Source of the DNA: Bacteroidales bacterium
GTDB taxonomy: Bacteria > Bacteroidota > Bacteroidia > Bacteroidales > ML635J-15
Direction of reading: 5' to 3'
DNA length: 64,000 nucleotides
Assembly: GCA_031275085.1 (NCBI GenBank)
Contig: JAISPG010000063.1
Span: 1-64,000, forward strand
Notes under the pieces: model-generated
Seen by the model: only the letters and a program-made list of their open reading frames with translations
Databases searched by the model: none
What the model was told of the DNA's origin: nothing
Translations under genes and position numbers: made by a program
Part shown: in pieces, positions 1-64,000 of the stretch
How the letters are laid out: the number at the start of each line of letters is the position of its first letter
How positions within the stretch are numbered: position 1 is the first letter of the stretch

Positions 1-28
1 TCATTGTTCTTTGTTTGAAATTAGTATT

Positions 29-36
29 CAAATATA
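29..36 (-). promoter_or_regulatory. Bacteroidota -7 promoter box for a gene left of the window
   Basis: On the minus strand the bases read TATATTTG, an exact TAnnTTTG box. A minus-strand ATG lies at positions 2-4, so a gene transcribed leftward probably starts at the very edge of the window. Only its start codon is visible and its product is unknown. The rest of positions 37-185 is AT-rich with no feature I can support. Confidence 0.35.
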
Positions 37-185
37 CGTAAAAATTAATATAAAATGTATATTAGTGTATTTTTTTTCTGGATATTTTAATATAAATGTT
101 TTTTATATGATTATTGTAATAATTATTTATTGCATAAAAAAATGTAAAATAGTTGATATTAATGTGATATGGATGTAAATATCAG

Positions 186-1295
186 TTATTTTACTCTTCT
201 TCCTTTCCATAAAGGGTGCCAGAATAATGATAATATACCTGTAATTACAATATAAAACGGATAAAAAATTTGTAGTAATGGAATAAACCATATCAGATTT
301 GATTTTCTATAAAAATTAAGAACAGGGATCATAAATAATGTATCCGTAAAAATTTTTATAAAGAATGCCGTAATAAATAAATATATATATATAAATTTAA
401 AAAATCCGGCTATCAGACTTACTAATAAGATAAACGACATAAGAAAAGTAAGCGCGGCGGTTATTATAGATACCGGAGTTTTGTATCCGCTTGTTTTTGA
501 TGCCCACCTTACGCGCTGAACAAATAATTCTTTTAAGTTCTCAGGAGCTTTTGTGTCAATTATACATTTTCTATTTTTTATAAAATCCACTTTATATTTT
601 CCTGAAACATAATGTAATAAAAAAACATCGTCTCCTGAAGAGTATTTATCATTGAAAAAAGCAGATGCTTCTGAAAAAATATTTTTTTCGATAGCATAAT
701 TTGCGCCGTTGCACATAAAAGCTAATCCCAGAAAAGTTCCTGCAGCACCACTTCCTGTCATGCTTAAAAATTCAAGTTGTACAAGTTTTGAGAATATTCC
801 CGGATTATTATAAAACCTTACCGGTCCGCAAAGCATTTTTATATCTTTTTCCAACATATAGGAGTAAGTCTCGCTAATCCATTCGGGAGGGATTATGCAA
901 TCGGCATCAGTAAAAAAAAGTATTTCTCCGTCGGAATGTTTTGCTCCGTATCTTAAAGCATGCTTCTTTCCCTGAAATTCATCCGGGAGATCATATAATT
1001 TTATTTTTTCGTTCTTTATCTGATTAATTACATGGGTAGAATTATCATTACTGTGATCGTTTATAAGAATAATTTCATAATCCTTGTAACTTTGATTTAA
1101 TAAGCTTTTTAATAGTTTATCAAGATTTTTTTCTTCATTTCGGAAGGCTACTATAACGCTTATTTTTTTAGTAATTGTTTTTTTTGAACTTATATTTTCT
1201 TTCCTTAAAAACCATGCAAAAGCAAACATGGATATCATGATCATATAGAGTAAGATTATTGTAGAGGATAATATTATAAAGATGTCTGCAATCAT
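186..1295 (-). CDS. Membrane-anchored family 2 glycosyltransferase
   Basis: This 369-residue protein is a GT-A fold family 2 glycosyltransferase, expected to move a sugar from a nucleotide-sugar donor to a lipid or polysaccharide acceptor at the inner membrane. An N-terminal membrane segment (about residues 3-30) precedes the GT2 domain, which opens with SVIVAFRNEE. The metal-binding DxD is FTDADC (D130, D132), a GDD follows at 221-223, and QRVRW at 260-264 matches the Q/RxxRW motif of processive or lipid-acceptor GT2 enzymes. Two or three further membrane segments fill the C-terminus (about 270-360). It has its own intergenic space on both sides. Donor and acceptor cannot be read from the sequence. 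Confidence 0.88.
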   Translation of the reverse strand: MIADIFIILSSTIILLYMIMISMFAFAWFLRKENISSKKTITKKISVIVAFRNEEKNLDKLLKSLLNQSYKDYEIILINDHSNDNSTHVINQIKNEKIKLYDLPDEFQGKKHALRYGAKHSDGEILFFTDADCIIPPEWISETYSYMLEKDIKMLCGPVRFYNNPGIFSKLVQLEFLSMTGSGAAGTFLGLAFMCNGANYAIEKNIFSEASAFFNDKYSSGDDVFLLHYVSGKYKVDFIKNRKCIIDTKAPENLKELFVQRVRWASKTSGYKTPVSIITAALTFLMSFILLVSLIAGFFKFIYIYLFITAFFIKIFTDTLFMIPVLNFYRKSNLIWFIPLLQIFYPFYIVITGILSLFWHPLWKGRRVK

Positions 1296-1335
1296 TTAAT
1301 TATATCTGTAATATTTTTATGTATGACAAAAATAT

Positions 1336-1380
1336 AAAATCTTCCTGTTTTATTATTCCAAAATAAAACAGGAAGATTTT
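1336..1380 (-). terminator. Strong intrinsic terminator after the DUF4468 gene
   Basis: A perfect 17-bp inverted repeat (1336-1352 with 1364-1380) around an 11-nt loop. On the minus strand it is followed by a U-rich run. It lies just downstream of the gene ending at 1405. Confidence 0.8.
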
Positions 1381-1404
1381 TGTTAACAAAAAAATATCAG
1401 AAAA

Positions 1405-2019
1405 CTATTCCAATTCGTCTTTTAGTGATTTTATTAAGCCGGTTACATTTTCGTGTACTTTTTCTAAAGTTTCTTTATTATCATCAATAATTTCTTCAAG
1501 TTCTTCAATTTTTTTCTTTTTAGCTTTTTTCGATAAATCAGGATTATTTTGAACTAAAGGAATTTCAGATTTAGCATCATCGTATTTTTTATTTATCTCA
1601 GATAGATCACATGTTGTATTATTCATTCCATAACCAACATATGTAGTTGTGATTGAAATGTTCCTTATAGTATAAGTATACTGATTATCCGAACATTTTA
1701 TTTTCATTACAAGGGACATGTTATTGTAGAATTGCCCTGCAAAAGGATTAAAACTGTATGATAGCTGCATACCTCCTTTTAGAGTAATGTAACCTTCTTC
1801 TTTATCTTCATCAACAACAACATCTTTGTAGTTTGAAGAAACAGCAATAACCCAGTCTTTTGTGATCTCAAACAGTTCTTTCTGGCTTTTATCAGACTGA
1901 ACAGTTTCTGAAAATTCAACTTTCCCTTTTTCGTTTAAAGGAAAAGTAAAATCTTGTGCATTTGAAATAGTAGCCAGTAGAATAATAAAAATTATTAAGG
2001 GTATAAGTTTTCTTTTCAT
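1405..2019 (-). CDS. Secreted DUF4468-like protein
   Basis: This 204-residue protein has a clear signal peptide (hydrophobic stretch at about residues 5-19, cleavage likely after SNA). Residues 40-130 look like the DUF4468 / TBP-like fold common in Bacteroidota exported proteins, with a W followed by a strand and the stretch EEGYITLKGG. The last 60 residues are very rich in Lys and Glu and are probably helical or coiled coil. The gene stands alone with a strong terminator. No biochemical role is known for the family. The family call is from pattern memory and is moderately secure. Confidence 0.72.
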   Translation of the reverse strand: MKRKLIPLIIFIILLATISNAQDFTFPLNEKGKVEFSETVQSDKSQKELFEITKDWVIAVSSNYKDVVVDEDKEEGYITLKGGMQLSYSFNPFAGQFYNNMSLVMKIKCSDNQYTYTIRNISITTTYVGYGMNNTTCDLSEINKKYDDAKSEIPLVQNNPDLSKKAKKKKIEELEEIIDDNKETLEKVHENVTGLIKSLKDELE

Positions 2020-2190
2020 ACTTTTTATTTTAGATAGTTAATAACAAAAAACGAATAATTAGTACAAATATAGTTCTTTTTTTAGAAATCAATATTTACT
2101 ATTTACTATTTCATTCATACCTTGTTGCATATAACATTATCAGTAATTTAATAATTTAAGTAATACATAATTCACATTATTTTGATATAA

Positions 2191-2239
2191 ATTAAAAAGA
2201 GCGACATTTATTAAAGAATTTAAAATGTCGCTTTTTAAT
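2191..2239 (-). terminator. Terminator of the ABC-GntR operon
   Basis: The arms at 2191-2209 and 2223-2239 pair over about 17 bp with a 2-nt bulge (AG) in the left arm. A/T-rich ends give a U-tract on the minus strand, about 75 nt after the regulator's stop codon. The remainder of 2020-2312 is AT-rich and holds nothing else I recognise. Confidence 0.65.
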
Positions 2240-2312
2240 TTGAGTTAGTCATGAAGGATTTAAAATTCGATAAACGAATAATAAAAGTTTAAATTTATAT
2301 TTTTATAAATAA

Positions 2313-2684
2313 TTATTTTTTATCATTTTTTAGATATTTTTTGAATTCCACCTCGATTTCCTGTATAGAAATTTCTAACATTTGCATTTTTTTAAATACT
2401 CTTGGTAATTCATTTTCGATAAATTCATCTTTAATTAATTCACGGATTTTTTCTTTTGCTCCGGTTGCAACAGAAAAACCTATGCCCCTGCGGTTATATA
2501 TGATTCCGTTTCGTTCTAATATTTCATATGATCTCATAACTGTATTCGGATTTACTGCTATAGTTGCGCTTAATTCCCTTACTGAAGAAATACGTTGGTC
2601 TACAGTCCATTCTTCATGAATGATCTTTTCACAAACATAATCTACTATCTGTAAATATATCGGTTTATCTGATTGAAATTCCAT
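2313..2684 (-). CDS. GntR-family (YtrA/YhcF type) transcription regulator
   Basis: This 123-residue protein is an N-terminal winged helix-turn-helix of the GntR family with only a short helical tail, which is the YtrA/YhcF subtype normally found with ABC transporters. Visible features are the opening PIYLQIVDYV, the recognition region SVRELSATIAVNPNTVMRSY and the wing segment GIGFSV. It is the third gene of the operon, 9 nt after the permease, whereas YtrA-type regulators usually come first. A dyad in the operon promoter (4323-4338) resembles the AGTG..CACT operators of this subtype, so autoregulation is likely. Effector unknown. Confidence 0.9.
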   Translation of the reverse strand: MEFQSDKPIYLQIVDYVCEKIIHEEWTVDQRISSVRELSATIAVNPNTVMRSYEILERNGIIYNRRGIGFSVATGAKEKIRELIKDEFIENELPRVFKKMQMLEISIQEIEVEFKKYLKNDKK

Positions 2685-2693
2685 AATTAGAAG

Positions 2694-3446
2694 TTAAACT
2701 TGTTGACGTGTGAATTTGTAATATGCCCAGCTGAGCATTCCTACCGGAAAAATAATTTCAAAATAAAATAGAACTGTTTTCCAAAATTGAGTTTGTTCCT
2801 GGCTTAAAATAAAATCCAAATTAAACCTATTGATACCGAAGTAAAAAAATATGGATATAGTAATTATAAAAGCTACTAATATGAGAGATAAGAATGTGTT
2901 ACGTGTTTTATTGTTCCTGAAGAAACAAACTCCCCATATAGCAATTGCCTGAATTGAAATAAATGACCAGAAAGGAGACTCAACGAATCCTGAAATAATA
3001 TTTCCGGAAGAGGTGTTTTGTGATGAAGTAAAGATGCATTTAAAGGCATTTTCAACTCCAAAACCGAATATCAGATTTGAAAATGAAGATAAAATAAATA
3101 GAATAAGTGATAATAATAATGGAAGTAATATCAGTGTAATAAAAAGCATTGAAAGGAATTTTTCAATATTTTTTGCAGGTAACATCGAATAATATACGCC
3201 ATTAACTTTATGGAATAAGTTTTTATAAATTACAAATGTAAGGATAAGGACAGAAAGTCCTATAAAAAATAAATTTGAAGAAAAAACATCAGGAGTATAT
3301 GAGCTTTGACTAATAAAACCTGCCAGAAATTCAAGAGTAACCAGAAATACAGGTACAACAAGAGAAGAAAGTATATTTTTTTTATTTGTTAATATTTCAC
3401 TTTTGACTACTTTAGCAAAACGTGATATGCTGAATGTATTATTCAT
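2694..3446 (-). CDS. ABC transporter membrane subunit
   Basis: This integral membrane protein of about 250 residues has roughly six hydrophobic segments and no enzymatic motif, fitting the permease partner of the ATPase gene upstream. The open frame extends to 3527, but that start would overlap the ATPase by 89 nt. I chose the ATG at 3446 (MNNTFSISRF), which overlaps the ATPase stop by 8 nt, a usual translationally coupled arrangement. Systems of this type with a YtrA regulator often respond to cell-envelope stress or export peptides or antibiotics. The substrate here is not known. Confidence 0.8.
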   Translation of the reverse strand: MNNTFSISRFAKVVKSEILTNKKNILSSLVVPVFLVTLEFLAGFISQSSYTPDVFSSNLFFIGLSVLILTFVIYKNLFHKVNGVYYSMLPAKNIEKFLSMLFITLILLPLLLSLILFILSSFSNLIFGFGVENAFKCIFTSSQNTSSGNIISGFVESPFWSFISIQAIAIWGVCFFRNNKTRNTFLSLILVAFIITISIFFYFGINRFNLDFILSQEQTQFWKTVLFYFEIIFPVGMLSWAYYKFTRQQV

Positions 3447-4302
3447 TGTCTGTCGAACTTTTGGGGTTAATAAATATTTCCTTATATAGTTTTTTGTTAC
3501 ATATTGCAGAATTGAAAAGCATTTCAATATTTACTTTGCTGTCTTCACCGGTAGTATTCCTTTCTACAAGATTATAACCGCCAAGCGCATCTTCCGCATA
3601 AAAAGTATGTTCGCTTTTATGCTGCCTGATGCCAAACCATAAATGTTTTGTAATATCTTCAATACTATTATTCAATAGTATCTGGTTTTGCTCCAATATT
3701 ACGATCGGATCTATCATATTTTCCAGATCGCGGACCTGGTGGGTAGAAATTATAAAACATTTATTCAGGTCAATATTACCGGCAATAAGTCGCCTGAATA
3801 CTGTTTTTGACGGAATATCCAATCCGTTTGTAGGTTCGTCGAGTAACAATAATGAAGTATTACAGGACAGGGCAAAAGCTATAATAGCTTTTTTCTGTTG
3901 CCCATACGACATTTTAGATAACTTTTTTGACTGATCAACTCCAAGTTCGTTCACATAATACCTGAATTGTTCATCATTGAATTTAGGATAAAATAATTTG
4001 TTGATTTTTGCATACTCTTCCAAAGTAATGGGAGGAGAATTAAAAACTTCCGGAAGATAATAAATTTCCTCCAAAAAGCCGGGTTCGCGTTTTCCGGGAG
4101 TATTTCCCATTACTTCTATATTTCCGTTTACCGGAAACAAAAGTCCGGAGATTAATCGTAACAGAGTAGTTTTTCCTACTCCGTTTTCTCCAAGTAATCC
4201 ATAAATATTACCAGCCTTAAATTCTATGTTCAGGGAATCAAATACATGATTTTTTTTCCCGTATCTAAAGCTAAGGTTATTAATTTTTATAAGATTTTGC
4301 AT
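3439..4302 (-). CDS. ABC transporter ATP-binding protein
   Basis: This 287-residue ATPase subunit is complete: Walker A GENGVGKT (38-45), signature MSYGQQKKA (131-139), Walker B LLLLDEPTNGLD (151-162) and the switch histidine in STH (188). The signature is SYGQ rather than SGGQ, as in many YtrB/BcrA-like subunits. The C-terminal 80 residues are family-specific. It is the first gene of an ATPase-permease-regulator operon driven by the promoter at 4340-4370. It should power transport by the membrane protein encoded next. Confidence 0.93.
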   Translation of the reverse strand: MQNLIKINNLSFRYGKKNHVFDSLNIEFKAGNIYGLLGENGVGKTTLLRLISGLLFPVNGNIEVMGNTPGKREPGFLEEIYYLPEVFNSPPITLEEYAKINKLFYPKFNDEQFRYYVNELGVDQSKKLSKMSYGQQKKAIIAFALSCNTSLLLLDEPTNGLDIPSKTVFRRLIAGNIDLNKCFIISTHQVRDLENMIDPIVILEQNQILLNNSIEDITKHLWFGIRQHKSEHTFYAEDALGGYNLVERNTTGEDSKVNIEMLFNSAICNKKLYKEIFINPKSSTDNE

Positions 4303-4322
4303 ATTATTTATTTTACTGTTCT

Positions 4323-4370
4323 AGTGATTTAATACACTGCAAATGTAATACTGTTTTTTTAATTTACAAA
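4323..4370 (-). promoter_or_regulatory. Promoter and probable GntR operator of the ABC operon
   Basis: Reading the minus strand, TTTG (4367-4370) and TACATTTG (4340-4347) are 19 nt apart, an ideal Bacteroidota promoter. Immediately downstream, over the expected transcription start, lies the dyad AGTGatTTAAtaCACT (4323-4338), symmetric except at two positions per half. This fits an autoregulatory YtrA-type operator. The rest of the 353-nt gap 4303-4655 is A/T runs without other recognisable features. Confidence 0.65.
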
Positions 4371-4655
4371 TTGTTTTTTTAATTTTTTTAAAATTTTTCT
4401 ACCGGCAAAATAATTTCAGTCATAACTTATTGTTAATCAATGGTTAATATTTTTGATGATTAATAAGAAATTATTGATAACTTATATAGAAATGTTCTCT
4501 GATCCGGAGGATAAAAATAAAATATTTTGTATAATTTAAATATACTTATAGTGGATAAACATTACGATAATATATGAATATTTTAAAATAATGTTAAACA
4601 AGTATTTTTTTTTATAAAATGCCTTTTTGTATAAAAAATATATTTAAAAATACAA

Positions 4656-6443
4656 TTAATCGAGTTTGAGTACAGCTAAAAATGCTGATTGAGGTACTTC
4701 AACATTTCCTACCTGACGCATACGTTTTTTACCTTTCTTTTGTTTTTCAAGAAGTTTACGTTTACGGGTAATATCCCCACCGTAACATTTTGCTGTAACG
4801 TCTTTTCTTAGTGCTTTTACTGTTTCACGGGCTATTATTTTGCTGCCGACTGCTGCCTGTATTGCAACATCAAACTGTTGACGTGGTATTAATTCCTTTA
4901 ATTTTTCACACATTCTGCGGCCAAGTCCCTGTGCATTATCAACATGAGTTAAAGTTGACAAAGCATCAACCATTTCACCGTTAAGTAGTATATCTAATCT
5001 TACAAGTTTGGATACAATATAACCTGATTGATGATAGTCAAATGAAGCATATCCTTTTGAGATACTTTTTAATTTATCGTAAAAATCAAAGACTATTTCA
5101 CCTAAAGGCAGGTCGAATCTTAATTCTACACGGTCGCTGCTTAAATATATCTGATCCAGGAATGTCCCTCTTTTGTCGATACAAAGCTTTATGATAGATC
5201 CTACATAATCAGCTTTTGTTATTACAGTACCTTTTATAAATGGTTCTTCCACATAGTCAAGATAATTAGGTTCCGGCATTCCCGAAGGATTATGTACTTC
5301 AATAACTTCGCCTTTAGTAGTATATGCAAGATATTGAACGTTTGGAACTGTTGTTATCACATCCATGTCGAATTCACGGTCGAGCCTTTCCTGTATTATT
5401 TCCATATGAAGAAGTCCGAGAAAGCCGCAACGAAAACCGAATCCCAAAGCTGCAGACGATTCTAGTGTAAATGTCAGAGATGCGTCATTTAATTGTAATT
5501 TTTCAAGTGAAGCACGTAATTCTTCGTAGTCATCAGCGTCTACCGGATATATACCTGCAAACAACATTGGTTTTACTTCCGAAAAACCTTCAATTGCCTT
5601 TGAACATGGTCTTTCGACATGTGTTATTGTATCGCCGACCTTTACTTCACTTGCGGTTTTTATTCCGGAGATAATATATCCTACATCGCCGGCATATAAA
5701 ACATCACGTTGTGAATACCCAAGTTTTAAAACACCTATTTCTTCAGCGTAATATTCTCTGTTGGTATTTACAAATTTTACAAAATCTTTTTTATGTATAG
5801 TTCCGTTAAAAATCCTGAAATAAGCAATGATACCACGGAAAGAATTGAATACAGAATCGAATATTAAGGCTTGCAAAGGTTCTTTAGGATCGCCTTCAGG
5901 TGAAGGTATCTTTGTTACTATAGATTCTAAAATTTCTTCAACTCCTTCTCCTGTTTTACCGCTTGCACGAAGAATATCTTCTCTTTTGCATCCGATAAGC
6001 TCTATTATCTGATCTTCTACTTCTTCAGGCATGGCAGCCGGTAGATCCATTTTATTCAAAACCGGGATTATTTCAAGGTCATGTTCTATTGCCTGATATA
6101 AAACCGAAATGGTCTGAGCCTGAACGCCCTGTGTAGAATCAACAATTAAAAGTGCTCCTTCGCATGCTGCAATTGATCTGCTGACTTCGTAAGAAAAATC
6201 AACGTGACCGGGAGTATCAATAAGATTTAGTATGTATTTTTCTCCTTTATAGTCATATTCCATTTGGATTGCATGACTTTTTATTGTAATACCTTTTTCC
6301 CGCTCAAGGTCCATATTGTCTAAAACCTGATTCTGGAACTCTCTTTCCGATACAGAGTTGGTGAGTTGTAATAAACGGTCGGCTAAAGTGCTTTTTCCGT
6401 GATCGATATGTGCTATTATACAAAAATTCCGTATATTCTTCAT
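4656..6443 (-). CDS. lepA: Elongation factor 4 (LepA)
   Basis: This 595-residue translational GTPase is the usual length for EF4, which acts on stalled or mis-translocated ribosomes and in 30S assembly. G1 is AHIDHGKST (11-19), G3 DTPGH (76-80) and G4 NKMD (130-133). The C-terminal LepA-specific domain with [19 protein letters not shown] is intact near the end. It is a single-gene unit with a TATCTTTG box at 6470-6477 on its strand. Nothing unusual was seen. Confidence 0.98.
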
Positions 6444-6469
6444 TAAAGATTTTATTTCAAAATTGGGTG

Positions 6470-6477
6470 CAAAGATA
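6470..6477 (-). promoter_or_regulatory. -7 promoter box of lepA
   Basis: Minus strand TATCTTTG, an exact TAnnTTTG match 26 nt before the lepA ATG. No TTG at the preferred distance upstream was found. Confidence 0.5.
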
Positions 6478-6520
6478 ATTTAAATATGTTGAAGTTGAAA
6501 GTGCAAAGTTTGTAAAATAA

Positions 6521-6697
6521 AAGTACCTAGTACCCAGTACTTAGTTTCTTTTATTTTTAGCTTCTATTTGCTTTGGCTTGGTTCGACTTGGTTCGGCTTG
6601 GTTCGACTTCGCTCACCAGCCGCCACTCACCAACCCACCGCTCAGTAACAGCAACTCACCTAATTCTTCATTTCTCATTCTTCATTTCTCATTTCTC
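6521..6697. repeat. Cluster of short tandem repeats between lepA and the deacetylase gene
   Basis: Three repeat types adjoin. 6521-6544 has GTAC-rich units (AGTACCTAGTACCCAGTACT). 6577-6606 has three copies of the 10-mer CTTGGTTCGA/G running into a GC-rich, C-rich tract to about 6660. 6663-6697 has two and a half copies of the 14-mer ATTCTTCATTTCTC. The last block supplies the stop codon and final codons of the deacetylase gene. The tract is clearly richer in G+C than its surroundings. Confidence 0.75.
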
Positions 6698-7715
6698 TTC
6701 TTATCACATTTTTATTAAAAAAAGATTTTAAAATATAATACATATATTCACCATATAAAATATCCTCTGCAGCAAAATTATCAACCTCCATGGGTATTCG
6801 TTGCAGGTTGTTCTTTACTTCATCTTTTTTTAAACCTGCGGTACCAAAAGTAAGATCAGCTATTGGATTTTCAGGGTTGAAAATTATCTCGAAAAAATCC
6901 TTTGGAACATTTATATCACTAAAAGGGAAGGAGAATAACCTATAATTCAGGTCAAATGATTTTATTACATTTTCTATACTATTTTTTGTCTGTACTATTT
7001 TTTCGGATTCGCTTATTTCTGAATATTGCGGATGGTCCAGACTATGAGCACCAAAATGAAAGCCTTTTTTTATCAGGTCATTTATTTGTTCAGTGGTTAA
7101 GTATGGTTTTTCAGCTTTTAAATAATCGTTGAAGTCAGTTCCTGTTATTGAGGCAAGTTCATCAAGTAAATGACTATTGTTGTAGTTTATAGATAAAAGA
7201 GAAGAATAAATATCTCCATTTTCGGGAAAATTATCCTCAAACCATTGGTCTATTTTTGTTTTTTCAGCAGGAGAAGACGAGTTGCTTTTTAAGGTTTCAA
7301 TTAAAATGCCGGCTTTGAAGCGGTAAAACATTTTTTTATTGTCAATAAAATCTGTATTTAAAAAGCAGACAGCAGGAATCCCTTTTCGCATTAAAATAGG
7401 GGCAATGATATCGTGAAACTCTCTTAATCCGTCGTCAAAAGAAAGAAGAAAGCATTTTTTTTTTATTTTATCTTTGTTTATCAAACTTTTGAGTTGGGTG
7501 AAATCAATTGCTTCATAATATTTAAGGAAAAAATCAAGATCTTTCTCAAAATCTTCAGTAGTTCTTATGTTATATAAATTACGAATGTGTACCGGGTTGT
7601 CATTTGAAACACAATGATAAAAGGGTAATATTATTTTTTGTCCTGAGATTTTCAGTAATGAATTATAAGGTAATAGTTTGATTTTTTGAGATAATTTATA
7701 AAATGTTTTATTCAT
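6675..7715 (-). CDS. Polysaccharide deacetylase (NodB-homology) family protein
   Basis: This 346-residue protein is of the carbohydrate esterase 4 / NodB-homology type. Motif 1 is SFDDG (D94, D95), and the metal-binding histidines fall in GAHSLDH (H224, H228). Such enzymes remove N- or O-acetyl groups from envelope polysaccharides using a divalent metal. No signal peptide is evident, so action on a lipid-linked or cytoplasmic saccharide is possible. The last residues (REMRNEE) are encoded by the 14-bp repeat at 6663-6697, so the natural C-terminus may have been replaced by repeat expansion. The acetylated substrate is unknown. Confidence 0.85.
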   Translation of the reverse strand: MNKTFYKLSQKIKLLPYNSLLKISGQKIILPFYHCVSNDNPVHIRNLYNIRTTEDFEKDLDFFLKYYEAIDFTQLKSLINKDKIKKKCFLLSFDDGLREFHDIIAPILMRKGIPAVCFLNTDFIDNKKMFYRFKAGILIETLKSNSSSPAEKTKIDQWFEDNFPENGDIYSSLLSINYNNSHLLDELASITGTDFNDYLKAEKPYLTTEQINDLIKKGFHFGAHSLDHPQYSEISESEKIVQTKNSIENVIKSFDLNYRLFSFPFSDINVPKDFFEIIFNPENPIADLTFGTAGLKKDEVKNNLQRIPMEVDNFAAEDILYGEYMYYILKSFFNKNVIRREMRNEE

Positions 7716-7826
7716 AATCGTTTATTACCATATAATTTAATCACAGATAACACAAAATTAAGTAAAAATTAAGAAAAGTAAGGAAATAAAACAAATATAT
7801 TGAAAAAAACGTTCTACCTTTGTAAA

Positions 7827-8198
7827 GTGAAAAGATTTAGGACATCAAATATTATATCCTTTTTATTTGTTCTGTTTTATTGCTGGACACTGCAATATAA
7901 TGTTTCCTTTGATGAAACCTTTTCCGGAAAGGAACAGCATAATGGGAAAAAATATTTTGTAGAATTACAGAATACGACAAATGCTCCTATATTCAATTAT
8001 AAGCTGAAGCTGAATAATATTACTTCGATAAAGATCATTGATAAAATACTGAATGTGATTTTTGACGGAGCGATCGCATTAAGAAATAATTTATCAAATA
8101 TACTGGAAGCAAAGATATTTAATTTCCTTGCAGATTCAGGAAAAAGTTATGTTTTTAAGGATTTCAGGATCTGCTTTCCTTTCCATTTTTTTTATTAA
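7827..8198 (+). CDS. Small putative secreted or membrane protein, unknown
   Basis: The open frame of about 124-132 codons has codon use like the surrounding genes, but no in-frame ATG at all. Possible starts are TTG at 7800 (MKKTFYLCKVKRF) or GTG at 7827 (VKRFRTSNIISF). A TACCTTTG box at 7815-7822 lies inside the longer version and would put transcription near 7829, so the true start is uncertain. Residues 8-25 are hydrophobic, followed by a polar domain ending in Phe-rich FPFHFFY. No family recognised. It may be a small exported protein or a decayed gene that lost its ATG. Confidence 0.45.
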   Translation: MKRFRTSNIISFLFVLFYCWTLQYNVSFDETFSGKEQHNGKKYFVELQNTTNAPIFNYKLKLNNITSIKIIDKILNVIFDGAIALRNNLSNILEAKIFNFLADSGKSYVFKDFRICFPFHFFY

Positions 8199-8330
8199 AT
8201 CATTTTACATAATTCAAAAATATGAGCATATATGCTCTTGATGAATATTTTAAAATAGTATTCACACAGGCTTTATATTTTTAAAGTTTTATAATTATAA
8301 TATTAAATATTAATTAAAAAGAAATGTAAA

Positions 8331-8792
8331 ATGGAAAATTCAAGTATAGTTTTAGGAATAGTAATAACAGTAATAATTTTAGTGCCTACATTTTACCTTG
8401 CAACGGCAGGAAGAAGAAAAATGAAAAAGAATCTTACGAGGTTTATTGACACATTGAAGGAACAAGCAATATATGTAAATGATTATGAACAGTTAGGACA
8501 ATATATTATTGGTGTAGATGGTAATGCCGGTATTTTGGTCTATAAGAACGGGGAAAATGAACCGGAAATTGTAGATCTTAAAAATTTATCAGTATGTAGT
8601 AATAATATTCCTAAAGAGCTCAAAAAGAATTTAAATAATAACTTATATCTGGAATTGTTGACTAAAGATGCCAAGAAATCGAAAATAGCATTGGAGTTTT
8701 ATGATTCAACGTTTGCTTTGGACCCAAGTAATGAAATAAAATTAATAGAAAACTGGACAGGAAAGGTTAATAGCTATATTTCAAGAGCCTGA
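8331..8792 (+). CDS. Hypothetical protein with N-terminal membrane anchor
   Basis: This 153-residue protein has one N-terminal transmembrane segment (about residues 6-26), followed by a basic stretch (GRRKMKKN) and a soluble domain of about 120 residues. The positive-inside rule predicts a cytoplasmic domain. No known motif was recognised. The domain has a strand pattern (YIIGVDGNAGILVY) that looks like a small alpha/beta or PH-like fold, but that is a guess. The gene is followed by the inverted repeat at 8872-8935. Confidence 0.75.
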   Translation: MENSSIVLGIVITVIILVPTFYLATAGRRKMKKNLTRFIDTLKEQAIYVNDYEQLGQYIIGVDGNAGILVYKNGENEPEIVDLKNLSVCSNNIPKELKKNLNNNLYLELLTKDAKKSKIALEFYDSTFALDPSNEIKLIENWTGKVNSYISRA

Positions 8793-8871
8793 TCAGATAA
8801 AATATGGATTGACCTGGGTTAGTCCGAATTAAGATAACATAAATAATTGGGCAACAACCTCATAAAATGAG

Positions 8872-8935
8872 GTAAAAATTCCGAAACCTGATTTATAGCT
8901 GGTATTTAAGCTATTGAAGGCTTCGGAATTTTTAC
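8872..8935. terminator. Bidirectional terminator between convergent genes
   Basis: Perfect 14-bp inverted repeat (8872-8885 with 8922-8935) enclosing a smaller AGCT-based stem. It is A-rich on the left arm and T-rich on the right, and sits between the plus gene ending at 8792 and the minus gene ending at 8944. Confidence 0.65.
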
Positions 8936-8943
8936 TTAAAATT

Positions 8944-10236
8944 TCATGTAATTTTATCAAGATATCCGGCAAGTAGTTTTGTCTGGTTTTTTACCGTATA
9001 TTTTTCAAGGTTTCTGGCATCGATAATATTATTTTTACTAAGATATTTGCTATAAATATCTAATATGTATTTCTTGATATTTTCATAATCATCATATTCA
9101 AAAGTTTTACCGGTATTTGTTTCCTTTAATATATTGGAAACATCACTATCTGTGGGGCCAAGGCAAAGTATGGGGCGTTTTGCCCGTATATTTTCAAATA
9201 ATTTACCGGGAATTCTTCCTTTTGCGTTATCGGCTTTGTTTAAAGGTAAAAATAAAATATGTGCTTTTAATGTTATTTCCAGTGCTTGTGGACGGGGAAT
9301 ATTTCCAAAACCTGTATAATTATCAGCCAGACCGTTATCATTAATTAATTCGATGATTGAATAATCGACTTTTCCTGCAAATTTTATTTTTAAATTTTTT
9401 GCAAATTCAGGATTTTCTTTTTTTATATCTCCAAGAACTTTGATAAATGTGTCCGGTTTACGGTCAAAACCTAATTGACCTGCGTGTATGATGGAAAAAT
9501 CTTCATCAAGTATCATATCTTCTTTACCGAAGTCATCTTCGTCGTATCCCCAAACAATAACATCTACATTTGTAGCTCCTATACTTTCAAGATCCTTTTT
9601 CCATGTAGGACTTACAATTGTAGTTTTTTTTGCAGTATTAAATGCTTCCCGTTCAAGTTTATGATGGATTCTATCGGCTCTTTTACCTATTTTCAGCATG
9701 CTGTAGTAATCAACCTGCGTCCATGGATCCTGAAAATCCATAAGCCATGGGATTCCTGTTTTTTTCGAAAGTTTGCAGGCGATCATTGTGTTTGTATGAG
9801 GAGGTCCGTCTGAAAAAATAACATCAACAGGATTTTCTTTTAAATATTTTTTCAGGAATTTTACAGAAGGACGTATCCAAAATTTTCTGGCATCAGGTAT
9901 AAATAAGTTACCTCTTATCCATATTGCCATTTTATCTATAGGCTTTGGTTTTCTGTCGCGGAGATAAATGGGGTTAGCTGAGTCTGTTTTTTTTCTTCCC
10001 GATATTTTTTTAAATAATCCGAAAGGTTCCAGTATTTTACGGCGAATTATGGTAATATTTTCAGGAATATCTTTAAAATTTGTGTCGTCACAATATTCAT
10101 ATTGAGCATTTAATGGAGCATAAACAACAGGCTCCCAGCCAAAATCCTGCAGATATTTTACGAATTTTAAACATCTGTGTACACCTATACCACCTGACGG
10201 AGGCCAATAATAAGAAATAACTAAAACTTTTTTCAT
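8944..10236 (-). CDS. Family 4-type glycosyltransferase
   Basis: This 430-residue GT-B fold transferase has the N-terminal sugar-acceptor domain motif YYWPPSGGIGVHR typical of GT4 enzymes of Bacteroidota surface polysaccharide loci. The donor-domain region includes IIHAGQLGF and GRIPGKLFENIRAKRPIL, whose Glu is the usual nucleotide-sugar contact. It starts directly on the stop of the upstream lipoprotein gene (one-base overlap), so the two are translationally coupled. The sugar transferred cannot be told. Confidence 0.9.
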   Translation of the reverse strand: MKKVLVISYYWPPSGGIGVHRCLKFVKYLQDFGWEPVVYAPLNAQYEYCDDTNFKDIPENITIIRRKILEPFGLFKKISGRKKTDSANPIYLRDRKPKPIDKMAIWIRGNLFIPDARKFWIRPSVKFLKKYLKENPVDVIFSDGPPHTNTMIACKLSKKTGIPWLMDFQDPWTQVDYYSMLKIGKRADRIHHKLEREAFNTAKKTTIVSPTWKKDLESIGATNVDVIVWGYDEDDFGKEDMILDEDFSIIHAGQLGFDRKPDTFIKVLGDIKKENPEFAKNLKIKFAGKVDYSIIELINDNGLADNYTGFGNIPRPQALEITLKAHILFLPLNKADNAKGRIPGKLFENIRAKRPILCLGPTDSDVSNILKETNTGKTFEYDDYENIKKYILDIYSKYLSKNNIIDARNLEKYTVKNQTKLLAGYLDKIT

Positions 10237-12029
10237 TAATGTTGCTCTTCTTGTTGTTCTTCTGGATATATTTCTGTTCCTGTTGAAACATCAACAGCAG
10301 GAGTCCAGTCTATTTCGTGTTCCCACTTACTCATAATCTCATATTCGGACGGATAATAATAAACAGGCTCCGGTTGTTTTTTTATTAAAAAATCTCCGGT
10401 ATCCCATCTTTTGTTATTGTTGAGATCTTCAATTACTCTTATTTTATATTTTCCCGGGACCAGATATGAAAATTTTACCACTCCGTTTCCGGATATTTGT
10501 TCTTTAATCGTATTATTATTTTGTAACAATTGTACAAGATAACTTTTTGAATGATCGCCGAAATTGATTTTTAAACCTCCGAACTCTTCCTCTGAAGATG
10601 TTTTGATTTTTATAGTATCTATGAGGTTTACTTTTCCTTTTATATTTTCTATAAAACCGGAATCTGCAATTATTCTATAATCAGAGCTCTCAAGTATTGT
10701 TGCTTCAATTATAAGCTTCAGCGGGTTCAAACTGTCTTTATACAAATTAAAGTCAATTTCGGCGAAAACCGTGTCTTTTAAAAGTTCAACTTTTAATTTT
10801 GAAATATCATAACCATCTATAGGAGAATTCATATTTATTTCAAAATTTTTGTATGGTAAAGTACCTGTACTTATTTTTATTTTTGGAACCGTATCGGAAT
10901 CTGTTTTTTCAGGTTTCCTGAATCGTAAAGTATCATGTCTTATTGAATCGGTATAAACAGGATCACGGTAATCAAGGAAGACTTTTAAAGAATCGGCAGG
11001 AAATAATTCTTTATTTTGTAGCCATATGTTTACAGTATCAGGATTGTTTTTAGCATACATCACAATATTCTCATCATCCTGAACTTTTACTGAGAATTCT
11101 TCATATTGGGTTGAGTTAAATACGATTTCGAGCTTGTTATCCGTCAATCTTTTATGTGATTTAATAAACTGGGATTGTTTATTTTCAGTGAATAAGAGTA
11201 ATTCAAGATTTTCGGGTATATTTTTATAAGCAGGTTTTTCATTTTCCAGCGAATCGGTTTCAAGGTTTTTTATTTGAGAACTATCTATTAATATAGAATC
11301 TGGTTTTATGATTTCGTAGTCGGGTATCATTTCTACGGACGGTCTGAATATTGAATCTATAAATGCAATACTTTCTGTAGGGAGGTCGAATTTGTGATTA
11401 TAATTCCCGTCTTTAAGGGCATAAATTTTATAATTATTATCCTTTACATAAGGAATCAGAAATCTACCTCTGTTGTCGGTCTTTGTTATATAAGAAGGCG
11501 GTAATACCGAAATTGCGGAATCGGAAAGATCACTGTGCAGTATTACCCAGGTGTCTTCGGCAGGTTTTTTTGTATATGCATCAAGTACATATCCTGAAAA
11601 ACTTAAAGAGTCAATAAAGTCTCCTGTAGAAAAGGCATATATAAATGAATTTAAAGCATTATTTTCATTATTATCTGCTATTGCATCATTAAAATTAAGA
11701 ATATATGTCGTATTTGGTTCGAGTAATTCGGGTTTTAAATTAATTTTTAATCCTTTTCCCGTAAGTAGTACGACAGGAGTTTCTTCTATAGGTGGAGATA
11801 CTATCAGTTTTTGGTTTATGTTATTTAATTTGATAAATTCATCAAATTTGATCTGGATTGTCTTTTGATTAAAGTTTGTTGACCCTGGTGCAGGAGTCGA
11901 TTCTACCATTTTTGGCGGAGTCACGTCCTTTGGACCACCACTTGGGGTTACTTGCTTTGCGCATGATAATGCCAGAAAAAGAAGCAGCATTATAATCAGC
12001 ATTTGTAATGTCGGAAATTTTTTTACCAT
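10236..12029 (-). CDS. Ig-like (Big_5) domain lipoprotein
   Basis: This 597-residue surface or periplasmic lipoprotein has signal peptide and lipobox ALSC (C23 acylated). The segment VTPPKMVESTPAPGS with KFDEFI and TTYILNFNDAIADNN is the hallmark of the bacterial Ig-like Big_5 domain (about residues 38-135). A carboxypeptidase-regulatory-like domain follows (SFSGYVLDAYTKKPAEDTW), and late in the protein comes a second one with the phrase NNNKRWDTGDF. The last residues are Gln/Glu-rich. Such proteins are universal in Bacteroidota but their role is unknown. It is in one operon with the glycosyltransferase. Confidence 0.87.
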   Translation of the reverse strand: MVKKFPTLQMLIIMLLLFLALSCAKQVTPSGGPKDVTPPKMVESTPAPGSTNFNQKTIQIKFDEFIKLNNINQKLIVSPPIEETPVVLLTGKGLKINLKPELLEPNTTYILNFNDAIADNNENNALNSFIYAFSTGDFIDSLSFSGYVLDAYTKKPAEDTWVILHSDLSDSAISVLPPSYITKTDNRGRFLIPYVKDNNYKIYALKDGNYNHKFDLPTESIAFIDSIFRPSVEMIPDYEIIKPDSILIDSSQIKNLETDSLENEKPAYKNIPENLELLLFTENKQSQFIKSHKRLTDNKLEIVFNSTQYEEFSVKVQDDENIVMYAKNNPDTVNIWLQNKELFPADSLKVFLDYRDPVYTDSIRHDTLRFRKPEKTDSDTVPKIKISTGTLPYKNFEINMNSPIDGYDISKLKVELLKDTVFAEIDFNLYKDSLNPLKLIIEATILESSDYRIIADSGFIENIKGKVNLIDTIKIKTSSEEEFGGLKINFGDHSKSYLVQLLQNNNTIKEQISGNGVVKFSYLVPGKYKIRVIEDLNNNKRWDTGDFLIKKQPEPVYYYPSEYEIMSKWEHEIDWTPAVDVSTGTEIYPEEQQEEQH

Positions 12030-12184
12030 ATTTTAATATATAACTCACAAAAATGCAAAAATAAGTTTAAAATGCAAAGTTTATACAGTTGAAACGTTAA
12101 AACTGGAAAGTTTATGTCGGCATTTAATGATGTTCAGTACGATAATGTTGTTTTTAAATCAGTAGTTTTATGAATATAAAATTG

Positions 12185-13603
12185 TTACAAACCTAATTCT
12201 TTACCTTTTTCAATCATAAATTCCCTGGCATTTTCATAGTTGTTTGGGATGATGCCGTCGAGGATTGCATCTTTTATTGCATTTTTTATGATACCGACAG
12301 TTCTTGATGCAGGAATATTAAAATATTCCATTATTTCTTCCCCGCTAACAGGAGGCTGGAAATTACGCAGAGAATCCCGTTCCTCAACTTCAACTATCTT
12401 TTTTCTTACATTGGCAAAATTTTCAAGATATTGAGCAACTTTTTTTTCATTTTTTGATGTAATATCAGCTTCGCATAAAGTAAGCAGATCGTCAATGTCT
12501 TCTCCGGCATCTACAACAAGCCTTCGGATTGCAGAATCAGTAACTTCTTCTTCCACTAAAGCAATCGGCCTCATATGAAGATCTACCAGTTTCTGAACAT
12601 ATCTCATTTTATCATTTAACGGAAGTTTTAACCTTGCAAAGATTTCCGGAACCATTTTTGCTCCTAAAAAATTATGAGAATGGAAAGTCCATCCGATACC
12701 CTCTACAAATTTTTTTGTTTTTGGTTTTGCAATATCATGCAGCAATGCAGCCCACCGTAGCCATAAGTCATCACTTAAAGCAGCGACATTGTCAACCACT
12801 TGTATAGTGTGTAAGAAATTATCTTTATGGCTTATATTATTATGAGTTGTAACTCCGGCTAACCTGTATAATTCCGGAAATATTATTTCAAGAAGTCCCG
12901 AATCAAACAAAAGCCGTAATCCTATTGACGGTTTTTGTGTTAACAGGATTTTATTTAATTCAATATGTATTCTTTCGGCACTTATTATTTTTATTCTTTT
13001 TTTGTTGTTTTTTATAGCCTCGAAGCATTTTTCTTCGATCACAAAATTTAATTGTGATGCGAACCTTATTGCTCTTAACATTCTTAACGGATCATCTGAA
13101 AAAGTAATATCAGGGTCGAGTGGTGTCCTGATAATTTTATTTTCGAGGTCAAACAATCCGTTGAAAGGATCAATAAGATCTCCGTATTTATTTTTATTCA
13201 GACTTATAGCCAGAGCATTAATAGTAAAATCTCTTCTTTTCTGGTCGTCTTCAATACTTCCTTTTTCTACAACAGGATTTCTGGAATTATAATTATATGA
13301 TTCTTTTCTGGCTCCGACAAATTCCAGTTCAGTATTATCATATTTAAACATTGCTGTTCCATATGTTTTATATATATTAACTTTTTTTATGTCCAGATCA
13401 GAAGCCAGCTTACGGGCAAATTCAATTCCGTCTCCGTGAACAACAATATCAATATCTTTTTTATAAGAATTTCCCAATAGCATATCTCTAACAAAGCCTC
13501 CGATAACATATGCTTCGATCTTTTCTTTTTCGGCAAGTTCAGATATTTTTTTAAAAATCTTATGATTTAAAAAAAATGATTTATTTTTATTTATATTTAC
13601 CAA
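12185..13603 (-). CDS. cca: CCA-adding tRNA nucleotidyltransferase / poly(A) polymerase family, HD-fused
   Basis: This 472-residue protein is a class II nucleotidyltransferase that adds or repairs the 3' CCA of tRNA. The head domain has GGFVRD (35-40) and the catalytic pair DID (D50, D52), then RRDFTINAL (123-131) and the neck DPLRMLRAIRFASQL. A C-terminal HD phosphohydrolase domain carries LLHDIAKPKT (H289, D290). The start is TTG at 13603: no ATG lies before the catalytic motif, and this start gives the usual family length. Distinguishing full CCA-adding from A-adding activity is not possible by eye. Confidence 0.92.
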   Translation of the reverse strand: MVNINKNKSFFLNHKIFKKISELAEKEKIEAYVIGGFVRDMLLGNSYKKDIDIVVHGDGIEFARKLASDLDIKKVNIYKTYGTAMFKYDNTELEFVGARKESYNYNSRNPVVEKGSIEDDQKRRDFTINALAISLNKNKYGDLIDPFNGLFDLENKIIRTPLDPDITFSDDPLRMLRAIRFASQLNFVIEEKCFEAIKNNKKRIKIISAERIHIELNKILLTQKPSIGLRLLFDSGLLEIIFPELYRLAGVTTHNNISHKDNFLHTIQVVDNVAALSDDLWLRWAALLHDIAKPKTKKFVEGIGWTFHSHNFLGAKMVPEIFARLKLPLNDKMRYVQKLVDLHMRPIALVEEEVTDSAIRRLVVDAGEDIDDLLTLCEADITSKNEKKVAQYLENFANVRKKIVEVEERDSLRNFQPPVSGEEIMEYFNIPASRTVGIIKNAIKDAILDGIIPNNYENAREFMIEKGKELGL

Positions 13604-13672
13604 TTGAAAACAAATTTTAAACTTTTTTGTTTTTATATTAACAAGAGTGCAAAAATATAAAAGAAATTTGAA

Positions 13673-14032
13673 ATGGCAGAACTTCTTACAAAAGATACAT
13701 TCAAAGAAAAGATTTTTGACTTTGAAAATGAGAAAGAATGGTTATTTAAAGGTGAACGACCTGTAATAATTGATTTTTATGCAGATTGGTGCGGGCCTTG
13801 TAGGATGGTTGCCCCTGTAATAGATGAGTTAAGTGAGGAATATAAAGATGAAATTGATATCTATAAGGTTGATACTGAAGATCAGAAAGAACTGGCAGCT
13901 ATGTTCGGTATTAAAAGTATTCCCTCAATATTATTCATACCTATGGATGAACAACCTAAAATGGCAACAGGAGCAATGCCTAAAGAAAATTTCAGGCAGG
14001 CAATATCAGAAATATTTAATATAATAAAATAG
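13673..14032 (+). CDS. trxA: Thioredoxin
   Basis: This 119-residue protein has the canonical active site WCGPC (C40, C43) and the cis-proline region SIPSIL. It reduces protein disulfides in the cytoplasm. It starts 70 nt from, and divergent to, the cca gene. The N-terminus is about 12 residues longer than E. coli thioredoxin, which is common in Bacteroidota. It is followed by a terminator at 14059-14103, so it is a single-gene unit. Confidence 0.95.
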   Translation: MAELLTKDTFKEKIFDFENEKEWLFKGERPVIIDFYADWCGPCRMVAPVIDELSEEYKDEIDIYKVDTEDQKELAAMFGIKSIPSILFIPMDEQPKMATGAMPKENFRQAISEIFNIIK

Positions 14033-14058
14033 TTTGTTTTTGTGGTTTTTGGTTTTTT

Positions 14059-14103
14059 AGGTTTTAAAAGAAATCTTTCCTGGAAAGAAATCTTTTAAAA
14101 CCT
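14059..14103 (+). terminator. Terminator after thioredoxin
   Basis: Inverted repeat of 13 bp (14059-14071 with 14091-14103) with an inner CTTTC/GAAAG stem, followed by TTTTT. The remaining gap to 14356 holds a candidate promoter at 14292-14299 and otherwise no feature I recognise. Confidence 0.7.
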
Positions 14104-14291
14104 TTTTACTTATAGTAAATCATAATGAAATATCTGAATTACACAGAGATTACCTTAACTTTTTCAGGATAGTAAAGACTTTATTATCATCAGATCAAAT
14201 AAAAAAGTCCTGTGTTATTCAGTGAAATAAAAACCACACTAAATGCCTTTAACAATGACAAAAATAAATTTAGATGTTACCATAAAAACAT

Positions 14292-14299
14292 TATTTTTG
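14292..14299 (+). promoter_or_regulatory. Candidate -7 box for the PorE-like gene
   Basis: TATTTTTG, a TAnnTTTG match 58 nt before the ATG. A second match (TAATTTTG, 14339-14346) lies only 10 nt before the ATG and is less likely because it leaves almost no leader. Confidence 0.4.
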
Positions 14300-14356
14300 T
14301 GAGCCAATAATAAATAATGGATAAATTCCGTTATAATTTAATTTTGTAGACTTTTT

Positions 14357-16342
14357 ATGAAGTTAAAGTATTTTCTATTATTAACTATATTCTTTATTTT
14401 AACAGGATTTAATGTTTTTTCGCAGGATAAAAAAACGCGGAGAGCTGATGAAACGTTTGAAAAGGGAGAATATTACCAGGCAATTAAAGAATATTCAGAA
14501 ATTTTAAAGAAAACACGGAATAAGAAACAGAAAAACGAGATTTATTATAAACGTGGTGAAGCTTATTACATGCTTTTTGAATATAAGAAAGCAAGGTCTG
14601 ATTATAAACGTACTATTAAAGATAAAGAGTTTGAATATTTTGCTAAAGTAAGATTAGCTGAAATAGAAATTCAGGAAGGGAATTATGAAGAAGCTGTATC
14701 ATACTATCAGGATATTTTGAGGCAATATCCCGAAGATTCTATAGGAAAAAAAGGTTTGGAGTCTGTAAATATGGCAATCCAGTGGGAAAAGGAACCAACA
14801 AGGTTTAAAGTAGAATTAGCAAAACATTTAAACTCAAAGGAAAACGATTTTACTCCTACTGTTGACGAAAAAGATGGTTATGATCATATATATTTTTCTT
14901 CTACACGGGCAGAAGCCAAGGGAAAGAAAAAAAGTAAAATTACGGGAGGAAAGCTTGCAGACATTTTTGTCACAAAATATGACAGGAAAGGAGTGTGGTC
15001 TAAACCGGAACCTTTAGATTCGATAAATACTATTTATGACGAAGGAGCGCCTTGTATTTTTGATAAAGGTCGAAAATTTTATTATACATCATGCCAGTCG
15101 GAAAAAGGAAAAAATATAGGATGCCAGATTTATGAAGCTCAAAAAATAGACGGTATATGGATGAAGCCGGTCAGGCTCGAAATAGTTGGTGATTCCGTTT
15201 CTATTGGACATCCTGCAGTATCGCCGGATGGAGATATTTTATACTTTTCCGGAAATTTGGAAGGAGGACACGGCGGAACTGATATATGGTATTCGGAAAA
15301 ATCTTCAGGAGGATGGTCAAAACCTAAAAATATGGGACCTGATATTAATTCGCCCGGTGACGAAATGTTTCCTTTTGTACGTTCTGACGGAACATTTTAT
15401 TATTCCAGTTCAAAACCTCCAACTATGGGAGGACTTGATATCTTCTATGCTGTGCAGGATGAGAACGGAAAATGGATATCTGATAATATGAAACCTCCGT
15501 TTAATAGTAATGGTAACGATTTTGGTATTTATTATTATGCAAATGAAGATAGGGGTTATTTTACTTCTGACCGTAAAGGCTCTAAAAGTGAAGATATTTA
15601 TTATTTTGAAAAACCTCCTCTGGAATTTGTACTTACCGGAATTGTTAAAGATAAAGATAATATGTATATTATTGACAGTGCGGTAATTACTTTATACGGA
15701 AGTGATGGTTCGATGTTCATAGATACAGTATATGTTAAAGAAACCAAAGGATTATTTAATTTTAAGCTTAAATCTAATACCGACTATGTATTTGTAGTAA
15801 CAAAAGATAGTTATTTCAATGGTAAATCAAGATTATCAACAGATTCACTGGATTTTAGTAAAACATTTCAATATGAAATATTATTGGAGTCATTTAATAA
15901 AACATTTGAAATTCCTAATATAGAATTTGAGTTTGGTCGCTGGGATTTGTCAGAATCATCAAAGGTTACTCTTGACAGTTTGATAAGGATAATGAATGAC
16001 AATCCTTATATTGTAATTGAACTATCGGCTCATACCGATATGGTAGGTACGGACGAATCAAATATGCAGCTAAGCCAGCGGCGCGCAAATTCGGTTGTGG
16101 AATATTTTAAGCAAAAAGGAATTCCACAGGGGCGGCTTATTGCTGTAGGATATGGAAAAAGACATCCCAAAAAGATAATTCAAACAGATAATCGTTATCC
16201 GTTTTTACCGGTAGGAACAGTACTCGAAGAAGATTTTATCATGAGTTTGTCTCCGGAGCAGCAAGTTGTTGCCAATCAGCAAAACAGGCGTATCGAAATG
16301 AAAGTTATTTCAAATGATTATATGCCTGACCTCGATTGGTAA
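14357..16342 (+). CDS. PorE-like protein: TPR, PD40 propeller, CRD and OmpA domains
   Basis: The 661 residues are arranged as signal peptide (1-22, cleavage after FSQ), TPR-like helical repeats (about 28-130), PD40/WD40-like propeller blades (about 165-420, repeats such as IYFSSTR, LYFSGN and FYYSSS), a carboxypeptidase-regulatory-like domain (about 425-520) and a C-terminal OmpA peptidoglycan-binding domain (about 545-655, with ELSAHTDMVG and SQRRANSVVEYF). This exact order is that of PorE (P. gingivalis PG1058), a type IX secretion component that ties the machine to peptidoglycan. No lipobox cysteine is seen. Bacteroidota genomes often hold several such proteins, so identity as the T9SS subunit is an inference, supported by the cargo genes at 29-36 kb. 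Confidence 0.85.
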   Translation: MKLKYFLLLTIFFILTGFNVFSQDKKTRRADETFEKGEYYQAIKEYSEILKKTRNKKQKNEIYYKRGEAYYMLFEYKKARSDYKRTIKDKEFEYFAKVRLAEIEIQEGNYEEAVSYYQDILRQYPEDSIGKKGLESVNMAIQWEKEPTRFKVELAKHLNSKENDFTPTVDEKDGYDHIYFSSTRAEAKGKKKSKITGGKLADIFVTKYDRKGVWSKPEPLDSINTIYDEGAPCIFDKGRKFYYTSCQSEKGKNIGCQIYEAQKIDGIWMKPVRLEIVGDSVSIGHPAVSPDGDILYFSGNLEGGHGGTDIWYSEKSSGGWSKPKNMGPDINSPGDEMFPFVRSDGTFYYSSSKPPTMGGLDIFYAVQDENGKWISDNMKPPFNSNGNDFGIYYYANEDRGYFTSDRKGSKSEDIYYFEKPPLEFVLTGIVKDKDNMYIIDSAVITLYGSDGSMFIDTVYVKETKGLFNFKLKSNTDYVFVVTKDSYFNGKSRLSTDSLDFSKTFQYEILLESFNKTFEIPNIEFEFGRWDLSESSKVTLDSLIRIMNDNPYIVIELSAHTDMVGTDESNMQLSQRRANSVVEYFKQKGIPQGRLIAVGYGKRHPKKIIQTDNRYPFLPVGTVLEEDFIMSLSPEQQVVANQQNRRIEMKVISNDYMPDLDW

Positions 16343-16402
16343 ATCTTTTCTTTTTTCCTGTTAAATAATTTATATGCATATTTGTAAAATAAACTTAAAA
16401 AA

Positions 16403-16885
16403 ATGGAAGGCAAATATCTTATAAATGAAAAAGTATTGTCAGAAATAAAAGATTCTATAATAAATACTGATAATAAACTGGTAAAACTTTCCGGAATAAA
16501 AATTTCAGAACTAAAAGAACGTTATATAAAACTTGAAATGCCGTTGGGTGATGTTAATATAAACCATATCGGAACGGCTTATGCAATATCTATTGTTATG
16601 CTTATGGAAGTAGCAGGAGCTTCTTTGATAAGGGCTACATATGGAACATCAGAATATATTCCTATTATAAAGAGAATAGATATTCAATATATAAAACCGA
16701 CATCAGATACTCTTGTTTGTGAGTTAAAAATGACGGAAGAAGATGCTGAAAAATCGATAAGGCCTATAGAAGAAAGAGGACGTGGAAACTTTTTATTACC
16801 TGTTCTTGTTACAGATATTAATGGAAATGAAGTGGCAAAGGCAGAATTTACATTCTATTTAATACCACCTGATTACAAAATTTAA
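16403..16885 (+). CDS. Hot-dog fold thioesterase-like protein (PaaI/YiiD/DUF4442 type)
   Basis: The central helix segment HIGTAYAISIVMLMEVAGAS and the following strands of this 160-residue protein match the hot-dog fold of PaaI/DUF4442 thioesterases, which cleave acyl-CoA or acyl-ACP. The catalytic Asp/Glu near the central helix may be E53 or E70; I cannot assign it. It lies 93 nt before the biotin-less carboxyltransferase gene and may be co-transcribed with it, which would hint at an acyl-CoA substrate for the pair. Substrate unknown. Confidence 0.7.
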   Translation: MEGKYLINEKVLSEIKDSIINTDNKLVKLSGIKISELKERYIKLEMPLGDVNINHIGTAYAISIVMLMEVAGASLIRATYGTSEYIPIIKRIDIQYIKPTSDTLVCELKMTEEDAEKSIRPIEERGRGNFLLPVLVTDINGNEVAKAEFTFYLIPPDYKI

Positions 16886-16978
16886 CATGTCATTTAATTA
16901 AAATTTCGATATGATTTTTTTCATGGAAAAAAAATAAAAAAACATTGTATATTTACCATATTATTAAAAAATAAATTT

Positions 16979-18730
16979 ATGTCAAGAGAAATTAAATTTA
17001 GTCTTCTTTACAGAGATATGTGGCAATCCAGCGGTAAGTATGTACCAAGATTGGATCAATTGCGACAAATAGCCCCGGTTATTATAGATATGGGATGTTT
17101 TGATAGGATAGAGACTAATGGCGGAGCATTTGAACAAGTAAATTTATTGTATGGAGAAAATCCGAATACAGTTGTTAAAGAATGGGTAAAACCATTTAAC
17201 GAGGCTGGTATCCAGACACATATGCTTGAAAGAGCTTTGAATGGTATCAGAATGTATCCGGTCCCTGCTGATGTAAGGAGATTGATGTTTAAGGTTAAAA
17301 AGGCACAGGGAGTGGATATTTCCCGTTCTTTTTGCGGACTTAATGATCATCGAAATCTTGAATTATCTATAAAATATGCTAAAGAGGCAGGAATGATTTC
17401 TCAGGCAGCATTAAGTATTACTCATTCCGAAATACATACGGTAGAATATTATATGGGAGTTGTTTCCAAAGCCATGGAATACGGAGCCGACGAAATATGT
17501 CTTAAAGATATGGCAGGAGTTGGCCGTCCGGTAACTTTGGGAAAACTTGTTCATGAGATTAAAGCTGCTTATCCTAATGTAACCGTACAATATCACGGAC
17601 ATTCTGGTCCGGGTTTTTCGGTTGCTTCTATGCTTGAAGTTGCAAAAGCAGGGGTTGATTATATTGATGCGGCAATGGAACCTCTTTCCTGGGGTATGGT
17701 GCATCCGGATATAATTACTATACAAGCAATGCTTAAGGATGCAGGCTTCAAGGTTAAGGAAATAAATATGAAAGCATATATGCAAGCCAGATCTTTAACT
17801 CAAAAGTTTATTGATGAATTTTTGGGATATTGGATCAATCCTAAAAACAGGGAAATGTCGTCATTGTTGGTTGGCTGTGGTTTGCCGGGTGGAATGATGG
17901 GGTCGATGATGGCTGACCTGGAAGGTATTCATGCCGGAATAAATCAAACATTAATCGCTTCAGAAAAGTCTCCGTTAACTTTAGATGAATTGTTGGTAAT
18001 GCTGTTTGATGAGGTTCAATATGTATGGCCTAAATTAGGGTATCCACCGCTGGTAACTCCATTTAGCCAATATGTTAAAAATGTTGCATTAATGAATATT
18101 ATGTCGCTTAGCCAAGGTAAGCAGCGTTGGGAAATGATAGATAAAAATACCTGGGATATGATACTTGGAAAAGCAGGAAAATTGCCCGGACCTTTAGCAC
18201 CTGAGATTTTAGAACTGGCAAAAGCTCAAAATAAAGAATTTTATAACGGAATCCCACAGGATGCTTATCCGGATGAATTGGATAAATATCGTGCTGAAAT
18301 GATTGAAAACGGTTGGGAATTTGGTGAAAATGATGAAGAATTATTTGAGTTTGCAATGCATGATCGTCAATATAGGGATTATAAATCAGGAATTGCCAAA
18401 ACACGTTTTGATGAAGAATTTGCAACATTAGCGAATAAAAAATCTGAAAAAGTTACGAAATCGGTACCTGTTATAAATGATCCTAAAGTTAAGGAAATAA
18501 GAGCAAAAAACGCCGGCAGGATATATTTTGATCTTTCGTTGGATATGGATCCTCAGATAATTGAAAGAGAAGATAATGTTGTAGTCGGACAGAGATTATT
18601 CTATCTGGAATCTTACCATACATACGAAGCTATTGTTTCGGATTTTAATGGTAAAATTAAGGATATTTTAGTAGAAAACGGCGATATGGTAAGCCAGGGA
18701 GATATGATAGCATTGATTGAAACAGAATGA
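16979..18730 (+). CDS. Carboxyltransferase (pyruvate carboxylase B / OadA-like) lacking the biotinyl lysine
   Basis: This 583-residue protein has three domains: a DRE-TIM carboxyltransferase barrel (about 1-300), the PYC_OADA helical domain (about 300-470) and a C-terminal biotinyl-type domain (about 515-583). The barrel keeps the catalytic Asp and Gln of RDMWQS (D13, Q16), the lysine that is carbamylated in pyruvate carboxylase (LKDMAG, K176) and the metal histidines HGH (H206, H208). Two key residues are gone. The usual GTSQP motif reads GMVHP, so the proton-shuttling Thr is M240. The biotin motif AMKM reads SYHT, so the acceptor Lys is H547 (codon CAT, 18617-18619). The family is normally biotin-dependent (oxaloacetate or pyruvate chemistry). 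This member probably acts without biotin. No carboxylase or OadB partner is nearby. Confidence 0.9.
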   Translation: MSREIKFSLLYRDMWQSSGKYVPRLDQLRQIAPVIIDMGCFDRIETNGGAFEQVNLLYGENPNTVVKEWVKPFNEAGIQTHMLERALNGIRMYPVPADVRRLMFKVKKAQGVDISRSFCGLNDHRNLELSIKYAKEAGMISQAALSITHSEIHTVEYYMGVVSKAMEYGADEICLKDMAGVGRPVTLGKLVHEIKAAYPNVTVQYHGHSGPGFSVASMLEVAKAGVDYIDAAMEPLSWGMVHPDIITIQAMLKDAGFKVKEINMKAYMQARSLTQKFIDEFLGYWINPKNREMSSLLVGCGLPGGMMGSMMADLEGIHAGINQTLIASEKSPLTLDELLVMLFDEVQYVWPKLGYPPLVTPFSQYVKNVALMNIMSLSQGKQRWEMIDKNTWDMILGKAGKLPGPLAPEILELAKAQNKEFYNGIPQDAYPDELDKYRAEMIENGWEFGENDEELFEFAMHDRQYRDYKSGIAKTRFDEEFATLANKKSEKVTKSVPVINDPKVKEIRAKNAGRIYFDLSLDMDPQIIEREDNVVVGQRLFYLESYHTYEAIVSDFNGKIKDILVENGDMVSQGDMIALIETE

Positions 18731-18753
18731 TAATAACGACTTTACTTTTTGGA

Positions 18754-18787
18754 AGAGAATAAATTATTTAATTTATTCTCTTTTTTT
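18754..18787 (+). terminator. Terminator after the carboxyltransferase gene
   Basis: Perfect 12-bp stem (18754-18765 with 18770-18781), 4-nt loop and a run of T. It marks the end of the core block before the accessory island. Confidence 0.8.
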
Positions 18788-19024
18788 ATTTTCTGTGAAA
18801 TTTTTTATATAACATTTCTTTTACAAAAAAATATTAATTATTTTTATAAGTAAATTTTCAACTAAACGATGGAAAATTTGTATTATATTGATTTTTCTTT
18901 TATGTAATGGAAAGTACACAATATATCCAATTTTGGAAGGATGGGGTAATGTAGGTGTAGTAATAATCAAGTTAGCGGTCAGCTGGCGAGAATTGCAAGT
19001 AAAGTAAGGAAATTTAAATAGCAC

Positions 19025-19585
19025 ATGACATTTTTATATACAGCAAGAGGAATATACGATAAGAATTATGGTGAAGGCGGAATGTCTTGGAAAAAATATA
19101 TTGAATGGTCTAAATTGACACATTTGACGGAACTTATTTCGCTTGATGGAATGTTAAATGAAGTTTTAGTTGAACCTGATTATGACAATGCCGAAGATTG
19201 GGATTTTATTCACATTGTTGAATTGTATCAAACGGGATTTTTCACAACACTTGATTTTGTATTTAAAAGATTGAAAACTAAAGAGAAATTTAATCTTCTA
19301 ACAATTGTCATAGAACCAGATAGAGATTGTAAGAAAATAAATCTTGAGGATTATGAATTTATAGGTTATGATTTATTAGACCAATCTTATGACATAAGTG
19401 CTTTAACGAATTGTGGCGGATTTGAAAATACATTTTTGCCGAAAGACTTAAATGAAAAAGGACTTATAGATGATTTTGAAAAAGCGTATGATATTAAAAG
19501 ACGATTATTAGAAAATAATCCAGATGAATATCACGCAGATACAAATGTAATTGCAGTTTGGCGACACAAAACGATTGGACGGTAA
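19025..19585 (+). CDS. Hypothetical protein, first gene of the cassette-like island
   Basis: This 186-residue soluble protein is acidic, without signal peptide or membrane segment. It contains SWKKYIEWSKLTHLTELISLDGML near the N-terminus and a Trp-rich end (VIAVWRHKTIGR). I do not recognise a characterised family; proteins of this look recur as cassette-type genes in Bacteroidota genomes (from memory, not checked). The upstream 240 nt contain GTTAGCGGTCAGCTGGCG, resembling the spacers between the following genes. No promoter could be assigned. Confidence 0.75.
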   Translation: MTFLYTARGIYDKNYGEGGMSWKKYIEWSKLTHLTELISLDGMLNEVLVEPDYDNAEDWDFIHIVELYQTGFFTTLDFVFKRLKTKEKFNLLTIVIEPDRDCKKINLEDYEFIGYDLLDQSYDISALTNCGGFENTFLPKDLNEKGLIDDFEKAYDIKRRLLENNPDEYHADTNVIAVWRHKTIGR

Positions 19586-19599
19586 AACAAAATAAAATG

Positions 19600-19830
19600 A
19601 CAAAACGCCGAACTGCTAACAGGATCTTAGTTTGTAAATTGAAATAAAAGCAATGTTAATTTTTACTTTTTTTGTATTAAAGTCGGAATTAGAAAGTTTC
19701 GTACCAGCGCGAATTTTTGTGTTCCCCTGCTCAGCGCCAAGCCGTCGGACGTTGGCTGCAAGAGCGTGGCGACAACGACCGACAGTACGCGTAGCGTGTG
19801 CCACATTAGCATAATTAACGAGCGAAATTG
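19600..19830 (+). repeat. GC-richer structured spacer 1 (cassette-junction-like)
   Basis: The spacer begins just after the stop codon with CTGCTAACAGG and has GTTGGCTGCAAG at 19751-19762. It holds a hairpin at about 19735-19757 (GCCAA/TTGGC plus CGTC/GACG, with a 2-nt bulge). It is much richer in G+C than the AT-rich genes beside it. The core GTTGGCYG.AA recurs in the next two spacers. Confidence 0.55.
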
Positions 19831-19853
19831 TAAAACTGTAATAGAATAAAGAA

Positions 19854-20423
19854 ATGAAAATGACAACAGGAATATTAATAGTTGGATTATTAGCATTAGT
19901 GACTATAATTGGAGTTGCTTGCAAAGGAAAATCTAAAAATGAAACAGAAGTAAAAAAGACAAAATTAGATGAAAATCCATATCAAGGATTAAGAGAACAA
20001 GCAATATCTGCAACTCCAGAACAATTGCAGTTGCAACTTGAAAACGAAGAAGAACTGTACGGAATTGTAATGGATTGGAATATGGGCGATGCTATTGCAA
20101 CTGTTGTTTCATTTAAAACAGGCGATGCAAGTGTATATTTGAGCACAGGACAAGGATTTATTGGTGGATATGCTCACGAAACAGTAGTAAATTCGGCTAA
20201 AAACTTTATTGTAATCGGGAAAAGGTATTTATCAAAAGCTAAGAAAACAGAAAAAACAGAACCAATGAGTAAGACAGGTGTCAACTTTTATTTTCTCACG
20301 AAAGCAGGAAAATTTTATATAGAAGAAGACTTTACTCTTATTGAAAATGAAAAATCTGAATTTCTTGAACTTTTTGAAGCGGGAAATCAAGTGATAACAG
20401 AATATAGATTGATATCTAATTAG
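19854..20423 (+). CDS. Hypothetical lipoprotein
   Basis: This 189-residue protein has a signal sequence with lipobox GVAC (C23), so it is probably lipid-anchored. The mature part is a short charged linker followed by a domain of about 120 residues with MDWNMGDAIATVVSFKTGDASVYLS and GFIGGYAHE, a pattern typical of an uncharacterised beta-rich Bacteroidota family. No enzyme motif was seen. It stands between two structured spacers in the same orientation as its neighbours, like a gene cassette with no promoter of its own. Confidence 0.75.
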   Translation: MKMTTGILIVGLLALVTIIGVACKGKSKNETEVKKTKLDENPYQGLREQAISATPEQLQLQLENEEELYGIVMDWNMGDAIATVVSFKTGDASVYLSTGQGFIGGYAHETVVNSAKNFIVIGKRYLSKAKKTEKTEPMSKTGVNFYFLTKAGKFYIEEDFTLIENEKSEFLELFEAGNQVITEYRLISN

Positions 20424-20429
20424 AACTTA

Positions 20430-20490
20430 GCTGTGCCTAACAAGCAGTTGCCCGTTGGCCGCAAGCTCGCTGAAGTGTGAAAATAGAAAC
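20430..20490 (+). repeat. Structured spacer 2 (cassette-junction-like)
   Basis: The spacer starts with GCCTAAC (20435-20441), which fits the RYYYAAC end of integron attC sites, and carries GTTGGCCGCAAG at 20454-20465, the same core as spacer 1. At about 60 nt it is the shortest of the set. Confidence 0.5.
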
Positions 20491-20510
20491 AAAATTTGGA
20501 AGGGAAAAAT

Positions 20511-20981
20511 ATGTTTGAAATAAGACAAGCTACTGAATCAGACGTTGAAAATATCACAGATTTATTTTATGAAACTATTCAGAATATAAACTCGAAAGAC
20601 TATTTACAAGAAGAAATTGATGATTGGTCTTCTTGGAGAAGCGATTTTGAAAAATGGAAAAAAGGAATCTCTGAACAATATTTTATTGTGGCAGTAAAAC
20701 AGGGTAATGTTGTTGGCTTTTCTTCGATTGCAAAAGACGGATATTTAGATTTTATGTTTACACACAAAGATTTTCAAAGACAAGGAATTGCTAAAAGCAT
20801 GTTGATGGAATTGGAGAGAAAAGCTTTAATGCAAAATAATGATTATATTTATTCAGATGTGAGTATTACAGCGAAAGATTTTTTCTTATCTCAAGGGTAT
20901 GAAATAGAGCGACAACAGTTGAAAAAGTCCAAAGAGAGGGAATTGATTAATTTTAGAATGATAAAACGGATGAAAAATTAG
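20511..20981 (+). CDS. GNAT family N-acetyltransferase
   Basis: This protein of about 156 residues has the GNAT layout: beta1 FEIRQATESDVENI, the acetyl-CoA binding segment FQRQGIAKSMLMELE (motif A, R/QxxGxA) and the final strand region FFLSQGYE. It moves an acetyl group from acetyl-CoA to an unknown amine. The frame opens at a TTG (20496), but I chose the ATG at 20511 because GGAAGGG sits 6-7 nt upstream as a strong ribosome binding site and the next residues are the canonical beta1 strand. GNAT genes are frequent cargo of integron cassettes, which fits the surroundings. Confidence 0.88.
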   Translation: MFEIRQATESDVENITDLFYETIQNINSKDYLQEEIDDWSSWRSDFEKWKKGISEQYFIVAVKQGNVVGFSSIAKDGYLDFMFTHKDFQRQGIAKSMLMELERKALMQNNDYIYSDVSITAKDFFLSQGYEIERQQLKKSKERELINFRMIKRMKN

Positions 20982-20994
20982 AACTTAAAATAAC

Positions 20995-21110
20995 ACTCTG
21001 CTAGTCACTAGCAAGTAGCTTGGCGTAATGCGGGTGAAAACAGTTGGCCGAAATTCGCTATGCTTTTGTGCCCCATTATCGGCAATTTCAGGCGACATGA
21101 TAAATTGAAA
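20995..21110 (+). repeat. Structured spacer 3 (cassette-junction-like)
   Basis: GTTGGCCGAAATT starts at 21043. GCCGAAATT (21047-21055) pairs with AATTTCAGGC (21084-21093), a 9-bp stem with a single bulged A (21090). CTAGTCACTAG forms a small palindrome at the left end. The bulged base recalls the extrahelical bases of folded attC sites. Confidence 0.55.
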
Positions 21111-21155
21111 ACAGGTTAAAGAAAAAATTGTAATACAATTTAAAAAATAATAATA

Positions 21156-22061
21156 ATGAAGATGAGAAAAATAACATTAACATTTTTAGGACTTTGTTTA
21201 ACAGTCCTAGCTTTTGGACAGGCAAACAACAATGAAAAACTCATTGAACTTGGAAAAATGTACAAGGATTTTATGTTTAGTAATGAACCAACAAAAGAAG
21301 TTTTCAGAGAAATCAAAGCAAATGTTCCAGAAAACTTAAAAATAGCAACAGATTTTATCGTTCAAACAATAACAACAAAGAACAAATTACTAACACAGCA
21401 ATTTTTGTCTCGACCTAATGACCAAATTTTGAAACAAATTTATATCATTCGAGCGATAAATTATAATTTGAGGGACGAAAATCAAATTGATAATAATTAT
21501 TTGATTGATAGTTTGAAGACGAAAGATATTTCTGATTATGAATTAGTTGATTGTTATTATGGAATATTGTTTACAGCGATTGGAAATAAAAATAAACCAT
21601 TTGATTTTTCAAAAGTTGATTTTAAACTTAAAGACTATAACTTTAAAGATGAAACAGAAAAAGGAATTTTCTTTTTGCGTTGTATGAGCTTTTGTGGCAC
21701 ACAAATTTGGGGATACATGAATGTCGCAAAACCAATAAACACACAGAAAGCATTAGAATTTATTAAGAAATATCCAAAATTTAATGGACAACCCTACTAT
21801 CAATACAATGATTTTTATTTTCCATACTTTGAAATGATCATTGTGAAAGACAATGGAATACAGAGTTACAAGAGGTATTATCTTGACAAGTATTTTGAAA
21901 CGCTTTTATATCATTTACTTTGTCTCAATAAAGAAAATGGAACAGAAGAAGAAAAAAATAGTTTGTTACTTGGCTCGATTTTAAAGGAAAGAAATTTATA
22001 TAAATACACCAAATATAAAGATACATTGGAAGATATTTTTGAAGAACGAAAACAAGAATAA
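21156..22061 (+). CDS. Hypothetical secreted protein
   Basis: This 301-residue protein has a signal peptide (MKMRKITLTFLGLCLTVLAF, cleavage after GQA). The mature part is mostly helical and charged, with Cys pairs in a stretch near residues 175-185 (FLRCMSFCG). I do not recognise a family; a TPR-like helical repeat fold is possible but unproven. It lies in the same strand and context as the other cassette-like genes and ends 20-30 nt before more spacer-like sequence. Confidence 0.75.
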   Translation: MKMRKITLTFLGLCLTVLAFGQANNNEKLIELGKMYKDFMFSNEPTKEVFREIKANVPENLKIATDFIVQTITTKNKLLTQQFLSRPNDQILKQIYIIRAINYNLRDENQIDNNYLIDSLKTKDISDYELVDCYYGILFTAIGNKNKPFDFSKVDFKLKDYNFKDETEKGIFFLRCMSFCGTQIWGYMNVAKPINTQKALEFIKKYPKFNGQPYYQYNDFYFPYFEMIIVKDNGIQSYKRYYLDKYFETLLYHLLCLNKENGTEEEKNSLLLGSILKERNLYKYTKYKDTLEDIFEERKQE

Positions 22062-22511
22062 ATTACCGAAAACAAGCATAACTATTACATCAATCCTCAA
22101 AATTTGTCAATAATTCTTCAAAAACATAAGGTTTCAGCTTTAAATAGGGCGTTTTATGCGGACTTGATTTTGTAGCCGGATTATTTTCTTCAGGAATACT
22201 GGGGATTAAATCAGAGAAAAAAATACTATAAGGTCGGAAATAAAGAGATAAAATTTTCCGCATATTGTATGCTAATTGAGTTAAAGATATAAAAAATATC
22301 AATACAAAAAAATGGATATTTAATAGAATATAGATATTTTTGTAGTTGAGCAACAAGCATAAGCAGTTTAACTTCGTTGAGTTACACTTCGCTCTAGTTG
22401 ATGTCAGGTAGGGAATATTGAAAGTCCGACAGAACTTTCAATGGTTCATGCTTACATTACAGCAAGCTGTAAATAGCTAAATGCAAATAAAGTGAAAAGT
22501 ATAATAGAAAT
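22062..22511. other. 450-nt gap: possible decayed coding sequence and structured spacer 4
   Basis: On the minus strand 22090-22356 is open for 88 codons with a hydrophobic start and a tail ending LTNFED. It matches no family I know and overlaps AT-rich spacer, so it is at best a remnant. From about 22350 a spacer of the same style as the three before it begins (GCAACAAGCATAAGC), with a 9-bp hairpin ATTGAAAGT/ACTTTCAAT at 22417-22442. The GTTGGC core is not present here. Confidence 0.35.
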
Positions 22512-23558
22512 ATGGAAAAAGAAAATTTATTTTGGATTGATTGTTTGAGAGTTTTAGCAACTTTTTGTGTTATTTTGTTACACACAGCAGCAAGTATCTT
22601 ATATCAATATGGAAATATTTCTAACTTTAATTGGTGGGTTGGGAATATATATGATGGTATTGTACGTTTTTGTGTTCCGGTTTTTTTATTGATTTCAGGA
22701 GCTTTAATACTCCCAAAAACGTATAGCAATTTAAAAGAGTATTTAAATAAGCGAGTATTACGCATTGTGTTACCTTTTTTATTTTGGAGTATAATCTACA
22801 TATCAGAATCTTTATTTAAAATGTTTCGTAATAATGAAATATTATCTTTTGAAGAATGCGTAAAATATTTCCTTACACAAATTAGAGATGGAGCATCACA
22901 TCATTTATGGTATGTTTATCTGATAATCGGATTGTATCTTGTTTTTCCTTTAATTAGTAAATGGTTGAAAAATAGTAATTTTAACGAAATTAAATACTTC
23001 ATCATAATATGGGGGATAACAATATTAGCACATTTCCCAATTGTAAGAGTCTTTTTGCCAAATATTGAACTACAATATTTTTCAGGATATATTGGTTTCC
23101 CTATATTGGGTTATTTATTTATGGTTATTTCTTGTAAAGATAGAAAAAAAATGAGATTAATTTCTATTTTACTTATTTTAGTTGGAACCTTTATAACAAT
23201 TTTTGGAACTTTTATTCTTACTAAACAGAAAGGATATTTTGTACATTCTTTTTACGATTATTTATCCCCAAATGTAACACTTACTGCTGTTGGTGTTTTT
23301 TTATTTTTTCGATATTCAGATTTCAATGTTAATAAAATATTCTCTTCTGTTATTCAGTTTTTTAGTAAGTTTAGTTATGGAGTCTATTTGGTTCATGTTT
23401 TAATTTTGTCATATCTTGAGATGGGATTTTCTCATTTATTCATAAATAATCATCCTATAATTAATATCCCAATAACAAGTTTGTTATGTTTTGCAATTTC
23501 AACTATTATTGTTTGGTTCATAAACAAACTTCCATATGGTAAATATATATCAGGATAA
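22512..23558 (+). CDS. Membrane acyltransferase (acyltransferase family 3, OafA/YrhL-like)
   Basis: This 348-residue polytopic protein has about ten membrane segments. The opening WIDCLRVLATFCVILLH is the family 3 acyltransferase signature, with the His at the end of the first helix thought to be catalytic. RVLRIVLPFLFWS matches the conserved R..R..P block. These enzymes O-acetylate surface polysaccharides or peptidoglycan from acyl-CoA. The protein looks full length (ending KLPYGKYISG). A broken transposase begins within about 30 nt of its stop, on the other strand, suggesting the island grew by insertions here. Confidence 0.88.
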   Translation: MEKENLFWIDCLRVLATFCVILLHTAASILYQYGNISNFNWWVGNIYDGIVRFCVPVFLLISGALILPKTYSNLKEYLNKRVLRIVLPFLFWSIIYISESLFKMFRNNEILSFEECVKYFLTQIRDGASHHLWYVYLIIGLYLVFPLISKWLKNSNFNEIKYFIIIWGITILAHFPIVRVFLPNIELQYFSGYIGFPILGYLFMVISCKDRKKMRLISILLILVGTFITIFGTFILTKQKGYFVHSFYDYLSPNVTLTAVGVFLFFRYSDFNVNKIFSSVIQFFSKFSYGVYLVHVLILSYLEMGFSHLFINNHPIINIPITSLLCFAISTIIVWFINKLPYGKYISG

Positions 23559-23587
23559 CTTAATATAGAAAACATAACTTGATAACT

Positions 23588-23976
23588 GTCAACACGAATC
23601 AGATTGTATTTTAATTTGTCTGTTTCTGAGTAGAGTTCACTGAATTGTTCATAGATACATTCATAAATTTGTTTAAAGAAGTCTGAATCTATTTTAGATA
23701 GTCTTTCCGATATGGAACTTCGACAAATACTTTCTGATTGATCAAGATTAAAGAGTAGCTTAAAAACCGGATCATTAAAGGTGTTTTCCAATGTCCGTTG
23801 ACTTAACCTGTCATTTTCTGAATACCATACATCAGCAAATAAAATAGCTTTCTACCATGAAGAACTTTGGAGTAGTAATCTACTTTTGTATTCTCTGACA
23901 AATGGCTTAACAAAGCTTCGGGAATTACTCCCAACAGTTCATTTATTCCTATTTTGTGATCCTTAAATATTGCCAT
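23588..23976 (-). pseudogene. Truncated, frameshifted IS4-type transposase remnant
   Basis: Reading from the ATG at 23976, the frame gives MAIFKDHKIGINELLGVIPE and later LLMYGI, then breaks near 23812. A one-base shift restores ENDRLSQRTLENTFNDPVF, which continues to LIRVDS at about 23588, where similarity ends. The combined product resembles the N-terminal 130 residues of Bacteroidota IS4-family transposases. The catalytic DDE region is missing, so it cannot be active. No terminal inverted repeats were found. Confidence 0.75.
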
Positions 23977-24060
23977 AATTATTTGATTGTCAATGCTTAA
24001 AGATAAGTAAAAAAGTATACAAAACAAGTATAATTAGTTAAAAATCAAATAATTAAACAA

Positions 24061-24089
24061 AAAAATAGTCGGAAGAAAAATCTTCCGAC
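24061..24089 (-). terminator. Terminator of the C69 peptidase gene
   Basis: Perfect 9-bp stem (24068-24076 with 24081-24089) and 4-nt loop. On the minus strand it is followed by CTATTTTTTTG. It is 26 nt from the stop codon. Confidence 0.8.
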
Positions 24090-24114
24090 CACTCTTGCCG
24101 TGAAGCCGGCGTTT

Positions 24115-25803
24115 TTATTTTTTTGATTTATCAATAATTTTATCTCCATGGTCTTTTACAATTGCATTGTACCAAAAATCCGGATATCTTGGTTGCTCTA
24201 CTTTGGGAGCATAATATTTATATCCTTCCGGAACTTCTCTTGGAGTTTTTACATTTCCATCCATATATTTAGTAAATAAATAGGCAAAAAGTTCAGTCCA
24301 TTTCTGTTGAGTGTATTTAGCTTCTTCTGCTGAAAATTGAGTTATTTGTTCAATAGCATCATCAGGATTTGTTTTTAACAATTCTTCCATTTTTTTGTCA
24401 AATCCATTTATATCGTTAAAAAATTTTGAATATAATTCATTTTGTACTTTTTCTATTTCAGGATACATTGCATTATAGCGTGTATATGCGAAATTAGAAA
24501 CCATGTTGAATATCCAGAAAGCGGATTCCATGGTAAAGTTCATCAAATCTCCGTTACCTGTTCTGAAAGGGTAGGGGATTTCTGTTATTGAAGCATACAT
24601 AGGAACGTATACAGTTGTCGCGGCGTCATCGGCACCAAACCAATTTATAGCTCCGATTTTGTCAGGTAACCAGCTTCTTAACTGGGCGATAAAAGAAAAA
24701 CCGGTTTGTTGTGTAGCTGTAGTTCTTTCATGGATATAAGAAACTCCGTCCAGATCCCATGTCATTGGACGCCATCTATATGGAACGCCATAAGGTCCGG
24801 CTCCTATATCTTTACTCATATCAAGTTCTGTTCCTTCTAAATGATCGCCCATATATTTGAATAAATCACGTTGTGATAATTTACGATCGGCTTTTATCCA
24901 TAAAGGCATTCTGTTGGTTGCATACCCATGTTCATTATATTGAATATCATTACCAGTAGCATAATCCCAATACTTTTCCATTCCTGAAGATATATGATTG
25001 TAAAACGCCCATACTCTTAATTCACAGAAACGTGCTGCACTAAAATCTACGGGAGCATATGTATCTGAAAAACTGAATTCTTCGTCTTTGCCGTTAAAAT
25101 AGCCTTTTTCTTTTGCAAAACTTATAACATCTTTAGAGTTGTATACAGACTGTTTGGCATCGGTCCAGTTATTTTTTTTCTGATATGGAAAAGTTGTTAT
25201 TCTGGCCTGGTTTGCATGTGCACACACGTAACCGTCAGGAATTAACATGGCAACCCATACTGCGCCTTTATTTCCTTTTCCTTTACCAATTATTTCAAAT
25301 ATCCATGCTTCGTTTTTATCAATAACCGAAAAAGATTCGCCGCTACTGCAATATCCGTATTGGTCCATTAATTCGGTCATGAGTTTTATTGCTTCTCTTG
25401 CAGTTTTTGTTCTTTGTAGAGTTACATATATTAAACTTCCATAATCCATTATTCCATCCGGATCAACAAGTTCTTCCCTTCCTCCGTATGTTGTTTCTGC
25501 AATTGCTAATTGATATTCATTAACATTTCCTACAACATTATAGGTACGTTCAACCTGTGGGATCTCGCCTAAATATTTTCCTGTATCCCATTCATAAATT
25601 TTCAACATACTTCCTTTTGCATATTTTGCAGCAGGATAATGATAAAGGTCTCCATAAAGCTGGTGACTGTCGGCAGCGTAACTTACCATAACAGAACCAT
25701 CAGCAGAAGCTCCTTTTGTTACTATAAAATTAGTACATGCAAAACCGGCAGTTGAAATTATAAACAACCCCATAAATAAAATAAATGCTGATATCTTTCT
25801 CAT
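24115..25803 (-). CDS. C69 family dipeptidase, exported
   Basis: This 562-residue protein has a signal peptide ending at FA, so that cleavage exposes C23 of CTNFIVTKGASADGS as the N-terminal nucleophile, the hallmark of C69 (PepD-like) Ntn hydrolases. Conserved family blocks such as NEYQLAIAETTYGG and EAWIFEIIGKG follow. It would split dipeptides in the periplasm and so feed peptide and amino-acid fermentation, consistent with the POT transporter and lysine pathway in the window. It is a single gene with its own promoter (25828-25858) and terminator. Confidence 0.93.
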   Translation of the reverse strand: MRKISAFILFMGLFIISTAGFACTNFIVTKGASADGSVMVSYAADSHQLYGDLYHYPAAKYAKGSMLKIYEWDTGKYLGEIPQVERTYNVVGNVNEYQLAIAETTYGGREELVDPDGIMDYGSLIYVTLQRTKTAREAIKLMTELMDQYGYCSSGESFSVIDKNEAWIFEIIGKGKGNKGAVWVAMLIPDGYVCAHANQARITTFPYQKKNNWTDAKQSVYNSKDVISFAKEKGYFNGKDEEFSFSDTYAPVDFSAARFCELRVWAFYNHISSGMEKYWDYATGNDIQYNEHGYATNRMPLWIKADRKLSQRDLFKYMGDHLEGTELDMSKDIGAGPYGVPYRWRPMTWDLDGVSYIHERTTATQQTGFSFIAQLRSWLPDKIGAINWFGADDAATTVYVPMYASITEIPYPFRTGNGDLMNFTMESAFWIFNMVSNFAYTRYNAMYPEIEKVQNELYSKFFNDINGFDKKMEELLKTNPDDAIEQITQFSAEEAKYTQQKWTELFAYLFTKYMDGNVKTPREVPEGYKYYAPKVEQPRYPDFWYNAIVKDHGDKIIDKSKK

Positions 25804-25827
25804 TTTCCTAAAAATTTTAAGTTTCTA

Positions 25828-25858
25828 CAAATATAGCTATAATAAACGAAAAATACAA
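25828..25858 (-). promoter_or_regulatory. Promoter of the C69 dipeptidase gene
   Basis: Minus strand TTG (25856-25858), 20 nt, TATATTTG (25828-25835), matching the Bacteroidota consensus spacing, 25 nt before the ATG. Confidence 0.65.
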
Positions 25859-26003
25859 TATTTTTGAACTTAGATATAGTGTACTTTGATTAAATGTTTA
25901 ATTCGTAAAAATTTTGCTATGTACATTTTTTATTGATTTCTTATAAATATACATAATTATTATTACTTATTTTTTATTTACCTTTACAGCTAAAATTTTT
26001 AAG

Positions 26004-26834
26004 ATGATCTGCGAAATTATTTGGGATATCAGTCCGATAATATTTGAATTTGGTGATTTTCAGCTAAGATATTACGGGATTTTATTTGTACTTGGATTTA
26101 TCGTATCTTATTTTATCCTGAAAAGAATATATATAAAAGAAAATATTCCTGTAAGCGAATTGGATTCCCTTTCGGTATATGTTGCCTTAGGTGGTCTGAT
26201 AGGAGCCAGGGTGGGACATTGTATTTTTTATGACTGGAGTTATTTTTCTAATCATATTCTTGAGATATTTCTTCCTGTAAGTTTTGATCCGTCGTTCCAT
26301 TTTGTGGGTTATCAGGGACTTGCAAGTCATGGAGGAGCGATAGGAGTAATAGTTGCAGTACTTATATTTAAACGTAAGTCTGTCAAAAAAAGCTTTTTCT
26401 GGCTTATCGACAGAATTGCAATACCAACAGGATTTGCGGGAGCTTTTATAAGATTAGGAAATCTTATGAATTCGGAAATTTATGGTCATCCTACTGATTT
26501 ACCATGGGGATTTGTTTTTGCTGAAAACGGAGATACATGGGCAAGCCATCCCACTCAGATATATGAAGCAATATGCTATATATTAACATCTATAGTGCTT
26601 ATGTTATTATATAAAAATGAAAGATTCAGAAATGCCAGGGGTTTTTTATTAGGAGTTTTTTTTATAATGATTTTTACAGCAAGGTTTTTTATAGAATTTT
26701 TAAAAGAAAATCAGGTTTCATTCGAAGAGTCAATGAGACTGAATATGGGACAAATTTTAAGTATTCCTTTGGTATTAACAGGGATATTTTTAATTGTGAG
26801 GTCTTTAACTAAAACTAAAAACAGATATAATTAA
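26004..26834 (+). CDS. lgt: Prolipoprotein diacylglyceryl transferase
   Basis: This 276-residue polytopic enzyme of the inner membrane transfers diacylglycerol from phosphatidylglycerol to the lipobox Cys of prolipoproteins. Conserved blocks are LRYYGILFVLGF (the Tyr and surrounding helix), SHGGAIGV with the essential His, and the signature FIRLGNLMNSEIYG with its R and N, then HPTQIYEA. It would serve the lipoproteins seen here (10236-12029, 19854-20423). It is convergent with the LysE gene, with only 10 nt between stops. Confidence 0.96.
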   Translation: MICEIIWDISPIIFEFGDFQLRYYGILFVLGFIVSYFILKRIYIKENIPVSELDSLSVYVALGGLIGARVGHCIFYDWSYFSNHILEIFLPVSFDPSFHFVGYQGLASHGGAIGVIVAVLIFKRKSVKKSFFWLIDRIAIPTGFAGAFIRLGNLMNSEIYGHPTDLPWGFVFAENGDTWASHPTQIYEAICYILTSIVLMLLYKNERFRNARGFLLGVFFIMIFTARFFIEFLKENQVSFEESMRLNMGQILSIPLVLTGIFLIVRSLTKTKNRYN

Positions 26835-26844
26835 TTTAAAATAT

Positions 26845-27483
26845 TTAATTTTTATCAAGGAAAAAAACTGATATAAAAACAAAAATCCCGAAAAATATAA
26901 TAAGAACGCCAGCTATTCTGTTAATGTAAAGCATTCTGCGTAGTTTGAACTTGCTTCTGAAAATACTTACAATAGTTGTTAAAGTAAACCACCATGCCGA
27001 TGCGCCAAGTAAAGTTCCGAACAACATAAAAAATACAGATAAAGCATTTGATTCAGTATTGAAAATACTCAAACTTGCAAAAACTGTAATAAATACAAAT
27101 AAAGTTATCGGATTAGAAAGAGTAAGGGCAAAGATAGACATAAAATCACCGAATAATCCTTTTCGTTTTTTCCTTAATTGCCTTCTTAACTGTAAAGCAG
27201 GATTAGTCTGCATTAGTTTTATTCCCATAAATATAAGAACAGCAGCTCCTCCAATCCTTAATGCAAATTGATACTCAGTGAGATAATTAATAATTGCAGT
27301 AACGCCGAATCCTGCAATAACAGCATAAAATCCGTCGGCACATGCAGCTCCCAGTCCACTGATAAATCCTGAAAGCCGCCCTTTATTCAGAGTTCTCTGA
27401 ATACATAATACGCCTATCGGCCCCAATGGTATTGAAGCAGATAAACCTATTATTATCCCTTTCCATAAATAGTCAATAAACAT
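26845..27483 (-). CDS. LysE/RhtB family amino-acid exporter
   Basis: This 212-residue protein has six predicted membrane segments and the family opening GLSASIPLGPIGVLCIQRTLNKG. The PxGP motif is characteristic of LysE/RhtB exporters, which expel excess amino acids by proton exchange. The actual substrate is unknown; lysine is tempting given the lysine cluster at 43-46 kb but is not shown by sequence. Single gene. Confidence 0.9.
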   Translation of the reverse strand: MFIDYLWKGIIIGLSASIPLGPIGVLCIQRTLNKGRLSGFISGLGAACADGFYAVIAGFGVTAIINYLTEYQFALRIGGAAVLIFMGIKLMQTNPALQLRRQLRKKRKGLFGDFMSIFALTLSNPITLFVFITVFASLSIFNTESNALSVFFMLFGTLLGASAWWFTLTTIVSIFRSKFKLRRMLYINRIAGVLIIFFGIFVFISVFFLDKN

Positions 27484-27551
27484 TTTACAAATAAAATAAA
27501 TAGTTTTTAAAGTTTAAATAAAAAGTTTTATTTTAGTTTTTTGTTTTTATA

Positions 27552-28322
27552 ATGACAGTAAAGTTAAATGATATTGAATTAAAAGAATATCTTGAGAATA
27601 AATACGATAAATTTGCTAATTTATTATTTATAGAGAACGATCCTATAAGTATTCCGCATACATTTTTAAGGAAAGAAGATATTGAAATAAGCGGATTCAT
27701 TGCAGCAACTATTGCCTGGGGAAAAAGGAAGATGATTATAAATAATGGAAAAAGATTTATGGATCTCATGGATAATTCTCCTTATGATTTTGTTATAAAC
27801 CATAAAGATTCTGATCTGAAAAAATTTAATTCTGTTGTGCACAGAACATTTAGCGGCGAAAGAGATATGTCATTTTTCATAAAATCATTGAAAAATATTT
27901 ATCAGAATCATGGAGGACTAGAAGGTATATTATGCCTCAGTGATAATGTTTATGATAACCTTGTTTCTTTTTATGAAACTTTTTTTTCTCTTCCATGCAA
28001 TCCTAATACACGTAGACATATCGCTAATGTTGCATCGGGTTCTGCCGGAAAAAGGATGAATATGTTTTTAAGATGGATGGTAAGGGACGATAGGAGAGGT
28101 GTGGATTTCGGATTGTGGAAAAATATTTCTCCATCTGATTTATATATTCCTTTGGATGTTCACAGCGGAAGAATTGCAAGGCTACTTGGTCTTCTTACCC
28201 GTAAGCAGGATGACTGGAAAGCTGTGGTTGAACTCACCAACAAACTAAAGGAATTTGATGATCAGGATCCTGTGAAGTATGATTTTGCTTTATTTGGAGT
28301 AGGAGTTAACGAAGACTTTTAA
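27552..28322 (+). CDS. TIGR02757 (DUF2400) family protein
   Basis: This 256-residue protein carries the conserved family pieces: NDPISIPHTFLRKEDIEISGFIAATIAWGKR at the N-terminus, RHIANVASGSAGKRMNMFLRWMVR in the middle and PLDVHSGRIARLLGL near the end. The layout resembles helix-hairpin-helix DNA glycosylases, but no function is established. It is followed after one base by the methyltransferase gene, so the two form an operon. Confidence 0.9.
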   Translation: MTVKLNDIELKEYLENKYDKFANLLFIENDPISIPHTFLRKEDIEISGFIAATIAWGKRKMIINNGKRFMDLMDNSPYDFVINHKDSDLKKFNSVVHRTFSGERDMSFFIKSLKNIYQNHGGLEGILCLSDNVYDNLVSFYETFFSLPCNPNTRRHIANVASGSAGKRMNMFLRWMVRDDRRGVDFGLWKNISPSDLYIPLDVHSGRIARLLGLLTRKQDDWKAVVELTNKLKEFDDQDPVKYDFALFGVGVNEDF

Positions 28323-28323
28323 A

Positions 28324-29034
28324 ATGGATGAAAGTATTTTTAAATTTAAGAAGTTTGAAATACTTCAAAATTCTTCTGTTATGAAAGTAGGAACAGATGG
28401 AGTTTTGCTTGGCGCAGTTGCTGATTGTAAAGACGCGAAAAGAATTCTGGATATAGGAACAGGTACAGGATTGATTGCTTTAATGATGGCTCAGTCATCA
28501 GAAGCAATGATTGATTGTATTGATATTAATAAACATGCGGTTGAACTGGCCGAAAGAAATATTCTTAAATCCCAGTGGAATGATCGTATAAATATATATT
28601 TTTCATCTTTGCAGGATTTTAATCCTTCTGTAAAATATGATCTTATTATTTCTAACCCTCCATATTTTACCAACGGCATAATTGCAGCTGATAAGAACCG
28701 GGCATTAGCAAGGCATACTGTAGAGTTATCATATTTTCATCTTGCAGATAATGTAGCTCGTTTGCTTGATAATAATGGAAAATTTTATGTCATATATCCT
28801 GCGGCACAAAGTAAACAGTTTGAGATAATAGCAAAAGAATACAATATGTTCGTTGATTTAAAGATAAATATTTATCCGCGACACAATTTGCCTGTTGTTA
28901 GGGTTATTTCTGGATATTCAAAATTAAAAAATCCGGTTATCAAAGAAGATACTATTATATTAGAAAATGATACCCGTCACGATTTTACAGAACAATATAA
29001 GAATCTTACAAGGGAATATTATATAAATTTTTAA
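28324..29034 (+). CDS. trmN6: tRNA1(Val) adenine-37 N6-methyltransferase-like protein
   Basis: This 236-residue Rossmann methyltransferase has S-adenosylmethionine motif DIGTGTG (43-49) and the N6-adenine catalytic motif NPPY (111-114). The N-terminal pattern FKKFEILQNSSVMKVGTDGVLLGA is that of the YfiC/TrmN6 group, which methylates A37 of tRNA-Val. It is 1 nt after the TIGR02757 gene and shares the bidirectional terminator at 29054-29090 with the converging T9SS gene. Confidence 0.9.
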   Translation: MDESIFKFKKFEILQNSSVMKVGTDGVLLGAVADCKDAKRILDIGTGTGLIALMMAQSSEAMIDCIDINKHAVELAERNILKSQWNDRINIYFSSLQDFNPSVKYDLIISNPPYFTNGIIAADKNRALARHTVELSYFHLADNVARLLDNNGKFYVIYPAAQSKQFEIIAKEYNMFVDLKINIYPRHNLPVVRVISGYSKLKNPVIKEDTIILENDTRHDFTEQYKNLTREYYINF

Positions 29035-29053
29035 ATTTCCGTCTTTTACATAT

Positions 29054-29090
29054 AAAAAAATAAGGTGACCGATTGATCACCTTATTTTTT
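29054..29090. terminator. Bidirectional terminator, copy 1
   Basis: TAAGGTGA (29061-29068) pairs with TCACCTTA (29077-29084), flanked by A and T runs so that it works in both directions between trmN6 and the first T9SS paralog. Near-identical copies follow the other two paralogs. Confidence 0.8.
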
Positions 29091-29111
29091 ATAGATTTTT
29101 TATAATAATAA

Positions 29112-31346
29112 TTATTTCATTAAATTTATTCTTTCTACTCCAACTTTACCGTCAAGTATGATTTTTACAAAATAAGTACCATTAGCAAATTCAGATATAT
29201 CAACAGTATTGAATTCATTAGCATTTTCAATTTTGTTTATAACCTGTCCCATTGTGTTAAGTATTTCAACTGTAGCTCCTTTGATATTATCTATTCTTAA
29301 ATCACCGTTAGTTGGATTAGGATAGATATTGATTCCTAAATCTTCTAAACTTGGAACATAAGTTTCATTAAGTCTTACTTTGAATGTACATGATTCACTT
29401 TCATAAGTATATGTAATAGTATATTCAAAATTAAAAAGTTCAGATAGATTCATACAGTTATTATAAACACTAGTTCCTGAATAAGTTCCACCTACAGGAG
29501 TTGCTCCGGAGAAGCATATAGTTGAATTATGTGTAGTAATTGTATCCATAGCAATATTAATATTGTCTGGACATACAACAGTAGGTTCAGAAAGTGAAGA
29601 AGTTCTGAAACGTAATGATGGAGATGTGTTGGTTGAATTTGTTAATCCTCCCCAATTTACACTATTTGAGAAAAACCATAATGTAGAGTGATAATTTGCA
29701 TTATGGGTATTATCGTTTCCTACAAATAAAGTTTTACCACCTCCATAATAGAATGTCGCAGAAAGAATAACGTCTGAAATATAGACATCTTCTTTAGTAA
29801 TCTGAATAGGAATATCAAAATCAAGACTATGCCATTTTCCTGCCATTTCTGCAGATTCGATATCTACACGTTGCGAAGTAAGTGATACCCATTGACCGGT
29901 ATTATAATTCCATTGCAATACAGAAAACACAATAGCTGTTCCAGCTTCAGTATTATCGCTTAAATAATAATCAATTCCATATAAATCTGTCGTATTGAAG
30001 AACATGAAATTAACTCCCATTTTATCTCCGTCAACTCCTCCGCCTGACCAGTTTGAAGGTCCTATTCTAGAGCTTGGTGCATCATTATAATCTCTAGAAA
30101 AAATATCCTGGGTTACTTTAAAATAGGAATAATTTATTCCGTTATCAGGAGTTATATCTTCACCTTCTTCAATAACTGCTTCAAATTTTACTATATAAGA
30201 TCCGATTTCACAAAGGTTAAGGTCAAAATAATTTTCACCATTTTCATCAATATACCAAATATCTACAGTATCTATTGCTCCGGGAGCTAATGTAGTAGTT
30301 TTATATTTTGTTTTAGTCCAAATAATATTATCTTCGTCATCTTCAGCATAAATGTCAATTTTTATACCTGGTGTTACATTGCTCGATCCCATATTTTTAA
30401 CAACTCCGTGGAACATTAATATATTATTCACTCCCTGATCAACATCTTTAGCATAAGTTCCATAATATGATGAATAGTGGAAATATTTGTTATATGAAAC
30501 GCCGCCAGTTGTAGTAACTATAGCGTCACTGCCATGATAATCTCTGACATAGAAAGAACTAACTCTAAAATCTTCTAATGTTATGTCATATTCATCAGCT
30601 TCTACTATTTGAATATTATCAATGATCCACCAATACCCTAAGCTAAATCCTTGGTTAGGCATCGTTACATTATTCCATATCCAACGGATAGATAAATTAT
30701 CTACTCCGGCGGTACCTGTTAACAATATTTCAACATCATCTGAAATCCAATCATTATCGGCTGCATCTGCATTTACTTGTACGCTTGTCCAGTTGGTAGC
30801 ATCGCTACTTTTCCATTCTACATAGGCAGCTACGTTATTTAGCTTACGGAATCTTTGACTGAATATTAATTTTAGAATTGAAACATCGGATAGAGGAATA
30901 TTATCAATTTGGATGTATGCCTTTGCTAAATCCTGCCCCGAGCCGCCAAAAGTAGGATCGCTACTAGTTCCTATAACATCAATATACGCAGATTTTTGCC
31001 ATGGGAATAATACCTGTTGAAGCCATGCTAGATCTCTGTCCGGCTGATCGATTACCCAAGTAAAACCATTGCTTTGTACTGCCTGTGCGGCATCTCCTAC
31101 CGTCCAGTTAATGCTATTTGCAGCGTCTAAATGTCCGAAATCCCAGTCGGCAATCGCTCCCTCAAAGTTTTCACTCCAGATGACATTTTTAGAATCGTTA
31201 TTTCTTTCAGATATAGCTTTTCCGTAAGAAACATAATCTTTATCAGCTTTCATTGACCTTTTTTGGTCTGAATTTTTCACAAATGCCTGTGAAAAAACAA
31301 AAGCAGAACAAGCTAATAATATAAATAAAATAAAAATCTTTTTCAT
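29112..31346 (-). CDS. T9SS type A cargo protein, paralog 1
   Basis: This protein of about 744 residues is predicted to be secreted or surface-bound. It has signal peptide (MKKIFILFILLACSAFVFSQ), an N-terminal jelly-roll-like segment (SENFEGAIADWDFGHLDAAN, with VEWKSSDATNW further on), a CARDB-like middle (VTPGIKIDIY, TTTLAPGAIDTVDIW), a second beta-rich domain with the phrase SAEMAGKWHSLDFDIP, a Cys-containing domain (VCPDNI) and a T9SS type A sorting tail (IYPNPTNGDLRI, FANGTYFVKI). The frame extends to 31367, but the ATG at 31346 gives a start identical to its paralogs. A TATTTTTG box lies at 31375-31382. Ligand or substrate unknown; no catalytic motif seen. Confidence 0.88.
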   Translation of the reverse strand: MKKIFILFILLACSAFVFSQAFVKNSDQKRSMKADKDYVSYGKAISERNNDSKNVIWSENFEGAIADWDFGHLDAANSINWTVGDAAQAVQSNGFTWVIDQPDRDLAWLQQVLFPWQKSAYIDVIGTSSDPTFGGSGQDLAKAYIQIDNIPLSDVSILKLIFSQRFRKLNNVAAYVEWKSSDATNWTSVQVNADAADNDWISDDVEILLTGTAGVDNLSIRWIWNNVTMPNQGFSLGYWWIIDNIQIVEADEYDITLEDFRVSSFYVRDYHGSDAIVTTTGGVSYNKYFHYSSYYGTYAKDVDQGVNNILMFHGVVKNMGSSNVTPGIKIDIYAEDDEDNIIWTKTKYKTTTLAPGAIDTVDIWYIDENGENYFDLNLCEIGSYIVKFEAVIEEGEDITPDNGINYSYFKVTQDIFSRDYNDAPSSRIGPSNWSGGGVDGDKMGVNFMFFNTTDLYGIDYYLSDNTEAGTAIVFSVLQWNYNTGQWVSLTSQRVDIESAEMAGKWHSLDFDIPIQITKEDVYISDVILSATFYYGGGKTLFVGNDNTHNANYHSTLWFFSNSVNWGGLTNSTNTSPSLRFRTSSLSEPTVVCPDNINIAMDTITTHNSTICFSGATPVGGTYSGTSVYNNCMNLSELFNFEYTITYTYESESCTFKVRLNETYVPSLEDLGINIYPNPTNGDLRIDNIKGATVEILNTMGQVINKIENANEFNTVDISEFANGTYFVKIILDGKVGVERINLMK

Positions 31347-31374
31347 AATACTTAAAATTAAATTCATATTATTA

Positions 31375-31382
31375 CAAAAATA
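31375..31382 (-). promoter_or_regulatory. -7 box of T9SS paralog 1
   Basis: Minus strand TATTTTTG, 28 nt before the chosen ATG. It supports the start at 31346, since the ATG at 31367 would leave a leader of almost no length. Confidence 0.45.
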
Positions 31383-31462
31383 GCTTTTTTTTTAATATTT
31401 TTATCTATATAAATTATAATTCTATAATTTGTATAGTTTCTATTTAGTGCCTTTTTGCATAT

Positions 31463-31498
31463 AAAAAAATAAGGTGACCGATTGATCACCTTATTTTT
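31463..31498 (-). terminator. Terminator of T9SS paralog 2
   Basis: TAAGGTGA (31470-31477) pairs with TCACCTTA (31486-31493) with flanking A and T runs. The bases match copy 1 almost exactly. Confidence 0.8.
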
Positions 31499-31519
31499 AT
31501 AGATTTTTTATAATAATAA

Positions 31520-33754
31520 TTATTTCATTAAATTTATTCTTTCTACTCCAACTTTACCGTCAAGTATGATTTTTACAAAATAAGTACCATTAGCAAACTC
31601 AGATATATCAACAGTATTGAATTCATTAGCATTTTCAATTTTGTTAATAACCTGTCCCATTGTGTTAAGTATTTCAACTGTAGCTCCTTTGATGTTATCT
31701 ATTCTTAAATCACCATTAGTTGGATTAGGATAGATATTAACACCTAAATCTTCTAAACTTGGAACATAAGTTGGGTTAAGTTTTACTTTAAATGTACATG
31801 ATCCATTATCGTGTCTATAAGTAATAGGATATTCGCCCTTAGGAAGGTTGAAGACATTCATACAGTTATTGGAAACATGTTCTCCTTCGTAAATTCCTCC
31901 TTCAGGAGTTGCACCTGAGAAACATATATTTGAATTAGATTGAGCAATTGTATCCATAGCAATAGTAATATCGTTTGGACATACAACAGATTCAGGACCT
32001 GAAGTAGTTCTAAAACGCAATGAAGGTGAGTTATCTCTTTCTCCTACGTAATTAGTCCATCCATTACCACTTACATAATTCCAACTTACAGAGTGGTAAC
32101 TGGCATTATTGGCAACATCATTACCTATTGATATTTTTTTGTTGTCTCCATAATAAAATGTTGCAACAAGCATAACCTCTGTAATATAATTATCTACTAT
32201 CGGAAGCTGAATAGGAATATCAAAATCAAGACTATGCCATTTATCTGCCATTTCTGCAGATTCAATATTAACACGTTGAGAAGTTTCGGTTACCCAATTA
32301 TCGGCGTCATAGCTCCATCTCATTACGGAGAATTCAACTGCAGAACCAACTTCTGTAGTTCTACCTAAAAAATAGTCTATTCCGGCAATATCGGTAGGAG
32401 TAAAGAACATAAAATTAACCCCGAATTTATCTCCATCGCTTCCTCCAGCTGAAGAGCTACTCATATCAATATATCCGTCAGGTATTTCAGCATAATCTCT
32501 TGAAAAAATATTTTGTGTCATACGGAAGTTAGAATATTTTATACTATTAGATGGAACTTCGTCATCTCCTTCTTGCATAACAGCTTCAAATTTTACTACA
32601 TAAGATCCGATTTCACAAAGGTTAAGGTCAAAATAATTTTCACCATCTTCATCAAGATACCAGATATCTATAGTATCTGTTGCTCCGGGTGCTAATGTGG
32701 TAGTTTTATATTTTGTTTTTGTCCAGATAATATTATCTTCTTCGCCTTCTGGGTATATATCAACTTTTATACCAGGTGTTACAGTTGCTGCTCCCATATT
32801 ATTAACAATTCCGTGGAATATTAACATGTTGTATTCTCCCTGATCAACATCTTTAGCATAAGTTCCATAAAAAGATGAATAATGGAAATATTTGTTATAT
32901 GTAAAGCCGCCCTCTAGTATGCCTATAGCCTCAGGATCATGATAATCTCTGGCAAAGAAAGAACCAACCCTGAAATCTTCTAAGCTTAAATCATATTGCT
33001 CTGATTCTACTATTTGAATATTATCAATTACCCAATAATAACCTAAAGGATAAAACTCTCCTGTAGTTCCAGGTATTGGGGTAAGTTCTTCATTATCCCA
33101 TAACCAACGTATAGATAAATTATCTACACCTGCTGCTCCGGTTAGTAATACTTCAACTGTATTTTGATAAACATTGTCATTAACAGAACTTGTGTTTATT
33201 TGCAATCTTGTCCATTCTGTTGCAATATCACTTTTCCATTCAACATAAGAAGCAACATCATTCAATTTTCTGAATGTTTGATCAAAAACTAATTTTGGCC
33301 CTATTGCACTTGATAAAGGAATGTTATCAATAACAATGTATGCTTTTGATAAGTCAGCCCCTGTACCACCAAAGAAAGGATCAGCGCTAACAGCATCAAT
33401 GTATGCAGCTTTTTCTGATTTGAAAACATTTTGGCCAAGAGAATTTGCACTAGAATAATAATAGTTAAAACCTCCACTTTGATATGCTTGTGTAGCATCT
33501 CCTACTGTCCAACCTATGTTTCTTGCGTTATCTAAATGTCCAAAATCCCAGTCAGCAATACTTCCATCAAAATCTTCCTCATATAAGATAGTCGCTTTAG
33601 AGTTATTTCTTTCAGAAGAAATAGTTTTTTCGTGTTTAACGAAACCTTTGTCAGCTTTTTTTAATATCTGTTTTTCTTCGCTTTTCACAAATGCCTGTGA
33701 AAAAGCCAAGACAGAACAAGCTAACAATAATAATAAAATAGAAACTTTTTTCAT
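31520..33754 (-). CDS. T9SS type A cargo protein, paralog 2
   Basis: This 744-residue protein has the same architecture as its two neighbours: signal peptide ending AFSQ, jelly-roll-like N-terminus (EEDFDGSIADWDFGHLDNAR), CARDB-like middle, VCPNDI domain and the T9SS sorting tail. It is the most divergent of the three in the N-terminal 600 residues (for example GTTGEFYPLGYYWVIDN and SYDADNWVTETSQ), yet its last 80 residues are virtually identical to paralog 1. It has its own promoter box (33807-33814) and terminator, so each copy is an independent unit. No enzyme motif found. Confidence 0.88.
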   Translation of the reverse strand: MKKVSILLLLLACSVLAFSQAFVKSEEKQILKKADKGFVKHEKTISSERNNSKATILYEEDFDGSIADWDFGHLDNARNIGWTVGDATQAYQSGGFNYYYSSANSLGQNVFKSEKAAYIDAVSADPFFGGTGADLSKAYIVIDNIPLSSAIGPKLVFDQTFRKLNDVASYVEWKSDIATEWTRLQINTSSVNDNVYQNTVEVLLTGAAGVDNLSIRWLWDNEELTPIPGTTGEFYPLGYYWVIDNIQIVESEQYDLSLEDFRVGSFFARDYHDPEAIGILEGGFTYNKYFHYSSFYGTYAKDVDQGEYNMLIFHGIVNNMGAATVTPGIKVDIYPEGEEDNIIWTKTKYKTTTLAPGATDTIDIWYLDEDGENYFDLNLCEIGSYVVKFEAVMQEGDDEVPSNSIKYSNFRMTQNIFSRDYAEIPDGYIDMSSSSAGGSDGDKFGVNFMFFTPTDIAGIDYFLGRTTEVGSAVEFSVMRWSYDADNWVTETSQRVNIESAEMADKWHSLDFDIPIQLPIVDNYITEVMLVATFYYGDNKKISIGNDVANNASYHSVSWNYVSGNGWTNYVGERDNSPSLRFRTTSGPESVVCPNDITIAMDTIAQSNSNICFSGATPEGGIYEGEHVSNNCMNVFNLPKGEYPITYRHDNGSCTFKVKLNPTYVPSLEDLGVNIYPNPTNGDLRIDNIKGATVEILNTMGQVINKIENANEFNTVDISEFANGTYFVKIILDGKVGVERINLMK

Positions 33755-33806
33755 AATACTTAAAATTAAATTAATATTCAGATATTTTTTTTATTCATAT
33801 TGTTTA

Positions 33807-33814
33807 CAAAAATA
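33807..33814 (-). promoter_or_regulatory. -7 box of T9SS paralog 2
   Basis: Minus strand TATTTTTG, 52 nt before the ATG at 33754. Confidence 0.4.
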
Positions 33815-33922
33815 ATTTTTTTTTATTTAAAAAAAAATTATTTTGCTTTTTAACAGCTATTTCATATTACATGTCAAAATATAGATTTTTTATAATTGTT
33901 AATTTTAGATTGTGTATATAAT

Positions 33923-33960
33923 AAAAAAATAAGATGATCAATTGATCATCTTATTTTTTT
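33923..33960 (-). terminator. Terminator of T9SS paralog 3, a perfect 38-nt palindrome
   Basis: The whole interval is its own reverse complement: seven A, a 24-nt core centred on CAATTG, seven T. Compared with copies 1 and 2 the stem changed by paired substitutions (GGTGA/TCACC became GATGA/TCATC), keeping base pairing. Confidence 0.8.
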
Positions 33961-33978
33961 ATAGATTTTTTATAATAA

Positions 33979-36225
33979 TTATTTAGTTAAATTTATTCTT
34001 TCTACTCCAACTTTACCGTCAAGTATAATTTTTACAAAATAAGTACCATTAGCAAATTCAGATATATCAACAGTATTGAATTCATTAGCATTTTCAATTC
34101 TGTTAATAACCTGTCCCATTGTGTTTAGTATTTCTACTGTAGCACCTTTGATGTTATCTATTCTTAAATCACCGTTAGTTGGATTAGGATAGATATTAAT
34201 ACCTAAATCTTCTAAACTTGGAACATAAGTTGGGTTAAGTTTTACTTTAAAAGTACATGCTTCTTCCTCATAAGTATAAGTAATTGTATATTCGCCATTA
34301 GGAAGACCGAAGACGTTCATGCAATTATCAGCTACATTATCTCCCGAATAAATTCCTCCTGTAGGGGTTGCGCCAGAGAAACATATAGTTGAATTATTTG
34401 CATCAATTGTATCCATAGCAATAGTAATATTGTCTGGACATACAACAGTAGGTTCAGGAAGTGGAGTAGTTCTAAAACTTAATGAAGGGGTCATGTTGGT
34501 TGCATTTATCAAACCTATCCAACCATCAGAGGTGCCATTTAAAAAATACCATAAAGTGGAATGATAACTAGCATTATGGGCATTATCGTTTCCTATAAAT
34601 AAAGTTTTACCACCTCCATAATAGAATGTAGCAGCAAGCATAACTGCTGAAATCGAGTTTTCTATTTTTGTTATCTGAACAGGAATATCAAAATCAAAAC
34701 TATGCCATTTTCCTGCCATTTCTGCAGATTCGATATCTACACGTTGAGAAGTTTTTGATACCCATTCTCCGGAATTAGGATCCTGTTGCAATACAGAAAA
34801 TTCAATAGCTGTGCCAATTTCAGTATTACTACTTAAATAATAATCAATTCCATATATATCTGTTGCGTTATAAAACATAAAATAGGCTCCCATTTTGTCT
34901 CCGTCGCTTCCACCACTTTCCCAGCCTGAAGGTCCCATATAGGATCTTGGTTCATCATTATAATTTCTTGAATAAATATCCTGGGTTACTTTAAAATATG
35001 AATAATTTATTCCGTTATTCGGATTTTCATCCTCCGATTCTTCAATAACAGCTTCGAATTTTACTACATAAGATCCGATTTCACAAAGGTTCAGGTCAAA
35101 ATAATTTTCACCATCTTCATCAAGATACCAGATATCTACAGTATCCATTGCTCCGGGAGCTAGGGTATTGGTATTGTATTTTGTTTCTGTCCATATAATG
35201 TTCTCTTCATCACCTTCTGCATATACGTCAATTTTTATGCCCGGTGTTACATTTTCTGATCCCATATTTTTTACAATGCCGTGGAACATTAATATGTTAT
35301 TAGCTCCCTGGTCAACATCTTTAGCATAAGTTCCATAATATGATGAATAGTGGAAAAATTTGTTATATTGAGTACCGTCATCAGTAACACCTATAGCATC
35401 ACTACCATGATAATCTGTGACATAAAAAGAACTAACCCTGAAATCATTTAATGATAAGTCATATTCATCAGCCTCTACAATTTCAACATTATCGATAATC
35501 CACCAGTACCCCAGGTTATATCCTGCATTAGGCATTGTTACATTATCCCATAACCAACGAACAGATAAATTATCTACACCTGCTGCTCCGGTTAGTAATA
35601 TTTCAACATCATCTGAAATCCAGGCATTGTTGGCTGCATCCGCATTTATTTGTACGCGTGTCCAGTTAGTAGCGTCGCTACTTTTCCATTCTACATATGC
35701 AGCTACTCCATTTAACTTACGGAATCTTTGACTGAATATTAATTTAGGATTTGATGCATTTGATAAAGGAATATCATCAATTTGGATATAGGCCTTTGCC
35801 AGATCCTGGCCGGGACCTCCAAAATCAGATTCAGAACTTGACCCTATAACATCAATATATGCAGATTTTTGCCATGGGAATAAAGTTTCTTCAAGCCATG
35901 TAGGACCTCTGTCAGGAAGATCGGATATCCAATAGAAACCAGAGCTTTGTATTGCCTGTGCGGCATCTCCTACCGTCCAGTTAATGCTATTTGCAGCGTC
36001 TAAATGTCCAAAATTCCAGTCGGCAATTTCACCTTCAAAATCCTGGCTCCAGATAACATTTTCATCTTTAGATGTGTTATTTCTTTCGGAAATAGCTTTT
36101 TCAGATTTAACATAATTTTTATCAGCTTTCATTGACCTTTTTTGGTCTGAATTTTTTACAAATGCCTGTGAAAAAACAAAAACAGAGCATGCTAATAATA
36201 GAAATAAAATAAAAATCTTTTTCAT
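33979..36225 (-). CDS. T9SS type A cargo protein, paralog 3
   Basis: This 748-residue protein is closely related to paralog 1 over its full length (shared KNSDQKRSMKADKNYV, FPWQKSAYIDVIG and YSYFKVTQDI) and has the same domain order: signal peptide, jelly-roll-like, CARDB-like, second beta domain, VCPDNI domain and T9SS tail. The tail ends NLTK instead of NLMK. It has a promoter box at 36278-36285. It is likely the founder or a recent duplicate of paralog 1. Exported through the outer membrane by T9SS and then attached or released; biological role unknown. Confidence 0.88.
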   Translation of the reverse strand: MKKIFILFLLLACSVFVFSQAFVKNSDQKRSMKADKNYVKSEKAISERNNTSKDENVIWSQDFEGEIADWNFGHLDAANSINWTVGDAAQAIQSSGFYWISDLPDRGPTWLEETLFPWQKSAYIDVIGSSSESDFGGPGQDLAKAYIQIDDIPLSNASNPKLIFSQRFRKLNGVAAYVEWKSSDATNWTRVQINADAANNAWISDDVEILLTGAAGVDNLSVRWLWDNVTMPNAGYNLGYWWIIDNVEIVEADEYDLSLNDFRVSSFYVTDYHGSDAIGVTDDGTQYNKFFHYSSYYGTYAKDVDQGANNILMFHGIVKNMGSENVTPGIKIDVYAEGDEENIIWTETKYNTNTLAPGAMDTVDIWYLDEDGENYFDLNLCEIGSYVVKFEAVIEESEDENPNNGINYSYFKVTQDIYSRNYNDEPRSYMGPSGWESGGSDGDKMGAYFMFYNATDIYGIDYYLSSNTEIGTAIEFSVLQQDPNSGEWVSKTSQRVDIESAEMAGKWHSFDFDIPVQITKIENSISAVMLAATFYYGGGKTLFIGNDNAHNASYHSTLWYFLNGTSDGWIGLINATNMTPSLSFRTTPLPEPTVVCPDNITIAMDTIDANNSTICFSGATPTGGIYSGDNVADNCMNVFGLPNGEYTITYTYEEEACTFKVKLNPTYVPSLEDLGINIYPNPTNGDLRIDNIKGATVEILNTMGQVINRIENANEFNTVDISEFANGTYFVKIILDGKVGVERINLTK

Positions 36226-36277
36226 AATATCAAAAATTTAAATTAGTATTCAAATAATTTTTTATCTACGTTACTTA

Positions 36278-36285
36278 CAAAGATA
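36278..36285 (-). promoter_or_regulatory. -7 box of T9SS paralog 3
   Basis: Minus strand TATCTTTG, 52 nt before the ATG at 36225, the same distance as in paralog 2. Confidence 0.45.
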
Positions 36286-36414
36286 AAATTTTTTTCTTTT
36301 CAAAAAAAATTATTTATGATTTAAATTACATTTTTAATAAATATAAGATTTATTTACGTTTTAATGTATTTATTTGTTGTATTTATGGCGATTTTGATGA
36401 ATTTTAAATATGAA

Positions 36415-37425
36415 TTATAATTTATCACAATAATTTTTTATTTCAAAAGGACTTATGTTTTTTATACATTCGCAAATATTAAGTTTTCGACACTCATTAC
36501 ATTCTTTATTTTCAACGAAAACTTTCGATTTTTTCCCAATAGGTTTCCACCTTCCAGGGTGCATAGGTTTTATAGGAGGATATATACCTATTGTATTTAT
36601 TCCTGCCATTGATGCTATATGTAATGGGCCTGTGCTACAGGCCACCAGAATATCGGAATTTTTTATAAAAGAAATCAGTTCTGATAATGTTAAAGTGCCG
36701 AATAAATAATGAACATGTCTGTTTATTGAATTTTGTAGTTGTTGTTTTATTTCTTCGCTTTCTTTTTGGCTTCCTGTAATAAAAATATTGTATTTTTCTT
36801 CAGGCAGGAGGTTTATTAGTTCTGTAAAATTATCAGCTCCCCATTCCCTTGCGCTACCTTTGGATTTGGGGTGAAGTATTATATTCTTTTTTTCTGTGCT
36901 TAACAATGATTTTAGAGAATTATTAAGGCTTTTGATTTTAGTAAATCCTGAAAAATCATTAAGGTCATTTAAACTATAAACGGGAATATCTATTAATGGT
37001 TTTAATAACTTGGTATTTAGCTGCGCTTCGTGCAGGTCTGAATGTTTTCTGCTGAAAGATACCAGATGGTTGCATGTTGTCAAGTGGTAATAGCGGTGAC
37101 TGGTACCTATTCTGTTTTTTATACCGGATTTTTTTGCTAGTTTTGCAATCTCTTTTTTAGGATAAACATGAAGAATAGTATCAGCATTTAAAGATTTGAA
37201 ATATTCAATTTTTGAATTATTTTCAATTTTTTCAATTTCAGAGTAACTGACAAAATCATCAATATGTTCCGAACAACTAATAACATCTTTTGTGTAATCA
37301 TTTCCTAAGAAAATAATTTTGCAACCGGGGAATTTGTCTTTTAAAATACCCGCCAAAGGTAATGTTAGCATTACATCACCGATACCGTCAGTGCGGCTTA
37401 TTATTATTCTTTTGGGAATTATCAT
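36415..37425 (-). CDS. Family 9 glycosyltransferase (heptosyltransferase-like)
   Basis: This 336-residue GT-B enzyme of the ADP-heptose:LPS heptosyltransferase family has the N-terminal IIISRTDGIGDVMLTLPLAG, matching the R.D..GD..L..P motif. The donor-site block CSTGPLHIASMAGINTIGIY is the family's D/TGP.H.A signature. Here the position usually occupied by Asp or Asn is a Cys-Ser-Thr run. It overlaps the upstream GT2 gene by 4 nt, so the pair builds part of the LPS core or a surface glycan. The C-terminus has a Cys cluster (CNECRKLNICECI). Confidence 0.9.
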   Translation of the reverse strand: MIIPKRIIISRTDGIGDVMLTLPLAGILKDKFPGCKIIFLGNDYTKDVISCSEHIDDFVSYSEIEKIENNSKIEYFKSLNADTILHVYPKKEIAKLAKKSGIKNRIGTSHRYYHLTTCNHLVSFSRKHSDLHEAQLNTKLLKPLIDIPVYSLNDLNDFSGFTKIKSLNNSLKSLLSTEKKNIILHPKSKGSAREWGADNFTELINLLPEEKYNIFITGSQKESEEIKQQLQNSINRHVHYLFGTLTLSELISFIKNSDILVACSTGPLHIASMAGINTIGIYPPIKPMHPGRWKPIGKKSKVFVENKECNECRKLNICECIKNISPFEIKNYCDKL

Positions 37426-38192
37426 TGGTGATGATTTTTTAAATCATTTAGTTCTTTTAGCTTGGCATATTTTAAAAAAGTAGCAAATGCAGATATTTTT
37501 GCAATCCTGAAACCTGCATATCCGTCAAGAAAGCCAAATCTGAAGATATAATCTCTTAAAAACTTTACATGTCCCGAAAAAAGTAGCTTTGTTAATGGTG
37601 CTTTTTTTTCTTTTTCATATAATTCTTTTGAAGAAATGTCGGTAAATTTTTGTATTTGATTTATATGATCCTGAATGGTGTAATATGAATAGTGTTCAAT
37701 ATCGGCATTTATTTTTTTTATAGAAATATCTTTATTAATAATTATTTTTTCATGTAGAGACCCACCTCCCCAATGTGCCGTGTTTTTATTGTACAGTCTT
37801 ATTTTCCAATCGGGATACCAGCCGCCATGGCTGATCCATTTGCCGCAGTAATTTGTTTTCCGGTTCATTTCATAAACATTGTCCGGAGAAAGGGAATTTT
37901 TAATTTTTAATAATTCCGATTTTAATTTGGGGGATAAAGCTTCATCGGCATCCAATGACAATATGTAATCATATGAAGAATGGTTAACTCCGAAATTTTT
38001 CTGGCCGGCATATCCTAAAAAATCCTGTATAATGAGTTTAGCACCTGAATTTTTTACTATTTCTTTTGTTTGATCTATGGAGCCCGAATCTACAACAATA
38101 ATTTCATCTGCTATCCCGGCAACAGAATTTATACAACGGGCAATATTTTTTTCTTCGTTATAGGCTATTATTATTACGGATATTTTATTCAT
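37422..38192 (-). CDS. Family 2 glycosyltransferase, WaaE/KdtX-like
   Basis: This 256-residue GT2 enzyme opens with ISVIIIAYNEEKNIARCINSV. The DxD is LSLDADEA, and the following NRKTNYCGKWISHGGWYPDW is characteristic of the LPS core beta-1,4-glucosyltransferase (WaaE/KdtX) group. It overlaps the next gene by 4 nt (ATGA-type coupling). The promoter is at 38213-38241. Together with the family 9 transferase it suggests LPS core extension at the cytoplasmic face of the inner membrane. Confidence 0.9.
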   Translation of the reverse strand: MNKISVIIIAYNEEKNIARCINSVAGIADEIIVVDSGSIDQTKEIVKNSGAKLIIQDFLGYAGQKNFGVNHSSYDYILSLDADEALSPKLKSELLKIKNSLSPDNVYEMNRKTNYCGKWISHGGWYPDWKIRLYNKNTAHWGGGSLHEKIIINKDISIKKINADIEHYSYYTIQDHINQIQKFTDISSKELYEKEKKAPLTKLLFSGHVKFLRDYIFRFGFLDGYAGFRIAKISAFATFLKYAKLKELNDLKNHHQ

Positions 38193-38212
38193 TTTTTGTA
38201 AAATGTAATTTA

Positions 38213-38241
38213 CAAAGATAAAATGATTTTTTATACATCAA
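38213..38241 (-). promoter_or_regulatory. Promoter of the GT2-GT9 operon
   Basis: Minus strand TTG (38239-38241), 18 nt, TATCTTTG (38213-38220), 20 nt before the ATG. Confidence 0.5.
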
Positions 38242-38296
38242 TAAAAATAGATAGGACAGATTTTTTAATGTAAAAATATATTAGAAATTTAAATAA

Positions 38297-38341
38297 AATA
38301 AGCTATGCATATATTATTAAAAAACTGCTGCATAGCTTATT
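38297..38341 (-). terminator. Terminator of the acyl-CoA dehydrogenase-Etf operon
   Basis: Perfect 13-bp inverted repeat (38297-38309 with 38329-38341), 20 nt after the last gene of the operon. An A-rich stretch on the plus strand provides the U-rich tail. Confidence 0.65.
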
Positions 38342-38362
38342 AAATGAAAGTTATTGTAATAT

Positions 38363-39091
38363 TTATACAGTCATCCCGCCATCTACACTTAATGTATGTC
38401 CGTTGATGTAAGATGCTTCTTCGGAAGATAGAAATGCGTAAACATTAGCAATTTCTTCCGGCTTGCCCAAACGACCAAGAGGAACTTTGGATTTCATATT
38501 TTCAATTACATTTTCAGGCATTGCAGCAACCATTTCCGTAGCAATAAATCCGGGAGCTACGGCGTTTACTGTTATTCCTTTTTTTCCTAATTCTCTGGCC
38601 CAGGTTTTAGTCATTCCTATTAATGCAGATTTGGTAGCTACATAATTAGTTTGTCCGAAGTTTCCATATATACCTACAACAGAAGAAGCATTTACTATTC
38701 TCCCCCAATTGTTTGCAAGCATATATTCACTAATAATTTTAGTGCAATAGAAAACTCCTGTAAGATTAATATCTATTACCTGCTGCCATTGTTCTATAGT
38801 CATCTTTTTTAAAGTACTGTCGCGTGTGATCCCGGCATTGTTAATCAGAATATCAATACGCCCGAACATTTCATTAACTTTTTTTGCAGAAGATTCGATT
38901 TCGTTATAATCAGCCGTATTAACTTTCATAAATACTGAATTGATCTTTTTTGCCAATTCATTTCCTTTTGATTCGTCAATGTCCCATATGACAACTCTGG
39001 CACCTTCTTCTGCGAACTTAATGGCTGTAGCAGCGCCTATTCCTGCCGCTCCGCCTGTAATTATAGCTACTTTATTTTCTAATCTTTTCAT
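38363..39091 (-). CDS. FabG/PhaB-like short-chain dehydrogenase (3-oxoacyl reductase)
   Basis: This 242-residue SDR reductase has cofactor motif TGGAAGIG (about 13-20), NNAG, and the catalytic Ser, Tyr and Lys in NASSVVGIYGNFGQTNYVATK. It reduces a 3-oxoacyl-ACP or -CoA to the (R)-3-hydroxy product. Its place behind a MaoC hydratase, etfA, etfB and acyl-CoA dehydrogenase argues for acetoacetyl-CoA reductase activity (PhaB-like) in butyrate formation rather than the housekeeping FabG of fatty acid synthesis, which usually sits with fab genes. NADH or NADPH preference is not clear from the sequence. Last gene of the operon. Confidence 0.85.
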   Translation of the reverse strand: MKRLENKVAIITGGAAGIGAATAIKFAEEGARVVIWDIDESKGNELAKKINSVFMKVNTADYNEIESSAKKVNEMFGRIDILINNAGITRDSTLKKMTIEQWQQVIDINLTGVFYCTKIISEYMLANNWGRIVNASSVVGIYGNFGQTNYVATKSALIGMTKTWARELGKKGITVNAVAPGFIATEMVAAMPENVIENMKSKVPLGRLGKPEEIANVYAFLSSEEASYINGHTLSVDGGMTV

Positions 39092-39107
39092 CTTCGTTTT
39101 TTTTAAT

Positions 39108-39515
39108 TTAAAATTTTTCCAGATGCATTAATTTTGCTTCACCGGTAATAACTGCATTTCCTTTACTGTCTTCCAAAGTGCACTTAATTGTTCCTCTATG
39201 TTTTTCTTCGTCTACTTCCAGGATTTCTAACTTTGCAAAATAATCCTGTTCAACAAAAACAGGGGCTCTGAAAGTCATATCCTGATATATGTATATAGTG
39301 CCTTCACCTGGCCATTTTGTGCCAAATATTTTTGAAAAAACAGCACCGGCGAAAAAACCATGCACAATAGGTTTTCCGAATTGTGTTTTGGCAGCATATT
39401 CTTCGTTGATATGTATCGGATTATTATCACCGGATATCTCAGCAAATTTATTTACATTTTCCTGTGAAAATCTTACCTTTTCGCTATAACTATCTCCAAT
39501 TTTAAGCTTATTCAT
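39108..39515 (-). CDS. MaoC-like (R)-specific enoyl-CoA hydratase
   Basis: This 135-residue single hot-dog protein has the MaoC/PhaJ catalytic motif in FAEISGDNNPIHINEEYAA (Asp and His of the hydratase 2 motif). The family hydrates trans-2-enoyl-CoA to (R)-3-hydroxyacyl-CoA reversibly. Between etfA and a FabG-like reductase, it is best read as the dehydratase step from (R)-3-hydroxybutyryl-CoA to crotonyl-CoA. The gap to the next gene is 16 nt. Confidence 0.88.
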   Translation of the reverse strand: MNKLKIGDSYSEKVRFSQENVNKFAEISGDNNPIHINEEYAAKTQFGKPIVHGFFAGAVFSKIFGTKWPGEGTIYIYQDMTFRAPVFVEQDYFAKLEILEVDEEKHRGTIKCTLEDSKGNAVITGEAKLMHLEKF

Positions 39516-39573
39516 ATTGACTATAGATTTATGAATAATTTATTTTTAATATATAAAATACGAAAAAAGATTA

Positions 39574-40578
39574 TTAAATTTCTTTTTCTTTTTTTAACCT
39601 TTCTGTCAATAATGGCACTATTTGGTTTACATTACCTACGATTCCCAGGTCAGCACATTGAAATATCGGAGCATCTTTATCTTTATTTACAGCAATGATA
39701 TAATCGGATTCCTCCATTCCTGCCAAATGCTGTATAGCTCCTGAAATACCAAATGCAAAATAAACATCCGGACGTACGGTTTTCCCTGTTTGTCCTACCT
39801 GACGGTCGTGAGGAATTATTCCTACATCAACCATAGCACGGGAGGAGGAAACTTCTGCATTAATAGTATTCGCTAATTCCTGAAGTTTTTTAAATCCTTC
39901 AGTATTACCAACACCACGTCCGCCGGAAACTAATATTTTTGCTTCTGTAATATCAGTCAGGTTTTTTTCTTCTTTTACTGTTTCAAGTATTTTAATTTTA
40001 AATTTAGAAGAATCAAAATTAATTTTTATTTCTTCTATACTTCCTTTACGTGAAGTATTTTTTTCTCCTTTCAGCATTACTCCGGGACGTACTGTTGACA
40101 TTTGCGGACGATGTTCTTTACAAACGATTGTTGCCATAAGGTTTCCTCCGAAAGCCGGGCGTGTCATCAATAAATTACGTTCTTCTGAAATATCAAGACC
40201 TGTACAGTCTGCTGTTAATCCTGTTCCTATACGTGCAGATATACGAGGACCAAGGTCTCGTCCTATTGTTGTTGCTCCGATTAATACAATAGAAGGTTTT
40301 TTGTTATTTAATATCTGAACTATTGCCTGGGTATATGGCTCTGTAGTGTATTGTTCCAATTCCTTGGTATCAACAACCAAAACATTATCAGCACCGTATG
40401 CTATCAATTCAGAAGCTTTATCTGTAATTTTATGACCTAATAACAATGCATGAACTTTTTCATCTAAAAGATCGGCAAGTTCTCTTGCTTTACTTAAAAG
40501 TTCAAATGCAACTTTCTGTATAACACCTTCTCTTTGTTCTATAAAAACATATACATCTTTATATTGAGATTTATCCAT
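39574..40578 (-). CDS. etfA: Electron transfer flavoprotein, alpha subunit
   Basis: This 334-residue protein has N-terminal alpha/beta domain and a C-terminal FAD domain with GGRGVGNTEGF, SSSRAMVDVGIIPHDRQVGQTG and YFAFGISGAIQHLAGM. It carries electrons between NADH or ferredoxin and acyl-CoA dehydrogenase. Third gene of the operon, 20 nt after etfB. Co-occurrence with a butyryl-CoA-type dehydrogenase in an anaerobe suggests a bifurcating Etf, but this cannot be proven by eye. Confidence 0.95.
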   Translation of the reverse strand: MDKSQYKDVYVFIEQREGVIQKVAFELLSKARELADLLDEKVHALLLGHKITDKASELIAYGADNVLVVDTKELEQYTTEPYTQAIVQILNNKKPSIVLIGATTIGRDLGPRISARIGTGLTADCTGLDISEERNLLMTRPAFGGNLMATIVCKEHRPQMSTVRPGVMLKGEKNTSRKGSIEEIKINFDSSKFKIKILETVKEEKNLTDITEAKILVSGGRGVGNTEGFKKLQELANTINAEVSSSRAMVDVGIIPHDRQVGQTGKTVRPDVYFAFGISGAIQHLAGMEESDYIIAVNKDKDAPIFQCADLGIVGNVNQIVPLLTERLKKEKEI

Positions 40579-40598
40579 TTCTATTTCTTTTTATATAA

Positions 40599-41381
40599 TT
40601 AAATAATAAATTTTTCTTTTAATTTTTCAATAATGATATCTACAGCTTTAGAAGCATCTACATCATATATCTGTCCTGCAGCTTTTGCTCCTTTTGTAAA
40701 TGATTTGAATACACGTGTAGGCGAACCTTTTAATCCTAATTTTAGTTCGTCAACATCAATTTTATCTGCTCCCCAAATTTCTATTTCTTTTCTGAACGCA
40801 TTTACAATTCCGCCCACACTCATATATCGAGGAGTATTAGCTGATGATAATACGGTTATAAGACAAGGTGTATCTACTTCAATAATTTGATATCCGTCCT
40901 CAGTCGATTTTTTTATTCTAAATGTTTTTGATTCTATGTATTCTAAATCTTCAACATATGTAACCTGAGGAAGACCAAGGTGTTCTGCTATTTGTGGGCC
41001 AACCTGAGCCGTATCACCGTCAATAGCCTGACGTCCTGCAATTATTAAATCAAAATCCAGCGTACGCAATGTTCCTGCCAAAGCATTTGATGTTGCTAAA
41101 GTATCCGCACCTGCAAATTTACGATCGGTTAGGAGTATAGCTCTATCGGCACCCATTGCAAGCGCTTCTCTCAAAATTTTATCTGCCTGAGCAGGTCCCA
41201 TTGTTATGACTGTTACATTAGCGCCATATTTATCTTTTAACTCTAATGCTATTTCTAATCCGGCTTTATCATCAGGGTTCATAATGCTAGGAACACCATC
41301 ACGTATCATTGTTCCTGTTTCGGGATTTAACTTAATTTCAGTTGTATCAGGAACCTGTTTTATACAAACAATTACATTCAT
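40599..41381 (-). CDS. etfB: Electron transfer flavoprotein, beta subunit
   Basis: This 260-residue protein contains the family stretch KQVPDTTEIKLNPETGTMIR, NPDDKAGLEIAL, ALAMGADRAILLTD and the signature region AGRQAIDGDTAQVGPQIAEHL. It resembles the EtfB of clostridial butyryl-CoA dehydrogenase complexes in length and opening. Located between the acyl-CoA dehydrogenase and etfA genes with short gaps (32 and 20 nt), it forms the heterodimer with EtfA. Confidence 0.95.
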   Translation of the reverse strand: MNVIVCIKQVPDTTEIKLNPETGTMIRDGVPSIMNPDDKAGLEIALELKDKYGANVTVITMGPAQADKILREALAMGADRAILLTDRKFAGADTLATSNALAGTLRTLDFDLIIAGRQAIDGDTAQVGPQIAEHLGLPQVTYVEDLEYIESKTFRIKKSTEDGYQIIEVDTPCLITVLSSANTPRYMSVGGIVNAFRKEIEIWGADKIDVDELKLGLKGSPTRVFKSFTKGAKAAGQIYDVDASKAVDIIIEKLKEKFII

Positions 41382-41413
41382 ATTATTATAGTTTTATTTT
41401 TAAATTTACATTT

Positions 41414-42553
41414 TTATTTTAAAAGATTAGCAGAAATTACCATACGTTGAACTTCAGATGTACCTTCATATATTTCAGTGATTTTTGCATCCCGCAACAT
41501 CCGCTCTACAGGATATTCACGGGTATAACCATATCCGCCATGGAATTGAATAGCCTTATTGGTTACTTCCATAGCTGTTTCGGCTGCAAATAATTTTGCT
41601 CTGGCGGCATCTACGGTATAAGGAATTTTTTCATCTTTTTTATATGCTGCTACTCTGACTAATAACCTGGATGCTTCTATTTTTGTCTCTAAATCTGCAA
41701 GCTGAAATTGGGTATTTTGGAATTGAGCTATAGCTTTTCCAAATTGTTTACGTTCTTTTACATATTTAACGGTTTCATCCATAGCACCTTGTGCAATTCC
41801 TAATGCTTGTGAAGCTATGCCTATACGACCGCCATCCAGGGTTTTCATTGCAACTCCGAAGCCTCCTCCCAGTTTTCCTAATAAATTTTCTTTAGGAATC
41901 CTGCAATTTTCAAATATTAATTCACAAGTAGCAGAACCGCGAATTCCTAATTTTTTTTCTTTTTTACCAATAGTGAATCCGGGAGTATCTCTTTCTACAA
42001 TAAATGCGGATATTCCTTTAGTACCTAAAGATTTATCAGTCATTGCCATAACGATATATACCTGGGCATATGCAGCGTTGGTAATAAATATTTTAGAACC
42101 GTTTAAAACGTATTCGTCGCCATCCGGAATTGCTGTAGTTTGTTGTGCGGAAGCATCTGTACCAGCGTTAGGTTCTGTAAGTCCAAAAGCACCTAGCCAT
42201 TCTCCCGAACAGAGTTTAGGCATATATTTACGTTTTTGCTCTTCGGTTCCTTGCTCATATATAGGAGCGATACAAAGCGAAGTATGGGCTGATACAATAA
42301 CGCCGGTAGTTGCACAAAAACGCGATATTTCTTCTATTGCCATAGAATATAAAATATTGTCTCCTCCTGCGCCTCCGTATTCAGTAGGGAATGGAATTCC
42401 CATAATACCAAGCTTAGCCATTTTTCTTACAGTTTCTTCAGGAAAACGTTCGTCTTCATCTATCTCTGCAGCTAATGGTTTTACTTCTTTTTCTGCAAAT
42501 TCTTTTATCATTTGCAGAAATAATTCCTGTTCTCTGGTTAATGAAAAATTCAT
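41414..42553 (-). CDS. Short-chain (butyryl-CoA type) acyl-CoA dehydrogenase
   Basis: This 379-residue flavoprotein is of typical length. Signature 1 is CGLTEP-like GAFGLTEPNAGTDASAQ, signature 2 is QFHGGYGYTREYPVERMLRDA, and the catalytic base is the Glu of IYEGTSEVQ (E363). It reduces crotonyl-CoA to butyryl-CoA with electrons from EtfAB. First gene of the five-gene minus-strand operon, divergent from the lysine degradation genes, with 485 nt between the two start codons. Confidence 0.94.
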   Translation of the reverse strand: MNFSLTREQELFLQMIKEFAEKEVKPLAAEIDEDERFPEETVRKMAKLGIMGIPFPTEYGGAGGDNILYSMAIEEISRFCATTGVIVSAHTSLCIAPIYEQGTEEQKRKYMPKLCSGEWLGAFGLTEPNAGTDASAQQTTAIPDGDEYVLNGSKIFITNAAYAQVYIVMAMTDKSLGTKGISAFIVERDTPGFTIGKKEKKLGIRGSATCELIFENCRIPKENLLGKLGGGFGVAMKTLDGGRIGIASQALGIAQGAMDETVKYVKERKQFGKAIAQFQNTQFQLADLETKIEASRLLVRVAAYKKDEKIPYTVDAARAKLFAAETAMEVTNKAIQFHGGYGYTREYPVERMLRDAKITEIYEGTSEVQRMVISANLLK

Positions 42554-42901
42554 GTTTTAATATTTTGCCTTTTTGTTTATTTTAATTATATAAATAAATA
42601 ATTTTTACATATATTATGAATAATTTTCTATAAATAGATATTTCATGTAATTAAATATAAATAATAAAAACATTAAAGTCTATTTTTAATAAATAGCAAT
42701 AACTTATGAAATAAGTTTCAGGCTGTAAAAGTATAAATAATATTTTGAATTAAAGAATAGGATCGAAATTTTATAATTTAAATCTTCGATAAAATTTATT
42801 AAAATGTGTTTAAAATTCTCAATAAGATTGCAATGTCTAATAGTAGTCGTTTTGCTAGATATGTATGTGAAAATTCAATTGATAGTACATTTTTAGCTAA
42901 T

Positions 42902-43006
42902 ATTTTAATCCATCAAAATAATGTAATAATATTTTAAAAACCTAAATCCTATGGATTAAAATTTGAATTTAATAATTTGCTTTTCCTATTATTATGTATA
43001 AATTTG
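42902..43006 (+). promoter_or_regulatory. Promoter and possible operator of the lysine degradation operon
   Basis: TTTG (42976-42979), 19 nt, TAAATTTG (42999-43006) is a textbook Bacteroidota promoter and supports the downstream start at 43039. Just upstream, a 12-bp inverted repeat (ATTTTAATCCAT at 42902-42913, ATGGATTAAAAT at 42951-42962) is a candidate regulator site or looping operator. The remaining part of the 485-nt divergent gap is AT-rich; I could not find the matching promoter for the minus-strand operon. Confidence 0.6.
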
Positions 43007-43038
43007 GGGTTTTAATTTTAAATAATAAAAATCAATAT

Positions 43039-43686
43039 ATGAGCAAGTTTATTTCAGTTGAAGAAGCGATTTCAAAAGTAAAGGACGGGATGACGGTAAT
43101 GATAGGAGGTTTTTTGGGTAACGGATCTCCTGAAAACATCATTAAAGCATTGGTTAAAGCAAATGTTAAGGATCTTACTATAATATGTAATGATACGGCA
43201 TTTCCTGATAAAGGTTTGGGACAACTGGTTGTTAACCGTCAGGTAAAAAAAGTAATAACATCACATATCGGAACTAATCCGTCAACAATAGAACAATTTA
43301 ATAATAAAGAAATTGAAATAGAGTTTGTTCCGCAGGGGACTCTTGCAGAGAGGGTGAGGGCAGGAGGTGCCGGACTGGGAGGGATTTTAACACCTACAGG
43401 TCTGGGAACTGTTGTTCAGGAAGGGAAACAAATAATTAATTTAAACGGAAAAGATTATCTTCTGGAAACAGCTTTGCATGCAGATCTGGCATTGTTAGGA
43501 GCAAGCATTACTGATAAAGAAGGCAATCTTTTATATAAAGGAACTACACAAAATTTTAATCCTTTAATGGCAACTGCGGCTGATTTGGTGATTGTTGAAG
43601 CTAAAGAAATAATTGAAACAGGGGAGATCGCTCCTGAAAATGTACACACACCAAGTATTTTTGTAGATTTTATTGTAAAAAGTTAA
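43039..43686 (+). CDS. CoA-transferase alpha subunit (AtoD-like)
   Basis: This 215-residue protein is the alpha subunit of a family I CoA-transferase (acetate/butyrate:acetoacetate type): SVEEAISKVKDGMTVMIGGF at the N-terminus, VPQGTLAERVRAGGAGLGGI and PLMATAADLVIVEA further on. The frame is open from 42994, but the promoter at 42976-43006 overlaps that start, so the ATG at 43039 is used. The catalytic Glu sits on the beta subunit (AtoA), which is not next to it and not in the window. It leads the kal-kce-kdd operon and would activate acetoacetate made by Kce or release butyrate. Confidence 0.92.
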   Translation: MSKFISVEEAISKVKDGMTVMIGGFLGNGSPENIIKALVKANVKDLTIICNDTAFPDKGLGQLVVNRQVKKVITSHIGTNPSTIEQFNNKEIEIEFVPQGTLAERVRAGGAGLGGILTPTGLGTVVQEGKQIINLNGKDYLLETALHADLALLGASITDKEGNLLYKGTTQNFNPLMATAADLVIVEAKEIIETGEIAPENVHTPSIFVDFIVKS

Positions 43687-43708
43687 ACTAATAAAATAAA
43701 AATATTTT

Positions 43709-44095
43709 ATGGAAAAATCGATTATAAGATTAAGAATGAGTGCTCATGATGCTCATTATGGAGGAAATCTGGTTGACGGAGCAAGAATGCTTCAATTATT
43801 CGGAGATGTTGCAACCGAATTATTAATAAGGCACGATGGAGACGAAGGTTTATTCGCTGCATACGATAATATAGAATTTTTAGCTCCGGTATATGCAGGT
43901 GATTATATCGAAGCAACAGGCGAAATAGTTCATACAGGAAATTCTTCCAGGAAAATGGTATTCGAAGCCAAAAAAGTAATTATACCAAGAACTGATATTT
44001 CCGAATCAGCAGCTGACTTTTTAGATGAACCAATAGTTGTATGCAGAGCTAGCGGAACTTGTGTTGTTCCTAAAAAATGTCAGCGAAAATCTTAA
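43709..44095 (+). CDS. kal: 3-aminobutyryl-CoA ammonia lyase
   Basis: This 128-residue hot-dog fold enzyme of the lysine fermentation pathway eliminates ammonia from L-3-aminobutyryl-CoA to give crotonyl-CoA. Residues [25 protein letters not shown] are the distinctive N-terminal block, followed by [19 protein letters not shown]. Operon position between the CoA-transferase subunit and kce (22 and 36 nt gaps) confirms the assignment. Its product crotonyl-CoA is the substrate of the divergent acyl-CoA dehydrogenase. Confidence 0.93.
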
Positions 44096-44131
44096 TATTC
44101 CAATTTTTTAATATCTTAAAATATATATAAT

Positions 44132-44959
44132 ATGGAAAAATTAATAATTACAGCAGCAATATGCGGAGCAGAAGTCCTTAAAGAACATAATCCGGCAGTT
44201 CCATATACAGTTGCCGAGATGGTACGGGAAGCCAAATCTGCATATAATGCAGGTGCAAGTATCATACATTTGCATGTTCGTTATGACGATGGTACTCCAA
44301 CTCAGGACAAAGTAAGGTTTAAAGAAATTATTGATGCAATAAGAGCTGAAATTCCGGATGTAATAATTCAACCATCAACAGGAGGAGCTGTGGGTATGAC
44401 AAACGATGAAAGGTTGCAGCCTACTGAGTTAAACCCTGAAATGGCAACTCTGGATTGTGGAACTTTGAACTTTGGCGGTGATGAGATTTTTGAAAATACT
44501 GAAAATACTATCAAGTATTTTGGGGAAAGAATGATAGAACGTGGTATTAAGCCGGAATTGGAGTGTTTTGATAAATCGATGATAGATATGGCATTAAGAC
44601 TTCATAAAAAAGGATATATTAAAGCTCCTATGCATTTCGATTTTGTAATGGGTGTAAATGGTGGAATTTCCGGTGAACTACGTGATTTTGTATTTTTACG
44701 CGGAAGTATACCTTCTGACGCAACTTATACTGTAGCCGGAATAGGACGTTATGAATTTCCTTTGGCAGCAGCGGCAATTATTGATGGAGGACACGTTCGT
44801 GTAGGTTTTGAGGATAATGTATATCTTTCAAAGGGTGTTTTAGCAAAATCAAATGGAGAATTAGTAGAAAAAGTTGTGAGACTGGCAAAAGAATTGGGTA
44901 GGGAAATAGCTAATCCGCACGAAGCCAGACAAATTTTGGGGTTAAAGCCTATTAAATAA
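44132..44959 (+). CDS. kce: 3-keto-5-aminohexanoate cleavage enzyme
   Basis: This 275-residue TIM barrel is of the BKACE (DUF849) family. It condenses 3-keto-5-aminohexanoate with acetyl-CoA and releases acetoacetate and L-3-aminobutyryl-CoA. The zinc ligands are seen in IIHLHVR (H46, H48), with the later Glu in VGFEDNVY. QPSTGGAVGMTNDERL is the conserved substrate loop. Immediately followed by kdd (4 nt), preceded by kal, as in known lysine fermenters. Confidence 0.95.
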   Translation: MEKLIITAAICGAEVLKEHNPAVPYTVAEMVREAKSAYNAGASIIHLHVRYDDGTPTQDKVRFKEIIDAIRAEIPDVIIQPSTGGAVGMTNDERLQPTELNPEMATLDCGTLNFGGDEIFENTENTIKYFGERMIERGIKPELECFDKSMIDMALRLHKKGYIKAPMHFDFVMGVNGGISGELRDFVFLRGSIPSDATYTVAGIGRYEFPLAAAAIIDGGHVRVGFEDNVYLSKGVLAKSNGELVEKVVRLAKELGREIANPHEARQILGLKPIK

Positions 44960-44963
44960 GTAA

Positions 44964-46031
44964 ATGACTCAACAAATAAATAAAAAAATGCAAAAAAAAG
45001 GAAATAAATACGGATTACACAGAGTGATCGAACCTAAAGGAGTATTGCCACAACCGGCAAATAAGATTGATAATAATATGGACGAAATCTATGATAATGA
45101 AATATTGATTGACGTTCAGACATTAAATGTTGATTCAGCAAGTTTTACTCAAATAGAAGAACAAGCTGGTGGCGATAAAGCTAAAATTGCCGAAATTATG
45201 ATGGGTATTGTTGAAAAACAAGGAAAACATCGTAATCCTGTTACAGGATCAGGAGGAATGTTACTTGGTACTGTAGAAAAAATAGGAGATGCTCTTAAAG
45301 GTAAAATAGATTTAAAAGAAGGAGATAAAATAGCAACATTAGTTTCATTATCACTTACTCCTTTAAGGATTGATAAAATTAAAGATATTCGTCCTGACAT
45401 TGACCAGGTTGATATTGACGGAAAAGCTATTTTGTTTGAAAGCGGAATTTATGCAAAAGTTCCGAAAGATATGGCAGAAGGTTTGGTGCTTTCAGCTTTG
45501 GACGTTGCCGGAGCTCCTGCTCAGACAGCTAAACTTGTAAAACCAGGTGATACAGTATTTATTATTGGTGCCGGTGGAAAATCAGGAATGTTGTGTTGTT
45601 ATGAAGCTAAAAAACGCGCAGGTGTTACAGGAAAAGTTATAGGATTATGTCATAGTCAAAAAAGTACAGACCGCATGCTTAAATTAGGCTTTTGCGACCA
45701 TGTATTTTCTGCCGATGCAACACAACCGGTAGCAATACTTGAAAAAATGGAAGAATTGACAAATGGTAAAATGGCAGATGTTACAATAAATAATGTAAAT
45801 ATTCCTGATACCGAAATGACAAGTATTCTTTGTACAAAAGATACCGGACTTGTGTATTTCTTCTCAATGGCAACTTCATTTACAAAAGCAGCTTTGGGAG
45901 CCGAAGGTGTTGGAAGTGATGTTACTATGATAGTAGGGAACGGATATACAAAAGGACATGCTGAAATAACACTGGCAATTCTGGAAGAAAGCGAAGAATT
46001 AAGAAAAATATTTACTGAATTATATGCTTGA
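44964..46031 (+). CDS. kdd: L-erythro-3,5-diaminohexanoate dehydrogenase
   Basis: This 355-residue Rossmann-fold dehydrogenase deaminates 3,5-diaminohexanoate oxidatively to 3-keto-5-aminohexanoate with NAD. The conserved start YGLHRVIEPKGVLPQPANKID and the cofactor motif FIIGAGGKSGMLC (about 200) identify it. A second ATG at 44988 (MQKKGNKYG) gives a length closer to known Kdd proteins and may be the true start. Last gene of the operon, followed by a terminator. The upstream aminomutases (KamA, KamDE) must be encoded elsewhere. Confidence 0.95.
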   Translation: MTQQINKKMQKKGNKYGLHRVIEPKGVLPQPANKIDNNMDEIYDNEILIDVQTLNVDSASFTQIEEQAGGDKAKIAEIMMGIVEKQGKHRNPVTGSGGMLLGTVEKIGDALKGKIDLKEGDKIATLVSLSLTPLRIDKIKDIRPDIDQVDIDGKAILFESGIYAKVPKDMAEGLVLSALDVAGAPAQTAKLVKPGDTVFIIGAGGKSGMLCCYEAKKRAGVTGKVIGLCHSQKSTDRMLKLGFCDHVFSADATQPVAILEKMEELTNGKMADVTINNVNIPDTEMTSILCTKDTGLVYFFSMATSFTKAALGAEGVGSDVTMIVGNGYTKGHAEITLAILEESEELRKIFTELYA

Positions 46032-46057
46032 TTTGTAGTATAAAAGCGAATTAAAAT

Positions 46058-46090
46058 AAAGACTATCAAAACGATAGTCTTTATTTTTTT
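46058..46090 (+). terminator. Terminator of the lysine degradation operon
   Basis: AAAGACTATC (46058-46067) pairs with GATAGTCTTT (46073-46082) around a 5-nt loop, followed by ATTTTTTT. Confidence 0.85.
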
Positions 46091-46139
46091 ATTCCCTCTA
46101 AATGACAAGTGTTGGGTAATTATTGTCAAATATAAATTG

Positions 46140-46180
46140 GTTTTCCTTTTTCGGCGACTTTGTCGCCGAAAAAGGAAAAC
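46140..46180. repeat. Perfect 19-bp inverted repeat with 3-nt loop
   Basis: Arms 46140-46158 and 46162-46180 are exactly complementary around TTT. The tip CGGCGAC/GTCGCCG is GC-rich and the base is a purine/pyrimidine tract (CCTTTTT/AAAAAGG). It lies between two ordinary terminators and belongs to neither neighbouring gene in an obvious way. It may be a mobile REP-like hairpin or an additional terminator. The rest of 46032-46333 is only the two terminators and AT-rich sequence. Confidence 0.7.
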
Positions 46181-46274
46181 TATTATTTTTAAAGATGAAT
46201 CTAAAATATGTGTGAAATATAAATATATTAGATATTGCAAAAAATGTTGAATTAGAAAAACAATGTTAATATAT

Positions 46275-46313
46275 AAAAAGAGAAAGGTGCTTACAAAGCA
46301 CCTTTCTCTTTTT
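46275..46313 (-). terminator. Terminator of the peptide transporter gene
   Basis: Perfect 18-bp stem (46275-46292 with 46296-46313), 3-nt loop, with A-runs on the plus strand giving the U-tract for the minus-strand gene ending at 46334. Confidence 0.85.
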
Positions 46314-46333
46314 ATATAATCGTTTTTATAAAT

Positions 46334-48013
46334 TTATTTAGTAACTCTTTCAAGCCATTTTACCATACCAAGCATAACTGCCCTAGACATTAAGCAGAAT
46401 GCGGCAAATACTGCCCAACATTGCCATTGGTGTGGGAATTTGTTAAGCATTGTAACACCCAATGCGATAAATAAGTTACCGATAGCTGTTGCACTTAGCC
46501 ACAATCCCTGACAAATACCCTGTAAATGTTTAGGTGCTACTTTTGATACAAATGAAAGTCCAAGTGGAGAAATAAACAGTTCGGCAACAGTCAAGAAGAA
46601 ATAGGTTACTATAAGAACGTATGGACTTGTCTTCATTGCCTCTTTTGCTGCATCAGCCAAACCTTTAAATTCATCTCCTGAAGGATAATTATTTACTATT
46701 GCAACTATCATTAAGAAAATATATGCACATGCGGCAATAAACATACCTATTGCAATTTTTCTTGGTGTAGAAACTTCTTTACCTCGTTTGGTAAGTGCAG
46801 CAAATAGCATGATGATAATAGGAGTAAGAATAATTACAAAGAATGGATTTATGCACTGCCAGATTTCAGGTGCAATTGACGATGTCTGAACGAAATCTCT
46901 TGCAAATACAGAAAGTGATTGACCATTTTGATGGAATGAGAACCAGAAGAATATAGCAATTCCCAATACAGCAAAAAGAGCATACATTCTTTGTTTAATT
47001 TCTTTTGCATTTGCTATTTTTTCTTCAGGTGTATATTCAACAACTGCAGCTTTTTCTTTTTTAACAGGATTTGGGAATCTTTTCTTCACTAAAAGGAAAA
47101 TAGTAAACGAAATAAGCATTGCTGCTACAGATGCAAGAAAAGAATAATGAACACCGGTATTGAATGTTTCAAGATAAGAGCTGCAAAAAGCTGCCATATC
47201 GGTAAATTGGAAACCGCTCATTTGAACACTTTGTGATAAAGTCTCAAGATTGTTCATATCGGTAGCTGTCATTGCAGAAGAATCATTTATATATTGATGG
47301 CATAGTCTTGGAAGGTCAGCATTATAGACCAGATTTTTTGTGTTAAGCCACCAGCTACGAAGCAAAGGCGCAATAAATGGTGCTATTACACCACCCACGT
47401 TGATAAACACGTAAAAAATCTGAAATCCACTATCACGTCTTCCTTTTACTTTTTTTAATTCTTCTTCCCCTTTTTTAGCTGCTTCTGCCTCAAAATTATC
47501 ATACATTTGACCAACAATAGCCTGTAAATTTCCTTTGAACAAACCATTTCCAAATGCGATAAGAAGTAATGCAGAACAAGTAAACACTAAAATACCGGTT
47601 GTAGCTGAATATCCGGAAGCATCACTTCCAAACAATGGAATAGATAATAATCCGTATCCTAGTGCCATTACAATTAATCCTGACATAATAGTTCCTTTAT
47701 AGTTTCGCAAGCGGTCGGCAATTATACCACCGGGCAAACTAAGAATATAAATCAAGAAATAAAATACAGCATAAATCCAACCTGCGGCTTCATCACTTAT
47801 CCCAAATTTTGAACAAATGAAAAGCAACAATACGGCATTCATAATGTAATAACCAAAACGTTCCCCCATATTACTAAGGGCTGCTGCAATTAAACCCTTA
47901 GGATGTTCTCTATTGGCTTTACGAACATAATAGATGACAAATGGAGTGACAATTATTAATATTGCCAGCAAAATCGCAAGTGTGCGATGATTTTGAATAA
48001 ATTCAGACATCAT
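46334..48013 (-). CDS. POT family proton-dependent oligopeptide transporter
   Basis: This 559-residue protein has about 12-14 membrane helices of the PTR2/POT branch of the major facilitator superfamily. The N-terminal GERFGYY carries the E..ER-like proton-coupling segment of POT transporters, followed by DRLRNYKGTIMSG (loop 2-3 signature) and FQIFYVFINVGGVIAP, matching the FYFLINVGSL-type PTR2 motif. It takes up di- and tripeptides with protons. With the exported C69 dipeptidase and the lysine genes it fits a peptide-fermenting life. A TATATTTG box lies at 48051-48058. Confidence 0.93.
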   Translation of the reverse strand: MMSEFIQNHRTLAILLAILIIVTPFVIYYVRKANREHPKGLIAAALSNMGERFGYYIMNAVLLLFICSKFGISDEAAGWIYAVFYFLIYILSLPGGIIADRLRNYKGTIMSGLIVMALGYGLLSIPLFGSDASGYSATTGILVFTCSALLLIAFGNGLFKGNLQAIVGQMYDNFEAEAAKKGEEELKKVKGRRDSGFQIFYVFINVGGVIAPFIAPLLRSWWLNTKNLVYNADLPRLCHQYINDSSAMTATDMNNLETLSQSVQMSGFQFTDMAAFCSSYLETFNTGVHYSFLASVAAMLISFTIFLLVKKRFPNPVKKEKAAVVEYTPEEKIANAKEIKQRMYALFAVLGIAIFFWFSFHQNGQSLSVFARDFVQTSSIAPEIWQCINPFFVIILTPIIIMLFAALTKRGKEVSTPRKIAIGMFIAACAYIFLMIVAIVNNYPSGDEFKGLADAAKEAMKTSPYVLIVTYFFLTVAELFISPLGLSFVSKVAPKHLQGICQGLWLSATAIGNLFIALGVTMLNKFPHQWQCWAVFAAFCLMSRAVMLGMVKWLERVTK

Positions 48014-48050
48014 ACTTTTTTTGTTTTTCGTTAATAATAATTTTTCTGAC

Positions 48051-48100
48051 CAAATATAGGAACATTTTTCAACTAATTAATGAAAAATATGATATTTTTG
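48051..48100. promoter_or_regulatory. Divergent promoter boxes for the POT transporter and nnr
   Basis: Minus strand TATATTTG at 48051-48058, 37 nt before the transporter ATG. Plus strand TATTTTTG at 48093-48100, 11 nt before the nnr ATG, giving a very short leader. Both genes share this 98-nt gap. Confidence 0.45.
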
Positions 48101-48111
48101 GAAAAAAGATT

Positions 48112-49638
48112 ATGCAGAGGAATAAACTTTTTCAGTCAGAGCAGGTTAGATACATAGATAATTTTACAATAGAAGCAGAATCTATAAATTCTATTGATTT
48201 AATGGAAAGAGCTGCAAGAAACCTGTTGAGATATATTGAAAAAAGAACAAATATATATTCATCATCTTTTATTATTGTGTCGGGTACCGGGAATAATGGC
48301 GGAGACGGTCTGGCAATTGCAAGAATGCTTTTAGAACTTAATGTAAAAGTAAAGGTGATTTTCTGCCGGTTTTCTGATAACATTAGTAAAGATTGTAAAA
48401 CAAACCTTGAACGTTTAAGCAGTTTAGCTCCGGATATTCTGGACATTTATTCAGACTCTGAAAATATCCATATTGATAAAGATTATATTATTATCGACTG
48501 TTTGTTTGGTAGTGGTCTTGGCAGGCCGGTATCCGGCGAATTCGGAAAAATAATAGACAAAATCAATATATCCGGTAATTATGTAATATCAATAGATATG
48601 CCTTCCGGTCTTTTTGGTGAGGATAATTCGGGTAATAACGGCAAAATTGTTAATGCAGACACAACATTAACCATTCAGTTTCCGCCGGTATCATCAATGT
48701 TTCCTGAAAACTATAAATATTACGGCGAACTTGTTGTAGTACCTATAGGATTGAGTGAAGAAGCTATTGAGCAGACAGAAACTAATTATTATGTAACGGA
48801 TATAAATTATGTAAAATCGAAAATAAAAAAACGAAAAAGATTTGATCATAAAGGAACATACGGTCATGCTTTTATTATTTCCGGAAGTTATGGAAAAGGC
48901 GGAGCTGCCGTATTGTGTTCAAAAGCCTGTATAAAATCCGGTGCAGGATTGGTTACTACACATGTACCTGCAAAATTGACGGATATATTACAAGTATCTG
49001 TTCCTGAAGTTATGCTGGAAATTGACAAAGATGAAAAAATGTTTACATCTATTAATAATATTACAACAGTTAATAACAATTACACCTCTGTCGGAATTGG
49101 TCCCGGATTAGGACAAAATGATATAACTAAAAATGCCGTGTTGGAATTTCTTAAAAATAATGATCTTCCTGTTGTGGTTGATGCTGATGCCATTAATATA
49201 TTAGCTGCTGCAAGTGATTTCAAAGAATTTTTAAAGTATGGAACAATACTAACTCCGCATCCTAAAGAATTTGAACGCCTTTTCGGAAAATTTGAAAATA
49301 CATGGAACAAACTTGAGTTTATGCGGGATCTTTCACAAAGAACAGGAGTAATAATAATTCTTAAAGGAGGAATAACTTTAATTTCTTTACCTGATGGCAG
49401 AGTATTTTTCAACACAGGAGGAAATCCGGGTATGGCAACTGCCGGAAGTGGAGACGTTCTTACAGGTATCATAACATCTTTTCTAGCCCAGGGATATAAA
49501 CCTGAAGATTCGGCAGTAATGGGAGTTTTTATACATTCTTTTGCCGGTGATCTGGCTAAAGATAAATACGGGTTAAATGCCATGACTGCTTCTGATATCA
49601 TAAACAAACTTCATAAAGTTTTTGTTAACATTGAATAA
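48112..49638 (+). CDS. nnr: Bifunctional NAD(P)H-hydrate epimerase / ADP-dependent dehydratase
   Basis: This 508-residue fusion of two metabolite repair enzymes has an N-terminal YjeF_N epimerase (about 1-215, with GTGNNGGDGLAIAR and the DCLFGSGLGRPV loop) and a C-terminal carbohydrate-kinase-like dehydratase (about 225-505, with GSYGKGGAAVLCSKA, LTPHPKEFERL and the catalytic NPGMATAGSGDVLTG). Together they rescue damaged NADHX and NADPHX. Standard length. Upstream of the DUF4831 gene but with an 85-nt gap. Confidence 0.96.
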   Translation: MQRNKLFQSEQVRYIDNFTIEAESINSIDLMERAARNLLRYIEKRTNIYSSSFIIVSGTGNNGGDGLAIARMLLELNVKVKVIFCRFSDNISKDCKTNLERLSSLAPDILDIYSDSENIHIDKDYIIIDCLFGSGLGRPVSGEFGKIIDKINISGNYVISIDMPSGLFGEDNSGNNGKIVNADTTLTIQFPPVSSMFPENYKYYGELVVVPIGLSEEAIEQTETNYYVTDINYVKSKIKKRKRFDHKGTYGHAFIISGSYGKGGAAVLCSKACIKSGAGLVTTHVPAKLTDILQVSVPEVMLEIDKDEKMFTSINNITTVNNNYTSVGIGPGLGQNDITKNAVLEFLKNNDLPVVVDADAINILAAASDFKEFLKYGTILTPHPKEFERLFGKFENTWNKLEFMRDLSQRTGVIIILKGGITLISLPDGRVFFNTGGNPGMATAGSGDVLTGIITSFLAQGYKPEDSAVMGVFIHSFAGDLAKDKYGLNAMTASDIINKLHKVFVNIE

Positions 49639-49723
49639 ATTGAATATTAAAAAAAATATTTTATAATTGTGGAAATATTTGAATGACTTTGAATACAAGA
49701 AATACTTATAAAACTTTAAAAAT

Positions 49724-50893
49724 ATGAAAAAAAATATCATAATTACAATCTTATTCCTGACAGGTATTACAGCTTTGGGCTATGCTCAGATAAATACCAA
49801 TATAATATCGGATCCGAATTTACAGGTAAAAGAAAATTCTGTAATGTATTATCTGCCGAGAGTAGTACTTAATGTAGAAGTAGATGTTGAAACAGAATAT
49901 GTTATCCCGGGACCTTATAACAAGTTTGCAGAAACATATCTTACAATAAAACAGGCACCGGGAGAAAGAGTTGTCACTTCTGAAATCAGTAATATTAAAA
50001 TTACAGAATTAACAGAACCCGACCCTGATGCATGTTTCATTGTCAACGACAAGAAAAATGCATATAATATCTCTTTAAATAATCTTGGTGTAATATCAGG
50101 ATATCGCGACTTTTCACCTACAACTGATGTTAAATATGATTATGTACAGAAAAACAACTTTCAATATATAAAAAATGATATTTTATTTACAGATTATTCT
50201 GTAAAAAGAAATTTTACCGGTCGTACCGACACCACATATAAAGTTATCGAAGTTGATTCTGTATTCCATAAGATACCTGTCTATAACGAAGTAATTACCA
50301 GTAAAGATTTTGAACAAAAAGCAGAAGAAGCAGCAAACTTTATTATAAAAATAAGAAAAAGACGATTCAAATTACAATCTGCACAATTTGAGACAGAATA
50401 CCCGCCTTCAGATGTAGATAAACTGATAAAAGAACTTGACGAACTTGAAAAACAATATCTTGAACTATTTATAGGAAAAAGGATTAAAGTAAAAAATACA
50501 TTCTCATTCAATTATACGCCACAGAAAAAAGATAAGAACGAAACAATTGTAATGTTCCATTTGTCTAATGAATTAGGTATATTGGATAACCCCAGTCCAG
50601 ATTCCGAGCCGGTAAAATTAATTATTGAAAATTCCGGAACAACAAATGAAATAGAAAATTTTTACAGGCGACAAAAAAGCATTAATGATAAGGAAAAAGG
50701 ATTATGCTATCGTATTCCTGGTCATGCAGATGCATCTGTTGAATATGAAAATATGACTTATGCCACTAAGCATGTTATTATTCCACAATATGGATATATA
50801 AATTATCTGCCGGCAAAAATGTTTCAAAATAAAAATCTGAAAATAATATTTGACGAAAAATACGGTTCTCTAAAGACAATCAGTAATGAATGA
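49724..50893 (+). CDS. DUF4831 family exported protein
   Basis: This 389-residue protein has a signal peptide (cleavage near YAQI). The conserved DUF4831 opening is visible: YYLPRVVLNVEVDVETE, then IPGPYNKFAETYL. A later acidic helical stretch (LIKELDELEKQYLELFIGKR) is also a family feature. Restricted to Bacteroidota and of unknown function. It overlaps the following Omp85-like gene by 4 nt (ATGA), so the two proteins are made together and may act together in the envelope. Confidence 0.85.
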   Translation: MKKNIIITILFLTGITALGYAQINTNIISDPNLQVKENSVMYYLPRVVLNVEVDVETEYVIPGPYNKFAETYLTIKQAPGERVVTSEISNIKITELTEPDPDACFIVNDKKNAYNISLNNLGVISGYRDFSPTTDVKYDYVQKNNFQYIKNDILFTDYSVKRNFTGRTDTTYKVIEVDSVFHKIPVYNEVITSKDFEQKAEEAANFIIKIRKRRFKLQSAQFETEYPPSDVDKLIKELDELEKQYLELFIGKRIKVKNTFSFNYTPQKKDKNETIVMFHLSNELGILDNPSPDSEPVKLIIENSGTTNEIENFYRRQKSINDKEKGLCYRIPGHADASVEYENMTYATKHVIIPQYGYINYLPAKMFQNKNLKIIFDEKYGSLKTISNE

Positions 50894-52605
50894 TAAAATA
50901 CTGCAAATATTTTTTAGTTTTTATAATTCTACTTTTTAATATCACTGCTGCATATTCACAGCATTTATATTTATACACAAGGGAAAGTGTACTTGATGAC
51001 TATAGGCTTGAGTTTTCCAGAAAATATGATAATAATAAAACACTTAGTAATTTTCTGGAAAATTACTCATTAAGAGATTATTCCAGAGGATATATAACTT
51101 CAGGGTTTGACAGTATAGCCAATGATACGCTTTCTGCTGTTGTAAATGCATATTATACCATAGGGATTAAATATCGCTGGAATAATATCTCCATATATGG
51201 AATAGAACAGGATCGTAAAATGAAGATCAAAGAATTCTCCGGGGAAAAAAATGCCAATACCGGGAATCTTCAGATAACATTCGAAAAAATATTGAAAAAC
51301 CGTGCAAATAATGGATATCCGTTTGCATCGGTAAAACTGGACTCTGTAACTATATCTGATAATGGAAAAATAGATGGTAGCTTGGTGGTAGAGCAGGGGA
51401 GACTATACCGTTTTGACAGCATTATCCTGAAAGGAGAAGCAAAAATAAAACCATATTACATACAAAAATATCTGGGGATAAAGAAGGGAGATATTTTTTC
51501 ATTATCCCGTGCAAATGATATAAGCAGACGGATAAAAAACCTTGCATTCCTGGATGAATCAAGACCGTTCGAATTGGCTTTTGCCGATAGCACTGCTGAT
51601 GTACTGTTATATCTCAAAAATCGTAAGTCCAGCCAGTTTTCGGGATTATTGGGGATTTTACCTAATAATCAGACTACAGGAAAAGTCCTTATTACAGGAG
51701 ATGTTAATTTATATTTGTTAAACAGCCTTGGATTTGGTGAATTGTTTTCATTTAACTGGCAAAAATTTGAATCTCATAGCCAGAATCTTAATGTTGAAAT
51801 ATCTTTTCCTTATTTGTTCAAAACTGAATTTGGTGCGGGTATTTTATTTGATATAGAAAAAAAAGATTCCAGTTATGTTAATATTGATTTCACCGGAAAA
51901 ATACTTGTAGGTAGTAATCTGGGAAATGGATTTGATATTTATTACAGAAATACCAGTTCATCTCTTTTAAGTAAAGCCTCTGAAAGTATTACTGTAAATT
52001 TTTCCAATAACAGTGTGAATATGGTAGGTTTTAGTTACAGATTTTCAAACCTTAATGATATATTTAATCCGCGTTCCGGAATAATTATCTATTCTACTTC
52101 GGCCTTTGGATCTAAGAATTATGAACTTGATATTGACGGAGAAAAGGTTAAGCAAAAACCAATATTCCAGAACAGGAGTAAAATAGATATATCCGGTTTT
52201 ATTCCCGTAGGCAGGTTTATGGCAATAAAATTAAGAAGTCTGACATCAATGATATATAGTAAAATAATTTTTAACAATGAACTTGACCTTATCGGCGGAC
52301 TTAATACTATAAGAGGATTTGATGAATTATCAATTCCGGTTTCTTCTTATAGTGTTGCGAGTATTGAGTATCGTTATTTGTTTGAAGAATCTTCAGGTTT
52401 GTTCTTGTTTTTTGATGCGGCATATTTTGAAAAACGATTTACTCCGGACGATAATTTTAATTATGGATTAGGTACCGGAATAGGACTGGATTTAAAAACT
52501 CCGGCAGGTATATTTTCCCTGGTTTTTGCTATTGGAAAACAAAATGATAATCCTTTTCAGTTCAATAATTCAAAAATACATATAGGTTATAAAAGTTATT
52601 TTTAA
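50890..52605 (+). CDS. Omp85/BamA-TamA-like outer membrane protein
   Basis: This 571-residue protein has a signal peptide (cleavage after AYSQ), one clear POTRA-like domain (about 175-250, YRFDSIILKGEAKIKPYYIQ then GIKKGDIFSLSRAND) possibly preceded by another degenerate one, and then a 16-strand-type beta-barrel. In the barrel GLNTIRGFDE fits the VRGF/Y motif of Omp85 loop 6. The chain ends in Phe (HIGYKSYF), as outer membrane barrels do. It is shorter than BamA (about 800 residues), so it is an accessory insertase or a translocon for a partner, perhaps the coupled DUF4831 protein. Confidence 0.85.
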   Translation: MIKYCKYFLVFIILLFNITAAYSQHLYLYTRESVLDDYRLEFSRKYDNNKTLSNFLENYSLRDYSRGYITSGFDSIANDTLSAVVNAYYTIGIKYRWNNISIYGIEQDRKMKIKEFSGEKNANTGNLQITFEKILKNRANNGYPFASVKLDSVTISDNGKIDGSLVVEQGRLYRFDSIILKGEAKIKPYYIQKYLGIKKGDIFSLSRANDISRRIKNLAFLDESRPFELAFADSTADVLLYLKNRKSSQFSGLLGILPNNQTTGKVLITGDVNLYLLNSLGFGELFSFNWQKFESHSQNLNVEISFPYLFKTEFGAGILFDIEKKDSSYVNIDFTGKILVGSNLGNGFDIYYRNTSSSLLSKASESITVNFSNNSVNMVGFSYRFSNLNDIFNPRSGIIIYSTSAFGSKNYELDIDGEKVKQKPIFQNRSKIDISGFIPVGRFMAIKLRSLTSMIYSKIIFNNELDLIGGLNTIRGFDELSIPVSSYSVASIEYRYLFEESSGLFLFFDAAYFEKRFTPDDNFNYGLGTGIGLDLKTPAGIFSLVFAIGKQNDNPFQFNNSKIHIGYKSYF

Positions 52606-52687
52606 CTGATATTAAAATATATATTGTTTTATAATATGCTGATAATTAGTTTTTTCTTATATAACTTGTAAAAAAGTCGTAAAATAT

Positions 52688-52719
52688 TTTGATTATTAAA
52701 ATAAAATGATGTACATTTG
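52688..52719 (+). promoter_or_regulatory. Promoter of the tRNA-Gly/tRNA-Leu unit
   Basis: TTTG (52688-52691), 20 nt, TACATTTG (52712-52719), a full consensus match 10 nt before the tRNA-Gly 5' end. Confidence 0.75.
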
Positions 52720-52729
52720 CATCGCTTTT

Positions 52730-52802
<73 letters not shown>

Positions 52803-52831
52803 CTTTTTTCTCATAAGGTTCTTTTTTTAGT

Positions 52832-52916
52832 GCCCGGGTGGCGGAATAGGTAGACGCGCTGGACTTAAAATCCAGTGATCATTACGATCGTGCCGGTTCG
52901 ACCCCGGCCTCGGGTA
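52832..52916 (+). tRNA. tRNA-Leu (anticodon TAA)
   Basis: This 85-nt class II tRNA has acceptor GCCCGGG with CTCGGGT (two G-U pairs), discriminator A. The anticodon arm CTGGACTTAAAATCCAG carries TAA. A long variable arm follows (TGATCATTACGATCG), and T-arm GCCGGTTCGACCCCGGC. No encoded CCA. It lies 29 nt behind tRNA-Gly and probably shares its transcript. Confidence 0.97.
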
Positions 52917-52920
52917 CCCG

Positions 52921-52956
52921 ACGAGCGGCAAATTTTTTAAGTCGCTCGTTTTTTTA
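52921..52956 (+). terminator. Terminator after the tRNA pair
   Basis: ACGAGCGGC (52921-52929) pairs with GTCGCTCGT (52941-52949, one G-U pair), followed by TTTTTTT. The remaining gap to 53184 has nothing else recognised. Confidence 0.85.
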
Positions 52957-53184
52957 GTGGTTCATAATAATGGAAGTAATTTATTTTGGTTCGATATAAA
53001 AATAAATGAAAAGCATCAAATATCAAATTCGGATTTCAGATTTTACTTTTATAACTTACTTACTGGTTGTTATTTATTTTCTAATATTTAATATTCTATC
53101 TAATTTATATATTGATTATTTATTGTTATGATAAACAATCATATTTATTTCTGGTTAATACTAAAAATTTAAATATTTTACATT

Positions 53185-54069
53185 ATGAAAAAGTTATTAC
53201 TACCTGTTTTATTATTATTTTTTATAGTAAATGTAACACTTGCCCAGGAAGAACAAGAAGCTAACACATGGCGTACGGGAGGAATTGCCTCATTGAATTT
53301 TTCGCAAGCTCAATTTAGCAACTGGAATGCCGGTGGTGAAAATTCAATCGGAGGTAATGCATTTGTGAACTTATTCGCAAATTATAAAGCAGAAAAATAT
53401 ACCTGGGACAATACTCTTGATCTTGGTTTTGGTATTATGAAACAAGGAAAAAGAGACTGGTTCAAAAGTGATGATAAAATAGATCTTTCATCAAAGTATG
53501 GTCGTCATTTAGCCGGAAAATGGTATTATTCTGCTTTATTGGGATTTAAAACACAGTTTTATGAAGGAAAAGAGTCGATGGATGATACTACAAAAATATC
53601 AAACTTTATGGCGCCGGGATACTTAACATTATCTGTAGGGTTTGATTATAAGCCTGTTGATAATTTTTCGTTGTTTATATCACCTGCTTCTGCAAGATTG
53701 ACATTTGTAGCGGATGATGATCTTAGTAATCAGGGAGCTTTTGGTGTGGACCCGGGCAAAAAAATGAGATTTGAGTTTGGTGGATATGCCCGTGTTCAAT
53801 ACAGGGTAGATTTTTTGAAAAATTTTACTTATGCTACAAAACTTGAATTATTTTCCAATTATCTGGAGAAACCACAGAATGTTGATGTTAACTGGGAAAA
53901 CCTGTTGAATTATAAAATAACAAATTTATTCAGTATCAATTTGGCTGTTACACTATTATATGATGATGATATTAAATTTGCGGAAGTACTTGATGATGGT
54001 TCAACAAAAAGTGTCCCAAAATTACAGTTAAGAGAGATTTTAGGAATCGGGCTGACATATAAATTCTAA
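53185..54069 (+). CDS. DUF3078 family outer membrane protein
   Basis: This 294-residue protein has signal peptide (cleavage after LAQ). WRTGGIASLNFSQAQFSNWNAGGEN is the conserved DUF3078 opening and the rest is a run of amphipathic strands with KYGRHLAGKWYYSALLGFKTQFY. It ends with Phe (GLTYKF), as expected of a beta-barrel inserted by BAM. The family is Bacteroidota-specific and without a proven role. Single gene with a terminator. Confidence 0.9.
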   Translation: MKKLLLPVLLLFFIVNVTLAQEEQEANTWRTGGIASLNFSQAQFSNWNAGGENSIGGNAFVNLFANYKAEKYTWDNTLDLGFGIMKQGKRDWFKSDDKIDLSSKYGRHLAGKWYYSALLGFKTQFYEGKESMDDTTKISNFMAPGYLTLSVGFDYKPVDNFSLFISPASARLTFVADDDLSNQGAFGVDPGKKMRFEFGGYARVQYRVDFLKNFTYATKLELFSNYLEKPQNVDVNWENLLNYKITNLFSINLAVTLLYDDDIKFAEVLDDGSTKSVPKLQLREILGIGLTYKF

Positions 54070-54091
54070 ATTTTACGGAAAAATATTAATG

Positions 54092-54133
54092 AAGGGACTT
54101 GTCCGACTTTTGGAACAGTCCCTTTGTTTTTTT
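54092..54133 (+). terminator. Terminator after the DUF3078 gene
   Basis: AAGGGACT (54092-54099) pairs with AGTCCCTT (54117-54124) with a further TGTCC/GGAACA inner pairing, followed by a T run. Confidence 0.75.
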
Positions 54134-54216
54134 ATATTATATTTTATGTTGACGGTGTGATTGTTTTTAGTTTTGTAAAAATACTTATTAAAGTAGATTT
54201 ATAGAAAATATAATTT

Positions 54217-55200
54217 TTATTCTACACTTGTAAAGTATTTTATAAATTGGTACCTTTCATATAATTGAGGATTATCAATATTACAATAGGAGAGCTTACC
54301 TCTGAAATCTTCAATTGATGAATATGATTTTTCTTCCATCCATTTTTCAAGACCTTCGATTATTTTTCCTATTTCCTGCACACCTTTTTTGTAGAGCACG
54401 GAGCATAACTGTACGGTTGTAGCTCCGGCAAGTATTTGTTGTATCAATCCGTCGGCAGAATGAACACCTGTAGAACCTGAAATTTCAATATCCGGTAACA
54501 AGCCTTTTGTTACTGCGATTTTACGTATGGATTGTTTTATATCGGTATCGGTAGAGAATAATGCAGAAGATTTTATTGCTTCTTTTTTAATGTCGATTAC
54601 CGGTTCAAAGAATTTGTTAAATAAAACAAAAGAGTTTATTCCACGAAAACTTAACTGTTTAATAAAATAAGGAAGATTTGTAAAATTATTACCTAATTTG
54701 CAGGCTATATTAAGTTTTGTACTGTTTTTTACATGTTCCGCAATTTGATAATATTCTTCTTCAATATCGGAAGCTGATTTATCAGCATCAAATGCCAAAA
54801 CATTCATATTTAACTCAAGAGCATCGGCACCGGCATTTTCAATTCTTTCTGCAAAATCGCCCCATTCTATATTGTGAGAACAGTTTATACTTGCAATAAT
54901 AGGAATACTTACAGCATCTTTTGCCCTTTTTATAAAATCGGCATATTCGTTTAAAGAATTGAGTTTTGAATAATTTAAAATGTAATCATTAGCACTATGA
55001 AAATCTATAAGGTTTTGCGAAATAGTTTTATCGCTTTCATAATTTATTTGCTCTTCAAACAAAGATTTTAGTACAATTGCACCAACTCCGTTTTTTTCAG
55101 CAATTTTTAAATTATCTATTTTTTTTGATAAACCCGAGCTCCCTAATATTACCGGACTCTTGAGGTTTAATCCTAAATAGTTAGTTCTGAGATTTTCCAT
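54217..55200 (-). CDS. Dihydroorotate dehydrogenase-like flavoprotein
   Basis: This 327-residue FMN TIM barrel is related to class 1A/B dihydroorotate dehydrogenase: NYLGLNLKSPVILGSSGLS at the start, ADALELNMN in the middle and GSTGVHSADGLIQQILAGATTVQLCSVLY as the phosphate-binding end. This group is annotated as DHOD-like in Bacteroidota and differs from true PyrD, which usually has a PyrK partner; none is near. The real substrate is unclear (dihydroorotate or dihydropyrimidine). It has its own promoter box at 55225-55232. Confidence 0.85.
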   Translation of the reverse strand: MENLRTNYLGLNLKSPVILGSSGLSKKIDNLKIAEKNGVGAIVLKSLFEEQINYESDKTISQNLIDFHSANDYILNYSKLNSLNEYADFIKRAKDAVSIPIIASINCSHNIEWGDFAERIENAGADALELNMNVLAFDADKSASDIEEEYYQIAEHVKNSTKLNIACKLGNNFTNLPYFIKQLSFRGINSFVLFNKFFEPVIDIKKEAIKSSALFSTDTDIKQSIRKIAVTKGLLPDIEISGSTGVHSADGLIQQILAGATTVQLCSVLYKKGVQEIGKIIEGLEKWMEEKSYSSIEDFRGKLSYCNIDNPQLYERYQFIKYFTSVE

Positions 55201-55224
55201 AATGTATAATTGTTTTGTTTGTTA

Positions 55225-55232
55225 CAAAGATA
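55225..55232 (-). promoter_or_regulatory. -7 box of the DHOD-like gene
   Basis: Minus strand TATCTTTG, 24 nt before the ATG, in the 49-nt gap after fmt. Confidence 0.45.
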
Positions 55233-55249
55233 AAAAAATATTTATAATT

Positions 55250-56206
55250 TTATATGAAGTATGTATTCTCTTTAAAATTATAACCGTTTAAGAAGTCTTT
55301 GGTTGTTAATCTTTTTTTTCCTGACATCTGAAGTTCGTCTATGTAAATATATCCTTCAGGAATAGCTACTTTTATAAATGTTTTATTATCGGATATTACT
55401 TTTCCGGTTTCGTATTCATGTGAACCTTCTGTAAAATAAGCCTGATAAATTTTTATTATGTTATTTTCATCATCTTTTAATACCGTGAAGGCTGAAGGAT
55501 AAGGGGAGAGTCCTCTTATTAAATTATGTATTTTTTTGGGTTTATCTGTCCAGTTTATACGACAGAATTCTTTGTCTATTTTAGATGCGTATTTTAAGTC
55601 AGGATTATTAAGATTATTTTGTTCTAAGGTTTTGATATTGCCTTTTTCAATATTTTTTACGGTTCTAAGTAATAGTTCTGCTCCCAGATTTTTTAATTTG
55701 TCGTGTAAAGTTCCGGCATTGTCATCATGTGAAATTTCACATTTTTGTTGTAAAATTATATTTCCTGTATCAATATTTTCGTTGATAAAAAAAGTTGTGA
55801 CACCTGTAACTTTTTCTCCGTTTATTATTGCATGATTTATGGGAGCTGCACCACGATAATCCGGTAATAAGGAGCTATGCAAGTTAAATGTTCCCAGTCT
55901 TGGTAATTGCCAGACTTCTTTTGGAAGCATACGGAATGCAACAACAATGAATAAATCGGCATTTAATTCTTTAAGAGTATTTATAAAATTAATGTCTTTT
56001 AATTTTTCAGGTTGAAGAATTAAAAGATTGTTTTCAAGTGCAAATTTTTTAATATCGGAGGAAATAATGTTGCGTCCTCGTCCTGCAGGTTTATCAACAG
56101 CAGTCACTACTGCTTTTATTTCGTAATCATTGTCTAATAGTATTTTTAATGAAGGAACAGCAAATTCAGGAGTTCCCATAAAAATGATACTTGGCTTACT
56201 TGTCAT
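55250..56206 (-). CDS. fmt: Methionyl-tRNA formyltransferase
   Basis: This 318-residue enzyme formylates initiator Met-tRNA with 10-formyl-tetrahydrofolate. The N-terminus IIFMGTPEFAVPSLKIL, the folate loop HSSLLPDYRGAAPINHAI (Asn and His catalytic) and the C-terminal OB domain (LIRGLSPYPSAFTVLK) are all present. It follows ribBA by 10 nt, so it is in the same operon; the folate and flavin genes are simply neighbours. Confidence 0.96.
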   Translation of the reverse strand: MTSKPSIIFMGTPEFAVPSLKILLDNDYEIKAVVTAVDKPAGRGRNIISSDIKKFALENNLLILQPEKLKDINFINTLKELNADLFIVVAFRMLPKEVWQLPRLGTFNLHSSLLPDYRGAAPINHAIINGEKVTGVTTFFINENIDTGNIILQQKCEISHDDNAGTLHDKLKNLGAELLLRTVKNIEKGNIKTLEQNNLNNPDLKYASKIDKEFCRINWTDKPKKIHNLIRGLSPYPSAFTVLKDDENNIIKIYQAYFTEGSHEYETGKVISDNKTFIKVAIPEGYIYIDELQMSGKKRLTTKDFLNGYNFKENTYFI

Positions 56207-56216
56207 ATGAAATAAG

Positions 56217-57452
56217 TTAATCTAAGTTAAGCTCATGACCCATTTTATTTTTTTTGGTTTCCAGATAGAATCTGTTGTATTTGTTTGGTTTTATTTCTAT
56301 ATGGCGTGTTTCAACAATTTCAAGTCCATATCCTTTTAGTCCGGCAAGTTTGCGTGGATTATTTGATATCAGTATCATTTTTTTTACTCCGATACTTCTT
56401 AATATTTGTGCACCAACGCCGTAGTCTCTTTCATCATCTTTAAAACCAAGATGCAGATTTGCTTCAACGGTGTCATATCCTTCATCCTGTAATTTGTATG
56501 CGGCGATTTTATTCATAAGCCCTATACCTCTGCCTTCCTGATTGAGATATACCAGAACTCCTTTTCCTGCTTCTTCAATCATTTTCATTGATTCATGTAA
56601 TTGTGCCCCGCAGTCGCATCTTTTTGATCCGAATACATCACCTGTTGCACAGCTTGAATGTACTCTTACAATTATAGGTTCATCCGGAGCCCAGGTCCCT
56701 TTTATCAGAGCAGCATGTTCGGCACCATTACTTTTTTGTCTGAACGGAATTATTTGAAAATCTCCATATTCTGTAGGTAATTTAGCCTTTTCTCCTCTTT
56801 CAATAAGACTTTCTGTTTTCAGTCTGTATTTTATAAGATCTTCAATACTTATTATTTTGAGGTCAAATTTTTCTGCTATTTCTATTAATTGCGGCAACCT
56901 GGCCATTGTCCCGTCTTCATTCATTATTTCAACTAATGCTCCTCCGGGTTTTAAACCAGCCATGCGGTTTATATCAACAACAGCCTCTGTATGCCCTGCC
57001 CGGCGTAAAACACCATTATCCTTAGCCATTAAAGGAAATATGTGTCCCGGACGTCCCAGCTCTTCTGGTTTTGTATTTTCATCAACCAAAGCATTTATCG
57101 TTTTGGCCCTGTCGCTTACAGATATACCTGTGGTACAGCCGTTACCTATCAGGTCAACAGATACCGTGAACGGAGTTTCATGTAATGACGTGTTTTTACC
57201 TACCATTAGCTCCAGATTTAATTCTTTGCACCGGCTTTCTGTTAATGGTGCACAGATCAACCCCCGTCCGTATTTTGCCATAAAATTCACTATTTCAGGT
57301 GTAATTTTTTCGGCTGATACAACAAAATCTCCTTCGTTTTCGCGGTCGTAATCGTCAACAACAATTATTACTTTGCCGTTTTTGATATCTTCTATTGCTT
57401 CTTCTATTGTATTAAGCGGTCTACTGATTTCTTTTTGTTGGTTTCCAGACAT
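56217..57452 (-). CDS. ribBA: Bifunctional DHBP synthase / GTP cyclohydrolase II
   Basis: This 411-residue riboflavin enzyme has RibB domain (about 12-210) with acidic metal site [11 protein letters not shown] (33-43) and RPGHIFPL, and RibA domain (about 215-405) with the zinc site [15 protein letters not shown] and the QEGRGIGL motif. Both halves look functional. Its start overlaps the end of the upstream glycosyltransferase by 32 nt, a long overlap that implies translational coupling. No FMN riboswitch was seen upstream, since the gene sits inside an operon. Confidence 0.96.
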
Positions 57453-58587
57453 TTGATTTAACTCCTTTCATTGCTTTGAACATTCCTGTCAATAATGCTA
57501 AATTCATTGAAAAGAAATGTGTTATAAAGCGCAAAAATGTATTATGAATATTTAATTTTTTTAATATAAAGTCAAATAAGGGTAATAAAAATATAGATGA
57601 ATATATAATGGATAAACATAAATAGAATTTATTATAAAATAATAAAATAAGACAAATGATATACGAAATAATAATTAAAACAGGAGTTAACCATCTTAAT
57701 GTTTTATGGGACAAAAAGCAAAAACCTACAGCTTTCCATGGTGGCCACAACATTCTTTTAAATTCCCACAGGTTTTGAAAATTTCCTGTTGCAATTCTTA
57801 CTTTTCTGCGGAATTCGTCAGATAAGTTATTTGATACGTCTTCAAAAACTATTGCATCTAAGTTGTTAATGGTTTTATATTTGTTTTGTATTACTTTCAT
57901 GCAGATATAAAAATCGTCTACCAGAAAATTATAAGGAACGGGAGAGTATAAGTTTCTTCTTATTGCGAAACAGCCACCAAATGGTCCCATCATGGTTCCC
58001 CATAGTAATCCTTCTCTGTTTTTTATTTTTACTTCCCTGGAAATATATGTTTTTTCCTGTATTGAAATTCCTTCTTTTTTTAATCCTGTATTGACCATTT
58101 TAGCATCAACCAGGCCGATTTCAGGATCAGAAAATGGTTTTATCAGTTCATTAATAGTTTGCGGATCGAAAAATACATTTGCATCAGTCAGAATTATAAT
58201 TTCTCCATCCGATTTGTTTATCATTGAATTTATAACATTAGATTTTCCCTGCCTTTGATTATATTCGAAGAATTTAATCAAAGGGTATTTTTCCGCATAA
58301 TTTCTGACTATAGTATTTGTGTTATCGGTACTATTATCGGATCCTATGATTATCTGTATTTTTTCTAAAGGATAATTTGTATTTAAAATTGAATTTAATT
58401 TTTGTTCAATAACGCTTTCTTCATTAAAAAGCGACATTATTACAGATATTTTAGGTTGTGGGTATGTTTGTTTAAAATTGAATTTTTTATTTCTGGAAAG
58501 TATTTGCAAAATAAGCGGGAAACCCAGATATGTATGAAAAACCAGGAATACAATAGTCCAGAATATTATTTGTAATATGATAATCAT
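57421..58587 (-). CDS. Membrane family 2 glycosyltransferase
   Basis: This 388-residue GT2 enzyme has an N-terminal membrane helix (about 2-25), the domain opening [20 protein letters not shown], DxD in [10 protein letters not shown], and a Q/RxxRW-like region [16 protein letters not shown] (the W of the processive motif is displaced). Two or three membrane helices follow near the C-terminus (about 290-365). It begins immediately after the GT4 gene (0 nt gap). The two transferases probably make one glycan. Substrate unknown. Confidence 0.9.
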
Positions 58588-59790
58588 TTACAAATATTTT
58601 TTATAAAAATCAATTAATCCGGATGCAATAGTATCGTTATTAAAATATTTATTTACAAATTCTATTGCATTATGTGAAATCTTATCATGCAAACTTTTGT
58701 CGTTATATATTCTTTCCATGCATTCAAGAAAATCATTCGGTGTATCTGCAATGAGTATATTCTCATTATTTACAGTATTGATCCCTTCTGTACCTATACT
58801 TGTTGTTATCACAGTTTTGCCAAGCGCCATTCCTTCTATGATTTTTATTCTCATTCCGCTTCCCGACAGGAGAGGAACGACCATTACAGATTTGGAATTA
58901 ATAAAGTCATTTGCATTTTCAATTTCTCCAAGATAAGTAATGTTGTTTTCTTCAAGGTATTTTTCAAATTGTTCGGGTGCATTACGACCGGCCAGATAAA
59001 ATTTAATTTCGGGATGCCTTTCCCTGAATTTGTGCCATACATTATCAATAAACCATTTTAATCCTTCCTGATTGGGCATCCAATCCAATGCTCCTATATG
59101 AAAAAAACCGGGAAATTCCGGAATTAGCCCATTAAGATGGTATCTTTCACTTTCGACTCCGGTTTGAACTACGTGTATAGGTTGTACATTGCCAAGTGAA
59201 TTATATTTTTCCCCATCCCTATAAGTAATAGGAATTAAAAAATCATATTTGTTAATATATTTAAGCTTGAATTCTTTAATTCTATTTGCAAGATTTTTCT
59301 TATAGAATTTTTTTAATGAATTAACTTCGTTTGAAGCTATTCTTTCCCATATTTCATGTTCTATATTATGAGAACGTAAAGCTATTTTTGCAGTTGAATA
59401 TTTTTTTATAATATTGATATATGGAGCTAAATATAATCCTTCTAATTGTATTATATCGTAAGTATTTTCTTTTAAAAGCCTAATTAATTCTTCTTTATAT
59501 TTTTTTGAAATAAACCTTTCTGCATTGTAGGGAGCTTTTGAGAAAAAAAAGTTTTTTAACGCATCATATTTTTTTATATCAATATTAACATTGACGGGAT
59601 AGAATTTTATTTTGTTTGTTATTTCTTTGGGTATTGTATTTAAATCTATAAAATGCTTTGATGTATTCATAGATAAAATACTTACGGTATTTCCTCCTTT
59701 TTGGAGTGCCAATGCTAACGATAAAGTAGCAATCGAACCACCATCTTTTGGCGGGTACGGCATTTTATTAGTCAGCATTAATATATTCAT
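58588..59790 (-). CDS. Family 4 glycosyltransferase
   Basis: This 400-residue GT-B enzyme has the N-terminal acceptor domain starting MLTNKMPYPPKDGGSIATLSLA, and the donor domain with FHIGALDWMPNQEGLKWF and VPLLSGSGMRIKIIEGMALGKTVITT, the Glu being the usual nucleotide-sugar contact. This type (YPP.DGG) belongs to surface polysaccharide and LPS loci. It starts the operon GT4-GT2-ribBA-fmt, with a TAAATTTG box at 59828-59835. Confidence 0.92.
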   Translation of the reverse strand: MNILMLTNKMPYPPKDGGSIATLSLALALQKGGNTVSILSMNTSKHFIDLNTIPKEITNKIKFYPVNVNIDIKKYDALKNFFFSKAPYNAERFISKKYKEELIRLLKENTYDIIQLEGLYLAPYINIIKKYSTAKIALRSHNIEHEIWERIASNEVNSLKKFYKKNLANRIKEFKLKYINKYDFLIPITYRDGEKYNSLGNVQPIHVVQTGVESERYHLNGLIPEFPGFFHIGALDWMPNQEGLKWFIDNVWHKFRERHPEIKFYLAGRNAPEQFEKYLEENNITYLGEIENANDFINSKSVMVVPLLSGSGMRIKIIEGMALGKTVITTSIGTEGINTVNNENILIADTPNDFLECMERIYNDKSLHDKISHNAIEFVNKYFNNDTIASGLIDFYKKYL

Positions 59791-59827
59791 GTTTATTAAT
59801 TGTGAATATTAAATAAAAAATAAAGTG

Positions 59828-59835
59828 CAAATTTA
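59828..59835 (-). promoter_or_regulatory. -7 box before the GT4-GT2-ribBA-fmt operon
   Basis: Minus strand TAAATTTG, 37 nt before the ATG. It falls in the 62-nt gap after the LptF/G gene, so this operon may start here or be read through from upstream. Confidence 0.4.
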
Positions 59836-59852
59836 ATAATTTTATATAGTTT

Positions 59853-61295
59853 TCAGGTTGTTTTTGTTTTTCTTTTGAAGAATTTTGCGATTGACTGATA
59901 AAAATGTGAGCTGATTCTCATTGAATCGTTTGTAGCTTTGAAGGTTAGAAATATAGCCAGCGGTATTAAAATGTATGTACTCATCCACATACCTAAATCT
60001 GCACTTATAACTAGTTCGCGTATTGTATTCTCGAAAGTCATTGAAATTATATAATAAAAAAGAAAGATAACTACTGAAACAATAACAGGAAGTCCAAAAC
60101 CTCCTTTTCTGATAATAGCTCCTAAAGGTGCTCCGATCAGATAAAATAACAAACATGCCAGAGACAATGTATATTTTCTGTGCCATTCAATTTCATGGCG
60201 GGCGATCCATCTTTTACTGCTGGTAAGCTCATCCATTGTTATTTCTATATTTCTTTGAGCTGAACGTCCATAATTAAGTGCTGATTCCAATACTTTATTT
60301 TTCTGACTTCTGTCCAGATTATTGTAAATACTATCCAGGTCATAGGAAAAATCCTTTTGTATCTTTTGTGTTTTTTTTGTCAGTTCAGGATTTCTTGGAA
60401 TTCCTTTAAATATGGAATATGTTACGAGATTTTTCCAATTTTCGTATTCACGATCATTTAAACGCTTTTTTAATGAATCCACAGCATAAAGAATTTGCGA
60501 ATTGTTTATCATGTTGTAGTTATTCCTGAAAAAATCTTCATTACCTCTTTCTAACTCTAATCCATCAAGTTCTACGTATACAGTTTGATGTTCAAACTTT
60601 AATTTTTGATGAGGTTTTGTGTCCGGCGTATTTTGACTTTTTATTTCCTCATAGCTATATCCGTCGTATAGGTCTAATATAATAAAAGCTTTGTCTTCCG
60701 TGATTTTTATAGTTCCGTGTTTTGCCGTAACAACACTTGAATTACCTGATGAATTGCGATTGTCATATATCAATATGTTTTCAAGAACATTACTATTACG
60801 TGTTTTTTTATCTGCTTTTATACTGAAATTCTCAACAGGTTCATTAAAAATTCCACTTTGAATATTTACCTCAGGATTTTTTTCATTTATACTATATAAT
60901 AACGAACGCATTTTTAAATTTGTATAAGGTAAAATATCATTAGAGAAATAAAATGTTGCTATACTGATCAATATAGTAAATATAAGTAGTGGAAACATGA
61001 TCCTGTATAGTGATATTCCTCCTGCTTTCATAGCAAAAAGCTCATTTTTTTCTCCAAGGTTCCCGAATGTCATTAATGAAGCTAATAATACAGATAAAGG
61101 CATTGCCATTGGAACGAGCCCTAAAGAGGCATAAAGTAAAAGTTCTGTAATTACTGTCCAATCCAAACCTTTACCTACAAGTTCATCAATATATTTCCAC
61201 AGGAATTGCATCAATAAGAGGAATATGCATACGAAGAATGTAATGAACCATGGGCCTATAAAAGATTTGATGATATATTTATGCAGCTTCTTCAA
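59853..61295 (-). CDS. LptF/LptG family permease
   Basis: This 480-residue protein of the YjgP/YjgQ family forms the membrane part of the LPS exporter LptBFGC. It has three N-terminal membrane helices with PMAMPLSVLLASLMTFGNLGEKNELFAMKAGG as the hallmark coupling helix region, a periplasmic beta-jellyroll (about 130-260) and three C-terminal helices (GAPLGAIIRKGGFGLP). The periplasmic domain is followed by an extra helical insert of about 100 residues, as in Bacteroidota members. The start codon is TTG at 61295, 20 nt after the -7 box; no ATG precedes the first helix. Confidence 0.93.
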   Translation of the reverse strand: MKKLHKYIIKSFIGPWFITFFVCIFLLLMQFLWKYIDELVGKGLDWTVITELLLYASLGLVPMAMPLSVLLASLMTFGNLGEKNELFAMKAGGISLYRIMFPLLIFTILISIATFYFSNDILPYTNLKMRSLLYSINEKNPEVNIQSGIFNEPVENFSIKADKKTRNSNVLENILIYDNRNSSGNSSVVTAKHGTIKITEDKAFIILDLYDGYSYEEIKSQNTPDTKPHQKLKFEHQTVYVELDGLELERGNEDFFRNNYNMINNSQILYAVDSLKKRLNDREYENWKNLVTYSIFKGIPRNPELTKKTQKIQKDFSYDLDSIYNNLDRSQKNKVLESALNYGRSAQRNIEITMDELTSSKRWIARHEIEWHRKYTLSLACLLFYLIGAPLGAIIRKGGFGLPVIVSVVIFLFYYIISMTFENTIRELVISADLGMWMSTYILIPLAIFLTFKATNDSMRISSHFYQSIAKFFKRKTKTT

Positions 61296-61314
61296 AGTTT
61301 TTCTTTTTAGGACA

Positions 61315-61322
61315 CAAAGTTA
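61315..61322 (-). promoter_or_regulatory. -7 box of the LptF/G gene
   Basis: Minus strand TAACTTTG, fitting TAnnTTTG and supporting the TTG start at 61295. Confidence 0.45.
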
Positions 61323-61547
61323 TAAAAAAGTTGAAAGTATGAAGTTAAAAGTTTATAAAGTTTATTTCATTACATTTAATGAACTCTGTTTCGGTTGTCT
61401 CTCAACACAAATCTATGTCCGGCTGTAAAGTTAAAGTAACAAGCTTTTCTTGTTATAAATAATTTTTATGATCTTGGAAATAAAAAACTTTTGATTGATT
61501 ACTTTGTTTTTAGTATAATTATTATAAATTCAGCCAAAAAAGACGGA

Positions 61548-62444
61548 ATGGATGAAAATGTTTTAAATTATCTGATTGCTAAACCGGGGCATGAGCATAA
61601 GGTTTCGGATTTTGATACTGATCATACCGGAACTTTTAAAAAAGCTTATATAAGCGAATTGATGTCGGAAAACAAGAAAAAAATATCAAAATTACAGAAT
61701 ATATTATATGCTAATGACAGGTATTCTGTTTTGATAATTTTTCAGGCAATGGATGCGGCAGGTAAGGACAGTACAATAAAAAGTGTCATGTCCGGAATTA
61801 ATCCGCAGGGATGCCAGGTATTTTCATTTAAACAACCATCGTCTGAAGAACTGGATCATGATTATCTGTGGCGTATCAATAAGGCATTGCCGGAAAAAGG
61901 GCGTATTGGTATTTTTAACAGATCTCATTATGAAGATGTGCTTATTTCAAAAGTACATCCCGAAATTTTGTTGAAAAATAAGATCCCCGGAATAAAAGAA
62001 CTAAAAGATATTGATGAAGAATTCTGGAACAGGCGTTACAGGCAAATTAATGATTTTGAAAAATATCTTACAGAGAATGGAACTGTTATAATAAAATTTT
62101 TTTTAAATATATCTAAAGAGGAACAGGCTAAAAGGTTTCTTTCCAGAATTAAGGATAAATCAAAAAACTGGAAATTTTCATCTTTTGACATTACCGAACG
62201 TGAATTTTGGGATAAATATATGTCAGCTTATTCTGCTGTTTTAACAAAAACTTCTAAGGAATGGGCTCCATGGTATGTTATTCCTGCTGATAATAAGCGG
62301 TTTATGCAATATGTAACCGGGCAAATAATTTTAAATACGCTTTCTTCTTTGAGTTTATCATACCCCGAGATCAGTAAGGAAGAAAAAAACATGTTAGGTG
62401 TAATTAAAAAAAATCTACTTAAAGAGATAGATGAGGATAAATAA
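61548..62444 (+). CDS. ppk2: Polyphosphate kinase 2 family protein
   Basis: This protein of about 298 residues transfers phosphate between polyphosphate and nucleotides (ADP or AMP). Walker A is MDAAGKDST (68-76), the lid and Walker B area NRSHYEDVLISKVHPE is diagnostic, and WAPWYVIPADNKRF closes the domain. The frame opens at TTG 61491, but the ATG at 61548 (MDENVLNYLI) matches the usual start of one-domain PPK2 proteins. Class (I, II or III) cannot be fixed by eye. Single gene. Confidence 0.93.
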   Translation: MDENVLNYLIAKPGHEHKVSDFDTDHTGTFKKAYISELMSENKKKISKLQNILYANDRYSVLIIFQAMDAAGKDSTIKSVMSGINPQGCQVFSFKQPSSEELDHDYLWRINKALPEKGRIGIFNRSHYEDVLISKVHPEILLKNKIPGIKELKDIDEEFWNRRYRQINDFEKYLTENGTVIIKFFLNISKEEQAKRFLSRIKDKSKNWKFSSFDITEREFWDKYMSAYSAVLTKTSKEWAPWYVIPADNKRFMQYVTGQIILNTLSSLSLSYPEISKEEKNMLGVIKKNLLKEIDEDK

Positions 62445-62462
62445 ATATAATTTATTATAATA

Positions 62463-62591
62463 TTAAAATTTGTATTCCAGGCCTATATAGCTAGATGGTA
62501 TAAAAGAATCAAATATCAGGAAAAGAACTTCTGTTGAACTAAAACCTATACCTCCCAGTAAATGAATATTATTTTCAATATATTTTTGACA
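62463..62591 (-). pseudogene. C-terminal remnant of an outer-membrane beta-barrel protein
   Basis: On the minus strand a 42-codon open stretch has no start codon and is preceded by an in-frame stop. It reads IHLLGGIGFSSTEVLF and ends SYIGLEYKF, with alternating hydrophobic residues and the terminal Phe of Bacteroidota outer membrane barrels. Nothing upstream continues it. It is probably the last piece of a gene deleted between ppk2 and lysS. Confidence 0.5.
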
Positions 62592-62650
62592 TTAAAAGTT
62601 TTGAAGTAAAAAAGAATAACTTTCTTATAAGCCTAATTTAAAATAAAATG

Positions 62651-62658
62651 TATTTTTG
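62651..62658 (+). promoter_or_regulatory. -7 box of lysS
   Basis: TATTTTTG, 16 nt before the lysS ATG. Confidence 0.45.
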
Positions 62659-62674
62659 TGAAAAATATTCAAAA

Positions 62675-64000
62675 ATGGATTACATAGGATTAAATGAGCA
62701 AGAAATAATAAGAAGAGAAGCCCTTAAAGAGTTGAGGAATTTAGGAATAAATCCTTATCCCGCAGCAGAATACCCAGTCAATATGCATACTATTGATGTT
62801 CTTGAGAAATTCAGTGATGCTGATATGTCGAAAGATCTGGAAAATGTTTGTATTGCAGGACGTATTATGAGTCGCCGTATTATGGGTAATGCTTCATTTG
62901 CAGAACTTCAGGATGACAGCGGACGAATTCAGTTATATTTTAAACGTGATGATATATGTCCCGGCGATGATAAAACAATGTATAATGTTGTTTTTAAGAA
63001 ATTATTGGATATAGGAGATATTATAGGAGTTAAAGGATATGCATTCAGAACTCAGATGGGAGAGATATCGGTACATGTTAAGGAATTTACAATTTTGAGT
63101 AAATCGCTTCATCCGCTTCCTGTTGTAAAAGAAAAAGACGGGAAAATTTATGATGCTTTCAGTGATCCTGAACAACGTTACAGGAACCGTTCCATGGATT
63201 TGATCGTAAATCCTCATGTTAAAGAAGCGTTTGTAAAACGTACACAATTAACTAACTCTATGCGTTCATTTCTGAATAATAAAGGTTATCTGGAAGTAGA
63301 AACTCCAATTTTACAACCTTTATATGGCGGAGCAGCTGCACGTCCGTTCAAAACTTTCCATAATACACATAGTCAGGAGTTATATTTAAGAATTGCTAAT
63401 GAGTTGTATTTGAAAAGGCTTATAGTTGGCGGTTTTGACGGTGTGTACGAATTTTCAAAAGATTTCCGTAATGAAGGAATGGACAGGTTCCATAATCCTG
63501 AATTCACCCAGATGGAGTTATATGTTGCATATAAAGACTATAACTGGATGATGGATCTGGTTGAAGAAATGGTCGAAAAAATTGCAGTAGATGTAAACGG
63601 ATCAACGGTAGTAAGGGTAGGAGATAATGATATTGATTTTAAACGTCCGTGGAAACGATATACAATGTTTGAAGCTATTGAACATTTTACCGGAATAGAT
63701 ATATCTAAAATGAATGAGGCTGAATTATTTAAAACTGCCAAAAGCCTGAATGTAGAAGTTGATGACAGTATGGGAAAAGGTAAACTGATAGATGAAATCT
63801 TCGGTGAATGTTGTGAACATAAATTGATCCAACCTACATTTATAACTGATTATCCGATCGAAATGTCGCCTCTTGCAAAAAAACACCGTAGTGTGGAAGG
63901 TCTTGTAGAACGTTTTGAAGCTGTATGTAACGGAAAAGAAATCTGTAATGCATATTCTGAACTTAATGACCCGATAGATCAGCGCGAAAGATTTGAACAA
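62675..64000 (+). CDS. lysS: Lysine--tRNA ligase, class II (3' end beyond the window)
   Basis: 442 codons are visible with no stop; the usual length is about 500-580, so the end lies outside. The N-terminal OB-fold anticodon-binding domain (about 55-160) carries [26 protein letters not shown]. The class II catalytic core has motif 1 region [18 protein letters not shown] and motif 2 [20 protein letters not shown]; motif 3 is beyond the edge. The gene was identified by reading the sequence from the ATG at 62675. It charges tRNA-Lys. Confidence 0.96.

Follow-up and report, generated by a model that had tools for sequence, protein, structure and literature searches.

How might a carboxyltransferase of the OadA and PycB type work once it has lost the lysine that carries its biotin? 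The question is raised by a gene in a stretch of 64,000 nucleotides from a Bacteroidales genome (hereafter the window). The initial annotation read its product as a biotin-independent lyase or aldolase and held that every characterised member of the class carries biotin on a lysine of its own. The 5S subunit of Propionibacterium transcarboxylase contradicts this premise, as it has no tail domain: the match to the 539-residue chain (1rqb) ends at its residue 449. The partners of 5S are two separate subunits, 12S and 1.3S, and we take the biotin to sit on the latter, in line with the PDB names of 1dcz and 1o78.

Domain content and active site

Searching its genome (3.08 Mb, 89% complete) with the gene (Table 1) gave no match besides the gene itself. 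The protein matches HMGL-like (38.8 bits against a Pfam cut-off of 29), PYC_OADA (59.4 against 27) and Biotin_lipoyl (28.1 against 22.1), so that both the barrel and the PYC_OADA domain expected of a PYC_OADA carboxyltransferase lie above their cut-offs. The metal-ligand and carbamate-lysine positions expected of such enzymes are all present; the biotin-accepting lysine required of the C-terminal domain of OadA or PycB is absent. None of the matches listed (25 of the 41 matching families) reaches a curated NCBIfam cut-off. The protein scores 228.2 bits with the OadA model TIGR01108 (cut-off 756.5), 248.6 with the PycB model NF006761 (cut-off 402) and, far below the cut-off of 827, 164.6 with the methylmalonyl-CoA carboxytransferase 5S model NF008984. 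As it fails the curated tests of all three, we do not call it a member of 5S, OadA or PycB.

Table 1 Features of the carboxyltransferase-like gene, numbered along the window. SHORT, LONG, MID and the outgroup are the sequence groups described in the text.
Feature	Position	Strand	Details
Carboxyltransferase-like gene, SHORT form	16979..18730	+	583 aa, ATG 16979 to TGA 18730
D13, predicted metal ligand, RDMWQS motif	17015..17017	+	D in 97/97 SHORT sequences
R85, aligned with Arg of MLLRGQN	17231..17233	+	R in all SHORT, LONG, MID and outgroup sequences
K176, predicted carbamylated Lys, KDMAG	17504..17506	+	K in all sequences
H206-G-H208, predicted metal ligands	17594..17602	+	Both His in all SHORT and LONG sequences
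M240, position of Thr of GTSQP	17696..17698	+	Codon ATG
PYC_OADA domain	18008..18400	+	Residues 344-474, Pfam
Biotinyl-like domain without lysine	18566..18718	+	Residues 530-580, Pfam and alignment
H547, replacing the biotin-accepting Lys	18617..18619	+	Codon CAT, alignment

Among the matches listed in a comparison of the predicted fold, the closest are biotin-dependent enzymes (folds absent from the listing were not counted as evidence). The fold is the same as that of OadA from the Na+-pumping oxaloacetate decarboxylase (2nx9), and the barrel, PYC_OADA and biotinyl domains follow the same order as in the PycB subunit of two-subunit pyruvate carboxylase (5ks8). Propionibacterium 5S (EC 2.1.3.1), at about 23% identity, likewise combines a barrel with a PYC_OADA-like part. 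The HMGL-like barrel is also shared with 4-hydroxy-2-oxovalerate aldolase (1nvm), which differs in aligning only to about residue 380 and with a lower Z score (27); the window protein scores far below the cut-offs of both aldolase models (36.3 bits against 229 for NF006049 and 31.4 against 286 for TIGR03217).

By analogy with the pyruvate carboxylase literature, Arg85 is presumably the site of the keto-acid carboxylate and Lys176 the carbamylated lysine; we also assume that Asp13, His206 and His208 are the metal ligands by role. The metal site and Lys176, described as kept in the initial annotation, are indeed identical in 97 of 97 sequences of the lysine-less family described below; the position of His208 is Gln in three of 17 MID sequences.

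The role of the threonine of GTSQP likewise comes from the pyruvate carboxylase literature. Met240 does stand where PycB has this residue, as initially noted, and its loss had been taken as a sign of new function. This marker was rejected: three solved relatives and most biotinylated LONG proteins also lack the threonine at the aligned position. The residue aligned with Met240 is Pro in 5S (1rqb), Ala in two-subunit pyruvate carboxylase (5ks8) and Tyr in OadA (2nx9), where a Thr one residue earlier means that the alignment may be shifted by one residue. The column in 97 SHORT sequences holds Met in 57, Lys in 35 and Thr in five.

A lysine-less family and its biotinylated relatives

The best 80 loci of the longer list from a contig scan are all from Bacteroidota and encode proteins with 62-80% identity to the window protein. 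Matches at E 1e-20 occur in eight of 198 genomes of the class and in 53 of 149 of the order, three of the latter (G212, G260 and G292) having a distant match only. We sorted 139 sequences into SHORT (98; median 593 aa, without an MK motif; one is a cut copy of the window gene), LONG (20; median 723 aa, with AMKMEN or SMKMEN), MID (17; median 622 aa, with MK followed by T or V) and a distant outgroup (four). The window protein is a member of SHORT, a lysine-less Bacteroidota family related to biotinylated forms. Another member is encoded by the culturable Dysgonomonas sp. PH5-45 (L081).

His547 was correctly reported in place of the biotin lysine. In the 98 SHORT sequences this column holds Tyr in 67, Phe in six, His in four (counting the window gene twice through its cut second copy), Arg in two and Lys in two, plus others; both lysines are in GK rather than MK, whereas all 17 MID sequences have Lys, always as MK. 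A sequencing error at His547, which the initial annotation had named as grounds for abandoning its reading, was considered and rejected given this family-wide loss and the identical ESYHTY motif in a relative with 80% identity (L002).

In a quick tree of 138 of the 139 sequences, leaving out the cut second copy (L166), SHORT and LONG cluster together with support 100 and are separated from both MID and the outgroup; MID, the relatives of OadA, are the nearest relatives outside this cluster. LONG lies among SHORT, so that LONG may have regained its biotinyl domain or the lysine may have been lost more than once. The tree requires four label changes for SHORT, and a single origin of the lysine loss may nevertheless be compatible with it.

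Comparison with four relatives gives 42-54% identity for the tail against 81-88% for the barrel, so the tail is evolving faster. This, together with the lost lysine, is what a catalytically dead scaffold or regulator might look like. We regard such a role as very unlikely in view of the identical active-site positions and a barrel dN of 0.10-0.16 in the same comparison, in which dS is saturated or not computable; the dN/dS ratio was discarded as a measure for that reason.

SHORT has no general conserved neighbourhood. FabD follows it at eight of 98 loci, with up to two frames between; all eight lie in one part of the tree and count about once. The thioesterase gene (DUF4442/YiiD-like) at 16403-16885 of the window, upstream of the carboxyltransferase, had been offered as a clue to an acyl-CoA or keto-acid substrate; it is beside none of the relatives fetched, and the clue was rejected. 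One SHORT match (L148, G199:C17) contained an internal TGA in the six-frame search.

At 16 of 20 LONG loci an MCC-beta-like gene lies within six frames, three of the other four loci being on short stretches. Enoyl-CoA hydratase and acyl-CoA dehydrogenase mostly accompany it, and at several loci HMGL-type genes and one resembling acyl-CoA synthetase do so too. One LONG protein has a C-terminal region that matches carriers as well as the alpha chains of MCC and PCC. At L121, L017, L126, L128 and other LONG loci an OadA-type barrel is fused to an MCC-alpha-like biotinyl region. No biotin carboxylase homologue was found among the listed frames of the 20 loci. Of 133 genomes without LONG, 41 have a biotin carboxylase frame of at least 580 aa; the 16 with LONG have none (Fisher p 0.006, kinship ignored). 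Four of the 16 have no biotin carboxylase at all; the other 12 have one of about 500 aa, which could serve instead. In these leucine-degradation clusters LONG apparently stands in for the biotin-carboxylase subunit, and from this gene content we infer that it would be an oxaloacetate-driven 3-methylcrotonyl-CoA transcarboxylase.

Carriers, 12S-like genes and biotin carboxylase in the bearer genomes

All 21 SHORT genomes tested have 12S-like genes (PF01039), and in each of them a Biotin_lipoyl match lies within a few kilobases of such a gene; in the loci that were read the carriers contain AMKM. In the genome of the window, the end of contig C22 reads mce, 12S (519 aa), OAD_gamma (112 aa) and carrier (151 aa, EAMKMEN), while on C25 another 12S (514 aa) is paired with a carrier of 104 aa (EAMKMNN). 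A protein without its own biotin lysine is therefore found together with a 12S-like gene and a biotin carrier, as expected of a 5S-type subunit. The window gene itself stands alone, with no 12S or carrier gene adjoining in the window; across SHORT, a 12S or carrier lies within three frames at one of 98 loci (genome G286), many of which have short flanks. The genome of the window, at 89% completeness, gave one weak biotin/lipoate ligase match (E 9e-9, a 330-aa frame) and no ordinary biotin ligase; the other 23 genomes tested gave better matches, such as a 246-aa frame at E 2e-21 in a congener (G277).

These carriers bear on the initial proposal, which is borne out in part. The lysine-less protein that it described is real, and the lost lysine and a barrel common to aldolases fit a biotin-independent metal-dependent lyase or aldolase. 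That activity now appears quite improbable: carriers occur throughout the SHORT genomes tested, the closest folds among those listed are those of biotin-dependent enzymes and the PYC_OADA domain is kept, its family showing the stretches LPGGMMGSM and PPLVTPFSQ invariant or nearly so across 45 proteins.

Searches with PF02785 and with PF00289 both left 18 of 24 SHORT genomes without a biotin carboxylase match; completeness is 90% or more in 16 of the 18. In the sample of 149, the enzyme is present in six of 24 SHORT genomes and in 83 of the 125 without SHORT (Fisher p 0.0002, kinship ignored); as the genomes are related, the Fisher values given here overstate independence. PycB keeps its lysine and needs biotin carboxylase. 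That SHORT is the carboxyltransferase subunit of a two-subunit pyruvate carboxylase with separate biotin carboxylase and carrier is consequently a highly improbable account, even though the family profile matches 5ks8 best in the PDB and those six genomes have biotin carboxylase. The overall count (89 of 149) agrees with an older phylogeny, which reports ACC-type biotin carboxylase in the majority of 20 Bacteroidetes genomes and none in the Thermotogales (PMC3199775). The control genome, Thermotoga maritima, resembles many SHORT genomes in having FabD (PF00698) and OadB matches and no biotin carboxylase match. SHORT is not the sole way to live without biotin carboxylase, since 35 of 60 genomes lacking it have none of SHORT, LONG and MID.

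OadB is found in 20 of 24 SHORT genomes, including that of the window, where a partial gene lies at the contig edge (C32), so these genomes may have a decarboxylase pump. SHORT might then borrow the Mmd carrier and OadB/MmdB, one Na+ pump serving methylmalonyl-CoA and oxaloacetate. In MID, the closest relatives with the lysine, OadB comes next at 17 of 17 loci, at one of them after an intervening frame. OadA itself has its own biotin lysine and sits with OadB, whereas SHORT has neither. We consider a shared pump unlikely because four nearly complete SHORT genomes (G205, G216, G286 and G328; 98-100%) have no OadB match and a short gamma tail only. In these four, a frame of 58-72 aa lies between 12S and carrier at the usual place of gamma and starts no more than 40 bases from the 12S frame, which leaves no room for a membrane part. 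The tail aligns with gamma in G216, G286 and G328, is assigned by place and motif in G205 and has no Pfam match in G286. Most gamma-type frames at L183, L184, L186 and L144 keep an ES..LTIK-like motif followed by SPW or LPW.

In G286 the operon reads SHORT, 12S, tail and carrier (L144, 8783-12954). The strongest clue to function is this adjoining of a keto-acid carboxyltransferase and an apparently membrane-stripped decarboxylase, which is the layout of a soluble transcarboxylase. Two further arrangements in the order show the same apparent logic: lysine-less OadA-type proteins with an OAD_gamma-like tail (SPWVL) adjoin an AMKM carrier (L209, 5047-6555; L210, 4629-6200), and 12S adjoins an OadA-type protein with AMKM (L211 and L212).

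Proposed function in Bacteroidales

From the domain and predicted fold family, the invariant active-site positions, the family-wide lysine loss, the co-occurrence with carriers and the one operon, we infer that the window protein is probably a 5S-like carboxyltransferase subunit that relies on the biotin of a free carrier acting in trans. SHORT would act on oxaloacetate/pyruvate and shuttle a carboxyl group between oxaloacetate and the biotin of a small carrier protein distinct from SHORT, here probably the 151-aa or the 104-aa protein, and a 12S-like acyl-CoA carboxyltransferase would complete the reaction. Depending on direction, this could convert (S)-methylmalonyl-CoA and pyruvate to propionyl-CoA and oxaloacetate, or oxaloacetate and acetyl-CoA to pyruvate and malonyl-CoA. 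The old biotinyl domain, without its lysine and in most cases tipped with Tyr, would persist in a docking or structural role. The differences from Propionibacterium 5S are that the latter has no biotinyl domain, whereas SHORT keeps a biotinyl-like tail without the lysine, and that the supposed partners of SHORT resemble parts of methylmalonyl-CoA decarboxylase and are mostly encoded elsewhere in the genome. The best reading is that SHORT would work like a 5S subunit, yet it belongs to none of the curated 5S, OadA and PycB families.

All 21 SHORT genomes tested have FabD, which presumably means that they require malonyl-CoA. The proposed route through SHORT, 12S and carrier could explain its supply without biotin carboxylase. 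The second 12S and carrier of G343 stand in a row with FabD. At L195 (4430-7292), 12S, a small carrier and FabD follow one another, and that genome gave no biotin carboxylase match.

A wider scheme is conceivable, and we offer it tentatively. This Bacteroidales group may perform carboxylations without ATP-driven biotin carboxylase: OadA-type barrels would load the carboxyl group of oxaloacetate onto biotin, free in the case of SHORT and fused in that of LONG. From there, 12S-like enzymes would produce methylmalonyl-CoA, malonyl-CoA for lipids and, in leucine breakdown, 3-methylglutaconyl-CoA. In the window protein, the biotin-free version, the dead carrier domain would have become a docking piece whose Tyr tip is conserved.

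Titles and abstracts searched contained no report on the SHORT family; subscription papers were mostly outside this coverage, so prior publication is possible. Transcarboxylase is described as an enzyme of three subunits in PMC2909200. A human gut genome survey reports the 5S/12S enzyme from two actinobacterial genera alone (PMC9403272), and PMC3199775 mentions very divergent transcarboxylase-like homologues that were set aside.

The results caution against annotating SHORT genes as pyruvate carboxylase or oxaloacetate decarboxylase. Many bearers of SHORT seemingly lack the usual ATP-driven carboxylation enzyme, which raises the question of the source of malonyl-CoA in FabD-bearing Bacteroidales without biotin carboxylase. 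What appeared to be an oddity of cofactor loss becomes a testable enzyme, a candidate transcarboxylase subunit in Bacteroidales.
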